From Caballeronia sp. NK8 (GTDB lineage Bacteria > Pseudomonadota > Gammaproteobacteria > Burkholderiales > Burkholderiaceae): 64,000 nucleotides of DNA. The translations under genes were made by a program, and so were the position numbers. The notes below the pieces were generated by a model. That model ran no database searches. It had not been told where the DNA came from and saw only the letters and a program-made list of their open reading frames with translations. Positions 1 to 64,000 of the stretch are shown here, one piece after another. The DNA lies in contig NZ_AP024328.1 of NCBI RefSeq assembly GCF_018408855.1, forward strand, positions 62,001-126,000, given 5' to 3'. Numbering within the stretch: the stretch's first letter is position 1; every line of letters starts with the position of its first letter.

Positions 1-1
1 G

Positions 2-361
2 CCAGATGGCAAGCCGGGGCTTAATCACGTCGCGTTCACGGTGCGCGACATCCATGAAGTTTTTGGCGGGGGCTTACATGTGAGTCGCTGCGGCTGGAGC
101 ACCAAGCTGGGCCCGGGTCGTCATCCGATTTCCGCTGCGTACTTCTGGTACTTCGAGAACCCGGCTGGCGGGTTGATCGAGTACTACTCGGACGAAGACG
201 TGCTCACGCCCAACTGGCAACCGCGCGAGTTCGAGCCGAGTCCGACCATGTTTGCCGAGTGGGCAATCGATGGCGGACTCGATGGCAACACCCGCCGCCA
301 GAAAAACGCAAAAGCACCCGACGGACGTTTCATGACGGAGAAGGCGCCCGGTAAAGCGTGA
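2..361 (+). CDS. VOC-family (glyoxalase/extradiol dioxygenase-like) protein, C-terminal part
   Basis: The reading frame is open from the window edge, so the 5' end lies outside. The visible part begins with a segment containing LNHVAFTVRDIHEV, the typical start of a vicinal-oxygen-chelate beta-alpha-beta module with its metal-ligand His. It later shows YFWYFENPAGGLIEYYSDED, where the final Glu matches the usual metal-ligand position. Family members include ring-cleaving dioxygenases, glyoxalases and isomerases; the substrate cannot be read here. It ends 198 bp before the molybdenum hydroxylase operon on the same strand, so a catabolic link is possible but unproven. An internal GTG at 41 is unlikely to be the real start because conserved sequence precedes it. 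Confidence 0.75.
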   Translation, partial: PDGKPGLNHVAFTVRDIHEVFGGGLHVSRCGWSTKLGPGRHPISAAYFWYFENPAGGLIEYYSDEDVLTPNWQPREFEPSPTMFAEWAIDGGLDGNTRRQKNAKAPDGRFMTEKAPGKA

Positions 362-559
362 ACGGCGCACCCTGCGGTGCAACGCTTCAGGACCACGCCT
401 GGGTCTACGCGCCGTACTGACGCGGGACTGTAGATTGGTACGGTCAGCAACCCCAAAGAGTCGGTCGGTGGTTGCAGGCATAGCTACCCGCGGCAAGAAT
501 GTCCCGTTACGCATGAAATTCGGTGAAGTAGTCCTGGAAACACGCACTCGGAGTCAGTA

Positions 560-2890
560 ATGAAACAATCCACCATTGGCCATGAGACGCCGCAAGTAAC
601 TGCGCGAGATAAAGTTACTGGGGTCGCTTTGTATGGCGGTGACCTCAAGATGCCAGGAATGTTGCATCTGAAGGTCCTACGGAGTCCGCATGCCCATGCT
701 CGGATTGTGCGAATCGACACCGAAGCGGCCCGCGCCCTTCCCGGCGTCCACCTGGTTCTGACCGGCGAAGACACGCCGGAGCGTCTCTCCGGCGTCATGC
801 ACAAGCAGCACAGGATTCTTGCAACCGGCAAAGTTCGCTTCATCGGGGAAGAGGTGGTGGCGGTCGCTGCTGTCGATGAGGAAACGGCTCGCGATGCACT
901 CGATCTCATACATGTCGAATACGAAGAACTGCCTGCGGTATTGAATCCCGACCATGCGTTGATGCAGGGCACGATCGAGGTTCATCAAGGCACTGGAAAT
1001 ATCGCGCACGAGTATCACATCTGTCAGGGCGACGTGGATAAGGCCTTTGAGACCGCAGCCGCGGTTTATGAGGCAACCTACGAAACGCATTCGCAGTACC
1101 CCGGTTATCTTGAACCAATGGCGACAGTTGCCTGGATGGGGGCGAACGACCGGCTCAATGTGTGGACTCCATCTCAAATGCCGTTCCTCCAGCGGATGAG
1201 GTTTGCGGAAGCGCTCGATCGTCCTGTCTCTACTATTCGGATCATTCAGGCTACGACGGGCGGAGGGTTCGGCGGGAAAACGGTTGAAGAATGCAATAGT
1301 CTTATTTGTGCGTGGGTGGCCACGAAAACCCGTCGGCCTGTTCGGTTCTTGAATAGTCGGCTTGACGATTTTCAGGGGGCTCGAGCGAGCGTTCCGGAGC
1401 GTATTTGGCTCAAGATGGGCGTGAGCGCTGACGGCATTATCGTCGCAAAGGATGTTCGTATCATCGCTGAATGCGGAGCGTACGCCGGTCTGGCTCCGGA
1501 AGTTCTTCAGGTGTCGGTAATGCGAAGCGACAACATGCACCGCACGCTAAAAAATGTTAGGTCGCACGCTACCTTGGTATATACGAACTGCCCGCCGCGT
1601 GGCGCATTCCGAGGCTTCGGTGGTACCCAGATGACCTTCTGCGTGAGCAGCCATTTGAGCGTGCTCGCGGATAAGATTGGGATGGACCCAATTGACCTTC
1701 ATACGTTAAATGCCGTGCGTTCTGGTGATGTGACCGTTCACGGGTTCGAGGTTGGAAGCAGCGGTCTAAGTGAGTGCCTGGCGCAAGTGCGCACAGCGAT
1801 GAACTGGGACGAGAAAAGGCGCCGTCCGAAAGGAGCCGGAGCGAAACGTCGAGGCATCGGTATGGGTGCTGCGATACACGTGAGTGGAAATCGAGCAATG
1901 GGTAACTGGGACGGCTCCACGATTGCGCTTAAGATTAATCCGGACGGCCGAGTGATGCTGTACACAGGCGAGGCCGACATCGGACAAGGCGCCAACACAA
2001 TGCTGGCCCAAATATGTTCGCATGAGTTGTCGATTCCCATCGACCACGTCACTGTGATGCCGCTCGATACGGACTCCTCGCCATACGGGCTCGGTTCAGT
2101 CGCTTCGCGAGTCACAGTCAACGGCGGCATGGCAGCAATAAAAGCCTCGAAAGAGGCCTTAGGCAAACTACTTGCCCTGGCAGCGGACAAACTGGGCGTG
2201 CCGGAAAGCGAGCTGACGTTCGAAAACGGCGAGGTCTTTAGTGAGTCGGCAGGTACGACCGGCGCCGAACGGGCGCGGATCTCGTATGGCGACTTGGCCC
2301 GGATGCACATCTACCGCCATGGCGGTGAGGGGCTGCAGGTTACCTCAACTTATGACCCTCCGACTGTGATGGCGAACTCGCAGCAGTACGGTAACGTCGC
2401 GCCTGCCTATTCGTTCGCCGCGCAAGGCGTCGAGGTCGAAGTGGACATTGAGACCGGCAAGGTTTCGATCGTCGACACCTACATTTCTGATGACTGCGGC
2501 AAAGCGCTAAACCCGCTTGCCGTGCACGGCCAGAGCTGTGGGGCCGTGACTCAGGGGATCGGCTGGACCCTGTATGAACAATTGCACTACCAAGATTGCC
2601 GTCTTATGAACGGAAATTTTGCTGATTACACAATGCCGACCGCGGATTCAATTCCTGAGATTCGCTCAGGGATCGTGGAATCAAATGATCCAAATGGTCC
2701 CTACGGTGCAAAAGGGGCAAGCGAGACGGCGATCGTTCCTGGTGCCGGTGCCATAGCGAACGCGGTGTATGACGCCGTTGGGGTCCGCATCAACAGTTTA
2801 CCTATCACGCCAGAGAAAGTCCTTGCAGGGCTCGCTGAACTGGCGAAACTCAAAGTGATCGAGACGGAGCCGGAACATGCGGGAATTTGA
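560..2890 (+). CDS. Xanthine dehydrogenase family molybdopterin-binding large subunit (CoxL/HcrA-like)
   Basis: 776 aa, the catalytic large subunit of a three-subunit molybdenum hydroxylase that inserts a water-derived oxygen into an aromatic or heterocyclic C-H (or reduces a hydroxybenzoyl-CoA-type thioester). Visible hallmarks are TGGGFGGK near residue 235 (molybdopterin contact), PPRGAFRGFGG near 350, DIGQGANTMLAQ near 475, and GPYGAKGASET near 715, whose Glu is the expected catalytic base. General style is closest to HcrA-like aryl enzymes rather than true CO dehydrogenase; the active-site CSFR loop of CO dehydrogenase is not seen. It overlaps the next gene by 14 bp, starting an operon in the order large, FAD, FeS, CoxG-like. 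The substrate is unknown. The ATG at 560 fits conserved sequence that begins almost at once. Confidence 0.9.
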   Translation: MKQSTIGHETPQVTARDKVTGVALYGGDLKMPGMLHLKVLRSPHAHARIVRIDTEAARALPGVHLVLTGEDTPERLSGVMHKQHRILATGKVRFIGEEVVAVAAVDEETARDALDLIHVEYEELPAVLNPDHALMQGTIEVHQGTGNIAHEYHICQGDVDKAFETAAAVYEATYETHSQYPGYLEPMATVAWMGANDRLNVWTPSQMPFLQRMRFAEALDRPVSTIRIIQATTGGGFGGKTVEECNSLICAWVATKTRRPVRFLNSRLDDFQGARASVPERIWLKMGVSADGIIVAKDVRIIAECGAYAGLAPEVLQVSVMRSDNMHRTLKNVRSHATLVYTNCPPRGAFRGFGGTQMTFCVSSHLSVLADKIGMDPIDLHTLNAVRSGDVTVHGFEVGSSGLSECLAQVRTAMNWDEKRRRPKGAGAKRRGIGMGAAIHVSGNRAMGNWDGSTIALKINPDGRVMLYTGEADIGQGANTMLAQICSHELSIPIDHVTVMPLDTDSSPYGLGSVASRVTVNGGMAAIKASKEALGKLLALAADKLGVPESELTFENGEVFSESAGTTGAERARISYGDLARMHIYRHGGEGLQVTSTYDPPTVMANSQQYGNVAPAYSFAAQGVEVEVDIETGKVSIVDTYISDDCGKALNPLAVHGQSCGAVTQGIGWTLYEQLHYQDCRLMNGNFADYTMPTADSIPEIRSGIVESNDPNGPYGAKGASETAIVPGAGAIANAVYDAVGVRINSLPITPEKVLAGLAELAKLKVIETEPEHAGI

Positions 2891-3755
2891 GTACCTAGAA
2901 CCCGCGTCGGTTCAAGAGGCATGCCACATGCTGGCCGATCACCAAGACGATTGTCGGATGATCGCCGGCGGAACAGCGCTGATGCTAGCTATGCGCCAGA
3001 GAATGCTAAGTCCCGCATACCTCATCTCTCTTGGGCGGCTTCGTAAGCTTAGGGGTATATCGTACGACCCCCAGGCCGGACTGCGCGTGGGCGCATTGTC
3101 GCTGCATGCAGATATCGCGAACTCGAAGCTGGTTCGGGAGAAATACCCAATGCTTTCGGACATGGCTAGTCATGTCGCAAATCCGCAGGTGCGCAACCAG
3201 GGAACAATCGGGGGCAACTTATGTTATGCAGATCCAGCGACCGACCCACCAAGTTGCTTAATGGCCCTTGATGCTCGCATTCTGTTGGAGGGCGTCGGCA
3301 GGCAGAGAGAAGTCACGGTCGAAGAGTTTCTCGTCGACTACTATACGACTGCACTGGAGCCGGATGAGGTCGTTACAGAGATCCGTATTCCCCCGGTGAA
3401 GTTTGCCGCTGGTCGCCATGTGCGGTTTTTGCGTACTGCAGCTGAGCATCGACCGCTCGTGAACGTCGCCATCACTGTCGCAAAGGAGGGAAACCTCTGT
3501 CGAGACAGCAGGGTTGTGGTCGGGGCGTCGACACCTGTGCCAACGCGAGGCGTGCGTTGTGAAGCCTTTCTCGAGGGTAAGCCATTCAATGCTGAAGTTG
3601 CCGCCGAAGCCGCTGATATCCTTGCCAGCGAAATTCAGCCGATATCTGACATGCGAGGAGCGGGCGACTACCGCCGGCAAATGATCAATGTAATTAGCCG
3701 CCGTTCGCTTGAGGGCCTTTTTGAGACTTTAGACGTGACGGAGTCAGTGAACTAG
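2877..3755 (+). CDS. FAD-binding medium subunit of molybdenum hydroxylase (CoxM-like)
   Basis: 292 aa, the usual length for a CoxM-type subunit, which carries electrons from the FeS subunit to an acceptor through FAD. It shows the FAD-pyrophosphate loop IIAGGTALML (about residues 29-38, cf. consensus AGG-S-L) and the second FAD motif QVRNQGTIGGNLCYADPATD (about 105-124). There is no 4Fe-4S insertion of the kind found in 4-hydroxybenzoyl-CoA reductase beta subunits, which argues for a plain hydroxylase. The ATG lies inside the end of the large subunit gene and the stop overlaps the GTG of the FeS subunit by one base, so translation is probably coupled. Confidence 0.92.
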   Translation: MREFEYLEPASVQEACHMLADHQDDCRMIAGGTALMLAMRQRMLSPAYLISLGRLRKLRGISYDPQAGLRVGALSLHADIANSKLVREKYPMLSDMASHVANPQVRNQGTIGGNLCYADPATDPPSCLMALDARILLEGVGRQREVTVEEFLVDYYTTALEPDEVVTEIRIPPVKFAAGRHVRFLRTAAEHRPLVNVAITVAKEGNLCRDSRVVVGASTPVPTRGVRCEAFLEGKPFNAEVAAEAADILASEIQPISDMRGAGDYRRQMINVISRRSLEGLFETLDVTESVN

Positions 3756-4231
3756 TGAAAACAAAATCGATTGAACTGATAGTGAATGGCCAAACCCACA
3801 CTGTCGAAACGACAACTCGGCGGCTGCTCTCCGACCTCCTCCGCGACGACTTACATTTGACAGGCACCAAGCGTGGATGCGAGACGGGCGTCTGCGGAGC
3901 ATGTACGGTCCTGGTGGATGGGGAGGCTGTGAAGTCCTGTTTGAACCTGGCTGTCCAGGCCCACGGCCGTGAGGTCACAACGGTAGAGGGGCTCGCTCAA
4001 GACGGTGTGCTCCATCCGCTGCAGGAGGCTTTTATGGAGCACGGCGGGCTTCAATGCGGATATTGCACACCTGGCTTCCTGATGACGGCGTGCGCGATGC
4101 TGAACGACAATCCCAACCCCACAGAGGAGCAAGTAAGAGATGGGTTGAACGGGAACCTGTGTCGCTGTACCGGTTATGTCGGAATTGTAGAATCAATATT
4201 GGCTGCAGCGGAGAAAATGCGTGGACTTTGA
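3755..4231 (+). CDS. (2Fe-2S)-binding small subunit of molybdenum hydroxylase (CoxS-like)
   Basis: 158 aa with all eight cluster cysteines: C42, C47, C50 and C62 form the plant-ferredoxin-type cluster, and C101, C104, C136 and C138 form the C-terminal helical-domain cluster (QCGYCTPG and LCRCTGY motifs). It transfers electrons from the Mo centre to the FAD subunit. The GTG start shares its first base with the stop of the preceding gene. No signal peptide is present, so the enzyme is expected in the cytoplasm, assembled with MPT-cytosine dinucleotide-type cofactor. Confidence 0.95.
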   Translation: MKTKSIELIVNGQTHTVETTTRRLLSDLLRDDLHLTGTKRGCETGVCGACTVLVDGEAVKSCLNLAVQAHGREVTTVEGLAQDGVLHPLQEAFMEHGGLQCGYCTPGFLMTACAMLNDNPNPTEEQVRDGLNGNLCRCTGYVGIVESILAAAEKMRGL

Positions 4232-5015
4232 AAAACGGGTTGTCGTTGATGCACCGATTACGGAAGTGTGGGGCCTTCTGCTTGACCCGCAGGTAATGGC
4301 GGGATGCGTCCCGGGTACGGAGTCGGTCGAAGTACTGAGTGACACTGAATACTTGGCGACGGTTAAAGTAAAGATCTCGTTCATCTCTGCGAGATTTACT
4401 ACACGGACTACAGTGTTGGAGACGAGGCCACCGTACTACCTCAAGAGCGAGGGTACTGGAGAGGACTCGAAGGTGGGGAGCTCGCTTAAGCAATCTAGCG
4501 AACTGACGCTTGCGGAGTTGCCCGACGAGCGCACCGAAGTGACGATGAAGATAAAGGTCGAAGTCTTTGGACGCCTGGGCAGCTTTGGTTTAACTGTCAT
4601 GAAGACAAAGGCGGACCGGATGTGGGAAGAGTTCGGTGCGAACCTGAACGCACGTGCGCGGGCGGGGAAAGCGGCGGCCATTGACGTGCCACCGGCGGCT
4701 GCAATGACCACCGAGGGTGACCGGTTGTCCCCAAAAGCAGGTGGTAGTTCGTCGACGCGGGATCGCGCCGAAGTCCCTGTTGTTCCAGAAGGGGGCTTAT
4801 CGACACGTCCGACTACTGTAAGCGGTGTGGAAAAAGCTTCTTGGTGGACGCGATTGATGCCTGGTGCGCGCACGAATGGCGACCTGCAAGCCTTGCAAAG
4901 GCTGTCTACCGACATCTATATTGAAGTGCAGAAAGAAGGCACCACCGTTAGAGTGCTTTGGCCCGCGCAGGATTCGCGTGACTGCGTCGCCTGGCTAAAA
5001 GACTATTTGAAGTAG
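4221..5015 (+). CDS. SRPBCC-family CoxG-like protein
   Basis: 264 aa. Residues 1-150 form a START/SRPBCC-type domain of the CoxG family: VDAPITEVWGLLLDPQVMAGCVPGTE is the diagnostic N-terminal pattern. A low-complexity linker (about 155-205) leads to a C-terminal amphipathic segment ending in WLKDYLK. CoxG proteins are linked to recruitment or maturation of Mo hydroxylases at the membrane and may bind hydrophobic ligands. The GTG start overlaps the FeS subunit by 11 bp, so it is the fourth operon gene. The function in this operon is inferred from family and position. Confidence 0.88.
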   Translation: MDFEKRVVVDAPITEVWGLLLDPQVMAGCVPGTESVEVLSDTEYLATVKVKISFISARFTTRTTVLETRPPYYLKSEGTGEDSKVGSSLKQSSELTLAELPDERTEVTMKIKVEVFGRLGSFGLTVMKTKADRMWEEFGANLNARARAGKAAAIDVPPAAAMTTEGDRLSPKAGGSSSTRDRAEVPVVPEGGLSTRPTTVSGVEKASWWTRLMPGARTNGDLQALQRLSTDIYIEVQKEGTTVRVLWPAQDSRDCVAWLKDYLK

Positions 5016-5353
5016 CATAGCCATTCCGATACCGATGTCCGCCAGAGAGGTTAGGCTGACGGCAGTGTCGCTGTCCGCGACGCGCAGCTGTGACGGCTTC
5101 AGCACAGGTAAGACAGCGCGCGACGCGTCGGTTGGCGATGATCAAAATAGTCGTGACTGCGCCGGCGACGCTCCTAGGCTTGGCATCATTAGATGCTGAG
5201 GTCGCTATGCTCTGTTTTTCGCGCGTAATATCCCGATCTGCGACGCTTTGCTCCGGTCGTGTGGGTTGGGATGCCGTGTCTCGGGTGTTGCCGTTAACCG
5301 AAAACATGGGCGCGAACCTATCCTTCTGATCCCTCGCGTCCTGATAAGCGACT
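5016..5353. other. Intergenic, no gene recognised
   Basis: No reading frame here has recognisable protein content. There is no clear terminator after the CoxG-like gene. The right edge is the abrupt start of the tyrB remnant, and the change in codon bias there suggests a junction. Confidence 0.5.
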
Positions 5354-6551
5354 ATATTCGAACATATCGATGCTTACCCCGGCGACCCGATCCTGTCGCT
5401 GAACGAAAACTTCCAGAAAGATCCGCGCACCAATAAGGTCAACCTGAGCATCGGCATTTACTTTGACGACGAAGGCCGTCTGCCTGTGATGCAGGCCGTG
5501 CGCGAGGCGGAACTGTCGATCCTGAAAGACCTCGGTCCAAAGCCGTATTTGCCGATGGCCGGTTTTGCGCATTATCGCGGCGCCGTGCAGGCGCTCGTGT
5601 TCGGCAACGACAGCCCGGCGCGCGCCGATGGCCGCATCGCGAGCGTGCAGACGCTCGGCGGATCGGGCGCGCTGAAGGTCGGCGCGGATTTCATCAAGCG
5701 CCACTTTCCGAAGTCGCAAATGTGGGTGAGCGATCCGACGTGGGAACCATCGTTTCATCTTCGAGCGCGTGGGTTTCGAAGTGAACACGTATCCGTATTA
5801 CGACGAAGCCACCGGCGGACTGCGCTTCGATGCGATGCTCGACGCCATCGACAAGCTGCCCGCGAAGAGCGTCGTGCTGCTGCACGCGTGCTGCCATAAC
5901 CCGACGGGCGTCGATCTCGATCAGGCGCATTGGGTGAAGATCATCGACGTGCTGCAAAAGCGCGATCTGCTGCCGTTCGTCGATATGGCGTATCAGGGCT
6001 TCGGTTCCGGTCTCGACGACGACACGTTCGCCGTGCGCGAACTCGCGCGCCGTGGCGTGCCGGCGTGCATCGCCAATTCGTTCTCGAAGAATTACTCGCT
6101 GTACGGCGAGCGCTGCGGCGGCCTGCACGTCATTTGCGACGATGCCGCCGAAGCCGATCGCGTGCTCGGCCAGCTGACGAGCGCGGTGCGCGCGAACTAC
6201 AGCAATCCGCCGACGCACGGCGCGAAGATCGTCACGCATGTGCTGAACACGCCCGGACTGAAACAGTCGTGGGAAAAGGAACTCGCGTCGATGTGCCAGC
6301 GCATCGCGCGTATGCGTCAGGCGATCCACGACGGACTGAAGGATCACGTTCGCGGCGAAATGCTCACGCGTTACATCAAGCAGCGCGGCATGTTCACGTA
6401 TACGGGCCTGGTCGCGGATCAGGCCGACCGGCTCAAGGAGGAATTCGGCGTGTACATTCTGCGCTCGGGCCGCATGTGCGTCGCGGGCCTGAACGACAGC
6501 AACGTGCAGATCGTCGCCGATGCCATCGGCAAGGTGTTGGCCTCAAGGTAA
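5354..6551 (+). pseudogene. tyrB: Aromatic-amino-acid/aspartate aminotransferase remnant (tyrB-like)
   Basis: The conceptual protein reads FEHIDAYPGDPILSLNENF onward and is nearly full length for a class I PLP aminotransferase of about 400 aa. It includes NPTGVDLD, VDMAYQGFGSG, and NSFSKNYSLYGERCGG with the PLP-binding Lys. It is broken twice. The expected start ATG is ATA at 5354-5356. At about 5747-5752 two bases are missing in the codons for the E-N-H-R segment, shifting the frame from that of the first half to that of the second half. Codon use is strongly GC3-biased, unlike the upstream operon. This is probably a redundant duplicate of a chromosomal gene; the enzyme would transaminate Tyr/Phe/Asp with 2-oxoglutarate. 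Confidence 0.9.
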
Positions 6552-6976
6552 GCCACTATATCGCGAGATAGGACAGCACTTTTCGGCCGCAGTTCGCCAT
6601 CGCTCTGTGTAGCGGCCTTCCTGTCGATCAGCCCTACAGCTATGGTCATTCACCTCGAGCACCATAATTTGATGATTCTATCGTTCGCGCGACTCTTCAC
6701 GGCGTTGGGCTTCTCTTTCCAATTGGCCAAGCGACAAAAAGTGAGCAAGGAAACATAATGGCGACCCCCATGGCAGAAAACGGCGGAACAATGAGTCGAT
6801 TCGCCACGTACTATAGGCCGTTAATGTCCTTGTGGCTGGTTTAATCTAATCCGGAAGGAGGTGTAGTTGAACCAGTCGACGAGCCACCTTCTCATGGAAG
6901 CCGTCACACCGACGATTTTCATAGTAGCCATCTCGTCGGAGGTACTACCGATCCAGACTGTCAGAAGAGAATCGGG
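6552..6976. other. Intergenic, no gene recognised
   Basis: AT-richer spacer after the tyrB remnant. No convincing reading frame, hairpin or promoter was found on either strand. Confidence 0.45.
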
Positions 6977-7603
6977 TTACTTTCCTTTTGTTGCATAGTA
7001 CGCGCCAAACGAACCTGACGCAGACCCTGTTACCGCGGCGATGATTGCAACCGGAACAAGGAAAGGGGGTGGTACTTTGCCGACAACCTGGAACGCTCCT
7101 GCCAAAGCACCAGCTAGGTCAGTGGCTACTATGGTCTCGGCCTGCGTGACTTCGGGATCTTTTAGGTTCTTCCGTACTGCTTTGATACTCAGCGAAGCTA
7201 TATTCTTAAGCGCTGTCGCCACGTTATCCGAATCTTGCTTCGCGTCTTTCGCCAGTTCTGATATATTCTTGCTTAAATTGTCAAAACTGGACGAAGTGAA
7301 AATAACTTCAATAGTTTCGTGTAGGCTTTGAATCTCGTCTTTGTGAATGACATTTGCCGAAACTAGATTATCTGCCAACTTGTGGAGCGAACTCCGTGAC
7401 GCAGGGTTAACGAATCCTCCCAGAACTTCCCTTATCGCGTCTAACCCTATTTCATGGTTATATCCAGCTCGATTTGCATCAGCTAAGGGCCCTAATTCGA
7501 AAACCGGCTTCTTAGCCTCCTCCGAGAAAGCGTCCGAAAGCATAAAAGGCGTAGTAAGTGAAGCAGCGAGAAGGCTTCGTCTCAATCTTTTCGCTTCAGG
7601 CAT
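6977..7603 (-). CDS. Hypothetical exported/membrane protein, 208 aa
   Basis: Not recognised. The N-terminus (KRLRRSLLAASLTTPFML) resembles a signal peptide with a basic stretch. The middle is alpha-helical and rich in Ser, Asp and Lys, with a repeated pattern around SKNISELAKDAKQDSDNVA. The C-terminus has a hydrophobic helix (about residues 180-203, VPVAIIAAVTGSASGSFGAYY), so the protein may be anchored or pore-like. Codon use is AT-rich compared with neighbours, which suggests transfer. No partner gene lies on the same strand nearby. Confidence 0.6.
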   Translation of the reverse strand: MPEAKRLRRSLLAASLTTPFMLSDAFSEEAKKPVFELGPLADANRAGYNHEIGLDAIREVLGGFVNPASRSSLHKLADNLVSANVIHKDEIQSLHETIEVIFTSSSFDNLSKNISELAKDAKQDSDNVATALKNIASLSIKAVRKNLKDPEVTQAETIVATDLAGALAGAFQVVGKVPPPFLVPVAIIAAVTGSASGSFGAYYATKGK

Positions 7604-8404
7604 TTGCAGCTCCGATGCTATTGTGAGTGTGCTCTGTTGCTACCCGATTCTGGTCTTCGGATTTGACCCACGTCCGGCGAACTCAGATGTTGTGCGCCGA
7701 CGCCTCGTGGTGGACCCGCGAAGTGCTGACAAGAGTCACTTGAGTGTAGTGCGCGTTTGTCGGAATGCAACCTGAGTTTGCCGCACAAGCCTCAATGTCT
7801 GGCTCTGCCGAAGGAACGGTTCCGTACCACGCAATCGCGCTGCCCGCGTTCTTGGCGGCCGCACATTCTTAATCCTTAACGCCCAGATGTCGTGCGGTGT
7901 GCGGAAAAGCGACGCACTAGAGCGGCACCGGTTCGGAGGCATTCGGGCGCCTGTGAGCCTCCGCAAGGCTTCCGAATAACGCGCGGCGGACTCGCAGTAC
8001 AGTTCGCGTTCAAACGGCACTGCGGACGCCAGTACCCGCGAATGCGTTGCGCGAGCGCAACATGCGACCAAGTGTGATTATCGGCCTACATTCCCGCGTC
8101 GCGCCGGTGTCCTTGCGTAAAAGCTCGACGACTGATCGCGCAGGCCATCCTTTGTTCCTGACTTTCCCTAGGTTGGACGACCTGCAACCTCTTCGAATGC
8201 TCTGGTGGTTGCCACTACCTTTTCTGCGCCTAAGAATGCTCCGAAACGCACAACACATTGACCATGATGGTCGAGCCCGGCGTGTATTAGTCGGTTCTCA
8301 TTGTCGCAGGGCGGGCAGACGCGAGAAATAGTCCGACACTGCCAACATGCGCGATGCGTTCGGAGCCGCCAGATAAGGATTACTAACGTAGGCACACTGA
8401 AACA
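7604..8404. other. Intergenic about 800 bp, no gene recognised
   Basis: Upstream region of the divergent 208-aa gene and of the porin. Several open frames exist, but none shows domain-like composition, a ribosome-binding site with a good start, or recognisable motifs. It probably contains the porin promoter; no consensus box was convincing. Confidence 0.4.
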
Positions 8405-9448
8405 ATGAAAAGTCCATCCTATTTCGGCATCGCACTTGCCTCCCTGACCCTGATGTCGACAACCGCTATGGCCCAATCATCCGTGACGTTATACGGGATG
8501 ATGGACCTTGGGGTTCAGTACCTCACGCACACGAACTCGAATCGCGACAGTACCGTTGGGCTCCAGTCAGGAAACACGTATCCGTCCAACTGGGGGTTAA
8601 TCGGTCGAGAGGACCTCGGCGGAGGGTACTCGGCAATCTTTAGGCTTGAGAATGGCGTCAACCTCGCTAACGGCGCTCAGCAAAGCCCTACGTCGTTCTT
8701 CAATCGGAACGCGTACGTCGGAATCGATTCCCCATATGGGACACTGACGCTCGGAAGACAATATAAGATCATGTTCGACATGACCGTGTATTACGACCCG
8801 ATGTTCATGGCTCAATACTCGTTGCTCTCTGCAGGGTTGATCCCACAAACCAGTGGCGTAGCCAACGCAGTGAAATACAAGTCGCCGACGGTGGCCGGCC
8901 TCAGTGGCGAAGCAGCTTACTCATTTGGCCAACAGCAACCCGGCCACATGGCAGCGGGTACGTACATGGCTCTGGGACTAGACTACCAAATCAGGTCGTT
9001 CTCGACACGGGTCGTCTACGAGCAGACCCGCGGTAGCTTCGCTACGCCCGTCGACACATCGTCTCAAATCGATAAACGCTTCAGCGCCGCCGCCAAGCTT
9101 CGCGTTGGTACGGCAACTTTGTTCGCGGGCTTCCTCAACGTAAACGGTGATTTACATCTCTCGCCGGTCGGGAACATGTATTGGGGCGGCGCCTTCTATC
9201 AGGCTACGCCCACAATTGGCCTGTCCGCGTCAGTAGAACACTACCAAACTCGACAAGGCTTAGGCAATCCAAACTGGTTCATCCTCGAAGGCACCTACAA
9301 TCTGTCTAAGCGAACGTCTCTCTACGCCTTCGCAGGGTATCTAGACGTAAATGGTGGACAGCATTTCACGCTTAACTACCTCGACGCGACGTCGCCAGGA
9401 AATCTGAACCAGACCGGTGTCATCCTAGGCATTCGTCACCAGTTCTAG
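8405..9448 (+). CDS. Gram-negative porin (Burkholderia OmpC-like)
   Basis: 347 aa outer-membrane trimeric beta-barrel porin. A signal peptide ends in AMAQ (about residues 1-24) and mature sequence begins SSVTLYGMMDLGVQYL, the classic Burkholderia porin start. NWGLIGREDLGGGYSAIFRLENG and FFNRNAYVGIDSPYGTLTLGRQY are conserved strands and turns. It ends in Phe (IRHQF), the signal for outer-membrane insertion. Length is normal for the family (about 340-390). Followed 52 bp later by the BON protein on the same strand. Confidence 0.95.
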   Translation: MKSPSYFGIALASLTLMSTTAMAQSSVTLYGMMDLGVQYLTHTNSNRDSTVGLQSGNTYPSNWGLIGREDLGGGYSAIFRLENGVNLANGAQQSPTSFFNRNAYVGIDSPYGTLTLGRQYKIMFDMTVYYDPMFMAQYSLLSAGLIPQTSGVANAVKYKSPTVAGLSGEAAYSFGQQQPGHMAAGTYMALGLDYQIRSFSTRVVYEQTRGSFATPVDTSSQIDKRFSAAAKLRVGTATLFAGFLNVNGDLHLSPVGNMYWGGAFYQATPTIGLSASVEHYQTRQGLGNPNWFILEGTYNLSKRTSLYAFAGYLDVNGGQHFTLNYLDATSPGNLNQTGVILGIRHQF

Positions 9449-9500
9449 GTAGACGCGAATTGCGCGTGCCCAACCGTTCTCCCCACAATACGAGGTCAAG

Positions 9501-9839
9501 ATGAACAAAACACTCACCCTGATAATTCCTGCGCTGATATGCTTCGTCCTCTCGTCGAACTCCGCATTCGCTCAAGAAACCTCACCCCCGAACGTACCGG
9601 CCTCGACGTCCAAAACTGCCGATCGCGCCTTGGCTAAATCCGTGAGGCGCGCGCTGGGAAGAGTAAAGGGGCTCGATCCGACGAGAGTCTACGTCCGAGC
9701 GAAATCTGGCTCTGTGACATTGTCCGGCACCGTGCGTGATCAAGCGCAGATCGAATTAGCCGAGAGTACCGCGAAATCCGTCGCCGGAGTCTCATCTGTT
9801 AGCAACAAGATGACAATCTTCAACGAAGGTGGCAAGTAG
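9501..9839 (+). CDS. BON-domain periplasmic protein
   Basis: 112 aa with a signal peptide (cleavage near AFAQE, residue 25) and one BON domain (about residues 42-110) with the pattern VYVRAKSGSVTLSGTVRDQAQIELAESTAKSVAGVSSVSNKM. BON domains bind membranes or phospholipids and help envelope stability under stress. An AGGT-type ribosome-binding site precedes the ATG. It may be co-transcribed with the porin. Confidence 0.88.
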   Translation: MNKTLTLIIPALICFVLSSNSAFAQETSPPNVPASTSKTADRALAKSVRRALGRVKGLDPTRVYVRAKSGSVTLSGTVRDQAQIELAESTAKSVAGVSSVSNKMTIFNEGGK

Positions 9840-9946
9840 TCCTTCGATGGGGTCCTCAAAGCCGTCTCGGCGTGCTAAGCGCATGCTATTCCTAAGCTAA
9901 CCGGGCACATTCCGCGGCGAGCAATTATAACTTTCGGGACGGGGAG

Positions 9947-10855
9947 ATGGACCTCATCGAAGCGATGACCATATTCGTGGAGGTTGCAGATACAGAGGGC
10001 TTCAATCGAGCGGCAGGAAAGCTAGGCATTTCAAAGTCGGCGGTCACGCGCGCGATCAGTCAGCTTGAAGATCGGTTGAATGTACGGTTGCTACAACGTA
10101 CAACTCGCCGCGTGTCCCTTACCGAAATCGGCCGCACCTATTTAAATGAGTGCCGCGAAATCCTGAGTCACATCGCCATCACCGAGGCAAACGTTAGCAA
10201 GAGAAGCGCCGAGACTAAAGGAGAGATACGCATCGCGGTTTCGACATCCTTTGCTCTAGAGCGGCTTCCGCCGATCATCGCGGGGTATGTCGAGCAGTAC
10301 CCGGATGTCATTATCCGACTAACGTTGCTTGACCGAGAGATCGACCTCGTAGACGAGGGGTTCGACGTTGCTATAGTGCCAAGCAGGGCCGTCACATCCG
10401 AAACGTCGATTGTCAGAATCATTGCGACGTTTTCTAACATTGCCGTCGCGTCACCGGCGTATGTTCGTACCACCGGGTTACGCCTAAACGTACCGCAAGA
10501 TCTAACGGCGCAGTCGTTCATTGGGCGAATGGTTGATGCGAAAGGAAGAAAGGTCACGTTCGCTGCTCATGACGAAACCCAGACCCTCCACCTAGTCCCG
10601 CGTTTTACCGCAAACAATCTTTTGATGGTGCAGCGAATGACCGTCGAAGGGATGGGATTCTCTCTGCTACCTCAGACGCTAATCGAAACGGAGCTAAGGG
10701 CAGAGACGTTAGTGCCACTAATGGAAAAATTCGAAGTCTTGGAAGATCAAAGCAACATATGCCTAGCTTATCCCAGCCGAAAGTATCTGCGCGCTGTCAC
10801 TCGGACGTTTGTTGATTACGTGGTTGGTTGGCCGCTGGCTGGTGGTCAGGCTTAG
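9947..10855 (+). CDS. LysR-family transcriptional regulator
   Basis: 302 aa. Winged HTH at residues 1-60 (MDLIEAMTIFVEVADTEGF, then AAGKLGISKSAVTRAISQLEDRLNVRLLQRTTRRVSLTE), followed by a substrate-binding domain of the CrgA/DsdC-like subfamily. It is a DNA-binding regulator whose inducer is unknown. It precedes an MFS transporter on the same strand by about 300-400 bp, so it could regulate it, although LysR regulators usually lie divergent to their targets. Confidence 0.9.
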   Translation: MDLIEAMTIFVEVADTEGFNRAAGKLGISKSAVTRAISQLEDRLNVRLLQRTTRRVSLTEIGRTYLNECREILSHIAITEANVSKRSAETKGEIRIAVSTSFALERLPPIIAGYVEQYPDVIIRLTLLDREIDLVDEGFDVAIVPSRAVTSETSIVRIIATFSNIAVASPAYVRTTGLRLNVPQDLTAQSFIGRMVDAKGRKVTFAAHDETQTLHLVPRFTANNLLMVQRMTVEGMGFSLLPQTLIETELRAETLVPLMEKFEVLEDQSNICLAYPSRKYLRAVTRTFVDYVVGWPLAGGQA

Positions 10856-11250
10856 AAAGAGTGCGGGCTGCACACAGCATATATAAAACGGTCGAACTCG
10901 CATCTTCCATGCGTGGCAGGAACGCGGGCGGAGACGAAGATTTCCACGAAGTTTCGGCGCAGTCGCAGCCGACTAGAACGTTGCGTGACAAGGACATAAA
11001 GGACGGCCGATACCCAAATCCTAGTGCATTGGTCATTGCATAAGCGTTTGCGGATCCTAACAATAATCTTTCCGCAAGTTGATCTCAGTAAAACTGGTGC
11101 AATAGGACGCGCTAGGCACCATAACCTGTTATTGCGGGCGTCTCGCCGATGGAAACGTCGACGCTATTCAACCGTCCCGTCGGTGTGCAACGGGCCGGAC
11201 GGCGCACAGTTCGACGGCGACCAGTAATCGAATTTATACAAGCTTCGAAC
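10856..11250. other. Intergenic between LysR and MFS genes
   Basis: No recognisable gene. If translation of the transporter starts at the upstream ATG 11149, about 100 bp of this stretch would be coding. Confidence 0.4.
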
Positions 11251-12663
11251 ATGGACATCTCAGATACGACTACTGACATCAGGACGCAGCACGCGTCCAC
11301 GGAAACTGTTCTTTCAACTCCTGCGGCGATATCGGCCCGTCTCGAGCGGCTGCCGTTCACACGTTGGCACGCTAAGGTTCTTGGCGCGGTGGGCTTTGTG
11401 CATATGACCGACGCGTTCGATGCGTTGACAATCGCATACGTGCTGCCCGTCCTAATCGAGCTGTGGCACCTCTCTCCTGCACAGGCCGGGCTCTTGGTAT
11501 CCGCCGGGTATGTCGGCCAGACAATTGGTGCACTTGCGTTCAGTGCAGCAGCAGAACGATTCGGGCGTCTACGCTCCCTCAGGTGGGTGATAGTGGTCCT
11601 ATCTCTATTGAGTCTTGCGTCCGCGTACGCGCCTGGCTATGTAATTTTTCTCATCATCCGCTTTTGCCAGGGCATTGGGTTGGGCGGGGAGTCGCCAGTC
11701 TCCGCTACATACATGAACGAGCTCTGCCCTGCGCGGATCCGCGGAAGATTGATCTTCGTTCTTCAGTCGACATTTGGCGTCGGCAACTTGCTTGCAGCCA
11801 TCTGCGCACTCTCACTAATTCCAGCGTACGGATGGCAGGTGATGTTCTACATCGGAACCGCACCGATTCTGCTTGCTGTGATCCTTCCGCGGATCGCTCC
11901 CGAGTCACCGCGCTGGCTTTCGATTAACAACCGGGCAACAGAGGCTGAAATGATCGTTGGGCGGATCGAGAGGTCGCTTCCCGAGCACGTGTTCGCAGCG
12001 CTGCCGCCGATGTCGATGAGTGTGGAGCCCCCGCGTGCCCACAAGGAGTCGTTTAGGTCACTGCTATCTTCCGCGTTCGTGCGCCGCACTGTGGTCGTCT
12101 GGGCGATGGCGTGTTGCTCTGGGTTGACCACATACGGCATACTGGTTTGGCTCCCCGCGCTGTATCGCACTGTCTACCACCTTCCGCTTGACGTATCGCT
12201 GCGATACGGCATGTTCAGCATGGTCGCAACTCTTGCAGGCGCCTTGTCTGGAATCTTCTTGATTGATCGTATCGGCCGAAAGAAGACTTTCTGCTTGGCG
12301 TTCACTGCGTCCGCGTTGCCGATGGCGTACTTGGCGCTGAACGGAACGCACAATTCGGCGACGCATGTTGCCGTGCTAGCTTCTGCAAGCATCGCTATGA
12401 TCGCGATCGTGCAATGCGGGATCTTCGTTTACGCGCCGGAGGTGTATCCGACGCGGGTTAGGGCTCGAGGGGCTGGCGCTGCCGCAGCGCTCACCCGACT
12501 TTCTTCGGTAGCTGGTCCACTGGTAATCGGGACACTGCTGACATATTTTCACATTGAGGCAGTGTTCGGCTATCTTGCTGCGGTCGCCGTGACTGGCGCA
12601 TTGGTCTTTGGCTTGTTCGGCATCGAAACTCGCGGTAAGACGTTGGACGAGATATCTGCCTGA
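11251..12663 (+). CDS. MFS transporter, aromatic-acid:H+ symporter-like
   Basis: 470 aa from the ATG at 11251. An in-frame ATG at 11149 would add 34 Arg-rich residues that look non-conserved, so the internal start is preferred; neither has a clear ribosome-binding site. Twelve hydrophobic segments are visible. The motif after TM2 is AAERFGRLRSLRW and its second-half equivalent is DRIGRKK. TM1 carries DAFDALTIAYVLP, the DGxD-like signature region of aromatic-acid symporters. PESPRWL lies near the central loop. It probably imports an organic or aromatic acid, in keeping with nearby catabolic genes. Substrate unproven. Confidence 0.88.
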   Translation: MDISDTTTDIRTQHASTETVLSTPAAISARLERLPFTRWHAKVLGAVGFVHMTDAFDALTIAYVLPVLIELWHLSPAQAGLLVSAGYVGQTIGALAFSAAAERFGRLRSLRWVIVVLSLLSLASAYAPGYVIFLIIRFCQGIGLGGESPVSATYMNELCPARIRGRLIFVLQSTFGVGNLLAAICALSLIPAYGWQVMFYIGTAPILLAVILPRIAPESPRWLSINNRATEAEMIVGRIERSLPEHVFAALPPMSMSVEPPRAHKESFRSLLSSAFVRRTVVVWAMACCSGLTTYGILVWLPALYRTVYHLPLDVSLRYGMFSMVATLAGALSGIFLIDRIGRKKTFCLAFTASALPMAYLALNGTHNSATHVAVLASASIAMIAIVQCGIFVYAPEVYPTRVRARGAGAAAALTRLSSVAGPLVIGTLLTYFHIEAVFGYLAAVAVTGALVFGLFGIETRGKTLDEISA

Positions 12664-13233
12664 TGGCCTGATACTCCGAACTATCGAGCTTTTGCGGAAT
12701 GCGCGGTAATCCTCAACGACTCTGGGTAGTGCGCCCGCGCGGCGCACTTGCGATAATTATTGCGCCGGGAGGGTTCATGCACAAATCGCGATTTCCTGCC
12801 GCCCCAGAACTCGACGAACCCGAGCCGTGCGTTGACTAACGACATCCCGGTGTAGCGTGGACTTCGCTGATGCGAGAGAAGATTGGTGGCTAACAAAGCG
12901 ACGATCGATGCTCGTTGCGCACGCTAATCAACGGCTTCGTGTGGCAACATGGCGACTGAACCCAAAAAGCGCCAGATATGAAGCGTGAGCCGAGTGAAGC
13001 GCCGTCTGGGATAGAGATGTGCTGACTTTCGGCACAAAATAAACTAGCCCACTCGGTGCGACGTGGCGCTCTTGGTGGCACTGCTCATTTTAGATCCCAC
13101 GAGTGTCGAGCATCTCTGCGAGATCGTCAGATCGCAGGGTCGGTGACAATATGGAAACCTAATTGATGGAGCCTGTGCTGCGATAGACAGTGGCAGTGGA
13201 AAGTTAGACCAATAACGACGGAGATGTGGAATC
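12664..13233. other. Intergenic about 570 bp, no gene recognised
   Basis: Separates the MFS gene from the alpha/beta hydrolase. No convincing coding frame. Small dyads are present around 12740-12770 but lack a T-tract, so no terminator is claimed. Confidence 0.4.
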
Positions 13234-14175
13234 ATGGAACGAAGGCACTTCCTAACGAATGTGTCCGTTGGCGCCGTTGCGACTGGCATGTCCTTAGCTG
13301 GTCGTGCAAGTGCAGGGCGCCCAGATTCGAGGCCAACATTTGTCTTCGTGCACGGCGCGTGGCACGGAGGTTGGTGTTGGTCAAGTGTTACCAGCTTGCT
13401 AGCGCGTCGGGGTGTTCAAGGGATCACTTTGGATCTTCCGGGGCACGGCCTGTCGGCGCAATTCCCTGCTGCGTACGCTCCTGGGGCGTCTAACACTGGA
13501 GGTCTGGCAACGGAGATATCGCCGCTCGCCAGTATTTCGCTAGCAGATTACAGGGACCACGTTCTCGCTATTATTAGGGGGTTGGTCTCAGAGGGCCGTG
13601 GTCCGGTTGTGCTGGTGGGGCACAGTTTGGGCGGTGTGACGCTAAATGCGGTTGCGGAATCCGAGCCGAGCCTCGTGAAGAGATTGGTTTATCTGACCGC
13701 GTTCGTGCCGGTGGCGCAACCAACCGTACTTGATTACTTGCAGCAGCCAAATTTTGCTGGTTCAGGACTCCCGCCGCTGTTTTATGGTGATCCTAGCAAA
13801 ATAGGCGCGGCACGGATTAATCCGAATGCTGGCGACTCGACATACGTCGCAAGGGTTCGCGACGCGCTCTACTCGGACGTACCTCCAAGCGTTTTGAATG
13901 CGACGCTCAATATGTTGACTCCAGATGAGCCGATTAGGGGGTTGTCGGACCCGGCGACGGTGACGCCGGGGCATTGGGGCACCGTACCTCGAACGTTCAT
14001 TAGGTGCACGAGCGATAACGCGATTCCGCTCGCAGCGCAAGACCAAATGATAGCTGAAGCGAATAGGCTCACGCCGCGCAATCCCTTTAGGGTGGAAACG
14101 TTAGACAGCAGCCACTCGTCGTTTCTCTCACGGCCTGCTGAGCTCGCCGATTTGTTGCTTGAGGAGACGCAGTGA
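13234..14175 (+). CDS. Exported alpha/beta-fold hydrolase (esterase-like)
   Basis: 313 aa. The N-terminus (MERRHFLTNVSVGAVATG, then AGRASAG) looks like a twin-arginine signal in which RRHFL follows the first residues. FVHGAWHGGWCWSSV (about 38-52) forms the oxyanion-hole strand. The nucleophile is S131 in VGHSLGG, and the catalytic His is probably H294 in SSHSSFL. This resembles the plant methylesterase/EstC-like group of alpha/beta hydrolases acting on small esters or lactones. It is a single gene followed 142 bp later by xdhC on the same strand. Substrate unknown. Confidence 0.88.
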   Translation: MERRHFLTNVSVGAVATGMSLAGRASAGRPDSRPTFVFVHGAWHGGWCWSSVTSLLARRGVQGITLDLPGHGLSAQFPAAYAPGASNTGGLATEISPLASISLADYRDHVLAIIRGLVSEGRGPVVLVGHSLGGVTLNAVAESEPSLVKRLVYLTAFVPVAQPTVLDYLQQPNFAGSGLPPLFYGDPSKIGAARINPNAGDSTYVARVRDALYSDVPPSVLNATLNMLTPDEPIRGLSDPATVTPGHWGTVPRTFIRCTSDNAIPLAAQDQMIAEANRLTPRNPFRVETLDSSHSSFLSRPAELADLLLEETQ

Positions 14176-14317
14176 ACGCGCCCGTATGCTTCCGGGTCTT
14201 CGACAATCCTAGTAAGTTTCGATGTGTGCCGCGTTCCTTTTCCAGCTTGCAACTAGCGATCAACGGGAGTTCGTTCAAAGCGATTGTTTCCGTGTTCGCT
14301 AGCCGAGGTGAGAAGAA

Positions 14318-15346
14318 ATGGACAGCGTGGATCTCGAAGTCCTGAAGAACAGCGCGCGATGGCTCGAAGAGGGACATCGCGCGCTGCTCGTGACGGTCGT
14401 GAAGACATGGGGCTCGTCGCCGAGACCCGAGGGGGCGATGCTCGCCGTGCGTGACGATGGCCACGTCGTCGGTTCGGTGTCGGGCGGGTGCATCGAGGAC
14501 GATCTCATCAACCGGGCGCGGCAGCGGGGCATCGAGCAGACGAAGCCGGAAGCGGTGAAGTACGGCATCAGCGCGGAAGAGGCGCATCGCTTCGGCTTGC
14601 CGTGCGGCGGCACGATCCAGCTCGTGCTGGAGCCGCTGACGACGGAAAGCGGCATCGCGGAATTGTGCGCGGCGGTGGAAAGCGGCAGGCTCGTCGCGCG
14701 CACGCTCGACATGGCCACGGGCGCGGCGCGCCTCGAACCGGCGCAGGCCACCGACGGCGTGCTCTTCGACGACGCGCATCTGCTGACGATTCACGGCCCG
14801 CGTTACCGGATGCTCGTGGTCGGCGCGGGGCAGTTGTCGCGCTATCTGTGCAGTATCGCGGTCGGGCTGGATTATCAGGTGACCGTGTGCGATCCGCGCG
14901 AGGAATACACGGAAGAGTGGAATGTGCCCGGCACAACGATCGTGCGAACCATGCCCGACGACACGGTCATGGAGATGAAGCTCGACGAACGCTGCGCGGT
15001 CATCGCCCTCACGCACGATCCGAAGCTCGACGATCTCGCGCTGATGGAGGCGCTGAAAACGCCCGCGTTCTATGTCGGCGCGCTCGGTTCGCGGCGCAAC
15101 AACGCGGCGCGGCGCGAGCGTCTGAAGGAGTTCGATCTCAGCGAAGCCGAGCTGGCGCGGCTGCATGGGCCGGTGGGCATTTATATCGGCAGCCGGACGC
15201 CGCCGGAAATCGCGGTGTCGATTCTCGCGGAAGTCACGGCGGCGAAGAACGGCGTGTTGGTGCACGACCTGCTAAAAATAGAAGCCGCAAAAGCGGGTCG
15301 CGAGCGCATAAAGACGTCCCGCAACGAAAGAGAGCCTTACGGCTAA
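14318..15346 (+). CDS. xdhC: XdhC/CoxF-family molybdenum cofactor insertion protein
   Basis: 342 aa. The N-terminal XdhC/CoxI domain contains VKTWGSSPRPEGAMLAVRDD and GSVSGGCIEDDLI (about 27-66). The C-terminal Rossmann-like XdhC domain contains MLVVGAGQLSRYLCSIA (about 165) and GALGSRRNNAARRERL (about 248). XdhC proteins bind the molybdenum cofactor, promote its sulfuration and deliver it to xanthine-dehydrogenase-family enzymes. The Cox-like enzyme at 560-4231 is the only such enzyme in the window and is the likely client, though 10 kb away. Codon bias is strongly GC3, unlike the structural genes, so the two may have different origins. A GAGGTGAGAAG-type ribosome-binding site precedes the ATG. 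Confidence 0.92.
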   Translation: MDSVDLEVLKNSARWLEEGHRALLVTVVKTWGSSPRPEGAMLAVRDDGHVVGSVSGGCIEDDLINRARQRGIEQTKPEAVKYGISAEEAHRFGLPCGGTIQLVLEPLTTESGIAELCAAVESGRLVARTLDMATGAARLEPAQATDGVLFDDAHLLTIHGPRYRMLVVGAGQLSRYLCSIAVGLDYQVTVCDPREEYTEEWNVPGTTIVRTMPDDTVMEMKLDERCAVIALTHDPKLDDLALMEALKTPAFYVGALGSRRNNAARRERLKEFDLSEAELARLHGPVGIYIGSRTPPEIAVSILAEVTAAKNGVLVHDLLKIEAAKAGRERIKTSRNEREPYG

Positions 15347-16058
15347 CCGTGGTGGAACAGCGGCAGCACCCGAAAAATTCAGCTATCGCGTGGCGCATAA
15401 TACCGCCTCGCTAGTTACACCTGACGTGCGTTGCCCAGCTCCAGCGCCTAACTTCAGCAAGAATATTGTCTTCTATACAGGAGCACCGGACTTGAGGGGC
15501 ACACGTGTATCCGGTTTGCGCCGCCGGGGCCGTCTCTACCGTCTTCCGACAAAGGGAACGCATGATGACGGCGACGATCCATTCGATGATCGTGAGCGAC
15601 GCTGTTACCGTTGCATGCTGTCGGCGTTCTGCATTTTTTGTCTTGCGGTCACCACCGCCTCCATCGCCTTATCGCTTTTCAGGCGGATGCTTGAGACACG
15701 GTAGCGCGGCTGCACCTGATTACGGCCAGTCGTATGGCCCTGACTCGTTGCAGCTATCGACCCCCGCACTGTGTATCGCAGAGCCTAAAGCGGCCCCCGC
15801 GATCGGTATGGCCCGCCTCGGAACTCGAGAAGGCGTGAACGGGTCTTTAACGACCGCCATCTATTCCACCCGGAGATTGGCCATGGATGGCCCGCTGTGC
15901 CGCGGTTTTTATAATTTATAGGCTAAAGAGAGGTCGGGCTTGTAGTCGTACGTGGTCTCGATTTAAGTCCGGGACACCGGTCATCTCATGACGGTCGGCT
16001 TATTCGACAAGGCGAAGCAGTGTTTCCCGGGTCCGGAGGAGAAGTTCGTCACGTTTTG
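15347..16058. other. Intergenic about 700 bp, no gene recognised
   Basis: Between xdhC and the minus-strand terminator. Open frames are short, with no domain-like content. Confidence 0.4.
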
Positions 16059-16107
16059 AAAAAAAAGCCGACGCTTGGGCGTCGGCGAAAGGGCTCGTTG
16101 CGAGCCC
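16059..16107 (-). terminator. Rho-independent terminator with a second upstream hairpin
   Basis: Read on the minus strand, stem GCCGACGC (16086-16079), loop of 4, and GCGTCGGC (16074-16067) are followed by eight T (16066-16059). Just upstream lies a second perfect hairpin, GGGCTCG/CGAGCCC with a 3-nt loop (16107-16091). It lies about 95 bp beyond the stop of the minus-strand LysR gene and could end that transcript or a separate small RNA. Confidence 0.88.
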
Positions 16108-16201
16108 CTGAGAGACTTGTACTCCCATGCTTCGTTATCGACCAGCGGCAAATGATTGATATAAAAGCGGGCAAAACGGGTCCTCACAAGTCGTCGCTCT
16201 T

Positions 16202-17089
16202 CTAGCGCCGAAGACCTGAAAGTATTGCATTAGCAAGAAAATCGCATGGCGGTCTAGTAGACGTCGCGCTTCTTGCAAGAATCATTTCAAGCGCAGCCAT
16301 CTTCGGCAATCCGTGCTGCGAGCCTAGTATCTCGAAGTGCTTGGGGACGGCGCACTGAGCCAGCGGGACCACGGCGAGCCCTGCTTCCGCCATCGACAAT
16401 AAGCCGAGGAGACTGGGGCTCTCGAACGACGTTCGGTATCTGATGCCTCCGCTTTCAAGGCTGCGAAGCGCGTTCTCCCGCGCAACGCTTCCTGACAAAA
16501 AAACGGCGATTGGCAAAGGCCTCTCTCGCCATATTTGCGCTGATGTCGGTACCGCGGCCCATTCCATTGGTTCGAAACGGATGAATTCGCCCGACAGCCC
16601 TTTCACACGAGTGGCGCAGACAAGGTCCACTGAACCCTCCTTGACCATAGGAGCTAGCGCAACACTCGGCAACCCAACGACCTGGATTTCGACTTTGGGA
16701 TAGGTCGCTGAAAACTCCTTCAGAATCGGAGGAAGAAGCGACGAGGCGTACTCATCCGGCACCCCTATGCTTACGCGCCCCGTCACGTCGGGGCGCACGA
16801 CGGCAGCCCACGCTTCGTCGCGCATGGAAAGCATTCGACGAGCATACGCGAGCAGGATCTCGCCATCCTGTGTTGGTACCACGCTTCGCGGCTTGCGGAC
16901 GAAGAGCGACTTGCAAAGCGCCATTTCAAGCGCCTTAACTTGCATGCTGACAGCTGATTGTGATCGGCTCACCGCCTTCGCAGCACGGCTAATACTGCCA
17001 GTGTCCGCCACAGCGACGATCATCGCCATTACGTCGAAGTCCAGTGTTCTTGGGCACATGGACCTGACCGTGCGACGGTTTTCGTTCAT
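16202..17089 (-). CDS. LysR-family transcriptional regulator
   Basis: 295 aa. The N-terminal HTH (about 14-75) contains LDFDVMAMIVAVADTGSISRAAKAVSRSQSAVSMQVKALE, and a type-2 periplasmic-binding-like effector domain begins near residue 95 (GRVSIGVPDEYASSLLPPIL). The first dozen residues are basic, and a later Met (MCPRTLDFD, residue 11) is an equally plausible start. No neighbour on the same strand suggests a target. The transcript is probably ended by the double hairpin at 16059-16107. Confidence 0.88.
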   Translation of the reverse strand: MNENRRTVRSMCPRTLDFDVMAMIVAVADTGSISRAAKAVSRSQSAVSMQVKALEMALCKSLFVRKPRSVVPTQDGEILLAYARRMLSMRDEAWAAVVRPDVTGRVSIGVPDEYASSLLPPILKEFSATYPKVEIQVVGLPSVALAPMVKEGSVDLVCATRVKGLSGEFIRFEPMEWAAVPTSAQIWRERPLPIAVFLSGSVARENALRSLESGGIRYRTSFESPSLLGLLSMAEAGLAVVPLAQCAVPKHFEILGSQHGLPKMAALEMILARSATSTRPPCDFLANAILSGLRR

Positions 17090-17634
17090 ACAGCTGCCTC
17101 TTGGGATCGATGGAACGGCTCCTCCGCGCGGCAGACAAGCGCATGAGTGAAACTTGGGCTGAATCCGTCACGCGACTTTCACATCTTGTTATGTTTGCTC
17201 AGAATGCGCGAGAAGTAGTTACGATCGATGGAGCATTTTTAGACGCTAGGCACCTTTCGACTTACCTTCAGGCCTAGGACCAACTGGGGGTCTTTAGGTC
17301 AATGGGTGTAGTGCGACCAGCAAAGCCGGCGCGTAGGACATTGGGTGCGTGACTGCGATCGCTCACCCGCTTTTGTTGCTTATATGCTCCGTATACGTTA
17401 TGGGAACCAGAGCGCGCTTAAGCATCATTTCGAGCTGTCGCTAGCGACAAATCACATCGAGCATCGCGGACGCTAGCAAACAACGCTGTGGGAAGCGTCA
17501 TCATAATCTGGTCCGCGCGAAGCCCGACCGCCGTGAGCGATGCAGCCCCTCATCGGACCGCCAGAAGGGATGTCATCACTCGCGTGCAGTTCGACCGACC
17601 AGCTGGCCAGTGCGGTTAGAACGAGCAAATCATC
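17090..17634. other. Intergenic about 545 bp, no gene recognised
   Basis: Upstream of the minus-strand LysR gene and downstream of the DUF4148 gene. No coding frame or clear regulatory site was recognised. Confidence 0.4.
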
Positions 17635-17913
17635 TTACCGAGATCCGGAAGCACTCGTGCCGTCGGTCACAGGGCCGTACTGTGAATCAATGGAACGCTC
17701 GGCGGCTACCTTGCGCTCAGCGGCTTGCAAGTTGAGCGGATAGTCTGCGCCTGAACTGCGCGACGGATTGTACCCGGCCTTTTCCAGCGCGACGAGCTCC
17801 GCCTTGAGCTGAGCCCTCGTGACCGGTGTTGCGTTCTGTGCTGTTGCCATCCCTGACGACGCCAACGCGACCACAGCCATTGCGACCGTCACGACATTAT
17901 TGAACCGTTTCAT
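17635..17913 (-). CDS. DUF4148 domain-containing small exported protein
   Basis: 92 aa. Signal peptide about residues 1-25 (MKRFNNVVTVAMAVVALASSGMATAQ), then the DUF4148 core: VTRAQLKAELVALEKAGYNPSRSSGADYP followed by NLQAAERKVAAE. The family is abundant in Burkholderia, periplasmic, and of unknown function. A second, more divergent member is at 51864-52172. Confidence 0.92.
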   Translation of the reverse strand: MKRFNNVVTVAMAVVALASSGMATAQNATPVTRAQLKAELVALEKAGYNPSRSSGADYPLNLQAAERKVAAERSIDSQYGPVTDGTSASGSR

Positions 17914-18554
17914 ATCTCACCTTTCGAAGTTTGAGCAACGCCGTCTTTTCTGGGCGGTGCAAGTGGTATGGAAGAAGTTTAAGAGGAGGGGTGAGAGGAG
18001 AGAAGCCCACAGCTGGGGGACAGTTTGTCCCCGAAATGGCAACAATGAGCGTGAAGAGAGATCGATCAGCAGCTGCGCGCCTAGGGATGAGAGTCGCTGT
18101 ACGGAGGTGCGTGTACGAGCCTCGCGGAAAGTGCGGCTGATCCCGGAAAAGATATCGATTGGACGATACCGTATCAACACGGTGGCTGATAGTTGAGTTG
18201 CCACAAATATCAAAGTAGCTGGAACGCCCCAACCGCCGGTCCTAGCCGCAGGCGATACCATATATCGCCGCTATGGGGTAAGGACAAAGACCGTAAGATT
18301 TTGTGGAACGATTTCGGTTGTGCCGGGTCGGCGTCAACCATTCGTCAGCTTAAAATTTCCACACGATTCGCGATCCCAACCGCGCTTTTCCTATTGGAAA
18401 TGGGCGGGCCGAAGGCATGTCCGCAAGGGCGGTACGCGCTCCAAGTCGTTTAAAACTTGTGTTTGAGGAAAGCAAATCTATAACGCGTTAGCGAGCTTGA
18501 TTTTTATCGACTCGTGCTTGTTACCGCTCGAGAACTGACTAAAAGGTGTCCACA
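17914..18554. other. Intergenic about 640 bp with one perfect inverted repeat
   Basis: No recognisable gene. A perfect inverted repeat GGGGACA-GTT-TGTCCCC lies at 18016-18032. It has no T-tract, so it is more likely a protein-binding dyad or chance than a terminator. An AAGG ribosome-binding site for the following lipoprotein gene lies at the right edge, about 9 nt before its ATG. Confidence 0.4.
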
Positions 18555-19028
18555 ATGCTAAGAAGCAGGCTCTGTTGGGTCGCATTACTCTTGGTTCTGC
18601 AGGCCTGTCAGACTCCTCCACTTCCCGAGAGCGCAGGCGAACGAAACTCTAGATTCACCTATATACCGATTGATCCGTTGCCGACCTCAGCGAGCTTGGG
18701 GGATAGTTGCCCAGACGGCTATTCAGTCGAACCATATATGGATCTATTTCCAGACCAAGCGGTGCGGATAGCGATTGCATCGTTCGACGTGCAAGGGAAT
18801 TTGTCGATTGGTCCAGCAGCAAAGTTCGGGACGGAAAACAATATCTATCAGGTCACCATGGACTTCATTTCGGTAGACACTAAGAACGCAACTGTGTTTG
18901 TCGAAGGTATTTTCGGCAACTGGGGGAGGGGCAGCCCCGTCCGGTGTAGCTAAGCCGGCTTACAAAATCACAAAGGACCCGGATAATCCGGCTTGGGCAA
19001 GCTACGATAAGAACAAAAGTTACCCTAA

Positions 19029-19931
19029 GAGGCGCTAACAAAATGACGTTCGCAGTTGTCGCCAGCATATGATGCAGCAAGCGATTTTCATGAAGGCTTC
19101 GTGGATAAACGCGAGCCGTTCGAAGCGGATGCGCAGTCGGCGGAAGTTGTGAAGCCACGAAATGGTCCGCTCCACGACCCAGCGTGTTTTACCCAATCCG
19201 CTGCCGTGAGGCTGGCCGCGCCGAGCAATTTCCGTGGCAATGCCCGCTGCGTGCAACGGACGTCGATGTTTGTCGTGGTCGTAGCCTCTGTCGCCTTGAA
19301 CGACCCGAGGCTTCGATAGTGGTCTGCCAGGCTTGCCGCTGATGGGCGGAATAGCCTCGACCAGTGCTTGAAGTTGAGTGACGTCGTTGCGGTTGGCGCC
19401 GGTCAGTATCACCGCGAGCGGAATGCCCTGCGCTTCGGTGAGGAGGTGGTGCTTTGAACCGGGTCGCGCGCGATCTGTGGGATTCGGTCCCGTTTTTGAC
19501 CCGCGCCCATAGCACGGATTGAAGAGGAGTCGACGATGACTCGAGACCAGTCGATTTGGTCGGCGGCCCGAAGCCGCGTAAGGAGCAACTCGTGCAACTC
19601 GTCCCAGACGCCTGCCTCCTGCCAGTCACGCAGGCGACGCCAGCAACTCATGCCACTGCCGCAACCCATCTCGCGAGGAAGAAGGTCCCAGCGCAGGCCA
19701 GTCTGCAAGACGAAGAGGATGCCTGTGAGCACCGCACGATTGTCGAGCGGTTTGCGCCCTGGGTAACGGTGGCGTCGTAGTTTTGGAGGGGGCAGTAACG
19801 GTTCGATGAGTGCCCAGAGTTCGTCGTCGAGTATAGGTTTAGCCATGTTCCTTTCATCGCCGAAACAATGAACAGGTTAACAGCATTCATCGAGGGTTAG
19901 CAGCCCCTTTTCTTCATTTTGTTAAGGGTTC
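19029..19931 (-). mobile_element. IS5-family insertion sequence, 903 bp
   Basis: Terminal inverted repeats are GAGGCGCTAACAAAATG (left, 19029-19045) and GAACCCTTAACAAAATG (right, read inward from 19931), matching at 13 of 17 positions. They are flanked by a TAA target duplication (19026-19028 and 19932-19934). It contains one minus-strand transposase in two frames. Size, TA-type target and orfA/orfB layout fit the IS427-like part of the IS5 family. It interrupts the lipoprotein pseudogene. Confidence 0.88.
19035..19846 (-). CDS. IS5-family transposase (two frames, probable programmed -1 frameshift)
   Basis: The first frame (19846-19409) starts MAKPILDDELWALIEPLLPP and holds the DUF4096-like N-terminus plus the first catalytic Asp in VIVDSSSIRAM. 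The second frame (to 19035) carries ILTGANRNDVTQL, the second Asp in GDRGYDHDKHR, and the catalytic Glu in RWVVERTISWLHNFRRL. The two overlap. On the minus strand a run of five A after GGTC (near 19487) lets Lys-tRNA slip back one base, giving GQKTGPNPTDRARPGS and joining the frames. The protein cuts and moves the IS by DDE chemistry. It appears intact if the slippage works. Confidence 0.88.
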
Positions 19932-20448
19932 TAAATCAAACTTGGGAGAACCGGTTGCGGTCCCTGTTTACGTCGGTGTCGGGTTGCGACTGATTGCAAC
20001 CGTTCGCGTGCTTAAAGGCACTGTCAATCTTTCTAGTCTTTCGTCGATAACAGCGGGCGTCGAATCCGGAAAAGCGACTGGTTCGCTAGTGGTACAGACG
20101 CTGGGGGTCTCTGGCTCAAAGATTTCGGCTATGCTCCCAATGCCGAGCGAGCTGAATCAGACAACAATACAAAATGCAATTTTGGCGCTCGGGTCTATTA
20201 AAGCATTGTTATTCGATCCGACTACACACGTCGTACCGCGCGTCGTCGGAATCTACACCCCTATTGGCGGTGGGGAGGCTACCGTTAACCAGATAGTCTC
20301 AATCTTGGCTGAGGACAAACTAGTTGTCGAGGGCGAGTGCATACAAAACGACGTGACGGCTCGACAGGCGGAGGCTGCGTCCTCACCGGCCGGAGCGGTA
20401 AAGCCTCCCATAAAAAGCACGCCGGCTAAACGCACGATGCCTCGCTAG

Positions 20449-20910
20449 ATTGTTTCACCAGCGTGACTACGGAGATTCGTTTTCCTCAACCGAGGACAAC
20501 CGGATCTGAGAACGGCGCCATCAATCAGTCAGAATGTCACCGAATGTCGACTTCGTCACCTGTGCTTTTTTTCGGCAACCGGAATCGGACGACGTGTCAT
20601 GCCTATGAGGTTCGTGTGGGCTGCTTGCCTAGCAAAGATGATTGCGCAGGATGTCGGGGGGTGTGTGTGCTGTAGGCGGAAGCTGATTGGCCCTTGTTGG
20701 TGAACGACATGATTACCTGTATAGTTGTAACAAGACGCTCCGGTTCTACACTAGGCTTGTACGGCACCAACCAGATTACCTGCTGAACCGATACGGCGAC
20801 GAGAGCACTAAATTCCAAATATTTTCAGACGGCAGGGCAGTGAACGCATAAACCTTTGAGAAGTACGTTCCTGCCTGCCGCCCAAATTGATACCGAGAGA
20901 TGCGGTTGGC
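20449..20910. other. Leader region of the caspase operon
   Basis: About 460 bp between the lipoprotein remnant and the caspase gene. It contains no recognisable gene and presumably the operon promoter. No strong consensus promoter was identified. A GAGAG stretch lies about 10 nt before the preferred ATG. Confidence 0.4.
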
Positions 20911-22029
20911 ATGGCTTTGATATTGGATAGACGCCAAAAGGGCGACCCTGGGGTTCACGTAATTCTCATCGGCGTCGGAACCTTTGCCAATGCCAGGGCT
21001 GCAGACCTCTTGGGGGACGATGCACCGAAGGGCGGCTTCGCCGACCTGGAGACACCGCTTCACTCAGTTGAGGCGTTCGCGGGGTGGCTGCAGACGGAGC
21101 TAGACGTGGCTGACACGCCACTCCAAACACTACGAGTTCTGGCGTCCTCTGCAAGCCGCACTTCTCGCCTCGGCGTCACGTCGCCAACGTTTAAAAACAT
21201 TGCGGACGAGGTTGGCGAGTGGTCTGACGATGTCGACTCCCATGAGGACAACCTAGCCATTTTCTATTTTTGCGGTCATGGACTGCTTATTGGGGAGACA
21301 CAGCTTCTCCTGGCGGAGGACTTTGGCTCGAATCGCCGCGCGCCATTCGAGGATTCTATTGAGCCGGAACTGCTGGCAAACGCCATGCGGCAAATGCAGG
21401 GACGCCGGCAGCTTTTCCTTATCGATGCCTGTAGTACAGAGGTCCCGTTTTCGCGGCGCTATGCGAATGTGCGCTCGAGGACCATCGTGCAAGAGGCGCA
21501 AAATCAAAACCTGGCCAAGTCGGAGCAGTGCCTCATTCGCGCAAGCAAGCTGGGAAGCCGTGCATTTGGTTCCGCAACTGGCCCTTCCGTGTTTATGGAT
21601 GCATTCCTACGAGCGATGAAGGGCGCGGGCGCCGTGTCGGCGCAAAGACGGCGGTGGGTGATCCATACTGATATGCTGAAGTTGGCGCTTTCATGGCTCA
21701 TGCAGTTGCGGCCCGAAGGCCAAGGCCAGGAGGTTTCCTTCGGAGGTGGCACTTTATCGAGTAATGTCTCATTCCACATGCTATCAGGTGACCCGTTGGT
21801 GCCTGTCCGCGTACTTTGCGAGCCAAGAGAGCTTGAGGCAGTGAGCGCATTGCACGTGGACAGTGCTCAGCACAGCGCCGCTGGCAATTGGCCAGAAAGC
21901 TTCGACATTGAACGCCGCGCCCATGATTTCGAGGCGATAGAGACGACTGCCGAAGGTGCGAAGGTTCATGGCCAGGTGCTACAAGAGGTAATTGCTCCGC
22001 CATTCGTGAACGTGTATATACCGTGTTAG
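20911..22029 (+). CDS. Caspase-family (peptidase C14-like) protein
   Basis: 372 aa from ATG 20911; an in-frame TTG at 20887 would add 8 residues. The fold is read from VHVILIGVGTFANARAADLLG (first strand), a long helical stretch LHSVEAFAGWLQTEL, then NLAIFYFCGHGLLIG with catalytic His (H123) and RRQLFLIDACSTE with catalytic Cys (C174). This is the caspase/metacaspase His-Cys dyad in its correct context. Family members cut proteins after specific residues; in bacteria many work in defence or programmed cell death. The C-terminal 150 residues are not a known domain. There is no signal peptide, so it is cytoplasmic. It is first in a tight three-gene operon (10-bp gap, then overlap). Confidence 0.88.
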   Translation: MALILDRRQKGDPGVHVILIGVGTFANARAADLLGDDAPKGGFADLETPLHSVEAFAGWLQTELDVADTPLQTLRVLASSASRTSRLGVTSPTFKNIADEVGEWSDDVDSHEDNLAIFYFCGHGLLIGETQLLLAEDFGSNRRAPFEDSIEPELLANAMRQMQGRRQLFLIDACSTEVPFSRRYANVRSRTIVQEAQNQNLAKSEQCLIRASKLGSRAFGSATGPSVFMDAFLRAMKGAGAVSAQRRRWVIHTDMLKLALSWLMQLRPEGQGQEVSFGGGTLSSNVSFHMLSGDPLVPVRVLCEPRELEAVSALHVDSAQHSAAGNWPESFDIERRAHDFEAIETTAEGAKVHGQVLQEVIAPPFVNVYIPC

Positions 22030-22039
22030 GAGCAAACTC

Positions 22040-23482
22040 GTGAGTACGGTGGTTCATTTCGATTTCGGCGCAGGTCAACCGCGCGGCACCAGACTGCCCC
22101 GGGTCGCACTAGCGGACGTGTTCGAACTTTATGGCGGTAACGCTGACGAGCGACTTGTTGCCGGAAGTGTTGTCATCGATCTTGATTTGCGCGAAGGTAG
22201 GGCGCCCACTCGAGTTAATGTCAATCCGGGCGCTTTCCTAGTTCGCATTCGGACCCCCGACGGCCGACTATTGATGCGACAGGTTCATGTCGAGCGCAGT
22301 CGCGACCCCGCACTCGTTTTTTTGCCGAAGCAGCGAGCCCCAAGGCCGAAGAAACAACAGAAGGCGGTCGATGACTTGGTTGTTATACGCTCCGCCCCGC
22401 CCGATGCACTTTTCGGCGAGGACCACTTCAGGAAGCCGGCAGTTCCTCGGGACTGGTGGTCTGCACTGTCGATGGCGAACACGACTGAGCCGGTAACCAT
22501 CTCAAACCTGCCAGGATTTCACGCTAGTGAATTAGTAGAGCCTCGGTACGACTACATGGGCATCGCGCGACTTCAGGCAGAGCCTGTTGAAGAACTGCTG
22601 TCTTTGGATGGGCCGGCGCATGACGTTACGGCGAGGCTTGTCGGCGACATCGCTGCTGTGCAAGGCGCGAAATTACGCGGCAATCGAGAGTCGCCGTTTG
22701 CCAAATGGAAATTGCCGGTGCGCAATCGTGAACTGATAGGGAAAAGGTCTGATGAAGGAAAGGGGGCACGATATTTTTCTCTATCTTATCGCGCTGAGGG
22801 GCGGCTTACCCCCCTTCAAGTTGCATGTGTCCCGGGTAGGTGGGAGAAGCGAGATGGAAAGCTTGCAGACGTCTACGCGAACCACTATGAGCGTGACATC
22901 GGCGTTGCGTCGACCCGAACTCTCCGCGTCGAAGTTGATGACCCGGACCTTGGCGGCCTCTTAGACTTTCTGCAACAGGGAGATTTGAGCGGTTCAACTC
23001 GAATGCTGAATAACGCGACCGAGCTCCTCTATCGAAAATGGCAAAATCCGTACGCATCTGCTGCGGCAGGTTACGTGCTTGTGCAAGCGGGCCAATGGCA
23101 AGGGGAGAATGTGAACTGGACGCAATGGGTGCTCAACCTGGCGCACCGGTATCCGAGCCTAACGGACGGTGCAATTTTGTTCACGACATTGCTGCTGCAA
23201 GGTCGGTCCGACACCTTGAAAAACCTGAATTACGAGGGAGGAAGCAAAAATCGTTTCAGAACTGCCATAAGCGCCGCGTTCGAGGCCGTCCGTAGAGGTC
23301 CTCCTCTTTATCGCCACGGACTAAAAATGATGGCGACTAACCTTGCAATTCTTGAAGGTGAAGCGACCGGAGACCGTAAAACCTACCTTCAGCTTCGGTC
23401 TGCAAGCAAGTACATTCGAGAACTCTCGATGCGCGTTGATCCCAGCCAACCATTCTGTGTGTTCGATGTCAGCACTGACTAG
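22040..23482 (+). CDS. Unknown 480-aa protein of the caspase-MBL operon
   Basis: GTG start with GGAG 7 nt upstream. No family recognised. An N-terminal beta-rich part (residues 1-100) reads like a carrier or sensor domain: VVHFDFGAGQPRGTRLP, VVIDLDLREGRAPTRVNVNPGAFLVRIRTPDGRLLMRQV. A Lys-rich linker (about 95-108) follows, then a mixed domain (110-300) and an alpha-helical C-terminal domain (about 300-480). The helical part has TPR-like texture (AAAGYVLVQAGQWQGENVNWTQWVLNLAHRYP and FRTAISAAFEAVRRGPPLYRHGLKMMATNLAILEG). Its position between a protease and a hydrolase suggests a substrate, scaffold or sensor for the caspase. The stop overlaps the next gene. Confidence 0.75.
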   Translation: MSTVVHFDFGAGQPRGTRLPRVALADVFELYGGNADERLVAGSVVIDLDLREGRAPTRVNVNPGAFLVRIRTPDGRLLMRQVHVERSRDPALVFLPKQRAPRPKKQQKAVDDLVVIRSAPPDALFGEDHFRKPAVPRDWWSALSMANTTEPVTISNLPGFHASELVEPRYDYMGIARLQAEPVEELLSLDGPAHDVTARLVGDIAAVQGAKLRGNRESPFAKWKLPVRNRELIGKRSDEGKGARYFSLSYRAEGRLTPLQVACVPGRWEKRDGKLADVYANHYERDIGVASTRTLRVEVDDPDLGGLLDFLQQGDLSGSTRMLNNATELLYRKWQNPYASAAAGYVLVQAGQWQGENVNWTQWVLNLAHRYPSLTDGAILFTTLLLQGRSDTLKNLNYEGGSKNRFRTAISAAFEAVRRGPPLYRHGLKMMATNLAILEGEATGDRKTYLQLRSASKYIRELSMRVDPSQPFCVFDVSTD

Positions 23483-24596
23483 CGCTGTTGAGAGGTCGCA
23501 GCCTTGGGTGGAAGTCCACGCGTTAGCAGCCGAGCATGGCGACTGCATCGTGCTGAGCTACGGCGATGGTGACGCTCATTTCCGCCTAGTGGTGGATGCA
23601 GGAGTGGCCTCCACCTCGGACCGACTGCGGTGCGTGCTCGACGAAAGCGCCGATGCGATTTGCGAGCTCCTAGTTGTTACCCATATCGACCTCGACCACA
23701 TCGGAGGAACGCTTTCGTTGCTCGCGGACAGGTCTATTGCCACTCGCTTCAATGATATATGGTTCAACGGACGGCAGCACCTGGAAGTGGGACGCGAATC
23801 AATGGGAGTTTCGGAGGGCAAGCGACTAGCGGAATTGCTTGATTGCGAAGACACCTCCTGGAATGCGGCGTTCGGTGGGAATGCTGTTTGCCTATCGGCT
23901 GGTGACGTTCCGGTGCGTAAGACGCTACCAATCTCCAAAGCTGCTATCACCATTCTTTCGCCCTCGATGAAGGGACTTGCCGACCTGAGGCGCCTCTGGG
24001 ACATATGGGAGGAGCGTCAGAAACAAATGGCAGGAAGGCCCATCAACGCAGACGGGGTAACAGCTGGACAGGACGCACAAGACATCGAGATTCTAAGTGT
24101 CGCGCCGCTTAGCATTACGGATTTGGCAGACACAAAGACTAGGACAGATAGCTCGGTCACGAACGGCAGCTCCATCGCTTTCATCTTCGACTATGGTGGG
24201 TTCCGGATCTTACTGGGCGGGGATGCGCATGCCAGTGTGCTGCTCAAGGCGGTCACGAAGCTCCCGGCAGAGATGTTAAACCTTGATGTGTTCAAGCTTC
24301 CTCACCACGGGAGCGCAGCCAACCTGACTAAACAGCTTGCGATGAAGCTGCCGGCTCGAAAGTACTTGCTGACAACGGACGGCGAGCGCCACGACACCCA
24401 CCCCAATGACGTCGCGATCGCACGCGCCTTAACCGTCACGCCTGACGCCGAGCTGCTATTCAACTATCCGAATAAGGCATATGAGCGTTGGGCGAACAGA
24501 CCTTCTGAAAGTGGCTATCCGTTCAAGGTGCGGGCCGGGGGCGGCGACGAGGGTATCCGTTTCCGCCTTGAGTGGGCTGGCCAGGGTGCCCGGTAA
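23466..24596 (+). CDS. ComEC-like MBL-fold metallohydrolase of the caspase operon
   Basis: 376 aa from the ATG at 23466, inside the end of the preceding gene; an upstream in-frame ATG at 23343 would give an unlikely 120-bp overlap. EHGDCIVLSYGDGD (23-36) matches ComEC/Rec2-type MBL starts. The metal site is THIDLDHIGG (H73, D75, D77, H78), in which the canonical second His is Asp. FRILLGGDAHASVL and DVFKLPHHGS supply the remaining Asp and His ligands. Relatives hydrolyse nucleic acids or nucleotides, and some are partners of proteases in predicted conflict systems. It is cytoplasmic, without membrane helices, unlike true ComEC. It probably acts with the caspase-like protein. Confidence 0.88.
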   Translation: MSALTSAVERSQPWVEVHALAAEHGDCIVLSYGDGDAHFRLVVDAGVASTSDRLRCVLDESADAICELLVVTHIDLDHIGGTLSLLADRSIATRFNDIWFNGRQHLEVGRESMGVSEGKRLAELLDCEDTSWNAAFGGNAVCLSAGDVPVRKTLPISKAAITILSPSMKGLADLRRLWDIWEERQKQMAGRPINADGVTAGQDAQDIEILSVAPLSITDLADTKTRTDSSVTNGSSIAFIFDYGGFRILLGGDAHASVLLKAVTKLPAEMLNLDVFKLPHHGSAANLTKQLAMKLPARKYLLTTDGERHDTHPNDVAIARALTVTPDAELLFNYPNKAYERWANRPSESGYPFKVRAGGGDEGIRFRLEWAGQGAR

Positions 24597-24954
24597 GACG
24601 GCGGCTCGTCGAGGAGTGAGCTTACGACCCGTACCCGAAGGAAGTTTGCTAGGGGTCGCCTCGACCGTCGATGTCTGCTTCCCCCTCGCTTGTAGTGGCA
24701 CCCCTGGCGCGTCCCGTGTGGGCATTGTTCGGTCGTTCAGTGCATGCTTGGGTCGAGAAAAAGTGAAGAAGACCGGAGCCCGCTAGTTTACCCGATTTAC
24801 CGATAAAGACAGCTAGCTTCCGCGTTTGCCTGCATGCCCAAGTTGCGCAGGGAGCAGGAAGATGCGTATGCGAACAGGCACCGACATCGACGTTCGCCCG
24901 TCGCCGCGACCTTTGGGCCGAGCGAATAATCTGGCCCGTTGGCCGGCTTTGGCC
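24597..24954. other. Intergenic between convergent genes
   Basis: Convergent ends of the caspase operon and the minus-strand chemoreceptor. Open frames on both strands lack recognisable content, and no T-tract hairpin was found. Confidence 0.4.
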
Positions 24955-26556
24955 TTACAAAGCCATTGCCGTTCGCAACTCGAGGCCGCTGTCGGGCGTT
25001 GACGTTGACGTGGATTTCTCAACGGTCCTGAAGACCGCGACCGCTTCACTTAACCGTCCGGCTTCGTCTTCCATAGCGCCGGCGGCCGCCGCTGCCTGTT
25101 CGACGAGCGCAGCATTCTGCTGCGTGACTTCGTCCATTTGCGAGATGGCCTGGTTCAGCTGTTCAATACCGCGGCTTTGTTCATTTGACGCCGATGCGAT
25201 CTCGCCCATAATATCCGTCACGCGCTGAATGGCAGTCCCAACCCGTTTCATCGTTTCGCCGGCATTTCTTACTAACCCGGCCCCCACCTGCACCCGGCCC
25301 CCGGACGTTTCAATCAATACCTTGATCTCTCTAGCTGCAGCGGAAGAACGTTGGGCAAGATTGCGTACTTCGCCGGCCACCACGGCGAATCCGCGGCCCT
25401 CGTCGCCAGCTCGCGCCGCTTCGACCGCGGCATTCAGTGCCAGTATGTTGGTTTGAAATGCGATGCCTTCGATGATCTCGATGATGTTGCCGATTTTCAG
25501 GGAACTGTCTTCGATCTCCGTCATCGTCTCCATTACGTGATCCACTATGGCGCTTCCCTGATTGGCCACGACTCTTGCGTCGTCAGCTAAACCGCTCGCC
25601 TCCATTGCGTTTTCCGCGTTTTGCTTCACGGTGGCCGTCAGCTGTTCCATGCTGGCGGCAGTCTCTTCGAGCGACGCCGCCTGCTGCTCGGTTCGTGACG
25701 ACAGGTTCGTATTACCTGCGGCAATCTCTTTGCTGGCGCTGAAAATGGTTTCACTGCTAGTCCTGACAGTGGCTACGGTAGAGGCCAATCTGTGCTTCAT
25801 GGCAGCGACGCCGGCGAGCAATTGACCCATCTCGTCTTGCGAATTGATGGTTACCGTTTGTGATAGGTCGCCCTCGGAAATGTGGGTGAAGTGCTCTAGC
25901 GCCTTAGCTAGCGGTGTCATGATTGCCCGGCGGAGCACCCACCAAGCTAGCGCGGCCGCCGCGCCCCCCCCAACCAGCATCGACAAATAGATCAACCGCA
26001 GGGTCGCAAACCGCCGGTCATTTTCCCTGTTCTGACGCATCGCATCTTCAAGCTGGTAGTCTTCGAGCTTCCGCATTGCGGCGCTGGCTCGCTCGTATGC
26101 AGCAGGTACTGCCTCCCCCGCAAATCGGACGATCGCGGCTTGATCGCGCCGATCGATCGCCGCAGCGAAGCCTTCGATAGATTTGCGCAACTGAGCACGA
26201 GCATCAACTGCAGCCTTAGCAAGAATGTCCTCCTCGCCTTCGCGGGGGATGTCATCATACTTTCGATACCATTCGTCGGAATCTGTCAACGACTGGAAGG
26301 CTCTTGCGCGAATGCCAGTCGCCGCGGGGTTGTCGCGGTCGAGCGCATAGTGATCGAGCAGGATACGAGCTCGGTTCATTGACCTGTCGGAGACGCCTAA
26401 TGCATAGACGGCGGGTAGACTGGTAAGGCCGACGTCCTTCGCTGATGCATCCATCTGCACCATCCCAAAAATGCCCAGAGCAACGGACGTTGCCAATAGG
26501 ATTCCGAGGAAGATCATGGTGAGCGTGAGGCGCGCTTGAATGGTCAAGTTTTTCAT
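24955..26556 (-). CDS. Methyl-accepting chemotaxis protein
   Basis: 533 aa inner-membrane chemoreceptor. TM1 is about residues 10-33. A periplasmic four-helix-bundle ligand domain (about 34-185) has the conserved LPAVYALG and [12 protein letters not shown] patterns. TM2 is about 186-208. A HAMP domain follows ([27 protein letters not shown]), then the cytoplasmic signalling hairpin with its tip [39 protein letters not shown]. It belongs to the Tar/Tsr-like class common in Burkholderia; ligand unknown. It lacks a C-terminal NWETF-type CheR-binding tail. Confidence 0.95.
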
Positions 26557-27271
26557 TCTTCAATTCTTGGTTAAGTTCGCGTGTGAGAAACGGGGACAAA
26601 AAATGGCGCATGCCGCGGTACCGCGCCTTGCACTTCTAATGTTGTTATCGACAGCGCACACCGTCACTAAATGCCTTTTCCGGGACAATTCGTACTTTTT
26701 TAGTTGCTAATATGCCTGTCTAAAGATTTACAAAATCTATGCAGCGTGAATGAAATGGTAAAGTCAACGGGCGCTTGCGTCACTCTATCTTTTAGACAAT
26801 CGGAGTAAAACTGAGGCTTGGCCGTTATACCTTCACGATGATCCAGCGCGGGACAGGCCCGGGTGTATGCTGACTGTTTCATTCGAATCAGTTACAACTT
26901 GATTGAGCCGTTGTGCACTCGCCGTTAGGCGGATTGGTGCGCGGTACTTCCTCCACGAACACTTCGATTGCGCAAAGCAAGATCATTCATCACTATGTGC
27001 AGTATTGACGACGCTTTGAAGCAACGCACTGGTAAGTGCGAGAAGCACTAAAAATGAAGATGCCGGTTTGAGCCGTGGCACTGCGTTTGACTCGGAGGCG
27101 ATTCGTTGAGTGCGATTTTTTTGATTGCGGCCGTTTTCGATCGTGGCCGCTGTAGGGGTCGCTGACGATTTTGATTAAGTGCTCTCACGTACCCACCAGC
27201 CGTGCACCGGAGGGGAACCGCGAACGACACAATAGTACGCAACTTCAGCCCTAGACCGGAGGGATGACACC
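26557..27271. other. Intergenic about 715 bp between divergent genes
   Basis: Upstream region of the chemoreceptor (minus) and the ECF-like gene (plus). I looked for a sigma-28-type motif in front of the chemoreceptor and found only a partial match (TTATCGAC near 26646 with no matching second box). No gene was recognised. A GGAGG lies 9 nt before the ATG at 27272. Confidence 0.4.
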
Positions 27272-27694
27272 ATGTGGTTGCATTTGCGTTGGCTGCACCG
27301 CGGGCGTTCTAGCAGTATAAAGAGCCACAACACGCTAAGGGCTCCAAGCGACCTCGAACGTCTCTGGAGATTGGCGCCGGTATCTGTCGAGTGGGATACA
27401 TTGGCAATCGCCGCGTTTGCTGGCGATCAGGAGCAGTATGAATTGCTGCTGGCGTACATCGCATGTTGTCTTGAGCACTGCTTTCCCCACTTCCTGTCCC
27501 CGTCGATGGTCGAAGCGGCCGTCAATGAGACTTTGACGGCAATCCACCGGAAGCGGCACACCTATCATCCGTCGGATCCGTTCGAGCGGTGGGCCATCGC
27601 AATCGCGAGATACAGACTTTCGTCAATACATGAAAGATATTTGGTACTAGACGAGGTGTCCTCGGCGCAAAGCGAATCGTTGTTCGATGCGTAG
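27272..27694 (+). CDS. ECF sigma factor-like protein lacking region 4
   Basis: 140 aa. Residues about 30-120 fit sigma-70 region 2 of the ECF type: LERLWRLAPV, QEQYELLLAYIACCLEHCF, MVEAAVNETLTAIHRKRHTYHPSDPFERWAIAIARYRLSSIHER. The last block corresponds to the -10 melting and recognition part (cf. AVHLKRHTYDP and WLHAIARYKL in ECFs coupled to NrsF-type anti-sigma factors). Instead of region 4 (the -35-binding HTH), it ends in about 20 unrelated residues. No anti-sigma gene is adjacent. It is either a truncated ECF gene or a region-2-only regulator. Strong GGAGG ribosome-binding site. Confidence 0.65.
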   Translation: MWLHLRWLHRGRSSSIKSHNTLRAPSDLERLWRLAPVSVEWDTLAIAAFAGDQEQYELLLAYIACCLEHCFPHFLSPSMVEAAVNETLTAIHRKRHTYHPSDPFERWAIAIARYRLSSIHERYLVLDEVSSAQSESLFDA

Positions 27695-28131
27695 GAAGGT
27701 GTGGCTAAAAAGTAGCCTAATGAAAATCTTCTATTCATCACTTGGTCTAAGCTGTCCGCTGATGGCACCGTGGGTTCAAGAGGGCCGCAACACAGCCGGC
27801 TGCTCGGTAAAGCAGGTCCCCGCTTTGAGAGGACTAACCGAAACCAAAGGTCTACTTTATAGTTTGCATCTCTTGTCTAGTCTCTACCGATTCGAGCGGG
27901 TGAGAGGAGACCGATCTTGAACCGTGAGTGCTTAGCAAAGCTTTCTTGTGCGCATAATCTCCACTTTTAGCGGCCAACGTCAACGTCGCCGCAGTCTCCG
28001 CGCCGGGAATTACGCACGGGCGGCAACCAATTTTGATGTGGCAGTGGTTGCCTTTGAACTGGCTATGGAGAAAAATCTTGGATGGTTCCGAAAAGATACA
28101 AAGTAAGTACGCGGGCATCGTAGGCACTTCT
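27695..28131. other. Intergenic about 440 bp before maeB
   Basis: No gene recognised. The maeB frame is open upstream to 28033, but the extra residues do not look conserved. Confidence 0.4.
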
Positions 28132-30414
28132 ATGACTGACAGTAAGATGGACGAACAACTCAAGCAAAGCGCCCTCGCGTATCACCAGAATCCCCGCCCC
28201 GGCAAGATTTCGGTTACTCCGACCAAGCCGCTTTCCAATCAGCTCGACCTGTCGCTCGCCTATTCGCCGGGCGTCGCGGCCGCGTGCATGGCGATCTACG
28301 ATGAGCCGCTCGACGCGCAGAAGTACACGTCGCGTGCGAACCTCGTCGGCGTCGTGACGAACGGCACGGCCGTTTTGGGTCTCGGCAACATCGGCCCGCT
28401 CGCGGCCAAGCCGGTGATGGAAGGCAAGGGATGCCTCTTCAAGAAGTTCGCGGGCATCGACGTGTTCGATATCGAGCTGGCGGAAACCGATCCGGACAAG
28501 CTCGTCGATGCGATCGCGATGCTCGAGCCGACGCTCGGCGGCATCAACCTCGAAGACATCAAGGCGCCGGAATGCTTCTACATAGAGAAGAAGCTGCGCG
28601 AGCGCATGAAGATTCCCGTTTTCCATGACGATCAGCACGGTACGGCGATCATCGCGTCGGCGGCGATCCTCAACGGCCTGAAAGTGGTCGGCAAGAAGCT
28701 GGACGAAATCAAGCTCGTGTGTTCGGGCGCGGGCGCGGCGGCGATCGCGTGTCTGGACCTGCTCGTACATCTGGGCCTGAAGAAGTCGAACACGCTCGTG
28801 ATCGATTCGAAGGGCGTGATCTACGAAGGCCGCGGCAATCTGGACGCATCGAAGGAGCGCTATCAGGCGAGCACCGACGCGCGCACGCTCGCCGACGCGA
28901 TGCACGGTTGCGACGTGTTCCTCGGCTGTTCGAGCGCGGGCGTGCTCAAGGCCGAAATGGTCGAGACGATGGCCGACAAGCCGCTGATCCTCGCGCTGGC
29001 CAATCCCGAGCCGGAAATCCGTCCGGAAGAGGCGAAGCGCGTGCGTCCGGACTGTATCGTCGCAACGGGCCGTTCGGATTATCCGAATCAGGTCAACAAC
29101 GTGCTGTGCTTCCCGTTCATTTTCCGCGGCGCGCTCGACGTGGGCGCGACGACCATCACCGAGGAAATGAAGCTCGCGTGCGTGCGCGCGATCGCCGAAC
29201 TCGCGGAAGAAACCGATCAGGGTGATGAAGTTGCAAAGGCTTATGAAGGCCATTCGCTAGAATTCGGCCCGGAATATCTGATTCCGAAGCCTTTCGATCC
29301 GCGCCTGATCATCAAGATCGCGCCGGCCGTGGCGCAAGCCGCGATGGATTCGGGCGTCGCGACGCGTCCGATCAAGGACATGGACGCGTATCGCGAGACG
29401 CTCGGCGCGACGGTGTATCGCACGGGCATGGTGATGCGTCCGGTGTTCACGGCGGCGAAGGCGGCTCCGGCGCGCATCGCGTTCGCGGAAGGCGAGGACG
29501 AGCGCGTGCTGCGCGCCGCGCAGTTCGTGCTGCTGGAGAAGATCGCGAAGCCGATCATCATCGGCCGTCCGGCTGTCGTCGAAATGCGTCTGCAGAAGAT
29601 GGGCTCGAAGCTGAAGCCGGGCGTCGATTTCGAGATCGTGAATCCGGAAGACGATCCGCGTTATCAGAAGAGCTGGCAGGCGTATCACGAGATCGCCGCG
29701 CGTCAGGGCGTGACGCCCGAAAGCGCGAAGGCTGCGCTGCGCAAGTTCAACACCCTGATCGGCGCGATCCTGGTTCACACGGGCGACGCGGACGGGATGA
29801 TCTGCGGTCTCATCGACACGTATCAGGATCACCTGAAGTTCATCGATCAGGTGCTCGGCAAGGCGGAAGGCGCGAACAACTTCGCGGCGATGAATCTGCT
29901 GATGCTGCAAGGGCGCAATCTGTTCATCAGCGACACGTACGTCAACGAGACGCCGACGCCCGAGCAACTCGCCGACATGACGATTCTGGCGGCGCGTGAG
30001 ATCGAGCGTTTCGGGATTCAGCCGAAGGTCGCGCTGGTGTCGAATTCGAACTTCGGCAGCGTGCAGAGCGCGTCGAGCAAGCGGATGGCGGAAGCGCGCA
30101 AGCTGATTGCCGAGCGTGCGCCGGATCTCGAAATCGACGGTGAAATGCACGGCGACGCGGCGCTTTCCGAAGCCGCGCGCAAGGCTTCGTTCCCGGGGAC
30201 CACGTTGCACGGCGAGGCGAATCTGCTGATCATGCCGAACGTCGAAGCGGCGAACATCACGTACAACCTGCTCAAGACGGTGAGCGGCGAGGGCGTGACC
30301 GTCGGGCCGATCCTGCTCGGTGCTGCGAAGCCTGTGCATATCCTGACGCCGGCGGCGACCGTGCGTCGGATCATCAATATGACGGCGGTGGCGAGCGCGA
30401 ATGCCGCCAAGTAA
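28132..30414 (+). CDS. maeB: NADP-dependent malic enzyme (MaeB type)
   Basis: 760 aa from ATG 28132; the ATG at 28147 ([16 protein letters not shown]) is equally likely. Oxidative decarboxylation of malate to pyruvate plus NADPH. The N-terminal malic domain shows [32 protein letters not shown] and the metal site [12 protein letters not shown]. The NAD(P)-binding domain has [16 protein letters not shown]. The C-terminal phosphotransacetylase-like domain (about 430-755) is typical of the large fused MaeB and is usually regulatory. It is an intact housekeeping-type gene with strongly GC-rich third positions, in a low-bias neighbourhood. It ends against a truncated gene on the other strand, which suggests the segment moved here. 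Confidence 0.95.
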
Positions 30415-30803
30415 GCAAAGTTGATGTCCTTACTTCGTGAGCGGAGCCGGCGACCAGCCTGCGCCTTGCTGACGCAAACGAACGAGTTGTATTCAGGTTG
30501 CGAGTTGGTGCGTCCGTCGTCAGTCAGTATTTGGGCCGGCATGATGCACGAGGGTTGACCCCAGCTTAAAGCCGATCCGGTTACTCGAATCATTTGCCCT
30601 TTCTCTTTCTGCAATTTGCGTGCGAAGCTGGCCTGATTACTAGCGATGGAGAGGGCCGCAACAATGGCAGCAGTGGTGGCAATTGCTCCGGCCCACGAAC
30701 CGGCAGTGTCGATTCCCTTGGATGCGTCACTGGTCCAAAGGGCGTTCGCGTGGACAAAGAACTGTGCCCACCATTGGTAGATCTTCGTCAGAACGCCTTT
30801 CAT
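30415..30803 (-). pseudogene. Truncated small membrane protein, cut by the maeB segment
   Basis: From ATG 30803 (GGAG 7 nt upstream) the protein reads MKGVLTKIYQWWAQFFVHAN, then one clear hydrophobic helix (WAGAIATTAAIVAALSIAS, about residues 30-48), then a polar segment with CIMPAQILTDDGRTNSQPEY. The frame then runs, without its own stop, into sequence antisense to the 3' end of maeB. The real C-terminus is therefore missing, and the break lies between 30415 and about 30480. Family not recognised. Confidence 0.45.
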
Positions 30804-31065
30804 CAGACGACTCCGGAACCAGACTCGGGGGCTTAGCTGGCAATGAATGTGACCTCCCGAAAATAAAGGCAAAAAACCGCACTCGTTGCGCCGCGTCGGT
30901 GATTAATCGCGACGCCTTCAATCGGTGGCGGCCTTCGAACGCGCCTTTACGCAGCACCTTTCGGGCAAGCCGAAGCCCGCGATCGTGCAAGTCGAAACCC
31001 GGCTCGCTCACAAATTCGGTGACAACTAGTCCGGCCAACTCCAATGCGCTTCGCTTAACGGACAT
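30727..31065 (-). CDS. Possible hypothetical protein, 112 aa
   Basis: The first 70 residues (MSVKRSALELAGLVVTEFVS, GFDLHDRGLRLARKVLRKG) have protein-like composition. The last 40 overlap the good start of the next minus-strand gene at 30803 and look non-coding, so the 3' part may be shifted or decayed. No family recognised. Confidence 0.25.
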   Translation of the reverse strand: MSVKRSALELAGLVVTEFVSEPGFDLHDRGLRLARKVLRKGAFEGRHRLKASRLITDAAQRVRFFAFIFGRSHSLPAKPPSLVPESSDERRSDEDLPMVGTVLCPRERPLDQ

Positions 31066-31222
31066 TCGCCTAGGCCGGATTCGTTAAATGGCTATTCAAC
31101 GAATTTCGTCCTTCATAGACTCGCCCTCAAACAAACACACATTCGCCGCGATACTCATGGACGAAATCTTTCATGTGCTCGCTAAGAATGCCATAGACAC
31201 TAATGAGGGCTCGGAGACAACG

Positions 31223-32365
31223 ATGAAGCGATGCTTGAAGGCATTTCTAACTTGTATTCTCGTAAGTTGCAGCATTGCACGAGCGTACTCGCAGTCGAGC
31301 GTTACATTGTACGGCATCATTGACACGGGGGTGGAGTTCATCTCTCATGCGGGTCCGGCGGGCGATAGGCTATTCCGTATGCCCTCAACGACCGGTTCAC
31401 TACCCTCGCGTTGGGGCTTCCGAGGTAGCGAGGACCTTGGCGGAGGCTATAGGGCAACGTTCGTTCTCGAAAGCGGATTCGGTCCGAACACTGGCGCCTT
31501 GGCACAGGGTGGCCGCTTGTTCGGGCGACAGGCATGGATCGGATTAGAGTCGCAGTACGGTACGCTGAGCTTCGGTAGACAGTACACGACGACCTACATC
31601 GCGGTGCTAGAAAATGACATTATGGGACCAGCCATATATGGCATCGCGTCCCTCGATGCCTACATCGCGAATGCCCGCGCTGATAATAGCGTTGCATACC
31701 GAGTTAATTTACATGGCTTAACAGCTTTAGCCACTTATTCGTTTGGACGAGACTCCGCCGGTACTGGCAATTCTCCTGGGCAGGGCACTTGCGCTGGGCA
31801 GGTCCCCGGGGCGTTCACGCAGTGCCGTGACTGGTCCGCGATGTTGAAGTATGACTCGGACAGGTTCGGTGCGGTAGTGTCGTACGAGGAAGAACGGGGA
31901 GGTGTGAACGCAGCTGCGAATTTTTTCGACGGCGTCGCGCCGACGCCTCTGTCCACGAGCAACGGAATCGATGCAAGGCTCTATATCGACGCCTATGCAA
32001 AGTTCCTCGGTGCGACGATATCCGGTGGTTGGCTCAATCGTCGCGTCGAAACCGTGAACTCTGGGACCCCGGTCGTCACCTCGAATATGTTTTTCCTTGG
32101 GGCGCGATATCTGGTCACGCCCGCAGTGGCCATTGACGGCGAAGTCTTCAGGATTATCAACGCTCAACACGACACGAGAGCGACTCTTGCGACATTGCGG
32201 GGGATTTATTCGCTTTCGAAGCGATCGGCCGTGTATGTGCAAGGGGCATACATCTTCAATAGTGCCAAGGCTGCTTACGGAGTGAGCGCCGGAGGGCCCG
32301 GCGGATCGCCGGCGCCAGGGGTTGGGCAAGCAGCGGTGATGGTAGGTTTGCGGCACTTGTTCTAA
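31223..32365 (+). CDS. Gram-negative porin (Burkholderia OmpC-like)
   Basis: 380 aa from the ATG at 31223, which has GGAG upstream and begins a proper signal peptide (MKRCLKAFLTCILVSCSIARAYSQ). An upstream in-frame ATG at 31088 would place 45 hydrophilic residues before the signal and is rejected. Mature sequence SSVTLYGIIDTGVEFISHAG, RWGFRGSEDLGGGYRATFVLE and the terminal Phe (GLRHLF) identify a trimeric outer-membrane porin. Two Cys in the middle (CAGQ and QCRDW) are in a probable loop. It precedes the catabolic island and could admit aromatic acids (inference). Confidence 0.93.
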   Translation: MKRCLKAFLTCILVSCSIARAYSQSSVTLYGIIDTGVEFISHAGPAGDRLFRMPSTTGSLPSRWGFRGSEDLGGGYRATFVLESGFGPNTGALAQGGRLFGRQAWIGLESQYGTLSFGRQYTTTYIAVLENDIMGPAIYGIASLDAYIANARADNSVAYRVNLHGLTALATYSFGRDSAGTGNSPGQGTCAGQVPGAFTQCRDWSAMLKYDSDRFGAVVSYEEERGGVNAAANFFDGVAPTPLSTSNGIDARLYIDAYAKFLGATISGGWLNRRVETVNSGTPVVTSNMFFLGARYLVTPAVAIDGEVFRIINAQHDTRATLATLRGIYSLSKRSAVYVQGAYIFNSAKAAYGVSAGGPGGSPAPGVGQAAVMVGLRHLF

Positions 32366-32443
32366 CAGCACCTTCAACGGCATTGAGACGGGCAGAGGGG
32401 CATTTGTGCTCTAGATTCTGTCCAAGATAGCAAGAGGATAGCT

Positions 32444-32677
32444 ATGGAATCTTTCAAACACGTGATGTCACCGAGACTTAAACGATGTTGTATCGAAGTC
32501 CTAAGCCGAATTTTTGAGCGTAGTGACTCAAAGCCGGCGCCGCCCTCGATTCAATGGATAGGAGCGACAATCGTTGTTTCGTCGCCCTTATATGAAGCCG
32601 CAAGCACGCATGATCTAGCTGATATCTTCCGCTCACTGCGAGGCGAGTGGACCGAGACCGTGAATCCGGTCCGCTAG
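32444..32677 (+). CDS. Small hypothetical protein, 77 aa
   Basis: ATG with an AGGAT-type ribosome-binding site about 6 nt upstream. Sequence LKRCCIEVLSRIFERSDSKP, then SPLYEAASTHDLADIFRSLRGEW. No domain recognised. It may be a real small protein or a remnant. Confidence 0.35.
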   Translation: MESFKHVMSPRLKRCCIEVLSRIFERSDSKPAPPSIQWIGATIVVSSPLYEAASTHDLADIFRSLRGEWTETVNPVR

Positions 32678-32923
32678 CGCGCGGACGTCGGCGTGTAAGC
32701 CCTGTGACGAAGGGGCATTCCTGCAAGGGTTGTGCTCCGCCCGCGGTCGACGATTTGCGTCGTGGTTTGAGGGTCCGCGCTCTCACGCAGTACACTCCTC
32801 GATAAAATGACTCGGTACGCGCAAATTCCGTCTCAGAGATATCGGAACGCCAAAGCACCCAGCTGGATCGATTTCTCTCATGCCACGCTGCCCCCCACTG
32901 AGATCCAACGAGCGGACATTGCA

Positions 32924-33844
32924 TCAACTGGACGGATGAATCTCGCCTTCGAGACCCCCACCGTCTCCGATCAACGAGGAGACAACTCGTAGCGCTGACT
33001 CGACTATAGGCGGGCGGCGATGTGTGCGAAAAACACAGCTGACGGGTACGGCCGGCGCTTTTTGTCCAAGCGCTACGATGGTCACGCCGGGCCACCTTAG
33101 ATGTGCGACTGATGCAGGTACCAGCGTTGCCCCGATTCCGGCGGCGGTCAACGCAAGGGCGGCAATGACGTCTTCAACCTCGGCTGCGATTTTCGGTTCC
33201 GCGCCCTCGGACCTGAACAGGGAAACAACCTTATCAGCGAAACTCGGCCGGTCACCCCGCGGATAGAGGATGACGGGCACATCTATCAGATCTGCGAGCA
33301 TTCGCGCACCGCGCGCACGCTCATCCCAAGGGTCCGCTACCGCAACGTGCAGACTTTCGGCCCCGATGTTCCAACTCGTTACACCGTCAGTCACCGGATA
33401 GAATCGCCCGAATCCAATATCCACGACCCCAGAAAGGAGCGATTCCAGTTGTTCCTCCTTCGTCATATGAGAAACTGCGACAGATGCGTCCGGGTATGTC
33501 GCGCGGAAAGCCCTGATAAAGGCTGGCACCGTTTCAAACACGGGCGTGCCGAAGTACACAAGATTCAACTCTCCCGACTCGCCCCTTGCCGCTGCTTGTG
33601 ACCGCTGCGACGATCGTTGTGCCAACGTAAGCAGTTGACGTGCGTCCTCAAGGAAGACTCTGCCTGCCGCGGTAAGATCAACGCCACGTGCAGACCGTTC
33701 GAAGAGCTTCGCTCCGATGTCGCGTTCAAGCGCCTGAATCTGACGCGTGAGTGGCGGCTGGGAGATATGCATTCTTTCAGCGGCCGTACCAAATCCACCG
33801 GCTTCGGCAACAGCCACGAAGTATCTCAACTGCCTCATTTCCAC
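32924..33844 (-). CDS. tfdT: LysR-type activator of chlorocatechol genes (TfdT/CbnR/ClcR-like)
   Basis: 306 aa. HTH domain (MEMRQLRYFVAVAEAGGFGT, then MHISQPPLTRQIQALERDIG, residues 1-60). The effector domain contains LVYFGTPVFETVPAFIRAF, HMTKEEQLESLLSG, YPRGDRPSFADKVVSLF and VEDVIAALALTAAG, a block pattern shared with CbnR/ClcR/TfdT. These activate chlorocatechol operons when 2-chloromuconate or a related muconate accumulates. It is divergent from tfdC with a 181-bp intergenic region that carries the expected ATAC-N7-GTAT recognition site. The C-terminal extension (about 12 residues) is a little longer than usual. Confidence 0.88.
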   Translation of the reverse strand: MEMRQLRYFVAVAEAGGFGTAAERMHISQPPLTRQIQALERDIGAKLFERSARGVDLTAAGRVFLEDARQLLTLAQRSSQRSQAAARGESGELNLVYFGTPVFETVPAFIRAFRATYPDASVAVSHMTKEEQLESLLSGVVDIGFGRFYPVTDGVTSWNIGAESLHVAVADPWDERARGARMLADLIDVPVILYPRGDRPSFADKVVSLFRSEGAEPKIAAEVEDVIAALALTAAGIGATLVPASVAHLRWPGVTIVALGQKAPAVPVSCVFRTHRRPPIVESALRVVSSLIGDGGGLEGEIHPSS

Positions 33845-33910
33845 GGTTTAACTCCAAAAGTGTAGCCCTTCTGGATTGTGCGCATCGGCGCGATTCCGCG
33901 CAATAAGGAC

Positions 33911-33925
33911 ATACCGAATGCGTAT
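33911..33925 (+). promoter_or_regulatory. LysR-type (CbnR/ClcR-like) recognition site upstream of tfdC
   Basis: ATAC-CGAATGC-GTAT matches the ATAC-N7-GTAT recognition site described for chlorocatechol LysR regulators. Further half-site-like GGTAT copies lie at about 33942-33957, at the position expected for the activation site near the promoter. A -10-like CATAAT follows near 33976. Confidence 0.75.
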
Positions 33926-33983
33926 GGGCTGAGACGCGCAAAGGTATTGGACGGTATGGGCGTGCCGTTTCTATCATAATTTC

Positions 33984-34000
33984 AGGACGGGTGCCGTCCT
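33984..34000 (+). repeat. Perfect inverted repeat in the tfdC leader
   Basis: AGGACGG-GTG-CCGTCCT, seven perfect pairs with a 3-nt loop, 26 bp before the tfdC start. It would form a stable hairpin in the leader RNA. No T-tract, so it is not a classical terminator. It could affect initiation or mRNA stability. Confidence 0.6.
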
Positions 34001-34025
34001 GGGACACTTTTGGAACGGAGGCGAG

Positions 34026-34793
34026 GTGAACAAGCGAGTTAAAGATGTTGTGGACGGAATCGTATCGGCTGTACGGAGAGTCCTCGATGAAAAGGAGATT
34101 ACGGAGTCGGAATATCGAACTGCGCTTCACTACCTGATGAAGGTCGCCGAACAGCGCGAGATCGCGTTGCTCTGTGACGTATTTTTCAACAGCACAGTTG
34201 TGGCGACGAAGGCTCGCCTGAGCAGCGGCTCGACGCCAGCGATCGAGGGACCCTACTATCGTGAGGACGCCCCGTTCGTAGTCGACCGACTCAAAACGTA
34301 CGATACAGACGCCCACAAGCCGTTGCTTATTAAGGGAACGGTCAAGGCGGTCGATGGCAGTGTGGTCGAGGGCGTGACGATCGACGTCTGGCATTCGACT
34401 CCCGATGGAAAGTACAGCGGCTTCCATGACGGCATTCCAACCGATTTTTATCGGGGCAAACTCAGGGTCGGTCGTGATGGCCAGTTTAGCGTGCAAACGA
34501 CGATGCCAGTTGCATATCAGATTCCCAACGATGGTCCGACGGGCGCATTGCTCGAGACCATGGGCGGTCACTCGTGGCGTCCAGCGCATGTGCATTTCAA
34601 GGTGAAGGCACCGGGCTTTGAAACGTTGACAACTCAGTACTACTTCGAAGGCGGCGACTGGGTCGGCGACGATTGCTGCAATGGTGTCGAGCCGAGTCTG
34701 ATCAGCCCCGAGAAGGTGGAGGAGGGCGCCCGAGTGATGAATATCGATTTCGTCATCGAACGCGCCCTCGAGCACTCGGGAGCCAACACATGA
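34026..34793 (+). CDS. tfdC: Chlorocatechol 1,2-dioxygenase
   Basis: 255 aa, the exact length typical of TfdC. An intradiol non-haem Fe(III) enzyme that cleaves (chloro)catechol to (chloro)muconate. The N-terminal helical dimer domain is MNKRVKDVVDGIVSAVRRVL. Iron ligands are Tyr in AIEGPYYRED and Tyr in TDFYRGKL, and the two His of GHSWRPAHVHF. The substrate-pocket region (AIEGPYYREDAPFVVDRLKT, then DDCCNGVEPSL) is much closer to chlorocatechol than to ordinary catechol dioxygenases, which are about 300 aa. GTG start. ATGA overlap with tfdD shows translational coupling. Confidence 0.95.
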   Translation: MNKRVKDVVDGIVSAVRRVLDEKEITESEYRTALHYLMKVAEQREIALLCDVFFNSTVVATKARLSSGSTPAIEGPYYREDAPFVVDRLKTYDTDAHKPLLIKGTVKAVDGSVVEGVTIDVWHSTPDGKYSGFHDGIPTDFYRGKLRVGRDGQFSVQTTMPVAYQIPNDGPTGALLETMGGHSWRPAHVHFKVKAPGFETLTTQYYFEGGDWVGDDCCNGVEPSLISPEKVEEGARVMNIDFVIERALEHSGANT

Positions 34794-35902
34794 AGATCGA
34801 CGCCATTGACGCTTTGATTGTGGACGTGCCGACCAGACGGCCGATCCAAATGTCGATGACTACTGTTCACCAGCAAAGCTATGTCATCGTCCGTGTGCGT
34901 GCCGAAGGACTCGTCGGCGTGGGCGAAGGCGGCAGTGTGGGGGGGCCCGTCTGGAGCGCGGAGTGTGCGGAGACGATAAAGACGATCGTCGAGCAATATT
35001 TGGCACCACATCTTGTCGGAACTGACGCATTCAACGTGTCGGCCGCGCTCCAAACCATGGCACGTGCGGTCACGGGGAACGCGTCGGCGAAAGCTGCGCT
35101 CGAGATGGCGCTGCTTGACCTCAAAGCCCGCGCGTTGGGTGTCTCGATCGCGGAGCTGCTTGGCGGCAGGCTGCGCAATTCAATCCCGATTGCGTGGACC
35201 TTAGCCAGCGGCGACACGAAGCGCGACATAGACTCCGCGATTGAAATGATCGAAAAGCGTCGGCACAATAATTTCAAAATTAAGCTCGGCTTTCGTTCGC
35301 CAGCTGACGACCTGATTCATATGGAGGCGCTGTCGAAAGAGTTGGGATCGAGGGCGTCGCTTCGTGTGGACGTCAATATGGCGTGGGATGAGCAGGTGGC
35401 GTCCATTTATATTCCGGAGCTTGAGGCGCTCGGGGTCGATCTAATTGAACAGCCAGTCGCCCGCGATAACACTCGAGCGCTTAGGCGCCTATCCGAAACC
35501 AACCGTGTGGCAATCATGGCTGACGAGAGTCTGAGCACTCTTACGTCGGCCTTCGATCTCGCGCGTGACCGAAGCGTGGACGTCTTCTCGCTAAAGCTGT
35601 GCAATATGGGAGGCGTGACGGCTACGCAGAAAGTCGCGGCGGTGGCCGAAGCAAGCGGAATCGCTTCCTATGGCGGAACAATGCTCGACTCGACGATAGG
35701 TACTTCCGCAGCGCTCCAGCTCTACTCAACGGTTCCGTCGCTTCCGTACGGTTGCGAGCTGCTTGGTCCCTTTGTCCTTGCGGACACATTGAGCCAAGAA
35801 GCACTCGAAATTCGAGACTTCGAGCTGCAGGTCCCCACCGGCATCGGTCACGGCATGACGCTTGACGAAGAGAAGGTGCGCAGATACGCACGCGTCAACT
35901 AG
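34790..35902 (+). CDS. tfdD: Chloromuconate cycloisomerase
   Basis: 370 aa, the normal length. Enolase-superfamily enzyme that turns (chloro)muconate into a dienelactone with loss of chloride. Catalytic Lys pair in FKIKLGF. Metal ligands Asp in LRVDVNMAWDE, Glu in DLIEQPV and Asp in IMADESLS. General acid Lys in VFSLKLCNMGG. The N-terminal capping domain begins MKIDAIDALIVDVPTRRPIQMS. The ATG at 34790 overlaps the tfdC stop; an earlier ATG at 34673 in the same frame lies deep in tfdC and is rejected. Confidence 0.95.
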   Translation: MKIDAIDALIVDVPTRRPIQMSMTTVHQQSYVIVRVRAEGLVGVGEGGSVGGPVWSAECAETIKTIVEQYLAPHLVGTDAFNVSAALQTMARAVTGNASAKAALEMALLDLKARALGVSIAELLGGRLRNSIPIAWTLASGDTKRDIDSAIEMIEKRRHNNFKIKLGFRSPADDLIHMEALSKELGSRASLRVDVNMAWDEQVASIYIPELEALGVDLIEQPVARDNTRALRRLSETNRVAIMADESLSTLTSAFDLARDRSVDVFSLKLCNMGGVTATQKVAAVAEASGIASYGGTMLDSTIGTSAALQLYSTVPSLPYGCELLGPFVLADTLSQEALEIRDFELQVPTGIGHGMTLDEEKVRRYARVN

Positions 35903-35973
35903 GCAGAAAGCGCAGCGCACGCACAACTAGCAAGTCGCCTACTGCGCTGCGCAAATATAACTGGAGGATTGCT

Positions 35974-36678
35974 ATGTTAACAGACGGCGTTGAGATCGCG
36001 TCGCGCACGGGGAAAAGATTCGGTGCTTATCTAGGCAAGCCGACGGCCGTCACCGCACCGGTCATCGTGATCGCCCAGGAAATTTTTGGGATCACCTCTT
36101 TCATCAGGGATACGGTAGATTGGCTCGTCGGGGCGGGCTTTGGCTGCGTATGTCCGGATTTGTATTGGAGGCAGGCACCAGCTATCGAACTCGACGCGAA
36201 TGTACCGGCAGAGCGGGAGCAGGCACTCACATTGTTCCGTGACTTTGATGTGGAAGCCGGCGTCGACGATCTCGCGTGCACGATTGAATATGCCCGCGAG
36301 CTACCTTTCTCCAACGGGCGGGTCGGCGTGTTGGGGTATTGTCTAGGGGGCGCACTGGCGTACGATGTCGCCGCACGGTCGCTGGCAGATTGCTCGGTTG
36401 GCTACTACGGTGTCGGATTGGAAAAAAAAGTGTCATCTGTATCGGCCATCACGCGACCGACAATGCTTCACATGGGTTCGAAGGACCATTATGTGACGGA
36501 GGAGGCCCGTCGCATTCTCGACGAGCATTTTAGTGAGAACGACAGTCTGAGCTTGCATTGGTATCCGGTTGGACATTCGTTCGCGCGGGCGTCGAGTCCG
36601 AACTTTGATCGGGAAGCAACGAGTATAGCGAATGCGCGGACGCTTCAACTGTTCGGAACATTGAAGGACGTCTTATGA
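35974..36678 (+). CDS. tfdE: Dienelactone hydrolase (carboxymethylenebutenolidase)
   Basis: 234 aa cytosolic alpha/beta hydrolase opening the dienelactone to maleylacetate. The Cys-Asp-His triad is visible: Cys in LGYCLGGALAYD, Asp in MGSKDHYVTEEA and His in PVGHSFAR. The substrate-binding Glu is in VIAQEIFGI. Good GGAGG ribosome-binding site 7 nt before the ATG. A 71-bp gap separates it from tfdD, the largest gap in the operon. The stop overlaps tfdF by 4 bp. Confidence 0.95.
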   Translation: MLTDGVEIASRTGKRFGAYLGKPTAVTAPVIVIAQEIFGITSFIRDTVDWLVGAGFGCVCPDLYWRQAPAIELDANVPAEREQALTLFRDFDVEAGVDDLACTIEYARELPFSNGRVGVLGYCLGGALAYDVAARSLADCSVGYYGVGLEKKVSSVSAITRPTMLHMGSKDHYVTEEARRILDEHFSENDSLSLHWYPVGHSFARASSPNFDREATSIANARTLQLFGTLKDVL

Positions 36679-37739
36679 AGAAATTCACATTCGATTACAT
36701 GAGTCCGCGGGTCATCTTTGGGGCGGGAAGTCTATCTGCGTTGCCAGACGAAGTTGAACGCTTTGGCACGCGGCGATTTCTGGTGTTAAGCACACCGGAT
36801 CAACGCAACGTTGCGAAAAATGTTGCCCTGCCGGTAAGTGATGTCGTAGCTGGATACTTCGACAGGGCGACGATGCATGTTCCAATGGAAGTCGTACAGG
36901 AGGCGGAGCGAGCGTTTTCCGCGAGCGGTGCGGACTCAATCATCGCGGTCGGGGGTGGTTCGACTACTGGACTCGCGAAAATACTCTCAATGAGACTCGG
37001 CGTGCCTAGTCTGGTAATACCAACTACCTATGCCGGCAGCGAGATGACGACGATATGGGGCATCACAGAAGGCGGACTCAAACGAACCGGCAGAGACGCG
37101 AAGGTCCTTCCCAAGACGGTGATCTACGATCCGTTGCTTACGATCGGACTGCCGCCCGCGGTTTCCGTCACCAGTGGATTAAACGCGATTGCTCATGCAG
37201 CGGAAGGCCTGTACTCGGCGGAACTTAATCCCATTTTGGAGAGCATGTGCAAACAGGGCATCGGAGCGTTGATCGATGCTATTCCGCGACTGGTAGCGAA
37301 CCCCGCTGACATCGAAGCACGCACTGACGCTCTTTTTGGCGCGTGGCTGTGCGGCACGGTGCTGTCTCATCTCGGTATGGGCCTGCATCATAAGCTTTGC
37401 CATACACTTGGCGGAACGCTTAACTTGCCTCACGCGGAAACGCATGCAATCGTGTTGCCCCACGCGATGTCATACAATCTGCCAAACGCCGACGCGGCGA
37501 GGCGGCTGCTACAGGGAGTCGTCGGCGAAGATGATGTCCCCGGCGCTCTTTACGATCTCGCAAAACATTGTGGCGCCCCGCTGAGCCTTGCCGAGATCGG
37601 AATGCGGACAGAAGACATTCCGCTAGTGCGCGACCTCGCACTTAAGGACCAGTATCCGAACCCCCGGCGGCTGGAATCTGACGCTCTGGAAACGCTTTTG
37701 GCCAACGCATTTTATGGACGACGACCGTCCTTCACCTGA
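36675..37739 (+). CDS. tfdF: Maleylacetate reductase
   Basis: 354 aa, iron-containing-alcohol-dehydrogenase family. Reduces (chloro)maleylacetate with NAD(P)H to 3-oxoadipate, and can also remove a 2-chloro substituent. Nucleotide-binding GGGSTTGLAK (about 94-103) and PTTYAGSEMTTIWGITE are the maleylacetate reductase signatures. The family His pair appears in LHHKLCHTLGG and AETHAIVLPH. ATGA overlap with tfdE. Completes the modified ortho-cleavage pathway tfdCDEF. Confidence 0.95.
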   Translation: MKKFTFDYMSPRVIFGAGSLSALPDEVERFGTRRFLVLSTPDQRNVAKNVALPVSDVVAGYFDRATMHVPMEVVQEAERAFSASGADSIIAVGGGSTTGLAKILSMRLGVPSLVIPTTYAGSEMTTIWGITEGGLKRTGRDAKVLPKTVIYDPLLTIGLPPAVSVTSGLNAIAHAAEGLYSAELNPILESMCKQGIGALIDAIPRLVANPADIEARTDALFGAWLCGTVLSHLGMGLHHKLCHTLGGTLNLPHAETHAIVLPHAMSYNLPNADAARRLLQGVVGEDDVPGALYDLAKHCGAPLSLAEIGMRTEDIPLVRDLALKDQYPNPRRLESDALETLLANAFYGRRPSFT

Positions 37740-37848
37740 CCTCCTTCACTCCGGATTTCTTCAGGAGATACAGCACGCCGCCTTTGCGCAGTCGAATTTT
37801 GGCGAATTAAGCTGCCGGATGCACGGATCAGGGACGGTTGAGGAGCAC

Positions 37849-38865
37849 ATGATGAACGCATACCCGGTCAATTTAGCCCCGCTATATCATCGCTGCATCT
37901 TCAAATCCGCTTCCCGCGTGGACTTTCACGAAGAGACAGCCCGGGAGCTCGCTGAACATCGGCTTCGTTGGCGGGAAGGCGATGCGGATACGGTCCTTCA
38001 CAAGGCGAATCTGGGCGCGATCGAAGTGTACGGCTTACGTTATGGAGCCGAGGTGGAGGTCACGCCTCGACCTTCCAACGATTTCGTCGTCGTTCATTGG
38101 GGGCTTCGCGGGCTGGTGGAGATGGTATGTGACGGCCAGCGGGCGATCTTGCTACCGGGGCAGACGGCTTGGATATCCCCGCGCCGCTCGTGGAACATGC
38201 GTTGGCAAGCCGGCTCCGAACAACTGATCCTAAAGGTGCCAAAAAGCCTTGTGAGCGGCGGTCGACGAAACGGAAGCCTTCCTTCGTTTGGGATGCTTCC
38301 TGCACTATTCGAAATTCAATGGCTTGCGCTCGTCCAAATGCTGCTTTCTGCGGTAACCGGGCCTACCCGAAAGGATGGCTATGACGAGTGGATCGTCCAG
38401 CTCGAACGGCTCGTCGTCGATTTCCTACTGATAGGTGTCGGCGGCGCAGGGAGTGGCCGACACCTATCAGAGACGCAGACGACTTCCGCACACGAGCCAA
38501 TTACTTCCAAGCCGCAAAGACTCCCCATCGAGCGCTTGGAAAACGCCATTGCCGATCGTCTTGGCGCGCAATGGTCGATAAACGACTTAGCCGATGCGGC
38601 AGGCGTCAGCCCGCGCGCATTGCAAATGATCTGCCAACGGGAGAGAGATATCAGCCCAACTGATCTCTTGCGCAACATGAGATTGGACGCTGCGCACCGG
38701 CGGCTCAAGACGTCGAGCTTCGTTAGTGTGACCGAAACCGCCCTTGAGCTGGGATTCGGCCATCTTGGGCGCTTTTCAAGCTACTATCGCGAGCGATTTG
38801 GGGAGTTGCCGAGCGAGACTTGTACGCGCCGAAATGCAAAGGCAGTGTCGCGGACGCCCAAATAG
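37849..38865 (+). CDS. AraC-family regulator of the ring-hydroxylating dioxygenase (AndR-like)
   Basis: 338 aa from ATG 37849, preceded by GAGGAG; an in-frame ATG at 37714 inside tfdF is less likely. The N-terminal AraC-binding-like domain (FKSASRVDFHEETARELAEHRL, VVHWGLRGLVEM, LLPGQTAWISPRRSWNMRW) is followed by a C-terminal pair of HTH motifs (WSINDLADAAGVSPRALQMICQ, SVTETALELGFGHLGRFSSYYRERFGELPSE). XylS/BenR/AndR-type regulators of this form activate aromatic dioxygenase operons with the acid substrate as inducer. It lies just upstream of andAc in the order known for andR-andAcAdAbAa. Confidence 0.85.
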   Translation: MMNAYPVNLAPLYHRCIFKSASRVDFHEETARELAEHRLRWREGDADTVLHKANLGAIEVYGLRYGAEVEVTPRPSNDFVVVHWGLRGLVEMVCDGQRAILLPGQTAWISPRRSWNMRWQAGSEQLILKVPKSLVSGGRRNGSLPSFGMLPALFEIQWLALVQMLLSAVTGPTRKDGYDEWIVQLERLVVDFLLIGVGGAGSGRHLSETQTTSAHEPITSKPQRLPIERLENAIADRLGAQWSINDLADAAGVSPRALQMICQRERDISPTDLLRNMRLDAAHRRLKTSSFVSVTETALELGFGHLGRFSSYYRERFGELPSETCTRRNAKAVSRTPK

Positions 38866-39457
38866 TGTGCGAAGCTTCCGAAGGCGTGTCCGCACAAATA
38901 GCTCGGAGCGGGCCTCTCCCGATGCCAAGTCGCGGTGCACGGTATTACCTACCTCTACGACGAAACTTTTTGAAGCGGGTTCGGGCGACGCAAGCCACTA
39001 GGAACGCCGACACGTAACGTTTCTCCCGGGTGCTCCTTGGGGATGAGCTCGGATCATAAAGTAGAAGACGACTGTCTTTCTTTGCTCTGGCGCCTGGCGA
39101 AGCGGTCGGCGCGGTGGATCCGTACGCGTTGCCCGAGAGGCTTGCTTAGTCACTAGACATCTGAAGCGCGTGTCGAGTCAAAAGCCAAGGAACGTGCCAG
39201 CGTTCTGCACCAAGACTTGGCTTTTTCTCGCCTCCGAAGCTCATCCTTCATCTTCCCAGCAAGGCGAGTGCGCCAGCGACTCCATCGAGGCAGAAGAATG
39301 CCTCATGTTCTTCGGTCGAACCGAATCGAACGCGAGCATTAGGGGTAATGTTCGTTATCTGGATAGGTGGTTTCCCGGACATTTCGGATTTTGGATATCG
39401 TCGCGTCTTTCGTATTTTTAGACTCCGTTCTGTGAAGTCCGACATGACGGAGTAAAA
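38866..39457. other. Intergenic about 590 bp, dioxygenase promoter region
   Basis: Between the AraC gene and the dioxygenase large-subunit gene. No gene recognised. It should contain the AraC-dependent promoter. No clear paired XylS-like box was picked out by eye. Confidence 0.4.
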
Positions 39458-40705
39458 ATGCAAAACACCTCTGCAACAAGCGGTATGCCGACGTTTCCCC
39501 GTGATGACGGGTCGATGGTTCCGTACCAAGTATTCAGCTCTCAAGACGTGTACGAGCGAGAGCAGGAGAAGATCTTCCGCGGACCCTACTGGTCATTTGT
39601 CGCGCTCGAATGTGAAATTCCCAAATTAGGGGATTTCAAAAGCACTTTCGTCGGTGACACCCCCGTCGTAGTAACCCGAACCGCCGACGGAATTGCCTGC
39701 TGGGTAAATCGCTGTGCACATCGTGGTGCGCAGTTGTGCAGAGAGAATAAGGGGAATGCCACTTCGCACACATGCGTCTATCATCAATGGAGTTACAGTC
39801 CGGCCGGCGACCTGCAGGGAGTGCCGTTTCGTAGGGGGCAGAAAGGTATGGCAGGCATGTGCGCCGACTTCGTACCCTCTGAGCACGGGTTGACGAAGCT
39901 GCGCGTTGAGTGCTACCGAGGCCTTGTTTTTGCGACGTTCAGCAGCGAAACGCCGCCACTCATCGATTACATCGGCCCCAAAATGCGACCCTACATCGAC
40001 CGCATCTTCCATAAACCGATCGTATACCTCGGGTGCACCCGCCAATATTCGAAGTCTAACTGGAAGCTTTACATTGAGAATGTGAAGGACGGTTATCACG
40101 CGAGTCTGCTGCACCTCTTCCACACGACATTCAACATCTTCCGCGTGGGCATGCAGGTTAGATCCGAAGTCGCGGATAACGGGTTGCACAGCATCTTCAC
40201 TTCAACAAAGCCGCAGATTAAAGAAGATACCAGCGCGGCTTATGCTGCTGACAAGATTCGCACAATGGATAGCAATTTTTTCCTTGAAGATCCGTCGTTG
40301 TTGGCACAGATCCAAGAGTACGAAGAGGTCACGACGAACAACATCCAAACCATCTTTCCTCAACTGGTGATCCAGCAGATTCACAACACGCTCGTCGCAA
40401 GGCAACTTCTGCCGAAGGGGGCTGGAAACTTCGAACTGATCTTTCACTTTTTCGGGTATGAGGACGACAATCCTGAACTGCGCGAGTTGAGACTATTACA
40501 GGCAAATCTCGTAGGACCGGCAGGCTATATCTCCATGGAAGACACCGAAGCGACAGAACTCGTTCAGCGCGCCACGGCGCGGGATTCGGATGTCACCTCT
40601 TTCATGGGAATGGCCCGAGATGTACCACCCGAGGAAAACTCAGCCATAACCGAAAATATGATCCGGAGATTCTGGGTCGGGTATCAAAACCTCATGGGAT
40701 TCTAG
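39458..40705 (+). CDS. andAc: Ring-hydroxylating dioxygenase large subunit (anthranilate 1,2-dioxygenase AndAc-like)
   Basis: 415 aa. Rieske [2Fe-2S] site: C86 and H88 (RCAHRGAQLC) with C106 and H109 (TCVYHQW). Mononuclear iron site: D211, H214 and H219 in ENVKDGYHASLLHLFHTTF. KPIVYLGCTRQYSKSNWKLY and AGYISMEDTEATELVQR match the AndAc/ortho-halobenzoate dioxygenase group as I remember it. The enzyme adds O2 to an ortho-substituted benzoate; with anthranilate or 2-halobenzoate, spontaneous loss of the amino group/halide and CO2 gives catechol. Next to tfdCDEF the likely products are chlorinated catechols. Anthranilate versus 2-chlorobenzoate cannot be settled by eye. Confidence 0.85.
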   Translation: MQNTSATSGMPTFPRDDGSMVPYQVFSSQDVYEREQEKIFRGPYWSFVALECEIPKLGDFKSTFVGDTPVVVTRTADGIACWVNRCAHRGAQLCRENKGNATSHTCVYHQWSYSPAGDLQGVPFRRGQKGMAGMCADFVPSEHGLTKLRVECYRGLVFATFSSETPPLIDYIGPKMRPYIDRIFHKPIVYLGCTRQYSKSNWKLYIENVKDGYHASLLHLFHTTFNIFRVGMQVRSEVADNGLHSIFTSTKPQIKEDTSAAYAADKIRTMDSNFFLEDPSLLAQIQEYEEVTTNNIQTIFPQLVIQQIHNTLVARQLLPKGAGNFELIFHFFGYEDDNPELRELRLLQANLVGPAGYISMEDTEATELVQRATARDSDVTSFMGMARDVPPEENSAITENMIRRFWVGYQNLMGF

Positions 40706-40709
40706 GAAA

Positions 40710-41186
40710 ATGGACGAAAAGCTGAAGACGTGGCTTGAGGTTTACTCGCTCGCGCATCAATACATTAGTTCGCTTGACAACGATCGGCTTGAAGATTGGC
40801 CCGGTTTTTTCACTTCGGATTGTCATTATGAAATTATTCCAAGGGAAAATTTCGATGCGGGCCTAAGAGCGTCGGTCATTTATTGCACTAATCAAAAGAT
40901 GCTTCGTGACCGAGTAGTGTCGCTTCGACATGCAAACATCTACGAAAAGCATACTTATCGTCACGCGATATCGGGATTGGTCATCGGCGATGAAAAGGAT
41001 GGGGCGATCACATCAACCTGTAGCTACATAGTCGTACTTACAAATCAATCTGGTGAGAGCGCGGTATATCAATCAGGCGCATATCACGATACGGTGGTAC
41101 GTCTCGATGGCGCACTGAAATACAGTAAAAAAGTGGCGGTTTATGACACTCTACGCGTCCAGACACTGCTTGCGACGCCCATCTGA
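40710..41186 (+). CDS. andAd: Ring-hydroxylating dioxygenase small (beta) subunit
   Basis: 158 aa of the NTF2-like beta-subunit fold: YSLAHQYISSLDNDRLEDWPGFFTSDCHYEI, then RDRVVSLRHANIYEKHTYRHAISGL. Structural role in the alpha3beta3 hexamer. Four bases separate it from andAc, so it is co-translated. Eleven bases then lead to the ferredoxin gene. Confidence 0.92.
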   Translation: MDEKLKTWLEVYSLAHQYISSLDNDRLEDWPGFFTSDCHYEIIPRENFDAGLRASVIYCTNQKMLRDRVVSLRHANIYEKHTYRHAISGLVIGDEKDGAITSTCSYIVVLTNQSGESAVYQSGAYHDTVVRLDGALKYSKKVAVYDTLRVQTLLATPI

Positions 41187-41197
41187 GGAGGCCGATT

Positions 41198-41518
41198 ATG
41201 ACCGAATGGTACCGAGCGGCCGCTTGCGCTGACGTCAGGGAAGATACGCCGCTGGGCGTTACCATAGATGGGGTGCCGGTTGCGCTATTTACGACGAACG
41301 ATGAGTATTTTGCGCTGCACGACCTCTGCACTCACGGTGCAGCGAGATTGTCGGAAGGGTTCGTTGAGGGCGGCTGCGTGGAATGCCCTCTCCATCAGGG
41401 ATTATTCGATCTAAAAACAGGGGCACCGAGGTCAGCACCGATTGTCGATGCGGTGAAGACATATCCGGTCAGAGTGGTTGACGGGGTGATCGAAGTTCGC
41501 TTGAAAACGAATCAGTAG
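41198..41518 (+). CDS. andAb: Rieske-type ferredoxin of the dioxygenase
   Basis: 106 aa. Rieske motif C44-T-H46 and C63-P-L-H66, with the typical flanks LCTHGAARLSEGFVEGG and ECPLHQGLFDLKTG. Passes electrons from the FAD reductase to the oxygenase. GAGGAGG-type ribosome-binding site upstream. Third gene in the operon. Confidence 0.95.
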   Translation: MTEWYRAAACADVREDTPLGVTIDGVPVALFTTNDEYFALHDLCTHGAARLSEGFVEGGCVECPLHQGLFDLKTGAPRSAPIVDAVKTYPVRVVDGVIEVRLKTNQ

Positions 41519-41554
41519 TTTGTGGCCGAGTCGAGAATTCTGGAGCACATTTCC

Positions 41555-42805
41555 ATGGACACGCAAGTTCCGTCGAACATTGCTGCGTCGTATGTCATTG
41601 TGGGGGCAGGCCAAGCAGGTCGCCGTGCGGCGGAAACAATCAAGGATCTGAGGCCACACGCCGACGTCCTAATTATCGGTGACGAAGACTTTCTACCGTA
41701 TGATCGGCCGGCTTTGTCAAAACAGATACTGCTTGACGAGGCGGAGGAGAAAGTTGCCTTTGTCCGATCGCGCGAATTTTATGAGAGTGTCGGCATTCGA
41801 CTGCTGCTCGGGCGATCCGTGGTCTCCATCGACAGACCGGCGCATTGTGTTCACCTTTCCGATGGAAGCGTGGTCGCGTTCGAGAAGTTGCTTCTGACGA
41901 CCGGTTCGCGCGCCAGACGGCTAGCTTGTCCAATCAAAGAAGGGGCACAAGTTCATTATCTTCGGTCGCTCGCCGACGCGCGAGCGCTGAGAAAAGAAAT
42001 GAGGGGTGGGCGGCGGATTGCTATTCTCGGCGGCGGCTTTATCGGGTTGGAAGTCTCCGCCGCGGCGCGCTCGTTAAACTGTGACGTAACAGTCATTGAG
42101 CCTCAAGAACGACTGTTGAAACGGTCATTGCCCGATGCCGTAGGATCAAGCATTCAGCGGTTACACCTTTCAAAAGGTGTGCGTTTCCTGCTTGGCAGGA
42201 TCCCGCTTTCGGTCACGACAAGCGGGCGCCATCGCGGCGTCGTTGAACTGGATTCAGGGGAAGTGCTCGCGGATGTCGTCATTGCTGGCGTTGGATCCCA
42301 GCCGAATATCGAACTTGCGGAAAGCGCTGGGCTCGAGGTGGAGAACGGGATCGTTATCGATTCCCGCTGTCGCACGGCTGACCCAGATATCTTTGCGGCG
42401 GGCGACGTTACTGTCCATTTCAGCAAGTTTCATGGGCGCCGCGTGCGTGTCGAGGCGTGGCAGGTTGCTGAATATCAGTCCGTCATTGCTGCCAAAAATA
42501 TGCTTGGCGACGGGCAGGACTACGACGAGACACCGTGGCTTTGGTCGGACCAGTACGACTGGAACGTCCAGGCACTTGGCTCGTTCGATATACCAGGAGA
42601 GATTCATTTGCGCGGCAGTAAGGACACGAACTGCTTTAGTGTCTGGAATATCGGAGCGCAAGGAGCGGTCCTTGCAGTCGCGGCTGTTAATTGTGGTCGC
42701 GATGTTTCGATAGCCCGAAGGTTGATCAAAGAAAACAGTCGGGTGAACCCTTCAAAGCTTGAGCGGCGGGATTTGCCAATTCGGGAGTGTGTTGCAGTGG
42801 ACTGA
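41555..42805 (+). CDS. andAa: FAD/NADH-dependent ferredoxin reductase of the dioxygenase
   Basis: 416 aa from ATG 41555, chosen because GGAG precedes it; a GTG at 41522 gives 11 more residues. The FAD site is SYVIVGAGQAGRRAAETIK and the NAD site RRIAILGGGFIGLEVSAAARSL. TADPDIFAAGDVTVH is the second FAD motif. It belongs to the pyridine-nucleotide-disulfide-type (BphA4/AndAa) reductases with a C-terminal reductase domain (LWSDQYDWNVQALG). Supplies electrons from NADH to AndAb. Last gene of the operon. Confidence 0.93.
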   Translation: MDTQVPSNIAASYVIVGAGQAGRRAAETIKDLRPHADVLIIGDEDFLPYDRPALSKQILLDEAEEKVAFVRSREFYESVGIRLLLGRSVVSIDRPAHCVHLSDGSVVAFEKLLLTTGSRARRLACPIKEGAQVHYLRSLADARALRKEMRGGRRIAILGGGFIGLEVSAAARSLNCDVTVIEPQERLLKRSLPDAVGSSIQRLHLSKGVRFLLGRIPLSVTTSGRHRGVVELDSGEVLADVVIAGVGSQPNIELAESAGLEVENGIVIDSRCRTADPDIFAAGDVTVHFSKFHGRRVRVEAWQVAEYQSVIAAKNMLGDGQDYDETPWLWSDQYDWNVQALGSFDIPGEIHLRGSKDTNCFSVWNIGAQGAVLAVAAVNCGRDVSIARRLIKENSRVNPSKLERRDLPIRECVAVD

Positions 42806-43145
42806 TGGCGGACGCAAAGTCCGGCGTCAGGATGTGACGCTCGGCCAGGCGCCCATGTCATTTGCCGTGGCAAAGGCAGAAAGATGAGGGGATGAGGCGC
42901 ACTCCGCTGCGAGTGCGATCAGGTCGCTGATGCGCAGAACGTTGCTGCGCTGGGCGGCAGCAAATGTACGCCGAGATGGCGGGCAGGTGAAATTTGGCTA
43001 ACTTGGCTCCAGGCGTTCGGCAACACGACGGGGTATACGGAGGCACACGCGTTCGTGGGACTTAGGGCAGGCGCCGACGGCGGGTGTCACGAAACCAGTT
43101 ACGGCCCACGAAATGACAGGAAACCACCTTTCTGTCGTTATCGGG
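42806..43145. other. Region after the dioxygenase operon with a possible coding remnant
   Basis: On the minus strand from about 42970 to the stop at 42827-42829 a frame reads AAAQRSNVLRISDLIALAAE, then SPHLSAFATANDM. It has natural protein texture but no start. It may be the tail of a lost gene. Otherwise nothing was recognised. Confidence 0.3.
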
Positions 43146-43166
43146 CCCGCCAATGGCGGGGTTTTT
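43146..43166 (+). terminator. Rho-independent terminator
   Basis: CCCGCC-AAT-GGCGGG stem (43146-43160) followed by G and five T, then CTT. Oriented on the plus strand. It would insulate the strong promoter starting 14 bp later from upstream transcription. Confidence 0.85.
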
Positions 43167-43179
43167 CTTAAGTTTCCGG

Positions 43180-43236
43180 TTGACACAATCCGTCTGGCCC
43201 CCTATTATGTACATACCATGTACATGTACATAGGAG
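43180..43236 (+). promoter_or_regulatory. Near-consensus sigma-70 promoter overlapped by tandem palindromic operators
   Basis: -35 TTGACA (43180-43185), 17-bp spacer, -10 TATTAT (43203-43208). Overlapping and following the -10 are ATGTACAT (43207-43214) and ATGTACATGTACAT (43218-43231), three copies of the TGTACA palindrome. The ribosome-binding site AGGAG (43232-43236) comes next, before the ATG at 43242. The layout is typical of autorepression by a ribbon-helix-helix protein. Confidence 0.85.
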
Positions 43237-43241
43237 CGGTG

Positions 43242-43835
43242 ATGGCAGCAGCAACGGAAAGGATCGTAGTTCAGGTTACAGCAGTTCAGAAGCGGGCAAT
43301 TACCAGCACGGCCGAGCGCCTTGGATTGCCTGTCAGCGAACTCATGCGACGGGCAGCTCAAGACTTCAAACCCGTCAATGACGATGAGCAGGACATTCTT
43401 GCGTTGGTCGAGGCTGGACGACACCGAGGTGGGACCAGCAGAACTTCGCGCGATCGACATGGCAGGCCTCTCCAATTTCTCGAACGTGTCGCCCACCCGA
43501 ATGCCAAGTCCGTCGACTCGACCGCCAATCCCGCCTCCTTACCACCCTTGCTGCGACCTTTGCCGGGAACGTTCTTGCCCGATGGACCGAACTCTCCACT
43601 GGTTGCCGAGATTGTTCTCGACGTCGCCGCTCAGTTGCGTCGGCTCCCGATCCCCTCGGAGTGCGGATCTGGCAGCCGCCATCCCGTGTGCGTTGAAAGA
43701 CGCCGCCATCGTGCCCAGCATAGGGGTCACTTATATTCCAGGCAAGCGCATTGCCAGTATGGGCGTTGTCCACGACACCCTTTCTCATGCCAGCATGATG
43801 AAAAAGGGATGAACGCGGTACGAGGCGCAGTGTAG
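43242..43835 (+). CDS. Ribbon-helix-helix (plasmid-type) repressor, C-terminus uncertain
   Basis: N-terminal 60 residues are clear: ERIVVQVTAVQKRAITSTAE (beta strand and first helix), then RLGLPVSELMRRAAQDFKPV. This is the pattern of RHH/CopG-like DNA-binding proteins found on plasmids, including mobilisation-gene repressors and antitoxins. After about residue 60 (LALVEAG) the frame turns Arg/Thr/Pro-rich and no longer looks protein-like, although it stays open to 43835. The original protein was probably near 110 aa and is shifted or fused. It probably binds the TGTACA palindromes in its own promoter. No toxin or mobilisation partner is recognisable downstream. Confidence 0.65.
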   Translation: MAAATERIVVQVTAVQKRAITSTAERLGLPVSELMRRAAQDFKPVNDDEQDILALVEAGRHRGGTSRTSRDRHGRPLQFLERVAHPNAKSVDSTANPASLPPLLRPLPGTFLPDGPNSPLVAEIVLDVAAQLRRLPIPSECGSGSRHPVCVERRRHRAQHRGHLYSRQAHCQYGRCPRHPFSCQHDEKGMNAVRGAV

Positions 43836-44271
43836 GAGCGAGCCGCGCCGATATGTCGACCGAAGCGCTGCGGGACGCCTATACTGTCAAGGCAATCAGT
43901 AATACTGGGGGTGAGCGTATCTCCAGTGTCCTTACGCATGCTACACGGCAATACCTGGTTGCTACTGTCTTTGGATTGACGACAGTGGCCCTTGTCCTGT
44001 CCGGACCATGACGCTCGTTTCGGCCCGCATCGTGATTGGGATCCCGTCATGTACCGACGGAAACTCCGCCGATTGCCGGGCATCGGATGCCGGCCGTTCG
44101 CGCTTTCGCGATCGCGGCACGCGCCAACGAAATTTTAATTACGCACAGCGTCCAGGAAAATTCAGAAGTGCAGACCGGGGAAAATCCGCCATTTGCGTTG
44201 GATGCAAATCTGCGGCAATCCAGTAGCTAGCTCAATCGTTTCGGTCCTTATTCCATTGAATGGAGGTTGCA
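43836..44271. other. Intergenic about 440 bp before adhP
   Basis: Open frames on both strands lack recognisable content. The region may be decayed. GGAGG lies 5 nt before the adhP start. Confidence 0.4.
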
Positions 44272-45294
44272 ATGTCCGAGCGGATGAAAGCCGCAGTTGT
44301 ACACGAATTTGGAAAACCACTGGTCATCGAGGAAGTCGACGTTCCTGATGTCCCCCCTGGCCGGGTGCTCGTGAAAGTTGCTGCTTGCGGGGTTTGTCAT
44401 ACTGACCTGCATGCCGCCGAGGGCGATTGGCCGGTGAAGCCAAGCGTCCCTTTCATTCCGGGTCACGAAGGCGTCGGCTATGTTGCCAAGTTGGGGGCCG
44501 GTGTCAGTATGCTCAAGGAGGGTGACCGCATCGGCGTACCTTGGCTCCATACTGCCTGCGGTCATTGTGAGCACTGTATCACCGGCTGGGAAACGCTTTG
44601 CGACAAGCAGCAAATGACTGGTTACACCGTCAACGGCGGATACGCGGATTACGTGCTTGCCGACCCTGCGTACGTGGGACTTCTGCCTGACAACCTCGAA
44701 TTCGCGGCGGCGGCGCCCATTCTGTGTGCCGGCGTCACCGTCTACAAGGGCCTTAAAGTTCTAGATTGCAAACCGGGAGACTGGGTGGCCATCTCAGGGA
44801 TCGGCGGCCTGGGTCACATGGCCGTACAATATGCCAAAGCGATGGGTTTTCACGTCGTCGCCGTCGACATCGCAGATGACAAACTCGCGCTCGCGTCCAG
44901 TCTTGGCGCCGACATGACGATTAATGCCGCCACGCAGGACGCAGTTGCTACAGTACAAAAGAATATACGCGGCGCGCACGGCGTGTTGATCACCGCCGTT
45001 TCCAGAACCGCCTTCGCACAGGCCGTTGGCATGCTGCACAAGCGCGGCACGATGTCCTTGGTCGGCTTACCGCCAGGAAGCTTCGATCTGCCGATTTTCG
45101 ATGTCGTCCTTAACGCAAAAACCGTGCGAGGTTCCATCGTCGGCACCCGAAAGGACTTGCAGGAATGTCTCGCCTTCGCCGGTGAGGGAAAAGCTAAAGC
45201 GCATTTTTCAACAGATCGCCTTGAGAATATCAATCAGATCTTCAGTGCGATGAAGGAAGGAAAGATAGACGGGCGGGTCGTCATGCAAATGTAG
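44272..45294 (+). CDS. adhP: Zinc-dependent alcohol dehydrogenase (AdhP-like)
   Basis: 340 aa. Catalytic zinc ligands Cys in CGVCHTDLHAAEGDWP and His-Glu in PGHEGVGYV. Four structural-zinc Cys in ACGHCEHCITGWETLC. NAD-binding ISGIGGLGHMAVQYAKAMG. This is the tetrameric AdhP/ADH1-like class that interconverts primary alcohols and aldehydes. The ATG at 44272 is chosen because GGAGG lies directly upstream; the ATG at 44260 overlaps that ribosome-binding site. Confidence 0.95.
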   Translation: MSERMKAAVVHEFGKPLVIEEVDVPDVPPGRVLVKVAACGVCHTDLHAAEGDWPVKPSVPFIPGHEGVGYVAKLGAGVSMLKEGDRIGVPWLHTACGHCEHCITGWETLCDKQQMTGYTVNGGYADYVLADPAYVGLLPDNLEFAAAAPILCAGVTVYKGLKVLDCKPGDWVAISGIGGLGHMAVQYAKAMGFHVVAVDIADDKLALASSLGADMTINAATQDAVATVQKNIRGAHGVLITAVSRTAFAQAVGMLHKRGTMSLVGLPPGSFDLPIFDVVLNAKTVRGSIVGTRKDLQECLAFAGEGKAKAHFSTDRLENINQIFSAMKEGKIDGRVVMQM

Positions 45295-45553
45295 AGTTAG
45301 GTATCGTCGCCGAAGGAGGGATTTTATCGTACCGAGTAGCACTTGAAGAGCTCGTGACTCGAACGTTGCCTACACCGTCGGGGCCCGTAGCGAAACTCGT
45401 TGCAAAGGTCGCAGACGGGATTGACGGCAAATGAACACGACGTGGTCGTTAGAAGCAGCTGGCACTAGAACAAGAAGCAACCATGTCAGTAACACGACGC
45501 GCTCGATCTTAACCATCTCTGGCCACACGCAGCGCGGTTCAAAAAATTCCGGA

Positions 45554-45850
45554 ATGTTGTCGACGAAGAATCTGATCGAAGATTAAGCCTTGCTTGGAAA
45601 CTGCCGGAGTGCGGCGTTAGTGTCCAGGGATGGCTCGATTGACTGGCTTTGCTTTCCCCGCTTCGATGCTTCAGCCTGCTTTGCGGCGCTAGTAAGTGCG
45701 CCTGAGAATGGGCACTGGAAGATTGTGCCTGACGAGCCAATTGGGAGTTCTTCGCGGGCTTACATCGATGGCACGATCGACTCCTTGGAAGACTTGCTGC
45801 TGCGCTCGACGGCGTGCGCAGGGGCGCCGCTCGCGGATGAAAGTCAGTGA
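45554..45850 (+). pseudogene. Glycoside hydrolase family 15 (glucoamylase/trehalase-like) N-terminal fragment
   Basis: Reads MLSTKNLIED, stop, ALLGNCRSAALVSRDGSIDWLCFPRFDASACFAAL. The TAA at 45584-45586 stands where GH15 proteins have Tyr (IEDYALLGN), a point mutation to stop. The frame continues through ENGHWKIVPDEP and AYIDGT, after which family similarity stops and the gene is cut. More than 500 residues, including the catalytic domain, are missing. It abuts the 3' end of the usp remnant on the other strand. Confidence 0.88.
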
Positions 45851-46570
45851 GACATCAGCACGGGCACGGTCATCGACGATAGGAAAGTCCGGGTGGCGCC
45901 GCCGAGCACGAGTTCCTGCCAGCGCGCATGTCCATAGCCGCCCATGACCACGAGATCGGCATGAAGATCCGTGGCCCGCGAAAGCAGCAGTTCGCCCGCG
46001 GACACGTCCGGCGCAATGTCTTCTGACGAGACTGCGGCTTTGATGCCGTGCCGGGCGATGCAGGCTGCGATGTCCGCGCCGGGGATGCGGCCACCGCCCG
46101 TTTCGCCTCGGGACGTATCGACGCTCACGATCGAGACCTGCCCGGCTGCCTTGAGAAGCGGGAGCGCGTCGTGCAAGGCGCGAGTGGCTTCGCGGCTACC
46201 GTCTCAGGCGATCATCGGATGTTTGCCGACCTGGGCGAAGAATCCCGTGTACGGGAGAAGCAAGACCGGCCGCCCCGAGGAGAGAATGACGGTCTCGGGA
46301 AAATGATCTCCAACGTAAGACTCGGGATCGGTCGGATCGTCCTGGCTCACGATCACGAGATCCGCGCAACGCGCAAAATGCGGCACCGCATGGCTGGCCC
46401 ACTTCCGCGTTTCGATCCATTCGCCCGATAGGCCGGCGCGCTTGATCTCCGTATGAAAGATCCGCTCGATCGCGCCGCGCTGCTCGTGCCGTATGGCCGC
46501 GCGCTGCTCGTAATACTCGGCGGTGCCCGCCATGACTGAGATTGACCCGCTCCAACGGACAGATTTGCAG

Positions 46571-47542
46571 TTAAAGATTTGTCGTCGTCCGGCCTCCGTT
46601 AAGCGTTGAGTCGCGGGTTGTCCACGGACGGGCAGCGGGTCGCTTCTCACGACCACGACGCTGCCCGTCGGTGGGCAACCCGCAGGGTGATACGGTTTTT
46701 CTCTTGGCGCTCAGGTTTTCGAATTCGAGCGGCGAACAATAGCCGATGCTGCTATGCAGGCGGCGTACGTTGTACCAGCCTTCCAAGAAGGAGAAGATGC
46801 GCCTGCGGGTTTGTTCATGGGTCGCGAAGTGTTCGCGCGACAGGAGTTCTGCTTCGAGTGTCCCAAAGAAGGATTCGCACATCGCATTGTCGTACGCGTC
46901 GCCGGCTGTACCCATCGAGGGCTGCACGCCGGCTTCGCGGCAGCGTCGCCCAAAGGCAATGGATGTGTATTGGGCTCCCTGGTCGGAATGTAAAATCACG
47001 CCCTCATGACGTCGCTGCTGGAGGGCCATGTCGAGCGCGCGCAACATCAGTTCGGTGTACAAGTGGCTCGACATCGCCCAGCCGACGATGCGCCGGCTGA
47101 AGACATCAAGCACCACAGCCAGATAGAGAAAGCCTTCTGTCGTCGGAATGTAGGTGGCATCTGCGACCCACAGTATGTTGGGCCCTTCAGCATTGAAGTG
47201 CCGGCGCACGAGGTCCGGCGCACGCCGTGCCCCCGCACGCTGGCGCGTTGTACGCGGCCAGCGCCGTCGACTTGCTCCCCGTAGGTCCGCGATGCGCATC
47301 AGGCGCGCGACTCGTTTGCGTCCCACGTGCACTCCCTCGCGCGCAAGTTGCGCATGGATGCGCGGCACTCCGTACGTACCTCGCGAACTCGCATGCAGCG
47401 TACGAATGCGCGTCAGTAGCTGAGCATCGCTACGTGACCGCCTTGATGGCTCCCTCACCAGCCACGCGTAGTAACCGCTGGTCGAGACTCCCAGCAGCCG
47501 CGCCATCGTGGCAATGGGCCAACGGGCCTGGTTTGCTCTCAT
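46571..47542 (-). CDS. IS3-family transposase OrfB (integrase catalytic part)
   Basis: 323 aa. HTH_21-like region MARLLGVSTSGYYAWLVREP, RGTYGVPRIHAQLAREG. The rve integrase core has DDE residues in WVADATYIPT, HSDQGAQYTS and CESFFGTLEAELL. The C-terminal WYNVRRLHSSIGYCSPLEFE is the family signature. Its start overlaps the orfA stop by 4 bp (ATGA), so it can be made by coupling or as an OrfAB fusion by frameshift. Confidence 0.93.
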   Translation of the reverse strand: MRANQARWPIATMARLLGVSTSGYYAWLVREPSRRSRSDAQLLTRIRTLHASSRGTYGVPRIHAQLAREGVHVGRKRVARLMRIADLRGASRRRWPRTTRQRAGARRAPDLVRRHFNAEGPNILWVADATYIPTTEGFLYLAVVLDVFSRRIVGWAMSSHLYTELMLRALDMALQQRRHEGVILHSDQGAQYTSIAFGRRCREAGVQPSMGTAGDAYDNAMCESFFGTLEAELLSREHFATHEQTRRRIFSFLEGWYNVRRLHSSIGYCSPLEFENLSAKRKTVSPCGLPTDGQRRGREKRPAARPWTTRDSTLNGGRTTTNL

Positions 47543-47853
47543 GAATCCGTATCCTTCGAGGACACGGCTCCTGTCTCGCGGGCGAACCAGGCCGCGGCGT
47601 GAGAGAGAATGTCGCGCTCCGTCTTTAATTGCCGATTCTCGCGGCGCAAACGGGTGAGCTCTTGGCGCTCAGCCGTGGTCAACCCCTCCTGACGCGCGCC
47701 GGCGTCAATATCCGCCTGCGCCACCCAGTTGATTATCGTCTGCACACTAGGCTCGAACTCTCGCGCAAGCTCCTCGGGTGTTCGCCCCGCCTTCACCAGC
47801 TCGACTATGTGAGCCCGGAACTCCGCCGGGTACGGTGCTCGATGCTTGCCCAT
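47539..47853 (-). CDS. IS3-family transposase OrfA
   Basis: 104 aa. HTH of the IS3/IS911 orfA type (YPAEFRAHIVELVKAGRTPEELAREFEPSVQTIINWV), then a leucine-zipper-like coiled coil (ELTRLRRENRQLKTERDILSHAAAWFA). Binds the IS ends and dimerises with OrfB. Confidence 0.93.
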   Translation of the reverse strand: MGKHRAPYPAEFRAHIVELVKAGRTPEELAREFEPSVQTIINWVAQADIDAGARQEGLTTAERQELTRLRRENRQLKTERDILSHAAAWFARETGAVSSKDTDS

Positions 47854-48040
47854 TTTGACACCCCCTTTTCAAAAGGATAGGTGTCCGTTGTGGCGGGTCA
47901 ATCTCAGACGTTGAGGGCACGCCGGTTGGGTTCGAAGACAGCAAAATGCCCGATGACATACGCGTCGAAGCGTGGCCAACTGCAACGCGGATTCCAGTCT
48001 GGGGTGCGCCCGGACACTGGTAACCAGGTGGACGAGAACG

Positions 48041-48696
48041 GTTGGACGCAGCAAGCGACGCGGTTGACTCAGGTCAATGGCGCGGCCCTTTCCCAGCACG
48101 CTCGCGTCCGCCTGCGATATCGATGCCTCGATCGGGAATTCCTCGCCGTCGGCGCGCAGGCCGTACAACACGCGCTGTGGACCCATCCGTCGCTCCGACA
48201 CGCGGGTTTGTTCGAAATGCCGCACCTGATCGTCGTGCGCCGCACGGTAACGCACCGGGATGAAGCGAGACAGCGGGCCGCCAATCGCGTCGCGCGCGGC
48301 GCACCCGAACACGCGTTCGGCCGTCGGATTGACCTTGACGATGCGCTGCGTCGCATCGATCGTGATAATGGCGTCCGTCGTTGACCGGAGGATGCTGTCG
48401 AGCTGCCCGTAGCTCATCGTCGCCTGAACGACGCTCGCGTGCGCGGCGCGGTGAGTCGCAAGGAGAAGGATCAGACTCGTGAGCAGCAGCACGCTCGTTG
48501 AAGCGCCCAAGAACAGCCACGCACGAGCCAACGTGCCGACTGGGCACATCGCGGACAGGTAGTGGATGCCGACCCACCAGAGGGCGAAGAGTGCCGCTCC
48601 TGCCGGAACTGCTTGTGCGATCGCACCGCGAGGCAGGACTCGTCGAGCGGGCGACCCAGTCTTTGGCGTAGCACTGTGGCGCTCGATTCTGCTCAT
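48041..48696 (-). pseudogene. Truncated membrane PAS-domain sensor
   Basis: From ATG 48696 (GAAGG upstream): two TM helices (AGAALFALWWVGIHYLSAM and ARAWLFLGASTSVLLLTSL), then a PAS domain (LDSILRSTTDAIITIDATQR, NPTAERVFGCAARDAIGGPL, ADGEEFPIEASISQADAS). The PAS domain is cut near its end, and no kinase, cyclase or receiver output follows. The frame then reads straight into the start of the usp gene, so a deletion has fused the two. An upstream in-frame start at 48786 is possible. Confidence 0.75.
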
Positions 48697-48973
48697 GTAT
48701 GCCTTCGACGTACGACCGATGTCCCGGGTCGCGCACAAGCGTGACGGGAGAGTGACCGAGTCGCGTGAATCGCAATGATTCGTCATCGCATGGAAGTAAG
48801 TCTGCCTGTCGTCGCGCGCACGGCCATTGAGCTAAATCAAACGGAGTACGTCGCACCCCCGGCGATGCGATCCGTTTACCTGGCTCAAGCCCACGCAGTG
48901 CGTCGCCTATAAAGTCGACGTGTCACTCACACATCTTTGCAACGAAACCTGGATCGATCAACGGAGAATCGAC

Positions 48974-49213
48974 ATGTCGCTCACGGGATCAATAGCCGGC
49001 GCCAACTGGACCGTCGCCTGCAATACGGAGCGGACGCAGCAAGGCGTCGAGTGTTCGATCAGCGTCGAGCACCGCGGCGTGGAAGGAGCAAGCTTCATGC
49101 ACCGGTTCAGGCAGACGCATTCCTTCGACAATGAACCCGAGGCGGTACTCGCCGGTCTGCGCGAAGGCATGACTTGGATACGCCTCAAGGCCGCGCACAC
49201 GATCGACGTCTAG
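48974..49213 (+). CDS. Hypothetical small protein, 79 aa
   Basis: ATG 48974 with GGAG 9 nt upstream; an upstream in-frame GTG at 48920 would add 18 residues. Sequence SLTGSIAGANWTVACNTERT, then SISVEHRGVEGASFMHRFRQ and VLAGLREGMTWIRLKAAHTI. Compact soluble protein, no signal peptide and no recognised family. It lies among stress-protein genes and may belong to the same low-oxygen/stress set (inference). Confidence 0.6.
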   Translation: MSLTGSIAGANWTVACNTERTQQGVECSISVEHRGVEGASFMHRFRQTHSFDNEPEAVLAGLREGMTWIRLKAAHTIDV

Positions 49214-49491
49214 CCGGTAACGACCGAAGCTTCATGAATTGCCTCGCACCGGATCGATCCCGTGCTGGCACGCGCGCTCCCCGAACGCTTCGGCAGCGAC
49301 AACAAGGTGAGCTACCTCGGACGACAGCGACGCACGGCCTCCCGCCAACATTCGGCTTTGTCAAGGGCACCTTTCGCTAAGTTTCGGGCTGCGTCTCATG
49401 GCGGCCGCCATTTCATTCCATCGCGGGTAGAGAGGATCCTATGAGCAACACGTCAACTCACTGTAACTAATGCGCGGCGTTCGGGCGAGTC

Positions 49492-50408
49492 ATGCTATGC
49501 GTCGATTCGACGGACGACTGGACGGAAGCGGCCGCTCTCACCGTCTCGCTGGCCGACGTGGACACGAAGGTACGCATTGTCGGATTGCTGAAGAATGGGC
49601 GCGCGATGATTCCACACGCACCGCTCGCGTTCTTTAACGCGATCGCGGCGCATGTGCGATTGCAGCGCGGCGTCGAGGCGAGTATAGACAGGGCGCGGGG
49701 GTTCCTCCAGAGCGCAGGCATCGACGTGAATACCTTTGTCGCCGACCTGTTCGAGAGCGGCGGAGACGCGGCTCACGCGCTTACGCGGGCGGCGCAGACG
49801 TGGCGCGCCGATCTCATGATGCTAGCCGCACGCCGCCACATGGGCATCCTGCAATGGACCGAGCGGACGACCCGGGATGCGGCGGACATGGCGCACTGTT
49901 CGATGCAGGTGCTGCCCGCGCCTCCCGCCCGGTTCGAGACCGCCAGACCCTGCCGATTGCTGTGTGCCGTGGACGGCAGTCCCGTTTCGCTGGCATCCTT
50001 GCGAGCAGGGCTCAAGATCGCCGGGCCGGGCGCACAGGTGCAAGCGATCTACGTCATCGATCGTTCGGCTCGCGCGACTGACGCCGCGTCGACGACGTCG
50101 CTTCAAGAGGCATTCTTCGAAGAAGGACAGTCTGCTTTGGCGAAGGCCCGCACGGTCTTCTCAGAAACCTGGTGTGCACAGGATTTCGCGTTCGATGCTG
50201 CGCTTGTACGAACCGATGAAACGGGTGACGATGTCGCGCATGCGATCGTGCATGGAGCCGCGCGCTGGAACGCCGATGCAATTCTCATGGGCAAAGAGAG
50301 GTCGCGCGCTGGATACTCGGGACTGTGTCCGGACGCGTGGCCCAACTGACAGAAGTACCGCTCTTGCTGGCGCGTCGCCCCCGGTCCGAGTCTGGTCCGA
50401 AAACCTGA
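49492..50408 (+). pseudogene. Tandem universal stress protein with C-terminal frameshift
   Basis: Two Usp domains: MLCVDSTDDWTEAAALTVSL, and from about residue 153 CRLLCAVDGSPVSLASLRAG. Near 50292-50300 one base is missing. The present frame ends at 50349, whereas the shifted frame gives ARWILGTVSGRVAQLTEVPLLLARRP up to a TGA at 50406-50408, the expected Usp ATP-binding end. The first domain also begins abruptly at its first strand, slightly short of normal. With the shift the second domain lacks its nucleotide-binding tail. Confidence 0.8.
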
Positions 50409-50443
50409 GCACTCCGGTGCGAAGCGATTGCGCTTGACTCATG

Positions 50444-50650
50444 TCAAGCAGCCTCCTGGAGAACACATTTAAAGTGACCTCGTGCCTTTAGGACCGGCTG
50501 CAAGCTTTCGCGCTGTCCCGGAAGCTCGGCACGCGTGATTCTCTTCGGTCGCGTGATCGCCGCGCACAGGTTGCGGCCTTCGTTCGGCAGAGCGCTTTTT
50601 TGCTCGACACGCGCCAGCTGAACTGTGACTCGCCCGATATTGCCGATCAT
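50444..50650 (-). CDS. Possible small protein coupled to the MerR-B12 gene, 68 aa
   Basis: ATG overlaps the stop of the upstream MerR gene (ATGA), a common coupling arrangement. Sequence MIGNIGRVTVQLARVEQKSA, then ITRPKRITRAELPGQRESLQ. No family recognised. It may be a real small gene or chance. Confidence 0.3.
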   Translation of the reverse strand: MIGNIGRVTVQLARVEQKSALPNEGRNLCAAITRPKRITRAELPGQRESLQPVLKARGHFKCVLQEAA

Positions 50651-51648
50651 GGCATGGGCAGTTGCCGCCAGTTCGAAACGGTCTCATCTACCATGGTCAA
50701 ACTTATGACCGGATGCACGCGGTCCTCAAACTTGCGGCGCAGCGCCGGGCTGCTTCCACCGACCCAAATGTGCACGTGCGGCGGCAGCAGATTGCGCAGA
50801 TCGGTCAAGCCGTTCGCGACGGACTGCGTGGGCAGCGTCGCGGTGAAGGAGAGCGCGACGATATCGACCCGATGCGCCGCCACGGCGCCGACGATATCAT
50901 GCAGCGGCGTCTGCAGCCCCAGCTGGATGCACTCACATTCGGAGAGCATGAACATCGCCTCGGCCATCAGGATGCCAAGACCGTGGCCCTCGCCGGACAG
51001 CGTCGTGAGCAGCACGCGGGGACGGCCGCCGCGCCCGCGAAGCGCATCAGACAGAGGGCGCATCAGCGTGCGCAACGTGGTCTGGAGCGCCTCGCTGAAC
51101 AGATGCTCGTGGTACACCTGCAGGGTGCCTGCGGCCCAGGCGTTTCCGACCCGTGCCGACAGCGGCGCCGCCACGTCCAGCACGAAACGCTCGAGACCGT
51201 CGCGCGCGGCGCGCTTCAACAGTTCAAAGCGAAACTCTTCATAGGCACTCGCGCGCAGTAATGAAATCAGACGATCGAGTTCGGCGTCCGGCACGTCCTG
51301 CCCGATCCCGGAAGTCTCGGCGAGCTGCTGAAGCGCTTCGAGCGACTGTGCGAGGACCTTACTCGGACGATGACCTGCGTCGAGCAGACGCGTGACGAGC
51401 CGCAGCTTCGACACCTGCTCCTGTGGATATAGCCGCTCGCCGCTGGGAGCGCGCATCGGCTGCGGAAAGCCGTAGCGGCGTTCCCAAACGCGCAAGGTGT
51501 CCCTCGTTACACCGATTTCTTGCGCGATCGCCCCGATACCGATTCCTGTCACGGCCGCCGGCGGAGCGCGCTCTAAGGTAGGATTTGACTCGGGGGCGCC
51601 GTTAGCGACCGGGTCTGGCTCTAAAACGCGCTCTGTCGAATTTGTCAT
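50647..51648 (-). CDS. MerR-family regulator with B12-binding domain (CarH/LitR-like photoreceptor candidate)
   Basis: 333 aa. MerR HTH (about 36-100): IGAIAQEIGVTRDTLRVWERRYGFPQPMR. Helical-bundle B12-binding-2 domain (about 120-205): SARVGNAWAAGTLQVYHEHLFSEAL, in which W171, E181 and H182 match the W-x9-EH signature that caps adenosylcobalamin in CarH. B12-binding domain (about 208-330) with E220-G-H222-G-L-G225, the ExHxxG motif whose His can ligate cobalt. Such proteins repress in the dark and release DNA when light breaks the Co-C bond. The N-terminal 35 residues are a disordered extension. Targets unknown; the gene is followed by a small overlapping frame. Confidence 0.9.
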   Translation of the reverse strand: MTNSTERVLEPDPVANGAPESNPTLERAPPAAVTGIGIGAIAQEIGVTRDTLRVWERRYGFPQPMRAPSGERLYPQEQVSKLRLVTRLLDAGHRPSKVLAQSLEALQQLAETSGIGQDVPDAELDRLISLLRASAYEEFRFELLKRAARDGLERFVLDVAAPLSARVGNAWAAGTLQVYHEHLFSEALQTTLRTLMRPLSDALRGRGGRPRVLLTTLSGEGHGLGILMAEAMFMLSECECIQLGLQTPLHDIVGAVAAHRVDIVALSFTATLPTQSVANGLTDLRNLLPPHVHIWVGGSSPALRRKFEDRVHPVISLTMVDETVSNWRQLPMP

Positions 51649-51863
51649 ATCCCGGTCGATCGAAATGTCATAGAAATGAGAGACGAGCTTTTCCGAAGGC
51701 AGCTTTTATCATAGACAAAATCAAGGCTTTTGCGGCGCGCGGGGGCTGAGTCGCCAGTGGGAAATAGCAGGCCGCGAGTCGTGCGCAACATCGCGCGTCG
51801 CGCTGAAACGCCGAGCTCGCTTGCTCTGCACTCGGAGGAGGAGCGTAGTGGGTCCGGGGCCTT

Positions 51864-52172
51864 TCACCTTGGAGATGCCTTGCACTCGGTTTCGAACCAA
51901 TGGTCAACCAGACGCTGAGCGGCGTGCAGATCTGCTGGGTAGTTTGGGTCGTCGTGCCATGGCGACGGGTTGTAGCCCGCTTTACTCAGGGCCGAAAGCT
52001 CGCTTCGGTGCTGCGACCTCGTCTTAGGTGCGTTGCTTTTGGTTGCGGCAAGGTCACGGCACTCCGTTTCGCTCAGGTGTCGTTTGCTTTGTGGCGCGCT
52101 GATGGCGGGATATCCGGTCAGCAGGAGCGCGAACGTAGCAAGCGCCGAGCAGGTTTTCGTGACATTTTCCAT
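51864..52172 (-). CDS. DUF4148 domain-containing exported protein
   Basis: 102 aa. Signal peptide (VTKTCSALATFALLLTGYPAISA, about 1-26). The DUF4148 core is recognisable: RSQHRSELSALSKAGYNPSP, YPADLHAAQRLVDHW. Two Cys in the mature part (residues 38 and 97) are unusual for the family and may form a disulfide. Function unknown. Confidence 0.82.
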   Translation of the reverse strand: MENVTKTCSALATFALLLTGYPAISAPQSKRHLSETECRDLAATKSNAPKTRSQHRSELSALSKAGYNPSPWHDDPNYPADLHAAQRLVDHWFETECKASPR

Positions 52173-52439
52173 AGCGCATCTCCATGCGTCCGAGTGCGCA
52201 ACGCAAGCGGGGAAATGCCGCCGGTCGCGTGCGTCTTCCGCGTATATTTTGCCTTATCCGGAGAGACGACCTCTGGCATCTTCTATACGATCGCTGGCAA
52301 CTTCTCGAAGAAGAGGGGTTTCCCCGGATCTGCCAAATCGGTCGAGTGCGCGCTGAATGAGGAGGCACATAGCGTCCTTCGGGTGAGGCCGAAAGGTCGC
52401 CCTTGCAGCTACGCTATGGCGCCCGATCCTCGGCGCCGC

Positions 52440-53029
52440 TCATTCCGTCAGGCGTGACACCTTTGTGCCCTCAAGCGAGGCGTCCGCCATCAGGCCGGCG
52501 TTGGTCAGTACGAACGCCTGTACTGGCTTACTGGCGGTGGTTGTGTCGATCGTACCGTTCGCACCCATCCTGACGAGCGCCACGGATGCATCTGCGCCGG
52601 CCGACCAGCCATTCGAATTACGAAATTTGTTGAGTGCGTCCTGTGTCATAAACAGGAAGATCAGCGCTTTCGACTGCGCCCCGGCCTGTAGGCCGAACGA
52701 GCCCGAGGTCGTGCTGTAGTACCCGACGGTTTGGCCCCCGCGCGCAGCGCGCCTTTCCCATACTGCGCGCCGACAACAAAGCCAGCCTGAATAACTGACG
52801 GGAAAACGAGCACGCCGCTCGCCTTAGCGACTAGCTCGCGCGAGCCGCCTACGGTGGCGTAGAGACGCTGAAGGGCGCTATCGACGTCTGCGTCGATCGA
52901 CCGGTGCAGGTCAGCCGCGCCCGCGGCCTGCTCGGTTCCAGCGTTTCTGTTAGTCGTGCAGCCGGCTACTGCGAGGGCTGCCAATGCCAGGATGGCGGCG
53001 GAGTTGCACAAGAAGTTTCGTCTTTGCAT
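52440..53029 (-). pseudogene. SYLF/YSC84-type lipid-binding lipoprotein, frameshifted
   Basis: From ATG 53029: MQRRNFLCNSAAILALAALAVAGC, a lipoprotein signal with an AVAGC lipobox, then the SYLF domain start ALQRLYATVGGSRELVAKAS, GVLVFPSVIQAGFVVGAQYGKGALR. One G is missing in the run near 52734, where GG-QTVGYY would be expected. The shifted frame resumes GLQAGAQSKALIFLFMTQDALNKFRNSNGWSAG through to ASLEGTKVSRLTE at 52440. A single-base homopolymer change: real decay or sequencing error. Confidence 0.85.
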
Positions 53030-53536
53030 CGATGTTCTCCAACGCGGAATAAAGAATCCCATAGAGCACGAGCGAACTGCAAGCGAAGTTATAACACAGC
53101 GCAGCAGTCAGTAGACGGTCGACTCTGCTCGGCCGTCTGAACACCACTGTCGCGAACACGCGGACGAAAAAAACCCGCCGAAGCGGGTGAACCACCGTGG
53201 AGATCTACTTCCCGCTCAATTTCAGTGGCGCAGAGGAAGGTTAGCTCGTAATCGGAAAAGCGCAAGGCGAAGAGCGTATCGCTGGCGTTGGAATGCTCGT
53301 TCGGGATCGTAGGATGCCGAACGAACACCCATGTTGCGTTCGTCGCAAAACGGCAACTCCATGCAACGTGGCCGCGCGTGTTGCTACCGAGCGACAAACT
53401 CTACGACGCGATAGATTCGGATACCAAATTGGCATTATCGTCGTATGGCGACAGCAACTTCTCCGCAGAGAGGACGTCGCGGTACGGGGTGGCGTGAAGC
53501 GTTTAACGAAAACGGCCCACAATTCTGGAGTAGCGA
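53030..53536. other. Intergenic about 500 bp, porin promoter region
   Basis: Divergent region between the SYLF remnant and the porin. No coding content recognised. A GGAG lies about 7 nt before the porin ATG. Confidence 0.4.
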
Positions 53537-54715
53537 ATGAAGAAAACTCTTATAGCCGGTGCTGCGCTGGCCACCCTGGCCGGGTCGGCGCAGGCGCAAA
53601 GCAATGTCACACTTTACGGCCTCATCGACGCAGGTCTCACTTACACGAACAGCCAGATCACCGGCACCGGAGCAGGTGGTCACAGCAACTGGCAGATGAC
53701 GAGTGGAGGCGTACAGTACAGTCGTTGGGGGCTGCGCGGAGCGGAAGATCTCGGCGGCGGGTTGCAGGCGATTTTCACTCTGGAGAACGGCTTCAATCTG
53801 AACAACGGACAGTTGTCGTCTGCCAATCGCATCTTCAACCGCTTGGCCTACGTCGGAGTTTCCAGTCGCGATTTTGGCTCGCTCACCTTGGGACGTCAAA
53901 CCGACGGCATGGTTGACTTCGTAGGGCCGCTCTCGTTGACCGGCACACAGTATGGCGGCACCCACTTTGCACATCCGTTCGACGTCGACAATTTGAACGA
54001 CTCGTTCCAGATCAACAATTCTGTCAAGTATCAGAGCCCGAATTTTGCCGGCTTCAGGATCGGGGCCCTGTATGGCTTCTCGAACCAGGCCGGTGGCTTC
54101 GCGAACAACCGTGCGTACAGTGTCGGCATGTCGTACATGTGGGGACCGTTGAACTTTGGCGCCGGGTATTTGCACCTGAACAACTCGGCCGGCACCCCGG
54201 CACAACTCAACACGAACGGGGCAGTCACCGATACGCTTGGGACCTCACTATCAGGTCTTCTAACTCCTACCGCAGTACCATTAGGTGCGCTCGCTAGTCG
54301 ACAGCAAACGTGGGGCGGAGGCGTGAACTATGCGGTCGGCCCCTTGGTTGCAGGCTTCGTATATACGCAAACGAACCTGACGGAACTGTTCCTGACCGGC
54401 TTCAACACGCACTTTCAGAACTATGAAGGAAACATTCGGTTCGCTTTGACACCAGCCGTTATGCTGGCGGCGGCCTACACTTACTCACGGGCCGGAGGCA
54501 ACGCCGGGAGCGGTGCTCCGCACTGGAATCAGGTGAGCGCGCTCGCGAACTACGCCTTCTCAAAACGCACGGACGTCTATATCCAAAGCACCTATCAAAG
54601 CGTGAGCGCGAGGGCCGGCAACCCGCTGGGAGTCGCCTGGATCAACGGTGTGAATTCACCGGCATCGACATCGAATCAGATTGAGGCCACCATCGGTTTG
54701 CGTCACCGCTTCTGA
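53537..54715 (+). CDS. Gram-negative porin (Burkholderia OmpC-like)
   Basis: 392 aa. Signal MKKTLIAGAALATLAGSAQAQ, mature SNVTLYGLIDAGLTYTNSQI. Conserved SRWGLRGAEDLGGGLQAIFTLENGF and NRLAYVGVSSRDFGSLTLGRQ. C-terminal strand ends TIGLRHRF with final Phe. Third porin in the window; its higher GC and typical codon use suggest a resident gene. Confidence 0.95.
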   Translation: MKKTLIAGAALATLAGSAQAQSNVTLYGLIDAGLTYTNSQITGTGAGGHSNWQMTSGGVQYSRWGLRGAEDLGGGLQAIFTLENGFNLNNGQLSSANRIFNRLAYVGVSSRDFGSLTLGRQTDGMVDFVGPLSLTGTQYGGTHFAHPFDVDNLNDSFQINNSVKYQSPNFAGFRIGALYGFSNQAGGFANNRAYSVGMSYMWGPLNFGAGYLHLNNSAGTPAQLNTNGAVTDTLGTSLSGLLTPTAVPLGALASRQQTWGGGVNYAVGPLVAGFVYTQTNLTELFLTGFNTHFQNYEGNIRFALTPAVMLAAAYTYSRAGGNAGSGAPHWNQVSALANYAFSKRTDVYIQSTYQSVSARAGNPLGVAWINGVNSPASTSNQIEATIGLRHRF

Positions 54716-55083
54716 TTCATTGGCACCCACGCGGGAGGATCGCGCTATCAGCGATTCGGGACCTGCCGACTCGAGTCCGCCGTGACCGCTGAAGCGCTTC
54801 TCCTCCCGCGAAGCGGGCCCGCCTTCGGTGCCGCGCTCGGCTCCGCCGAAGGCGCAGTGATCCGGGAACCGGACGAACAATGCGGACACGGTCCGCCGGA
54901 GGAGGCCGTACAATAGAGAGACGTAGCTCGGGGCCTTGCGGTAGCGTAAGGATCGGACGTTGCATGCGTCGCTAGTCTGGAAATGCACAAAAGAGATGGC
55001 CATGTCTTGCAGAAAGGCAGGAGTGCTATCAATGGTAACGTCGACTTGTGTGATCGGCAGCAATGGCACCTTTGCCGGGATGA

Positions 55084-55526
55084 GTGCTCCGCGTCCTCGC
55101 TCAGAGGAGACTGTTCTTCAGCGCACACGGGGCGCTGCTCGGCATTTTGGACACAAGCAAATCTCCGCCTGTGCTTGACCCGCTCCCCTCACCAATTCTT
55201 ATCGATTGGAGTGGCGCTCCAGACGTTCGAAGGAGCAGGCAGCTCTACACGAACCGGTTCTCGGATGCGAAGGGGACTCCCCAGGGCCAGGCCACATTTA
55301 GTCCCAGTCAGCAAGGGACGTACACGGTCACTCTGGCTGCACAGGCGCGATGCACATCGGTTATGACAGCGGCGCTGTACTCGACTTTCAGATGGTGCCT
55401 GGAGACAGTCCGGAAACGCTCAAACCCATTGTCAGCGCCGAGAGCGTGCCATCGATTCCGAGTACCCCATGCGACGTGCGGTCGGGCTGCGCCATTGGCG
55501 TACAGGTAAGGCTAGAGGGACAGTAG
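55084..55526 (+). pseudogene. Frameshifted hypothetical protein
   Basis: One frame reads PLPSPILIDWSGAPDVRRSR, LYTNRFSDAKG and TFSPSQQGTYTVTLAAQA, a beta-rich domain. It then needs a shift near 55345 to continue MHIGYDSGAVLDFQMVPGDS, ETLKPIVSAESVPSIP, then CAIGVQVRLEGQ and a stop at 55524-55526. Both halves have natural composition and together look like one secreted or pilus/T6-like small protein. Family not recognised. The true start is unclear and may lie near 54995. Confidence 0.45.
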
Positions 55527-55602
55527 ACGCGCGAACGGGAACGCGATCGCGGCCGATGAGGACGACGAGATTGGAAGTGCCGTCATGAGAACGGGCGTCG
55601 TC

Positions 55603-55923
55603 TCACGCGGTAGCGGCGCCGCCACCCTTCTCCGCGATAAAGCGAACAACGGAAGCCTGAGGCGATGTCGCGGCGTTCAGCCGAAAAGTCGCTTCGAGGC
55701 TTGGATGGTTCGGAATGGGATGCAGCGCGCTTTGCAGAATCGGCATGTCAGCACGACGGCCAGCAGTTCGGCTTCGCGGCGGGTGCGCCTCGGCGTCGAA
55801 CTCGAATATCGCTGCTCGTCCGTCGAAAAATTCGATTGCACTGTCCATCGGCGCGCCACAATCGCCTGTGGAGCTCTGTAAGCCCGATTGCACGCCAATG
55901 GACGTCATCATGCTTCCGTTCAC
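55603..55923 (-). CDS. Hypothetical protein downstream of the response regulator
   Basis: 106 aa from GTG; an ATG at 55911 is an alternative. MDSAIEFFDGRAAIFEFDAE and MPILQSALHPIPNHPSLEAT look like genuine protein, and GC-rich third positions support coding. It begins 7 bp after the response-regulator gene on the same strand, so the two may form an operon. No family recognised. Confidence 0.5.
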   Translation of the reverse strand: MNGSMMTSIGVQSGLQSSTGDCGAPMDSAIEFFDGRAAIFEFDAEAHPPRSRTAGRRADMPILQSALHPIPNHPSLEATFRLNAATSPQASVVRFIAEKGGGAATA

Positions 55924-55929
55924 ATAACT

Positions 55930-56310
55930 CTAGGCCTGGAGCACAGTCCTCGCGTCTTGGCTAGAGCGAGCGTCGTCGATGACCTTCATGAGCGCCTCCA
56001 ACGAGAACGGCTTCTGCAGACAGACATCGTAGAGCTGAGCAGTTTCTCTCTGACTGTCTGCGTCTCCCGTCATTGAAACGAGAAAAATCCCGGAGGGAAT
56101 CGGTGTTTCCCTCAGCGAACGCGCGACAGTGCTGCCAGTGATGTCGGGGAGGCCCTCGTCAAGGAAAGCGATTCCAAAAGCGCCGGTGCGAAGGAGCGTG
56201 AGGGCAGTCCGGCCGTCGTAGCCCACGTAAGCACAGTGACCATTGCAATCCAATAAAAAGGCAAGACTGTCCGCGACGGACTCATCGTCGTCAATGACGA
56301 GCACATTCAT
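55930..56310 (-). CDS. Single-domain response regulator
   Basis: 126 aa, only a receiver domain. The acidic pocket is D7-D8-D9 (VIDDDES), the phospho-acceptor D51 (FLDEGLPD), the switch Thr T81 (VSMTGD) and the conserved K100 in QKPF. No output domain, so it acts by protein contacts like CheY- or SdrG-type proteins. No histidine kinase is adjacent; the truncated PAS sensor at 48 kb may be a lost partner (speculative). Confidence 0.9.
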   Translation of the reverse strand: MNVLVIDDDESVADSLAFLLDCNGHCAYVGYDGRTALTLLRTGAFGIAFLDEGLPDITGSTVARSLRETPIPSGIFLVSMTGDADSQRETAQLYDVCLQKPFSLEALMKVIDDARSSQDARTVLQA

Positions 56311-57654
56311 TCAAATTTCCTATTACGAGAAGTTCGTGGGCTCGGCCAAGAATTTCGTTATGTAATAGATTATTGAGTGGCGCGGCCTTTTGCGATTGTA
56401 CTGACGCAAGGTCGATATGGCAGTGTAGCGGCCGATGAAAGCCTTTTGTATGGGTCATGGGGTCGCCAGTATGCGTTTAATTTGTGCCGCCTAGTCAGGC
56501 GTCCCACTAGCCCCTCCCGAAACAGCTGAGGATGCGCCCGCAATCTCGGGAAGATTCAGTGGGCCGTTGTACTCCCGCAAGCAGCCATTGCTCTCCCGAC
56601 AACCTGAGCGGCCGACGTGGGTCGTGAGTGTGAGTTCGCCGACGCAGAAGTTGCAGTCCTGCCGCGCGACATCGCCAAGGTCAGCAATCTGCCAGGCTCC
56701 TGACGTTAAACGCAACCGGCCTCAATGTCGGCTAGGGCCGATCTAGGGACCGGGCCTCGTGAGTCGATCCCCAAGCTCATCATTCACGCCACGGCGAAAT
56801 GACGACAGCGGGTCCGCCATATCGGGTTCCCGACAAGTTATCCACAGAAACCGTGGACAACCCTGTTGAAAAGCGAGCCAGGACGACTTCGTCGACGCCC
56901 GGCATCAGAGGATGTCGTTCACGTCGCCGAGCGTCAATGGACGCAGGGCGTCGACGGCTGGGTTGGGAGCCCGTGTCGTCGGCGATAGAGCTGCACAGCA
57001 CTCGACTTGGTTTCTTCTCGTTGTTCGATGAGGCGAACTTCGAAGTGGTGGAGCCGACGAGGAGCATTACCACAAGCCGGATCGGGAGAGCCGTCCGGTG
57101 GAGCAGAAGCGCATCCCGCGACTGCAGCCGCTAGCGTCATGATGCTGAAGAGTCTGAGCATCATCGGTCTCCCGTGCAGCACTTGCACCGCATCGTTCGG
57201 TCCTGATTCTGAGCGGAGGGGTCGTCGCAAGCGCGCAGGTTTGATCAAGCTGGCACATCACGGTAAACCCGACAACGAATCTGTTCGACTATGGCAGAAC
57301 ACTCGGCGGTTGCGTGCGAGCCAGATGCCGTACGGAAGCGTGAGGACTGCAATCTCACGCTGTACGCCGTATCCCGAGACGTCAGCACGGCCAGATGGCG
57401 AGGCGGCGCGGCTGTCCGCTGACGCAAAGCAACCGATCAAATGCCGCGAACGCATATTAAATGCTTTGCAATCAATGTGCGGCAAGCGACGGTGTCGAGC
57501 CGAACCCTCGAAATGAGCAGAGTTAGCTTTGAGCGAGGTCAGGCGCCGACATCTTCACGCGCTTGAAGGATGCGGCCGAAGACGTCGTTGAAGGTCTTCC
57601 GCGTCGATTGCCCGAGGTTGGCGCAGAAGGGGCTCGGGCAAGGCCCTCTGCGAG
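56311..57654. other. Sparse region with one probable lipoprotein gene
   Basis: Apart from the small lipoprotein at 56934-57164 nothing is certain. A TTG-started 74-residue frame at 56491-56715 (minus) contains a Cys-rich stretch (NFCVGELTLTTHVGRSGC) and could be a remnant. Confidence 0.35.
56934..57164 (-). CDS. Small putative lipoprotein
   Basis: From ATG 57164 (GGGAG 4 nt upstream): MMLRLFSIMTLAAAVAGCAS, a lipoprotein signal with AVAGC lipobox. About 55 further residues follow (PRRLHHFEVRLIEQREETKS). The C-terminal part becomes Arg/Pro-rich and an overlapping frame is also open, so a shift after residue 30 is possible. Family unknown. Confidence 0.45.
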   Translation of the reverse strand: MMLRLFSIMTLAAAVAGCASAPPDGSPDPACGNAPRRLHHFEVRLIEQREETKSSAVQLYRRRHGLPTQPSTPCVH

Positions 57655-57700
57655 TTGCAATGCAGTCGGCAAAACGCCTATAATTGGAGGGCATTTTGCC
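57655..57700 (+). promoter_or_regulatory. Promoter with palindromic operator for the MbcA-like antitoxin gene
   Basis: -35 TTGCAA (57655-57660), 18-bp spacer, -10 TATAAT (57679-57684). The -10 sits in an 11-bp spacer between two arms: GGCAAAACGCC (57668-57678) and GGCATTTTGCC (57690-57700), inverted with one mismatch. This is a typical self-repression operator for a toxin-antitoxin pair. Confidence 0.82.
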
Positions 57701-57712
57701 AAAGGGACGGTC

Positions 57713-58168
57713 ATGACAATAATCGCCTTCACACCGACTGGTACCGGAAACGCACGACAAGCGGAATACGCGCTGCTCGGTGAACTGCTTGACGCGCGCG
57801 TCCGGGATGATGCCGATCTCGCTGGACTGGCGCAGGATCGCGTCAACGTCGACGTAATCGATCGACTCGCCGCTCAGGGGCTGAAGGCCGACGAACTGGC
57901 TTTCATTATCCCGCGGCGAACACTCACGCATCGTCGGCAGCAACACGAACGCCTGTCGACGGAGGAATCCGATCGAGCCATTCGTTTGGCGCGCATCGTC
58001 GCGCAGGCGAACGCCGCTTTCGGCAGTAACGAAAAGGCCTTGGTTTGGTTGCGCGGTCTGCAGAAGCGCTTCGATGGCCTCAGCGCCCTTGGAATGGCTG
58101 CAACCGAGCATGGGGCGCGTCTGGTCGAGGACGCGCTCGTACAGATTGACGAGGGATATTTCGCCTGA
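57713..58168 (+). CDS. Xre/MbcA/ParS-family antitoxin
   Basis: 151 aa from the ATG at 57713; the longer frame from 57563 includes the promoter and is rejected. The N-terminal helical DNA-binding half has LAQDRVNVDVIDRLAAQGL, ADELAFIIPRRTLTHRRQQH, and the C-terminal toxin-binding half LSTEESDRAIRLARIVAQANAAFGSNEKALVWLRG, ending in the Xre-MbcA-ParS signature. It neutralises a RES-domain NAD+-degrading toxin and represses its own operon. The stop shares a base with the toxin ATG. The gene looks intact although the toxin is not. Confidence 0.92.
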   Translation: MTIIAFTPTGTGNARQAEYALLGELLDARVRDDADLAGLAQDRVNVDVIDRLAAQGLKADELAFIIPRRTLTHRRQQHERLSTEESDRAIRLARIVAQANAAFGSNEKALVWLRGLQKRFDGLSALGMAATEHGARLVEDALVQIDEGYFA

Positions 58169-58636
58169 TGGTTCTGTGGAGGATCAGCAACTACGCCGAC
58201 TTGAAAGGCGTCGGCGGCCTGCGCGCTCCCGGTCGATGGCACTTTGCAGGGCAGCCGGTGGTCTATCTGGCCGAGCACCCCCGCCGGTGCTCTGCTCGAG
58301 ACGCTCGTTCATCAAGAAGTTCGGTCCACCGCCGATTTGCCCGACACATATCGTCTGCTGCGCGTGGCGATCGGTGACCAAGTGACGATTGCCGAATTAA
58401 GCGAGAGCGTTTTGCCGGAGAATTGGAGAGAGGACGCGTCCTATACGCAGTCCGCCGGCAGCGAATGGCTTGAGGGCGGATCAACAGCGTTGCTCAAAGT
58501 CCCCAGCGCGGTGATGCCTTTTGCCTACAACTACATTCTCAACCCCGTACATGCGGACGTCGTCCATATCAAGATAGAGATGGTGATCGACGTCCGGCAT
58601 GATCCGCGCATCGTTCGCCTACTGACGCGCCCGTGA
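58168..58636 (+). pseudogene. RES-domain toxin, frameshifted
   Basis: Starts MVLWRISNYADLKGVGGLRA, GRWHFAGQPVVYLAEHP, the RES fold with its early conserved Arg. A fifth C in the run at about 58275-58280 shifts the frame. Removing it continues AGALLETLVHQEVRSTADLP, YRLLRVAIGDQVTIAELSES, ending SAVMPFAYNYILNPVHADV, RIVRLLTRP at 58636. RES toxins (MbcT-like) destroy NAD+. As read, translation stops early and no active toxin is made. It could be a phase-variable or sequencing-error homopolymer. Confidence 0.88.
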
Positions 58637-58650
58637 GGGGAGGACAGCCG

Positions 58651-58896
58651 ATGAAAATATCGATCGAGCAAGCCAAGACCATCTATCGCGAAGCGATCGA
58701 CCGCATGGCGAGCGACGGCGAATCAGCGAGTTGGTGGGAAGAGGTTACGGCGGCGGTGGAGGAGGTTGCCAGTGCGAGGACCGAGCGAGATGCCGCAGCG
58801 GTGATCGCGTGGTGGCATCACGATTGGTCTTTAGTTTCAGATACGCCTGCTGCCGCAGTCAGACGCATCCGGCGCGCCGCGCGGACAGCGAGGTGA
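58651..58896 (+). CDS. Small hypothetical protein, 81 aa
   Basis: ATG 58651 with GGGGAGGA 8 nt upstream. Mostly helical: KISIEQAKTIYREAIDRMAS, WWEEVTAAVEEVASARTERD, AAVIAWWHHDW. No family recognised. Begins 15 bp after the toxin frame, so it may be in the same transcript. Confidence 0.6.
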   Translation: MKISIEQAKTIYREAIDRMASDGESASWWEEVTAAVEEVASARTERDAAAVIAWWHHDWSLVSDTPAAAVRRIRRAARTAR

Positions 58897-58930
58897 TCAA
58901 CTTAACCCTGTCGAGAAGCGATTTCGGCGC

Positions 58931-59515
58931 ATGCTAAGCAACTATTCAATCGATGCTTCCTCGACCCGGGACCAGGTGCTGCAGTTCCTGAATGGACCCG
59001 GCATTCTTGCACGTTACGAGGCCGGGGCCACCGGTTTTTCGGACGGATGCCGCATCGACCAAGGCACCTTGGTTACCGATCCCGAGTGTCGGATATCAAC
59101 CGTGCTTCATGAGGCGGGCCATCTGGCGATCACACCGCGCTGCTTCCGTTCTTTGATGAACGGCAACCTGTATGCAGGGCAGCGCGAGATGCTCAGACGC
59201 ATTGACGAAGAGGGCTTGCACCCGGATGCTCCCCTGTATCGCGCCGTCATTCAGTGCTCGGACCCGGAAGCCACCGCATGGGCGTGGGCTGCTGGCGTGA
59301 GCCTTGGTCTTCCGGGCAGGGAGATTATTCGCGACGATGAATACGACGGCGAAGGGGCAGATATTCGACTCGCTTTGCAGATGAATGCATACTTTGGCAT
59401 TCATGGTCTCGCTCACGCAGGCTTCTGTGCGATTCGCAAGCGAGGTGATCAGGCCGCCTGGCCGCAATTGAACTTCTGGACGCAAGAAGTCGCCGCAGAT
59501 GCGGGAGCGCATTAA
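58931..59515 (+). CDS. Hypothetical protein with HEAGH metalloprotease-like motif
   Basis: 194 aa, cytoplasmic. STVLHEAGHLAI carries HExxH (H60, E61, H64) in a helix. A third ligand could come from the following CSDPEATAWAWAAG helix (D110 or E112), similar to ImmA/M78-like or gluzincin layouts. The N-terminus has RDQVLQFLNGPGILARYEAG. The C-terminus has ALQMNAYFGIHGLAHAGFCA. It could be a zinc protease that cuts a repressor or antitoxin, but the family is not recognised. Same strand as the TA remnant. Confidence 0.68.
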   Translation: MLSNYSIDASSTRDQVLQFLNGPGILARYEAGATGFSDGCRIDQGTLVTDPECRISTVLHEAGHLAITPRCFRSLMNGNLYAGQREMLRRIDEEGLHPDAPLYRAVIQCSDPEATAWAWAAGVSLGLPGREIIRDDEYDGEGADIRLALQMNAYFGIHGLAHAGFCAIRKRGDQAAWPQLNFWTQEVAADAGAH

Positions 59516-59568
59516 CTTGACTTGTCGATCAAGCACAGAAAATCTTCAACGGTGCTGCGATCGCGGAC

Positions 59569-59916
59569 ATGAACTCTTCAGGCGCTCGAGATCAAGCGAT
59601 GCGACGCCTGAAACAGAAGAAGGTCGGGATGAGTGAGAACGAAGTGATCGAGGCTGCGAGGGCGACATGGAACGCGCAGGCTGACGAGCACAACCAATGG
59701 GATGAACTGGGCTGCGACGAAAAGCTCGAACTGGCCGTGCGCGCCGCGTTCGAAACGTGGTCCGCGCAAGAAGTCGTGGCGTGGATCACTGAAGATGGTG
59801 AGCGTGTCATCACGGACGCGACAAAGCGCGGTCTGCCACGTGCCGTGCAGGCACCCTACACGCGGCCACTCGTTCGGGCAACATTGGGCGAGACACTGCC
59901 GGACGGAGAACAGTGA
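59569..59916 (+). CDS. Hypothetical protein, 115 aa
   Basis: Helical acidic protein: RRLKQKKVGMSENEVIEAAR, WNAQADEHNQWDELGCDEKL, LAVRAAFETWSAQEVVAWI. The real start may be the Met at residue 21 (MSENEV). No family recognised. Third small gene in a row after the toxin remnant. Confidence 0.5.
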   Translation: MNSSGARDQAMRRLKQKKVGMSENEVIEAARATWNAQADEHNQWDELGCDEKLELAVRAAFETWSAQEVVAWITEDGERVITDATKRGLPRAVQAPYTRPLVRATLGETLPDGEQ

Positions 59917-59995
59917 AACACATCGGCACGACGAACTGCTCATTGGCCAGCGATGCGTTGGCGGCGAGCAGGCGCGTCAGATTTTGGCGAACTAA

Positions 59996-60202
59996 ATGAC
60001 ACTGCAAGATGGAAGATACATGGCGGTCTGTAAGGAGCGCAGTGCCTTGGCCGCTGCGGTCAATGGGCATGGTCCTGTTTACCCTCAGGCTCCGTGCAAG
60101 GTGGTGAAGGGCGTGGCTATTTTTCTCCGAGACGGAAAGGAGGTCTGGCGGTGCAACGCGGGATACGCTGAACTCCATTTCAAGCTCGAGCCGAGCGATT
60201 GA
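59996..60202 (+). CDS. Small hypothetical protein, 68 aa
   Basis: MTLQDGRYMAVCKERSALAA, CKVVKGVAIFLRDGKEVWRC. Beta-rich, two Cys, no signal peptide and no recognised family. Weak ribosome-binding site. Confidence 0.45.
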   Translation: MTLQDGRYMAVCKERSALAAAVNGHGPVYPQAPCKVVKGVAIFLRDGKEVWRCNAGYAELHFKLEPSD

Positions 60203-60400
60203 TAGGTTACCCTCCCGCGCTGAAACCATAGCACTGGCCAGTGACGACGCAAGGTCGACTACGGAAGTTCGCGCGACGGTCGCGTTCGCTGCGGAATGTA
60301 GGTACTGCAAACTTCGGAAAGCGGCCATGAGCGGACGTTCGACGCGGGGCGCGAAATCGTTGACAATCGGTGTTTCAGAGCCCTCAATGCAGTCAGTCCT

Positions 60401-63374
60401 TTGTGGGCACTTCGAGCGAAATCAAGCCATCCGTCCGGTGGGCTGCCGCGCGCTGACTTATCCATCGGAGATGGCCGTCTTAGTGCAGAAGAGATAATAA
60501 GGGAGATCCGTCCTGACGCGTACCCGTCTAAGACGAATCCAAGACTTATGGTGTCTATTCATGTAAGCGGAGAGGACAAGACCTCTCAGATCAGCGACTG
60601 GGCGATCTACTGGAGCGACAAGTACGAGAGCCTTCAACTGACATGTTATTTCCCATCCAGGAAGACATTCACTCGCCCGCTCAGTGACTGCCGCGTTGTT
60701 CCCACTCGTGAGTTGGACGAGATGTTGCTCGCAAAGCCAGGTGGCGCATCCGTTCAGTCCGTCGAGAGAGCGACAATCTACGGCGAGCGGTATGCCGTGG
60801 TCTACTATCCTGGCGCCTCCAAGCCGTACGTTCACAAATTGAACAGCGTCGAGTTCGTCAAGCCGACAACAATGAAGGAAGGGTCTGTCTTTCGGTATTT
60901 TGTCGACGTGGCGAACGCCCGAAGGGAAAACGCGGGTTCAAAGATCCAGCGCGAGATCGCGGCCAATATCGTCCGCCAGCTAGAGAGCCTGCCTCCCCGG
61001 CCGGACACTGCCTTGAACGCCTATTGCACGGGGCAGAACGGGATGCAGGCGCAAGTCGATGGTCTGATCTTTCCATTTGGCGTGAACGAAAGCCAGCTCA
61101 CGGCGGTCGAGCAAGGGTTCCGCGCGCAGATTAGCGTCATTGAGGGGCCGCCTGGAACCGGCAAGACGCAGACCATTCTAAACATCCTTGCCAACATCCT
61201 GCTGCAGGGTAAGACGGTCGCGGTACTGTCCAACAACAATCCGGCCGTGGAGAACGTTTACACGAAGCTGGAGAAAGCCGGGCTTGACCATTTGGTTGCC
61301 AAGCTCGGCAGCAAGGAAAACCGGGCGGCTTTCTTCGACAATCTACCTCCCCGGCCGTCCGTCGAACCCGAGCCCGCACCGACCATGGACGAAATCCAAG
61401 CGCTGCTTGCACGGTTGAGGCGGCATCTCCACGATCACAACACAGCAGCGCAATTGCAGGCTGACATCGATGAACTACGTATCGAACGTCGCCATCTGCT
61501 GCAGTGGCAGGACGAGAACGGGCTACAGGTTCGAGCGTCTCTGGACAAGTACGGCTTGTCGCCAGACAAGACGTCGGACCTGATAGCCTACCTATCCCAT
61601 CTTGGAGAGCAGCCGATTCGGCTCAAGGACCGAATCGAGCTGCTGTTCAATTTCAGGATTTTCCGCGCCAAGCCTTTCGAGAAGGAGTCCGCCAGTCCAT
61701 CATTCATGCTTTGCAGATGCACTACTACGACAAGGCGCTGCAAAACAAGGAGGCGGGCCTTGGGGGCATGCCGCGAGTCGCTCGCGCAAGGCAATTTCAC
61801 GGCGTCGCTGGAGGCGTTGACGACAGGGTCGATGCGCTACCTCAAGCAACACTTGCATGCGCATACCACTGAGCCAGGTGGCATCAATGAGGACCAGTAT
61901 CGGAAGCAGTTCGACCACTTCTTGCAACGCTTTCCCATCCTCGGTAGCAGCACGCACTCCATCGTCAACTCGATCGCACCGGGCGCAGCCCTCGACTACG
62001 TCATCATCGACGAGGCCTCACAGCAGGACATCGTACCGGGCATCCTGGCGCTGGGCTGCGCGAAGAACCTGATCGTCGTTGGGGACAGCCGTCAGTTAGC
62101 TCACATTCCAGTGGCGTCGGGCTTCGAACCCCGATAACGCGTACGATTGCGAGCGATACAGCCTGCTCGATTCGTGCACCAGCGTATTTGGGGATGCGTT
62201 GCCGAGGACTCTGCTTAAAGAGCACTACCGCTGCCATCCCAGGATCATCCAGTTCTGCAACCAGCAGTTCTATGACAACGCCTTGATTCCGATGACCCGG
62301 GACAACGGCGAAACCCGCTGCGACTGGTGGTGACCGCCAAGGCAACCACGCGCGCAACAACACCAATCTCAGGGAACTGGATTCATTGCGCAAGGTGCTC
62401 GACGATGAGGACGAGCCTGTCATGCTGGAAGGCGACGGCCGTGGCTTCATTGCCCCATTCCGGGCGCAGGTCCGCGCTCTCCGATAAGAATTTGCCCGCA
62501 GATTTCGTCAGGGACACCGTCCACAAATTCCAAGGCAGGGAATGCGACGAGATCGTATTCTCCACTGTATTGGGACAGGAAGCGTGACAACCGCGAGCGA
62601 TGGATTTCGTGGATGACCCCCGTATCGTCAATGTGGCGGTGTCACGCGCCAAAAACGGATCGATTCACGGCGGTGACGGGCGATGAAGTCTTCACCGGCG
62701 AATAACGGCCCGATTGGCCGCCTTGATGCGCTATCGTCGAATACCGACGCAGAGGACAAGCAGATTAAACTCACGTGCTCGCCGTCGTTGTCGGCCTTCG
62801 AGCCTCTTCTGTTATATGGTGAATAACGAACCAGGTCCCTGAATGCTGGGCTTGAACGCCAGGTTTACGGCGCGAAGATTCCGAATTACAAATCGAGGCA
62901 GAATCGTGGCTACAGCCTGCCTTCCGTGAAAGCGCTTTACCGACCCGTCACGCCAGGCCATCACCTTTCACACGGCAGTCTGCTGAACCAGGTCGCGCTC
63001 GCCTACTAAACCCGGCGCTGACGGCGGAGAGAACGGGGCATACCATGCGCAACGCGCGCAGTTGCGACTTCGTGCTGTATTTCAAAGTGGGGAAAACCCC
63101 GCTGAGAGTGATCGAAGTCGATGGCGCCTCCCATAACACAGCTGAGCAAGCGGCGCGAGATGCCTTGAAAAATAGCATCCTGGCGAAGAGCGGGCTTGCG
63201 ATCCTGCGGCTGCGGACAGTTGAAAGTGGAATTGAGGAGAAAGTGGAGGCGTTTCTTGCGGCGTGGGGGAAGCGGACGCTGACGTGGAACGTACAGCGGC
63301 AAAGGCATGATGGTCGTAAATCGACTTTTTTTTGCTCGCCCGCACTGTTGGTGCCGGAAGTGCATTTGCGGTGA
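60401..63374 (+). pseudogene. SF1 DNA/RNA helicase with C-terminal DUF2726-type nuclease domain, multiply frameshifted
   Basis: The N-terminal frame (to 62137) has Walker A IEGPPGTGKTQTILNIL (about 247) and Walker B DYVIIDEASQQDIVPG. Inside it, two compensating shifts (about 61690 and 61758) scramble the stretch that should read VRQSIIHALQMHYYDKALQN. After 62137 the gene continues in other frames: LKEHYRCHPRIIQFCNQQFY, then NNTNLRELDSLRKVL, then FVRDTVHKFQGRECDEIVFS (motif V), then DDPRIVNVAVSRAKN (motif VI). After a degraded gap, SCDFVLYFKVGKTPLRVIEV and ARDALKNSILAKSGLAILRL at 63060-63240 resemble DUF2726, a restriction-endonuclease-like fold. Helicases of this build occur in defence islands. 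At least six shifts make it non-functional. Confidence 0.82.
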
Positions 63375-63741
63375 GGGAAATCAAACGGTGGTAAGAGCTG
63401 CCGGCCGAGTTCGTTAAGGTTTATTCGATGCCTGCCATCGGCCGCAGAAAATGTGCGTGCCGCCGCGGCATGTCGGCAGGCCGTCGAATAAGCCGATGGA
63501 GGAAACGCGGAGTGCCCCACTGCGGTTGGAGGGTTCGCGCCTATGGCGATTGATAGACCGGAATGGTCAGTGGTGCCGGGATGCCGGCACGCTCAGGCGG
63601 GGTGCGGAGGGACGCTGACGCCCGTAGCGAAGTGGTTTAGTCGTGGCCATTCGCGATGATGAGGCGCGCGGGCAAAGCGCTTCGAAGTAGCCGACCACGC
63701 GCAGCTCCCATCCTTGGGCCGCGTTGCCGCGGAGCCAACGT
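63375..63741. other. Intergenic between helicase remnant and IS91 remnant
   Basis: GC-rich, no coding frame recognised. It may hold the end of the IS91-type element, but no terminus could be identified. Confidence 0.35.
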
Positions 63742-64000
63742 TCACAGGCAGGGTCGAGGAACCGTGGGGTTCATGTCGGATCCCGGCGCATTGGCGGTGC
63801 GCGGATCGGGGCGCTGCGCCGCGAGGATTTCGATGAGACCATCGGTGCGCCGCAGTGCCGACAGATGAAGACGGGGCGGGTTTCGATGATGGCGTCGTCC
63901 GGCGACGGGCTGATCTCGGGTTCGACTGCCAGCAGTTCGCGCACCTTGCGAGATTGGCCGCGGCGCACCGGGTGGCGAGCAGCCGAAGTGGCGGATCGAT
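63742..64000 (-). pseudogene. IS91-family transposase C-terminal remnant, runs off the window
   Basis: On the minus strand from the window edge: RHFG, LLATRCAAANLAR, VRELLAVEPEISPSPDD, PVFICRHCGAPM (the late zinc-finger-like CxxCG motif of IS91 proteins), then after a shift LIEILAAQRPDPRTA and a stop at 63744-63742. The pieces lie in different frames, so the copy is dead in this part. IS91 elements transpose by rolling circle. The 5' part is beyond 64000. Confidence 0.65.

What the first reader, a model, noticed from the sequence alone, without database searches (positions are those of the whole stretch)
20911..24596. Three-gene caspase / unknown / ComEC-like MBL operon: candidate new conflict or cell-death system
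A caspase-like protease with an intact His-Cys dyad (H123, C174), a 480-aa protein with no recognised family, and a soluble MBL hydrolase with HxDxDH and LPHHGS motifs are joined by a 10-bp gap and a 17-bp overlap. Caspase-like proteases and MBL hydrolases are established parts of predicted bacterial conflict systems. A protease, an unknown middle protein and a nuclease-like hydrolase suggest a triggered module in which the middle protein is the sensor or cleavage target. The Asp in place of the second metal His is a feature to track.
Basis: partly seen in the sequence, partly recalled or inferred. Interest (0 to 1): 0.85.

Follow-up and report, generated by a model that had tools for sequence, protein, structure and literature searches.

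The report
Caspase-activated nuclease defence operon (Canu-type)
A three-gene bacterial operon in which a caspase-like protease and its partner protein very probably switch on a self-blocked DNA-cutting enzyme during virus attack; this kind of system was published in 2025, so this is a new, divergent example rather than a new kind.

The parts
20911..22029 (+). CanA-like caspase, 372 aa; dyad H123/C174; caspase domain about 13-291, then an all-beta C-terminal region about 287-371
22040..23482 (+). CanB-like middle protein, 480 aa: beta-sandwich N-terminus, disordered stretch 100-129, further beta structure to 299, helical TPR-like C-terminus from 302
   Evidence: PF27295.1 on all 36 homologues listed; model pLDDT 81.1; weak TPR-like and FN3-like matches
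23466..24596 (+). CanC-like MBL pro-nuclease, 376 aa, HxDxDH at 73-78 and HHGS at 280-283
   Evidence: PADLOC LmuA 7.1e-59; profile matches solved ComEC chains, best 2.8e-13; metal residues invariant in 34 of 34
23796..23807 (+). Predicted gating-loop site 1, residues 111-114 (ESMG) of the nuclease
   Evidence: alignment of 130 relatives; loop comparison
24087..24098 (+). Predicted gating-loop site 2, residues 208-211 (EILS) of the nuclease
   Evidence: alignment of 130 relatives; loop comparison

Best explanation
The operon is a divergent Canu (caspase-nuclease, canABC-type) antiphage system. The caspase and the 480-aa protein form a complex that stays quiet until a sign of phage infection is sensed, directly or indirectly. 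The active caspase then cuts two flexible loops that cover the active site of the MBL nuclease, near residues 111-115 and 208-212. The freed ComEC-type nuclease degrades DNA and stops the infected cell. Shown here: gene order, families, conserved catalytic residues, co-inheritance, paired loop motifs. Known from the published K. aerogenes system only: the caspase-CanB complex, activation of the nuclease by it, phage defence. Inferred for this operon: trigger, cut sites, outcome.
For: Same three-gene order as the published system. Caspase model closest to MALT1, as reported for KaeCanA. MBL protein in the LmuA/Avs1a/RTasMBL family and close to ComEC. Of 14 distinct opened loci with a CanB-like gene, 13 have an adjacent or fused caspase and 13 an adjacent MBL nuclease. 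Natural caspase-CanB fusions P0036, P0246, L024, L097. Distances of the three proteins correlate at 0.976 to 0.986 over 21 loci. H123/D172/C174 conserved in 47 of 47 relatives and in 7 further loci outside that alignment. Loop tetrapeptides: E-x-(L/M/F/Y)-(G/A/S) in loop 2 of 11 of 11 caspase-linked loci and in loop 1 of 10 of 11; the two loops of one protein match above shuffles.
Against: The window's second site ends in Ser, and most of its nearest relatives have Ala/Ser, whereas the paper reports conserved glycines. D172, two residues before the catalytic Cys, is from recall typical of caspase relatives that cut after Arg or Lys; no loop column has Arg or Lys in more than 40% of 130 rows. 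L097 is a caspase-CanB fusion without the nuclease. No family model for Canu was hit and the NCBIfam cut-offs were not reached. No recognised defence genes among the 10 neighbouring proteins scanned. The loop statistics ignore relatedness.
Confidence: 0.8

Rival explanations
1. The caspase acts mainly by cleaving other host or phage proteins, as an executioner protease, and the MBL protein is an independent nuclease effector kept in the same operon.
For: One related locus, L097, has the caspase-CanB fusion without the nuclease.
Against: The nuclease is adjacent in 13 of 14 loci and evolves with the caspase. Matching tetrapeptides in both loops fit cleavage by a partner protease.
Confidence: 0.1
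2. It is a Canu relative whose middle protein is an unrelated sensor to KaeCanB and whose trigger differs; the effector step is the same.
For: The paper says canu loci vary in organisation with several genes of unknown function. The middle protein forms a family of its own (PF27295). Loop residues have shifted in this clade.
Against: Gene order and the suggested Ig-like/TPR make-up agree with the published description. KaeCanB was not available, so this is open. It overlaps with the best explanation rather than excluding it.
Confidence: 0.27
3. The operon is decaying or silent, a relic with no present function.
For: C. temeraria, the nearest relative found with the same flanks, has an in-frame deletion of about 420 bp that removes HxDxDH. 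An IS lies about 970 bp upstream. The simple scan found no promoter-like site on the + strand (weak).
Against: All three reading frames of the window are intact with their catalytic residues.
Confidence: 0.05

Closest known systems
Canu (caspase-nuclease) system, prototype KaeCanABC of Klebsiella aerogenes (PMC12799240)
   Same: Gene order caspase, middle gene, MBL nuclease; caspase like MALT1; ComEC-like nuclease of the same family; two loops with a shared motif
   Different: The window's second loop site ends in Ser instead of Gly; homology of the middle proteins was not tested; phage range and trigger unknown
Avs1 (AVAST type 1) MBL nuclease Avs1a
   Same: Same nuclease family (PADLOC 2e-35; NCBIfam 169.7 bits)
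   Different: Below the NCBIfam equivalog cut-off of 420; here the operon partner is a caspase, not a trypsin-STAND protein
Hachiman with nuclease-protease pair (HamMAB) and Lamassu/ABC-3C with MBL nuclease
   Same: Related gated nuclease (LmuA model 7.1e-59; HamA-linked L013 and ABC-3C-linked L012 align)
   Different: No HamA, helicase or ABC-3C genes in the window operon
EACC1-associated caspase (NCBIfam NF047832)
   Same: Weak caspase-domain similarity, 34.3 bits
   Different: Far below the cut-off of 140 bits

Membership tests
Canu (CanABC) | Three-gene locus with a caspase gene upstream and an MBL nuclease gene downstream | tested here: met
   order kept in the related loci
Canu (CanABC) | Caspase structurally like MALT1 with a catalytic His-Cys dyad | tested here: met
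   MALT1 first in Foldseek and VIA-align; H123/C174 invariant in 47 of 47
Canu (CanABC) | C-terminal Ig-like domain on the caspase | tested here: inconclusive
   A confident all-beta region follows the caspase domain, but it was not searched alone
Canu (CanABC) | Nuclease belongs to the gated MBL nuclease family | tested here: met
Canu (CanABC) | Two gating insertions with conserved glycines | tested here: inconclusive
   Gly/Gly in 77 of 130 relatives; the window has Gly at site 1 and Ser at site 2; the nuclease was not modelled
Canu (CanABC) | Middle protein homologous to KaeCanB and in complex with the caspase | not testable with these tools
   KaeCanB sequence not obtained; natural caspase fusions of the window's family exist
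Canu (CanABC) | Caspase complex converts the nuclease to an active DNase; phage defence | not testable with these tools
   needs experiment
Canu (CanABC) | Found in defence islands or near transposases | tested here: inconclusive
   An IS4/5-family element lies at about 19017-19943; the 10 neighbouring proteins scanned show no recognised defence gene
Avs1 (AVAST type 1) | MBL protein above the NCBIfam Avs1a cut-off of 420 bits | tested here: not met
   169.7 bits
EACC1-associated caspase | Caspase above the NF047832 cut-off of 140 bits | tested here: not met
   34.3 bits

The most novel reading that the evidence does not exclude
The window represents a separate Canu lineage. Its middle protein (PF27295) is a different sensor family from KaeCanB, and its caspase and nuclease have shifted together to a new cleavage specificity, since both loop sites changed from Gly/Gly to Ala/Ser (Gly/Ser in the window). 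The paired tetrapeptides in the two loops would then be a readable natural record of activating-protease specificity across bacteria, including loci whose protease is not yet recognised.
Probability: 0.27. Interest if true: 0.55.

Novelty: new member of a known kind. Interest (0 to 1): 0.36.

Why it matters
Canu is a recently found parallel between bacterial antiviral immunity and the caspase-activated DNase of animal cell death. A divergent example in Caballeronia, with relatives in Ralstonia, Dechloromonas, Variovorax, rhizobia and Streptomyces, shows how far the three-gene form reaches. The paired loop motifs give concrete predictions of cleavage sites and of how a protease and its pro-nuclease co-adapt, which can be tested on purified proteins.

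Tried and rejected

Rejected. That HxDxDH is unusual. That the MBL protein is Avs1a proper. That Arg or Lys marks the cut site: no loop column has Arg or Lys in more than 40% of 130 rows, although D172 would fit such a specificity from recall.

Selections before counts. A1 held 23 of 36 CanB hits plus the window. A5 held 29 of the 120 CanC hits listed (138 found) plus the window and 4 loci. A6 held 42 of 90 CanA hits plus the window and 4 loci. Of 68 plasmid records, 17 were opened: 7 with CanA, CanB and CanC, 1 (L019) with a CanB fragment and CanC, 9 with CanC but neither CanA nor CanB. One search dropped rows with a gap in the motif columns. Genome tallies score only the best candidates per genome, so they are lower bounds. 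Papers PMC7159879 and PMC8195603 (EACC1 caspases) were seen in a search listing only.

Full report
Observation. The caspase dyad is H123/C174; the MBL motifs are HIDLDH at 73 and LPHHGS at 278. Pfam gives Peptidase_C14 at 5.1e-9 and Lactamase_B at 3.8e-5, and nothing for the middle protein. PADLOC puts the MBL protein with the defence nucleases LmuA (7.1e-59), Avs1a (2e-35) and RTasMBL (6.5e-32). The window lies in a 9.2-Mb genome. The nearest named relative found is Caballeronia temeraria, with the same flanks.

What is known. In the paper searches I ran, one paper describes such operons: Tuck et al., Science 2025, PMC12799240. I saw its outline, found passages, part 1 of 6 of the text, sections 5 and 8 and the figure legends, not the supplements. 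It describes caspase-nuclease (canu) loci. In the three-gene Klebsiella aerogenes system, CanA is a caspase resembling MALT1 with a C-terminal Ig-like fold, CanB co-purifies with CanA, and CanC is an MBL pro-nuclease. CanC's active site is thought to be blocked by two insertions with conserved glycines. CanAB converts CanC into a potent nuclease, and the system protects against phage T4, with escape mutations in dda. The authors say canu loci vary in organisation and contain TPR and Ig-like domains.

Nuclease. The profile matches solved ComEC chains (best 2.8e-13). H73, D75, D77 and H78 are invariant in 34 of 34 relatives and in 10 of 10 that include a HamA-linked and an ABC-3C-linked nuclease. 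The Asp is therefore the family norm.

Co-occurrence. I opened 14 distinct loci with a CanB-like gene. A caspase is adjacent or fused in 13 (not in L019, where CanB is itself a fragment) and the nuclease is adjacent in 13 (not in L097, a caspase-CanB fusion). In 21 loci with all three genes, pairwise distances of the three proteins correlate at 0.976 to 0.986, with 0 of 2000 permutations as high; among pairs more than 60% different the correlations are 0.47 to 0.68. Twelve of these 21 were put together through equal longest-contig lengths in the protein lists, which is indirect. Seen from the nuclease, the caspase partner is only one of several: of 17 opened plasmid loci, 7 have caspase and CanB, 1 a CanB fragment and 9 neither. 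The system is rare: the CanB profiles hit 2 of 58 genomes of the genus, 3 of 299 of the family, 2 of 369 of the class and 3 of 398 of the phylum, the window's own genome counted each time; these are lower bounds.

Gating loops. The two loops were located by alignment; the nuclease itself was not modelled. In 11 caspase-linked loci, loop 2 carries E-x-(L/M/F/Y)-(G/A/S) in 11 and loop 1 in 10 (L007 has Asp first). At the neighbouring position of loop 1, Ile, the residue at the published HamM cut site, stands in L013, L061, L062, L021 and L026, but not in L012, L063 or L064. Of the four loci with a trypsin match (L064 below the cut-off), two have the Ile and two do not. Among 130 relatives the last residues of the two motifs are Gly/Gly in 77, Ala/Ser in 19 and Gly/Ser in 3; the window has ESMG and EILS. 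In 58 proteins under 60% identical, the two tetrapeptides of one protein resemble each other more than after shuffling: P4 40 against 17.3, P3 13 against 4.8, P2 34 against 21.2, P1 44 against 37.5, all four 6 against 0.6. This suggests that both sites are read by one protease, though shared descent contributes. No loop column has Arg or Lys in more than 40% of rows, which speaks against an Arg/Lys cut, although D172 beside the catalytic Cys is, from recall, typical of Arg/Lys-specific caspase relatives.

Decay in the relative. In C. temeraria an in-frame deletion of about 420 bp joins CanB(1-441) to CanC(107-369) and removes HxDxDH, so that nuclease should be dead, while the caspase keeps its dyad. 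The IS beside the window's operon is absent there.

Mechanism. Most likely, infection activates the CanA-CanB complex, the caspase cuts both loops of CanC, and the freed nuclease destroys DNA and halts the cell. The anatomy is shown here; the biochemistry is taken from the K. aerogenes system; trigger, cut sites and defence are inferred for this operon.

Verdict. A divergent new member of a known kind. The strict test, homology of the middle protein to KaeCanB, could not be run.

Noticed in passing
L011:3416-6001, L017:3400-5979, L022:3443-5983: Three plasmid loci (Cupriavidus, Azospirillum, Sinorhizobium) pair the gated MBL nuclease with a roughly 850-aa protein of no recognised family, and each nuclease has the same tetrapeptide in both loops: DRLG/DRLG, DLLG/DLLG, DVLG/DVLG. 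The partner may be an unrecognised activating protease; by eye it has a His and a Cys in a CHAT-like setting, which no search confirmed.
   Followed up: partly
   Followed up: no
L003:9971-12112: In Caballeronia temeraria an in-frame deletion joins the middle protein to the nuclease and removes the HxDxDH motif.
   Followed up: yes
L019:5584-7185: On Agrobacterium plasmid pAt the CanB gene is only a fragment, with long ORFs upstream that look by eye like a Tn3-type transposase, and no caspase was found.
   Followed up: partly
window 19017-19943: An IS4/5-family element (DUF4096 transposase, inverted arms 19017-19046 and 19914-19943) that is absent at the same place in C. temeraria.
   Followed up: partly
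window 60401-62137: A 578-aa helicase-like AAA protein matching AAA_11 and the Schlafen group 3 helicase domain.
   Followed up: no
P0202: A caspase 86% identical to the window's is listed under the nematode Steinernema glaseri, probably from an associated bacterium.
   Followed up: no
L018:1874-9162: On an Agrobacterium plasmid the caspase/CanB/CanC genes stand beside a TIR-domain gene, a second caspase and a CHAT-domain gene, which looks like a small defence cluster.
   Followed up: no
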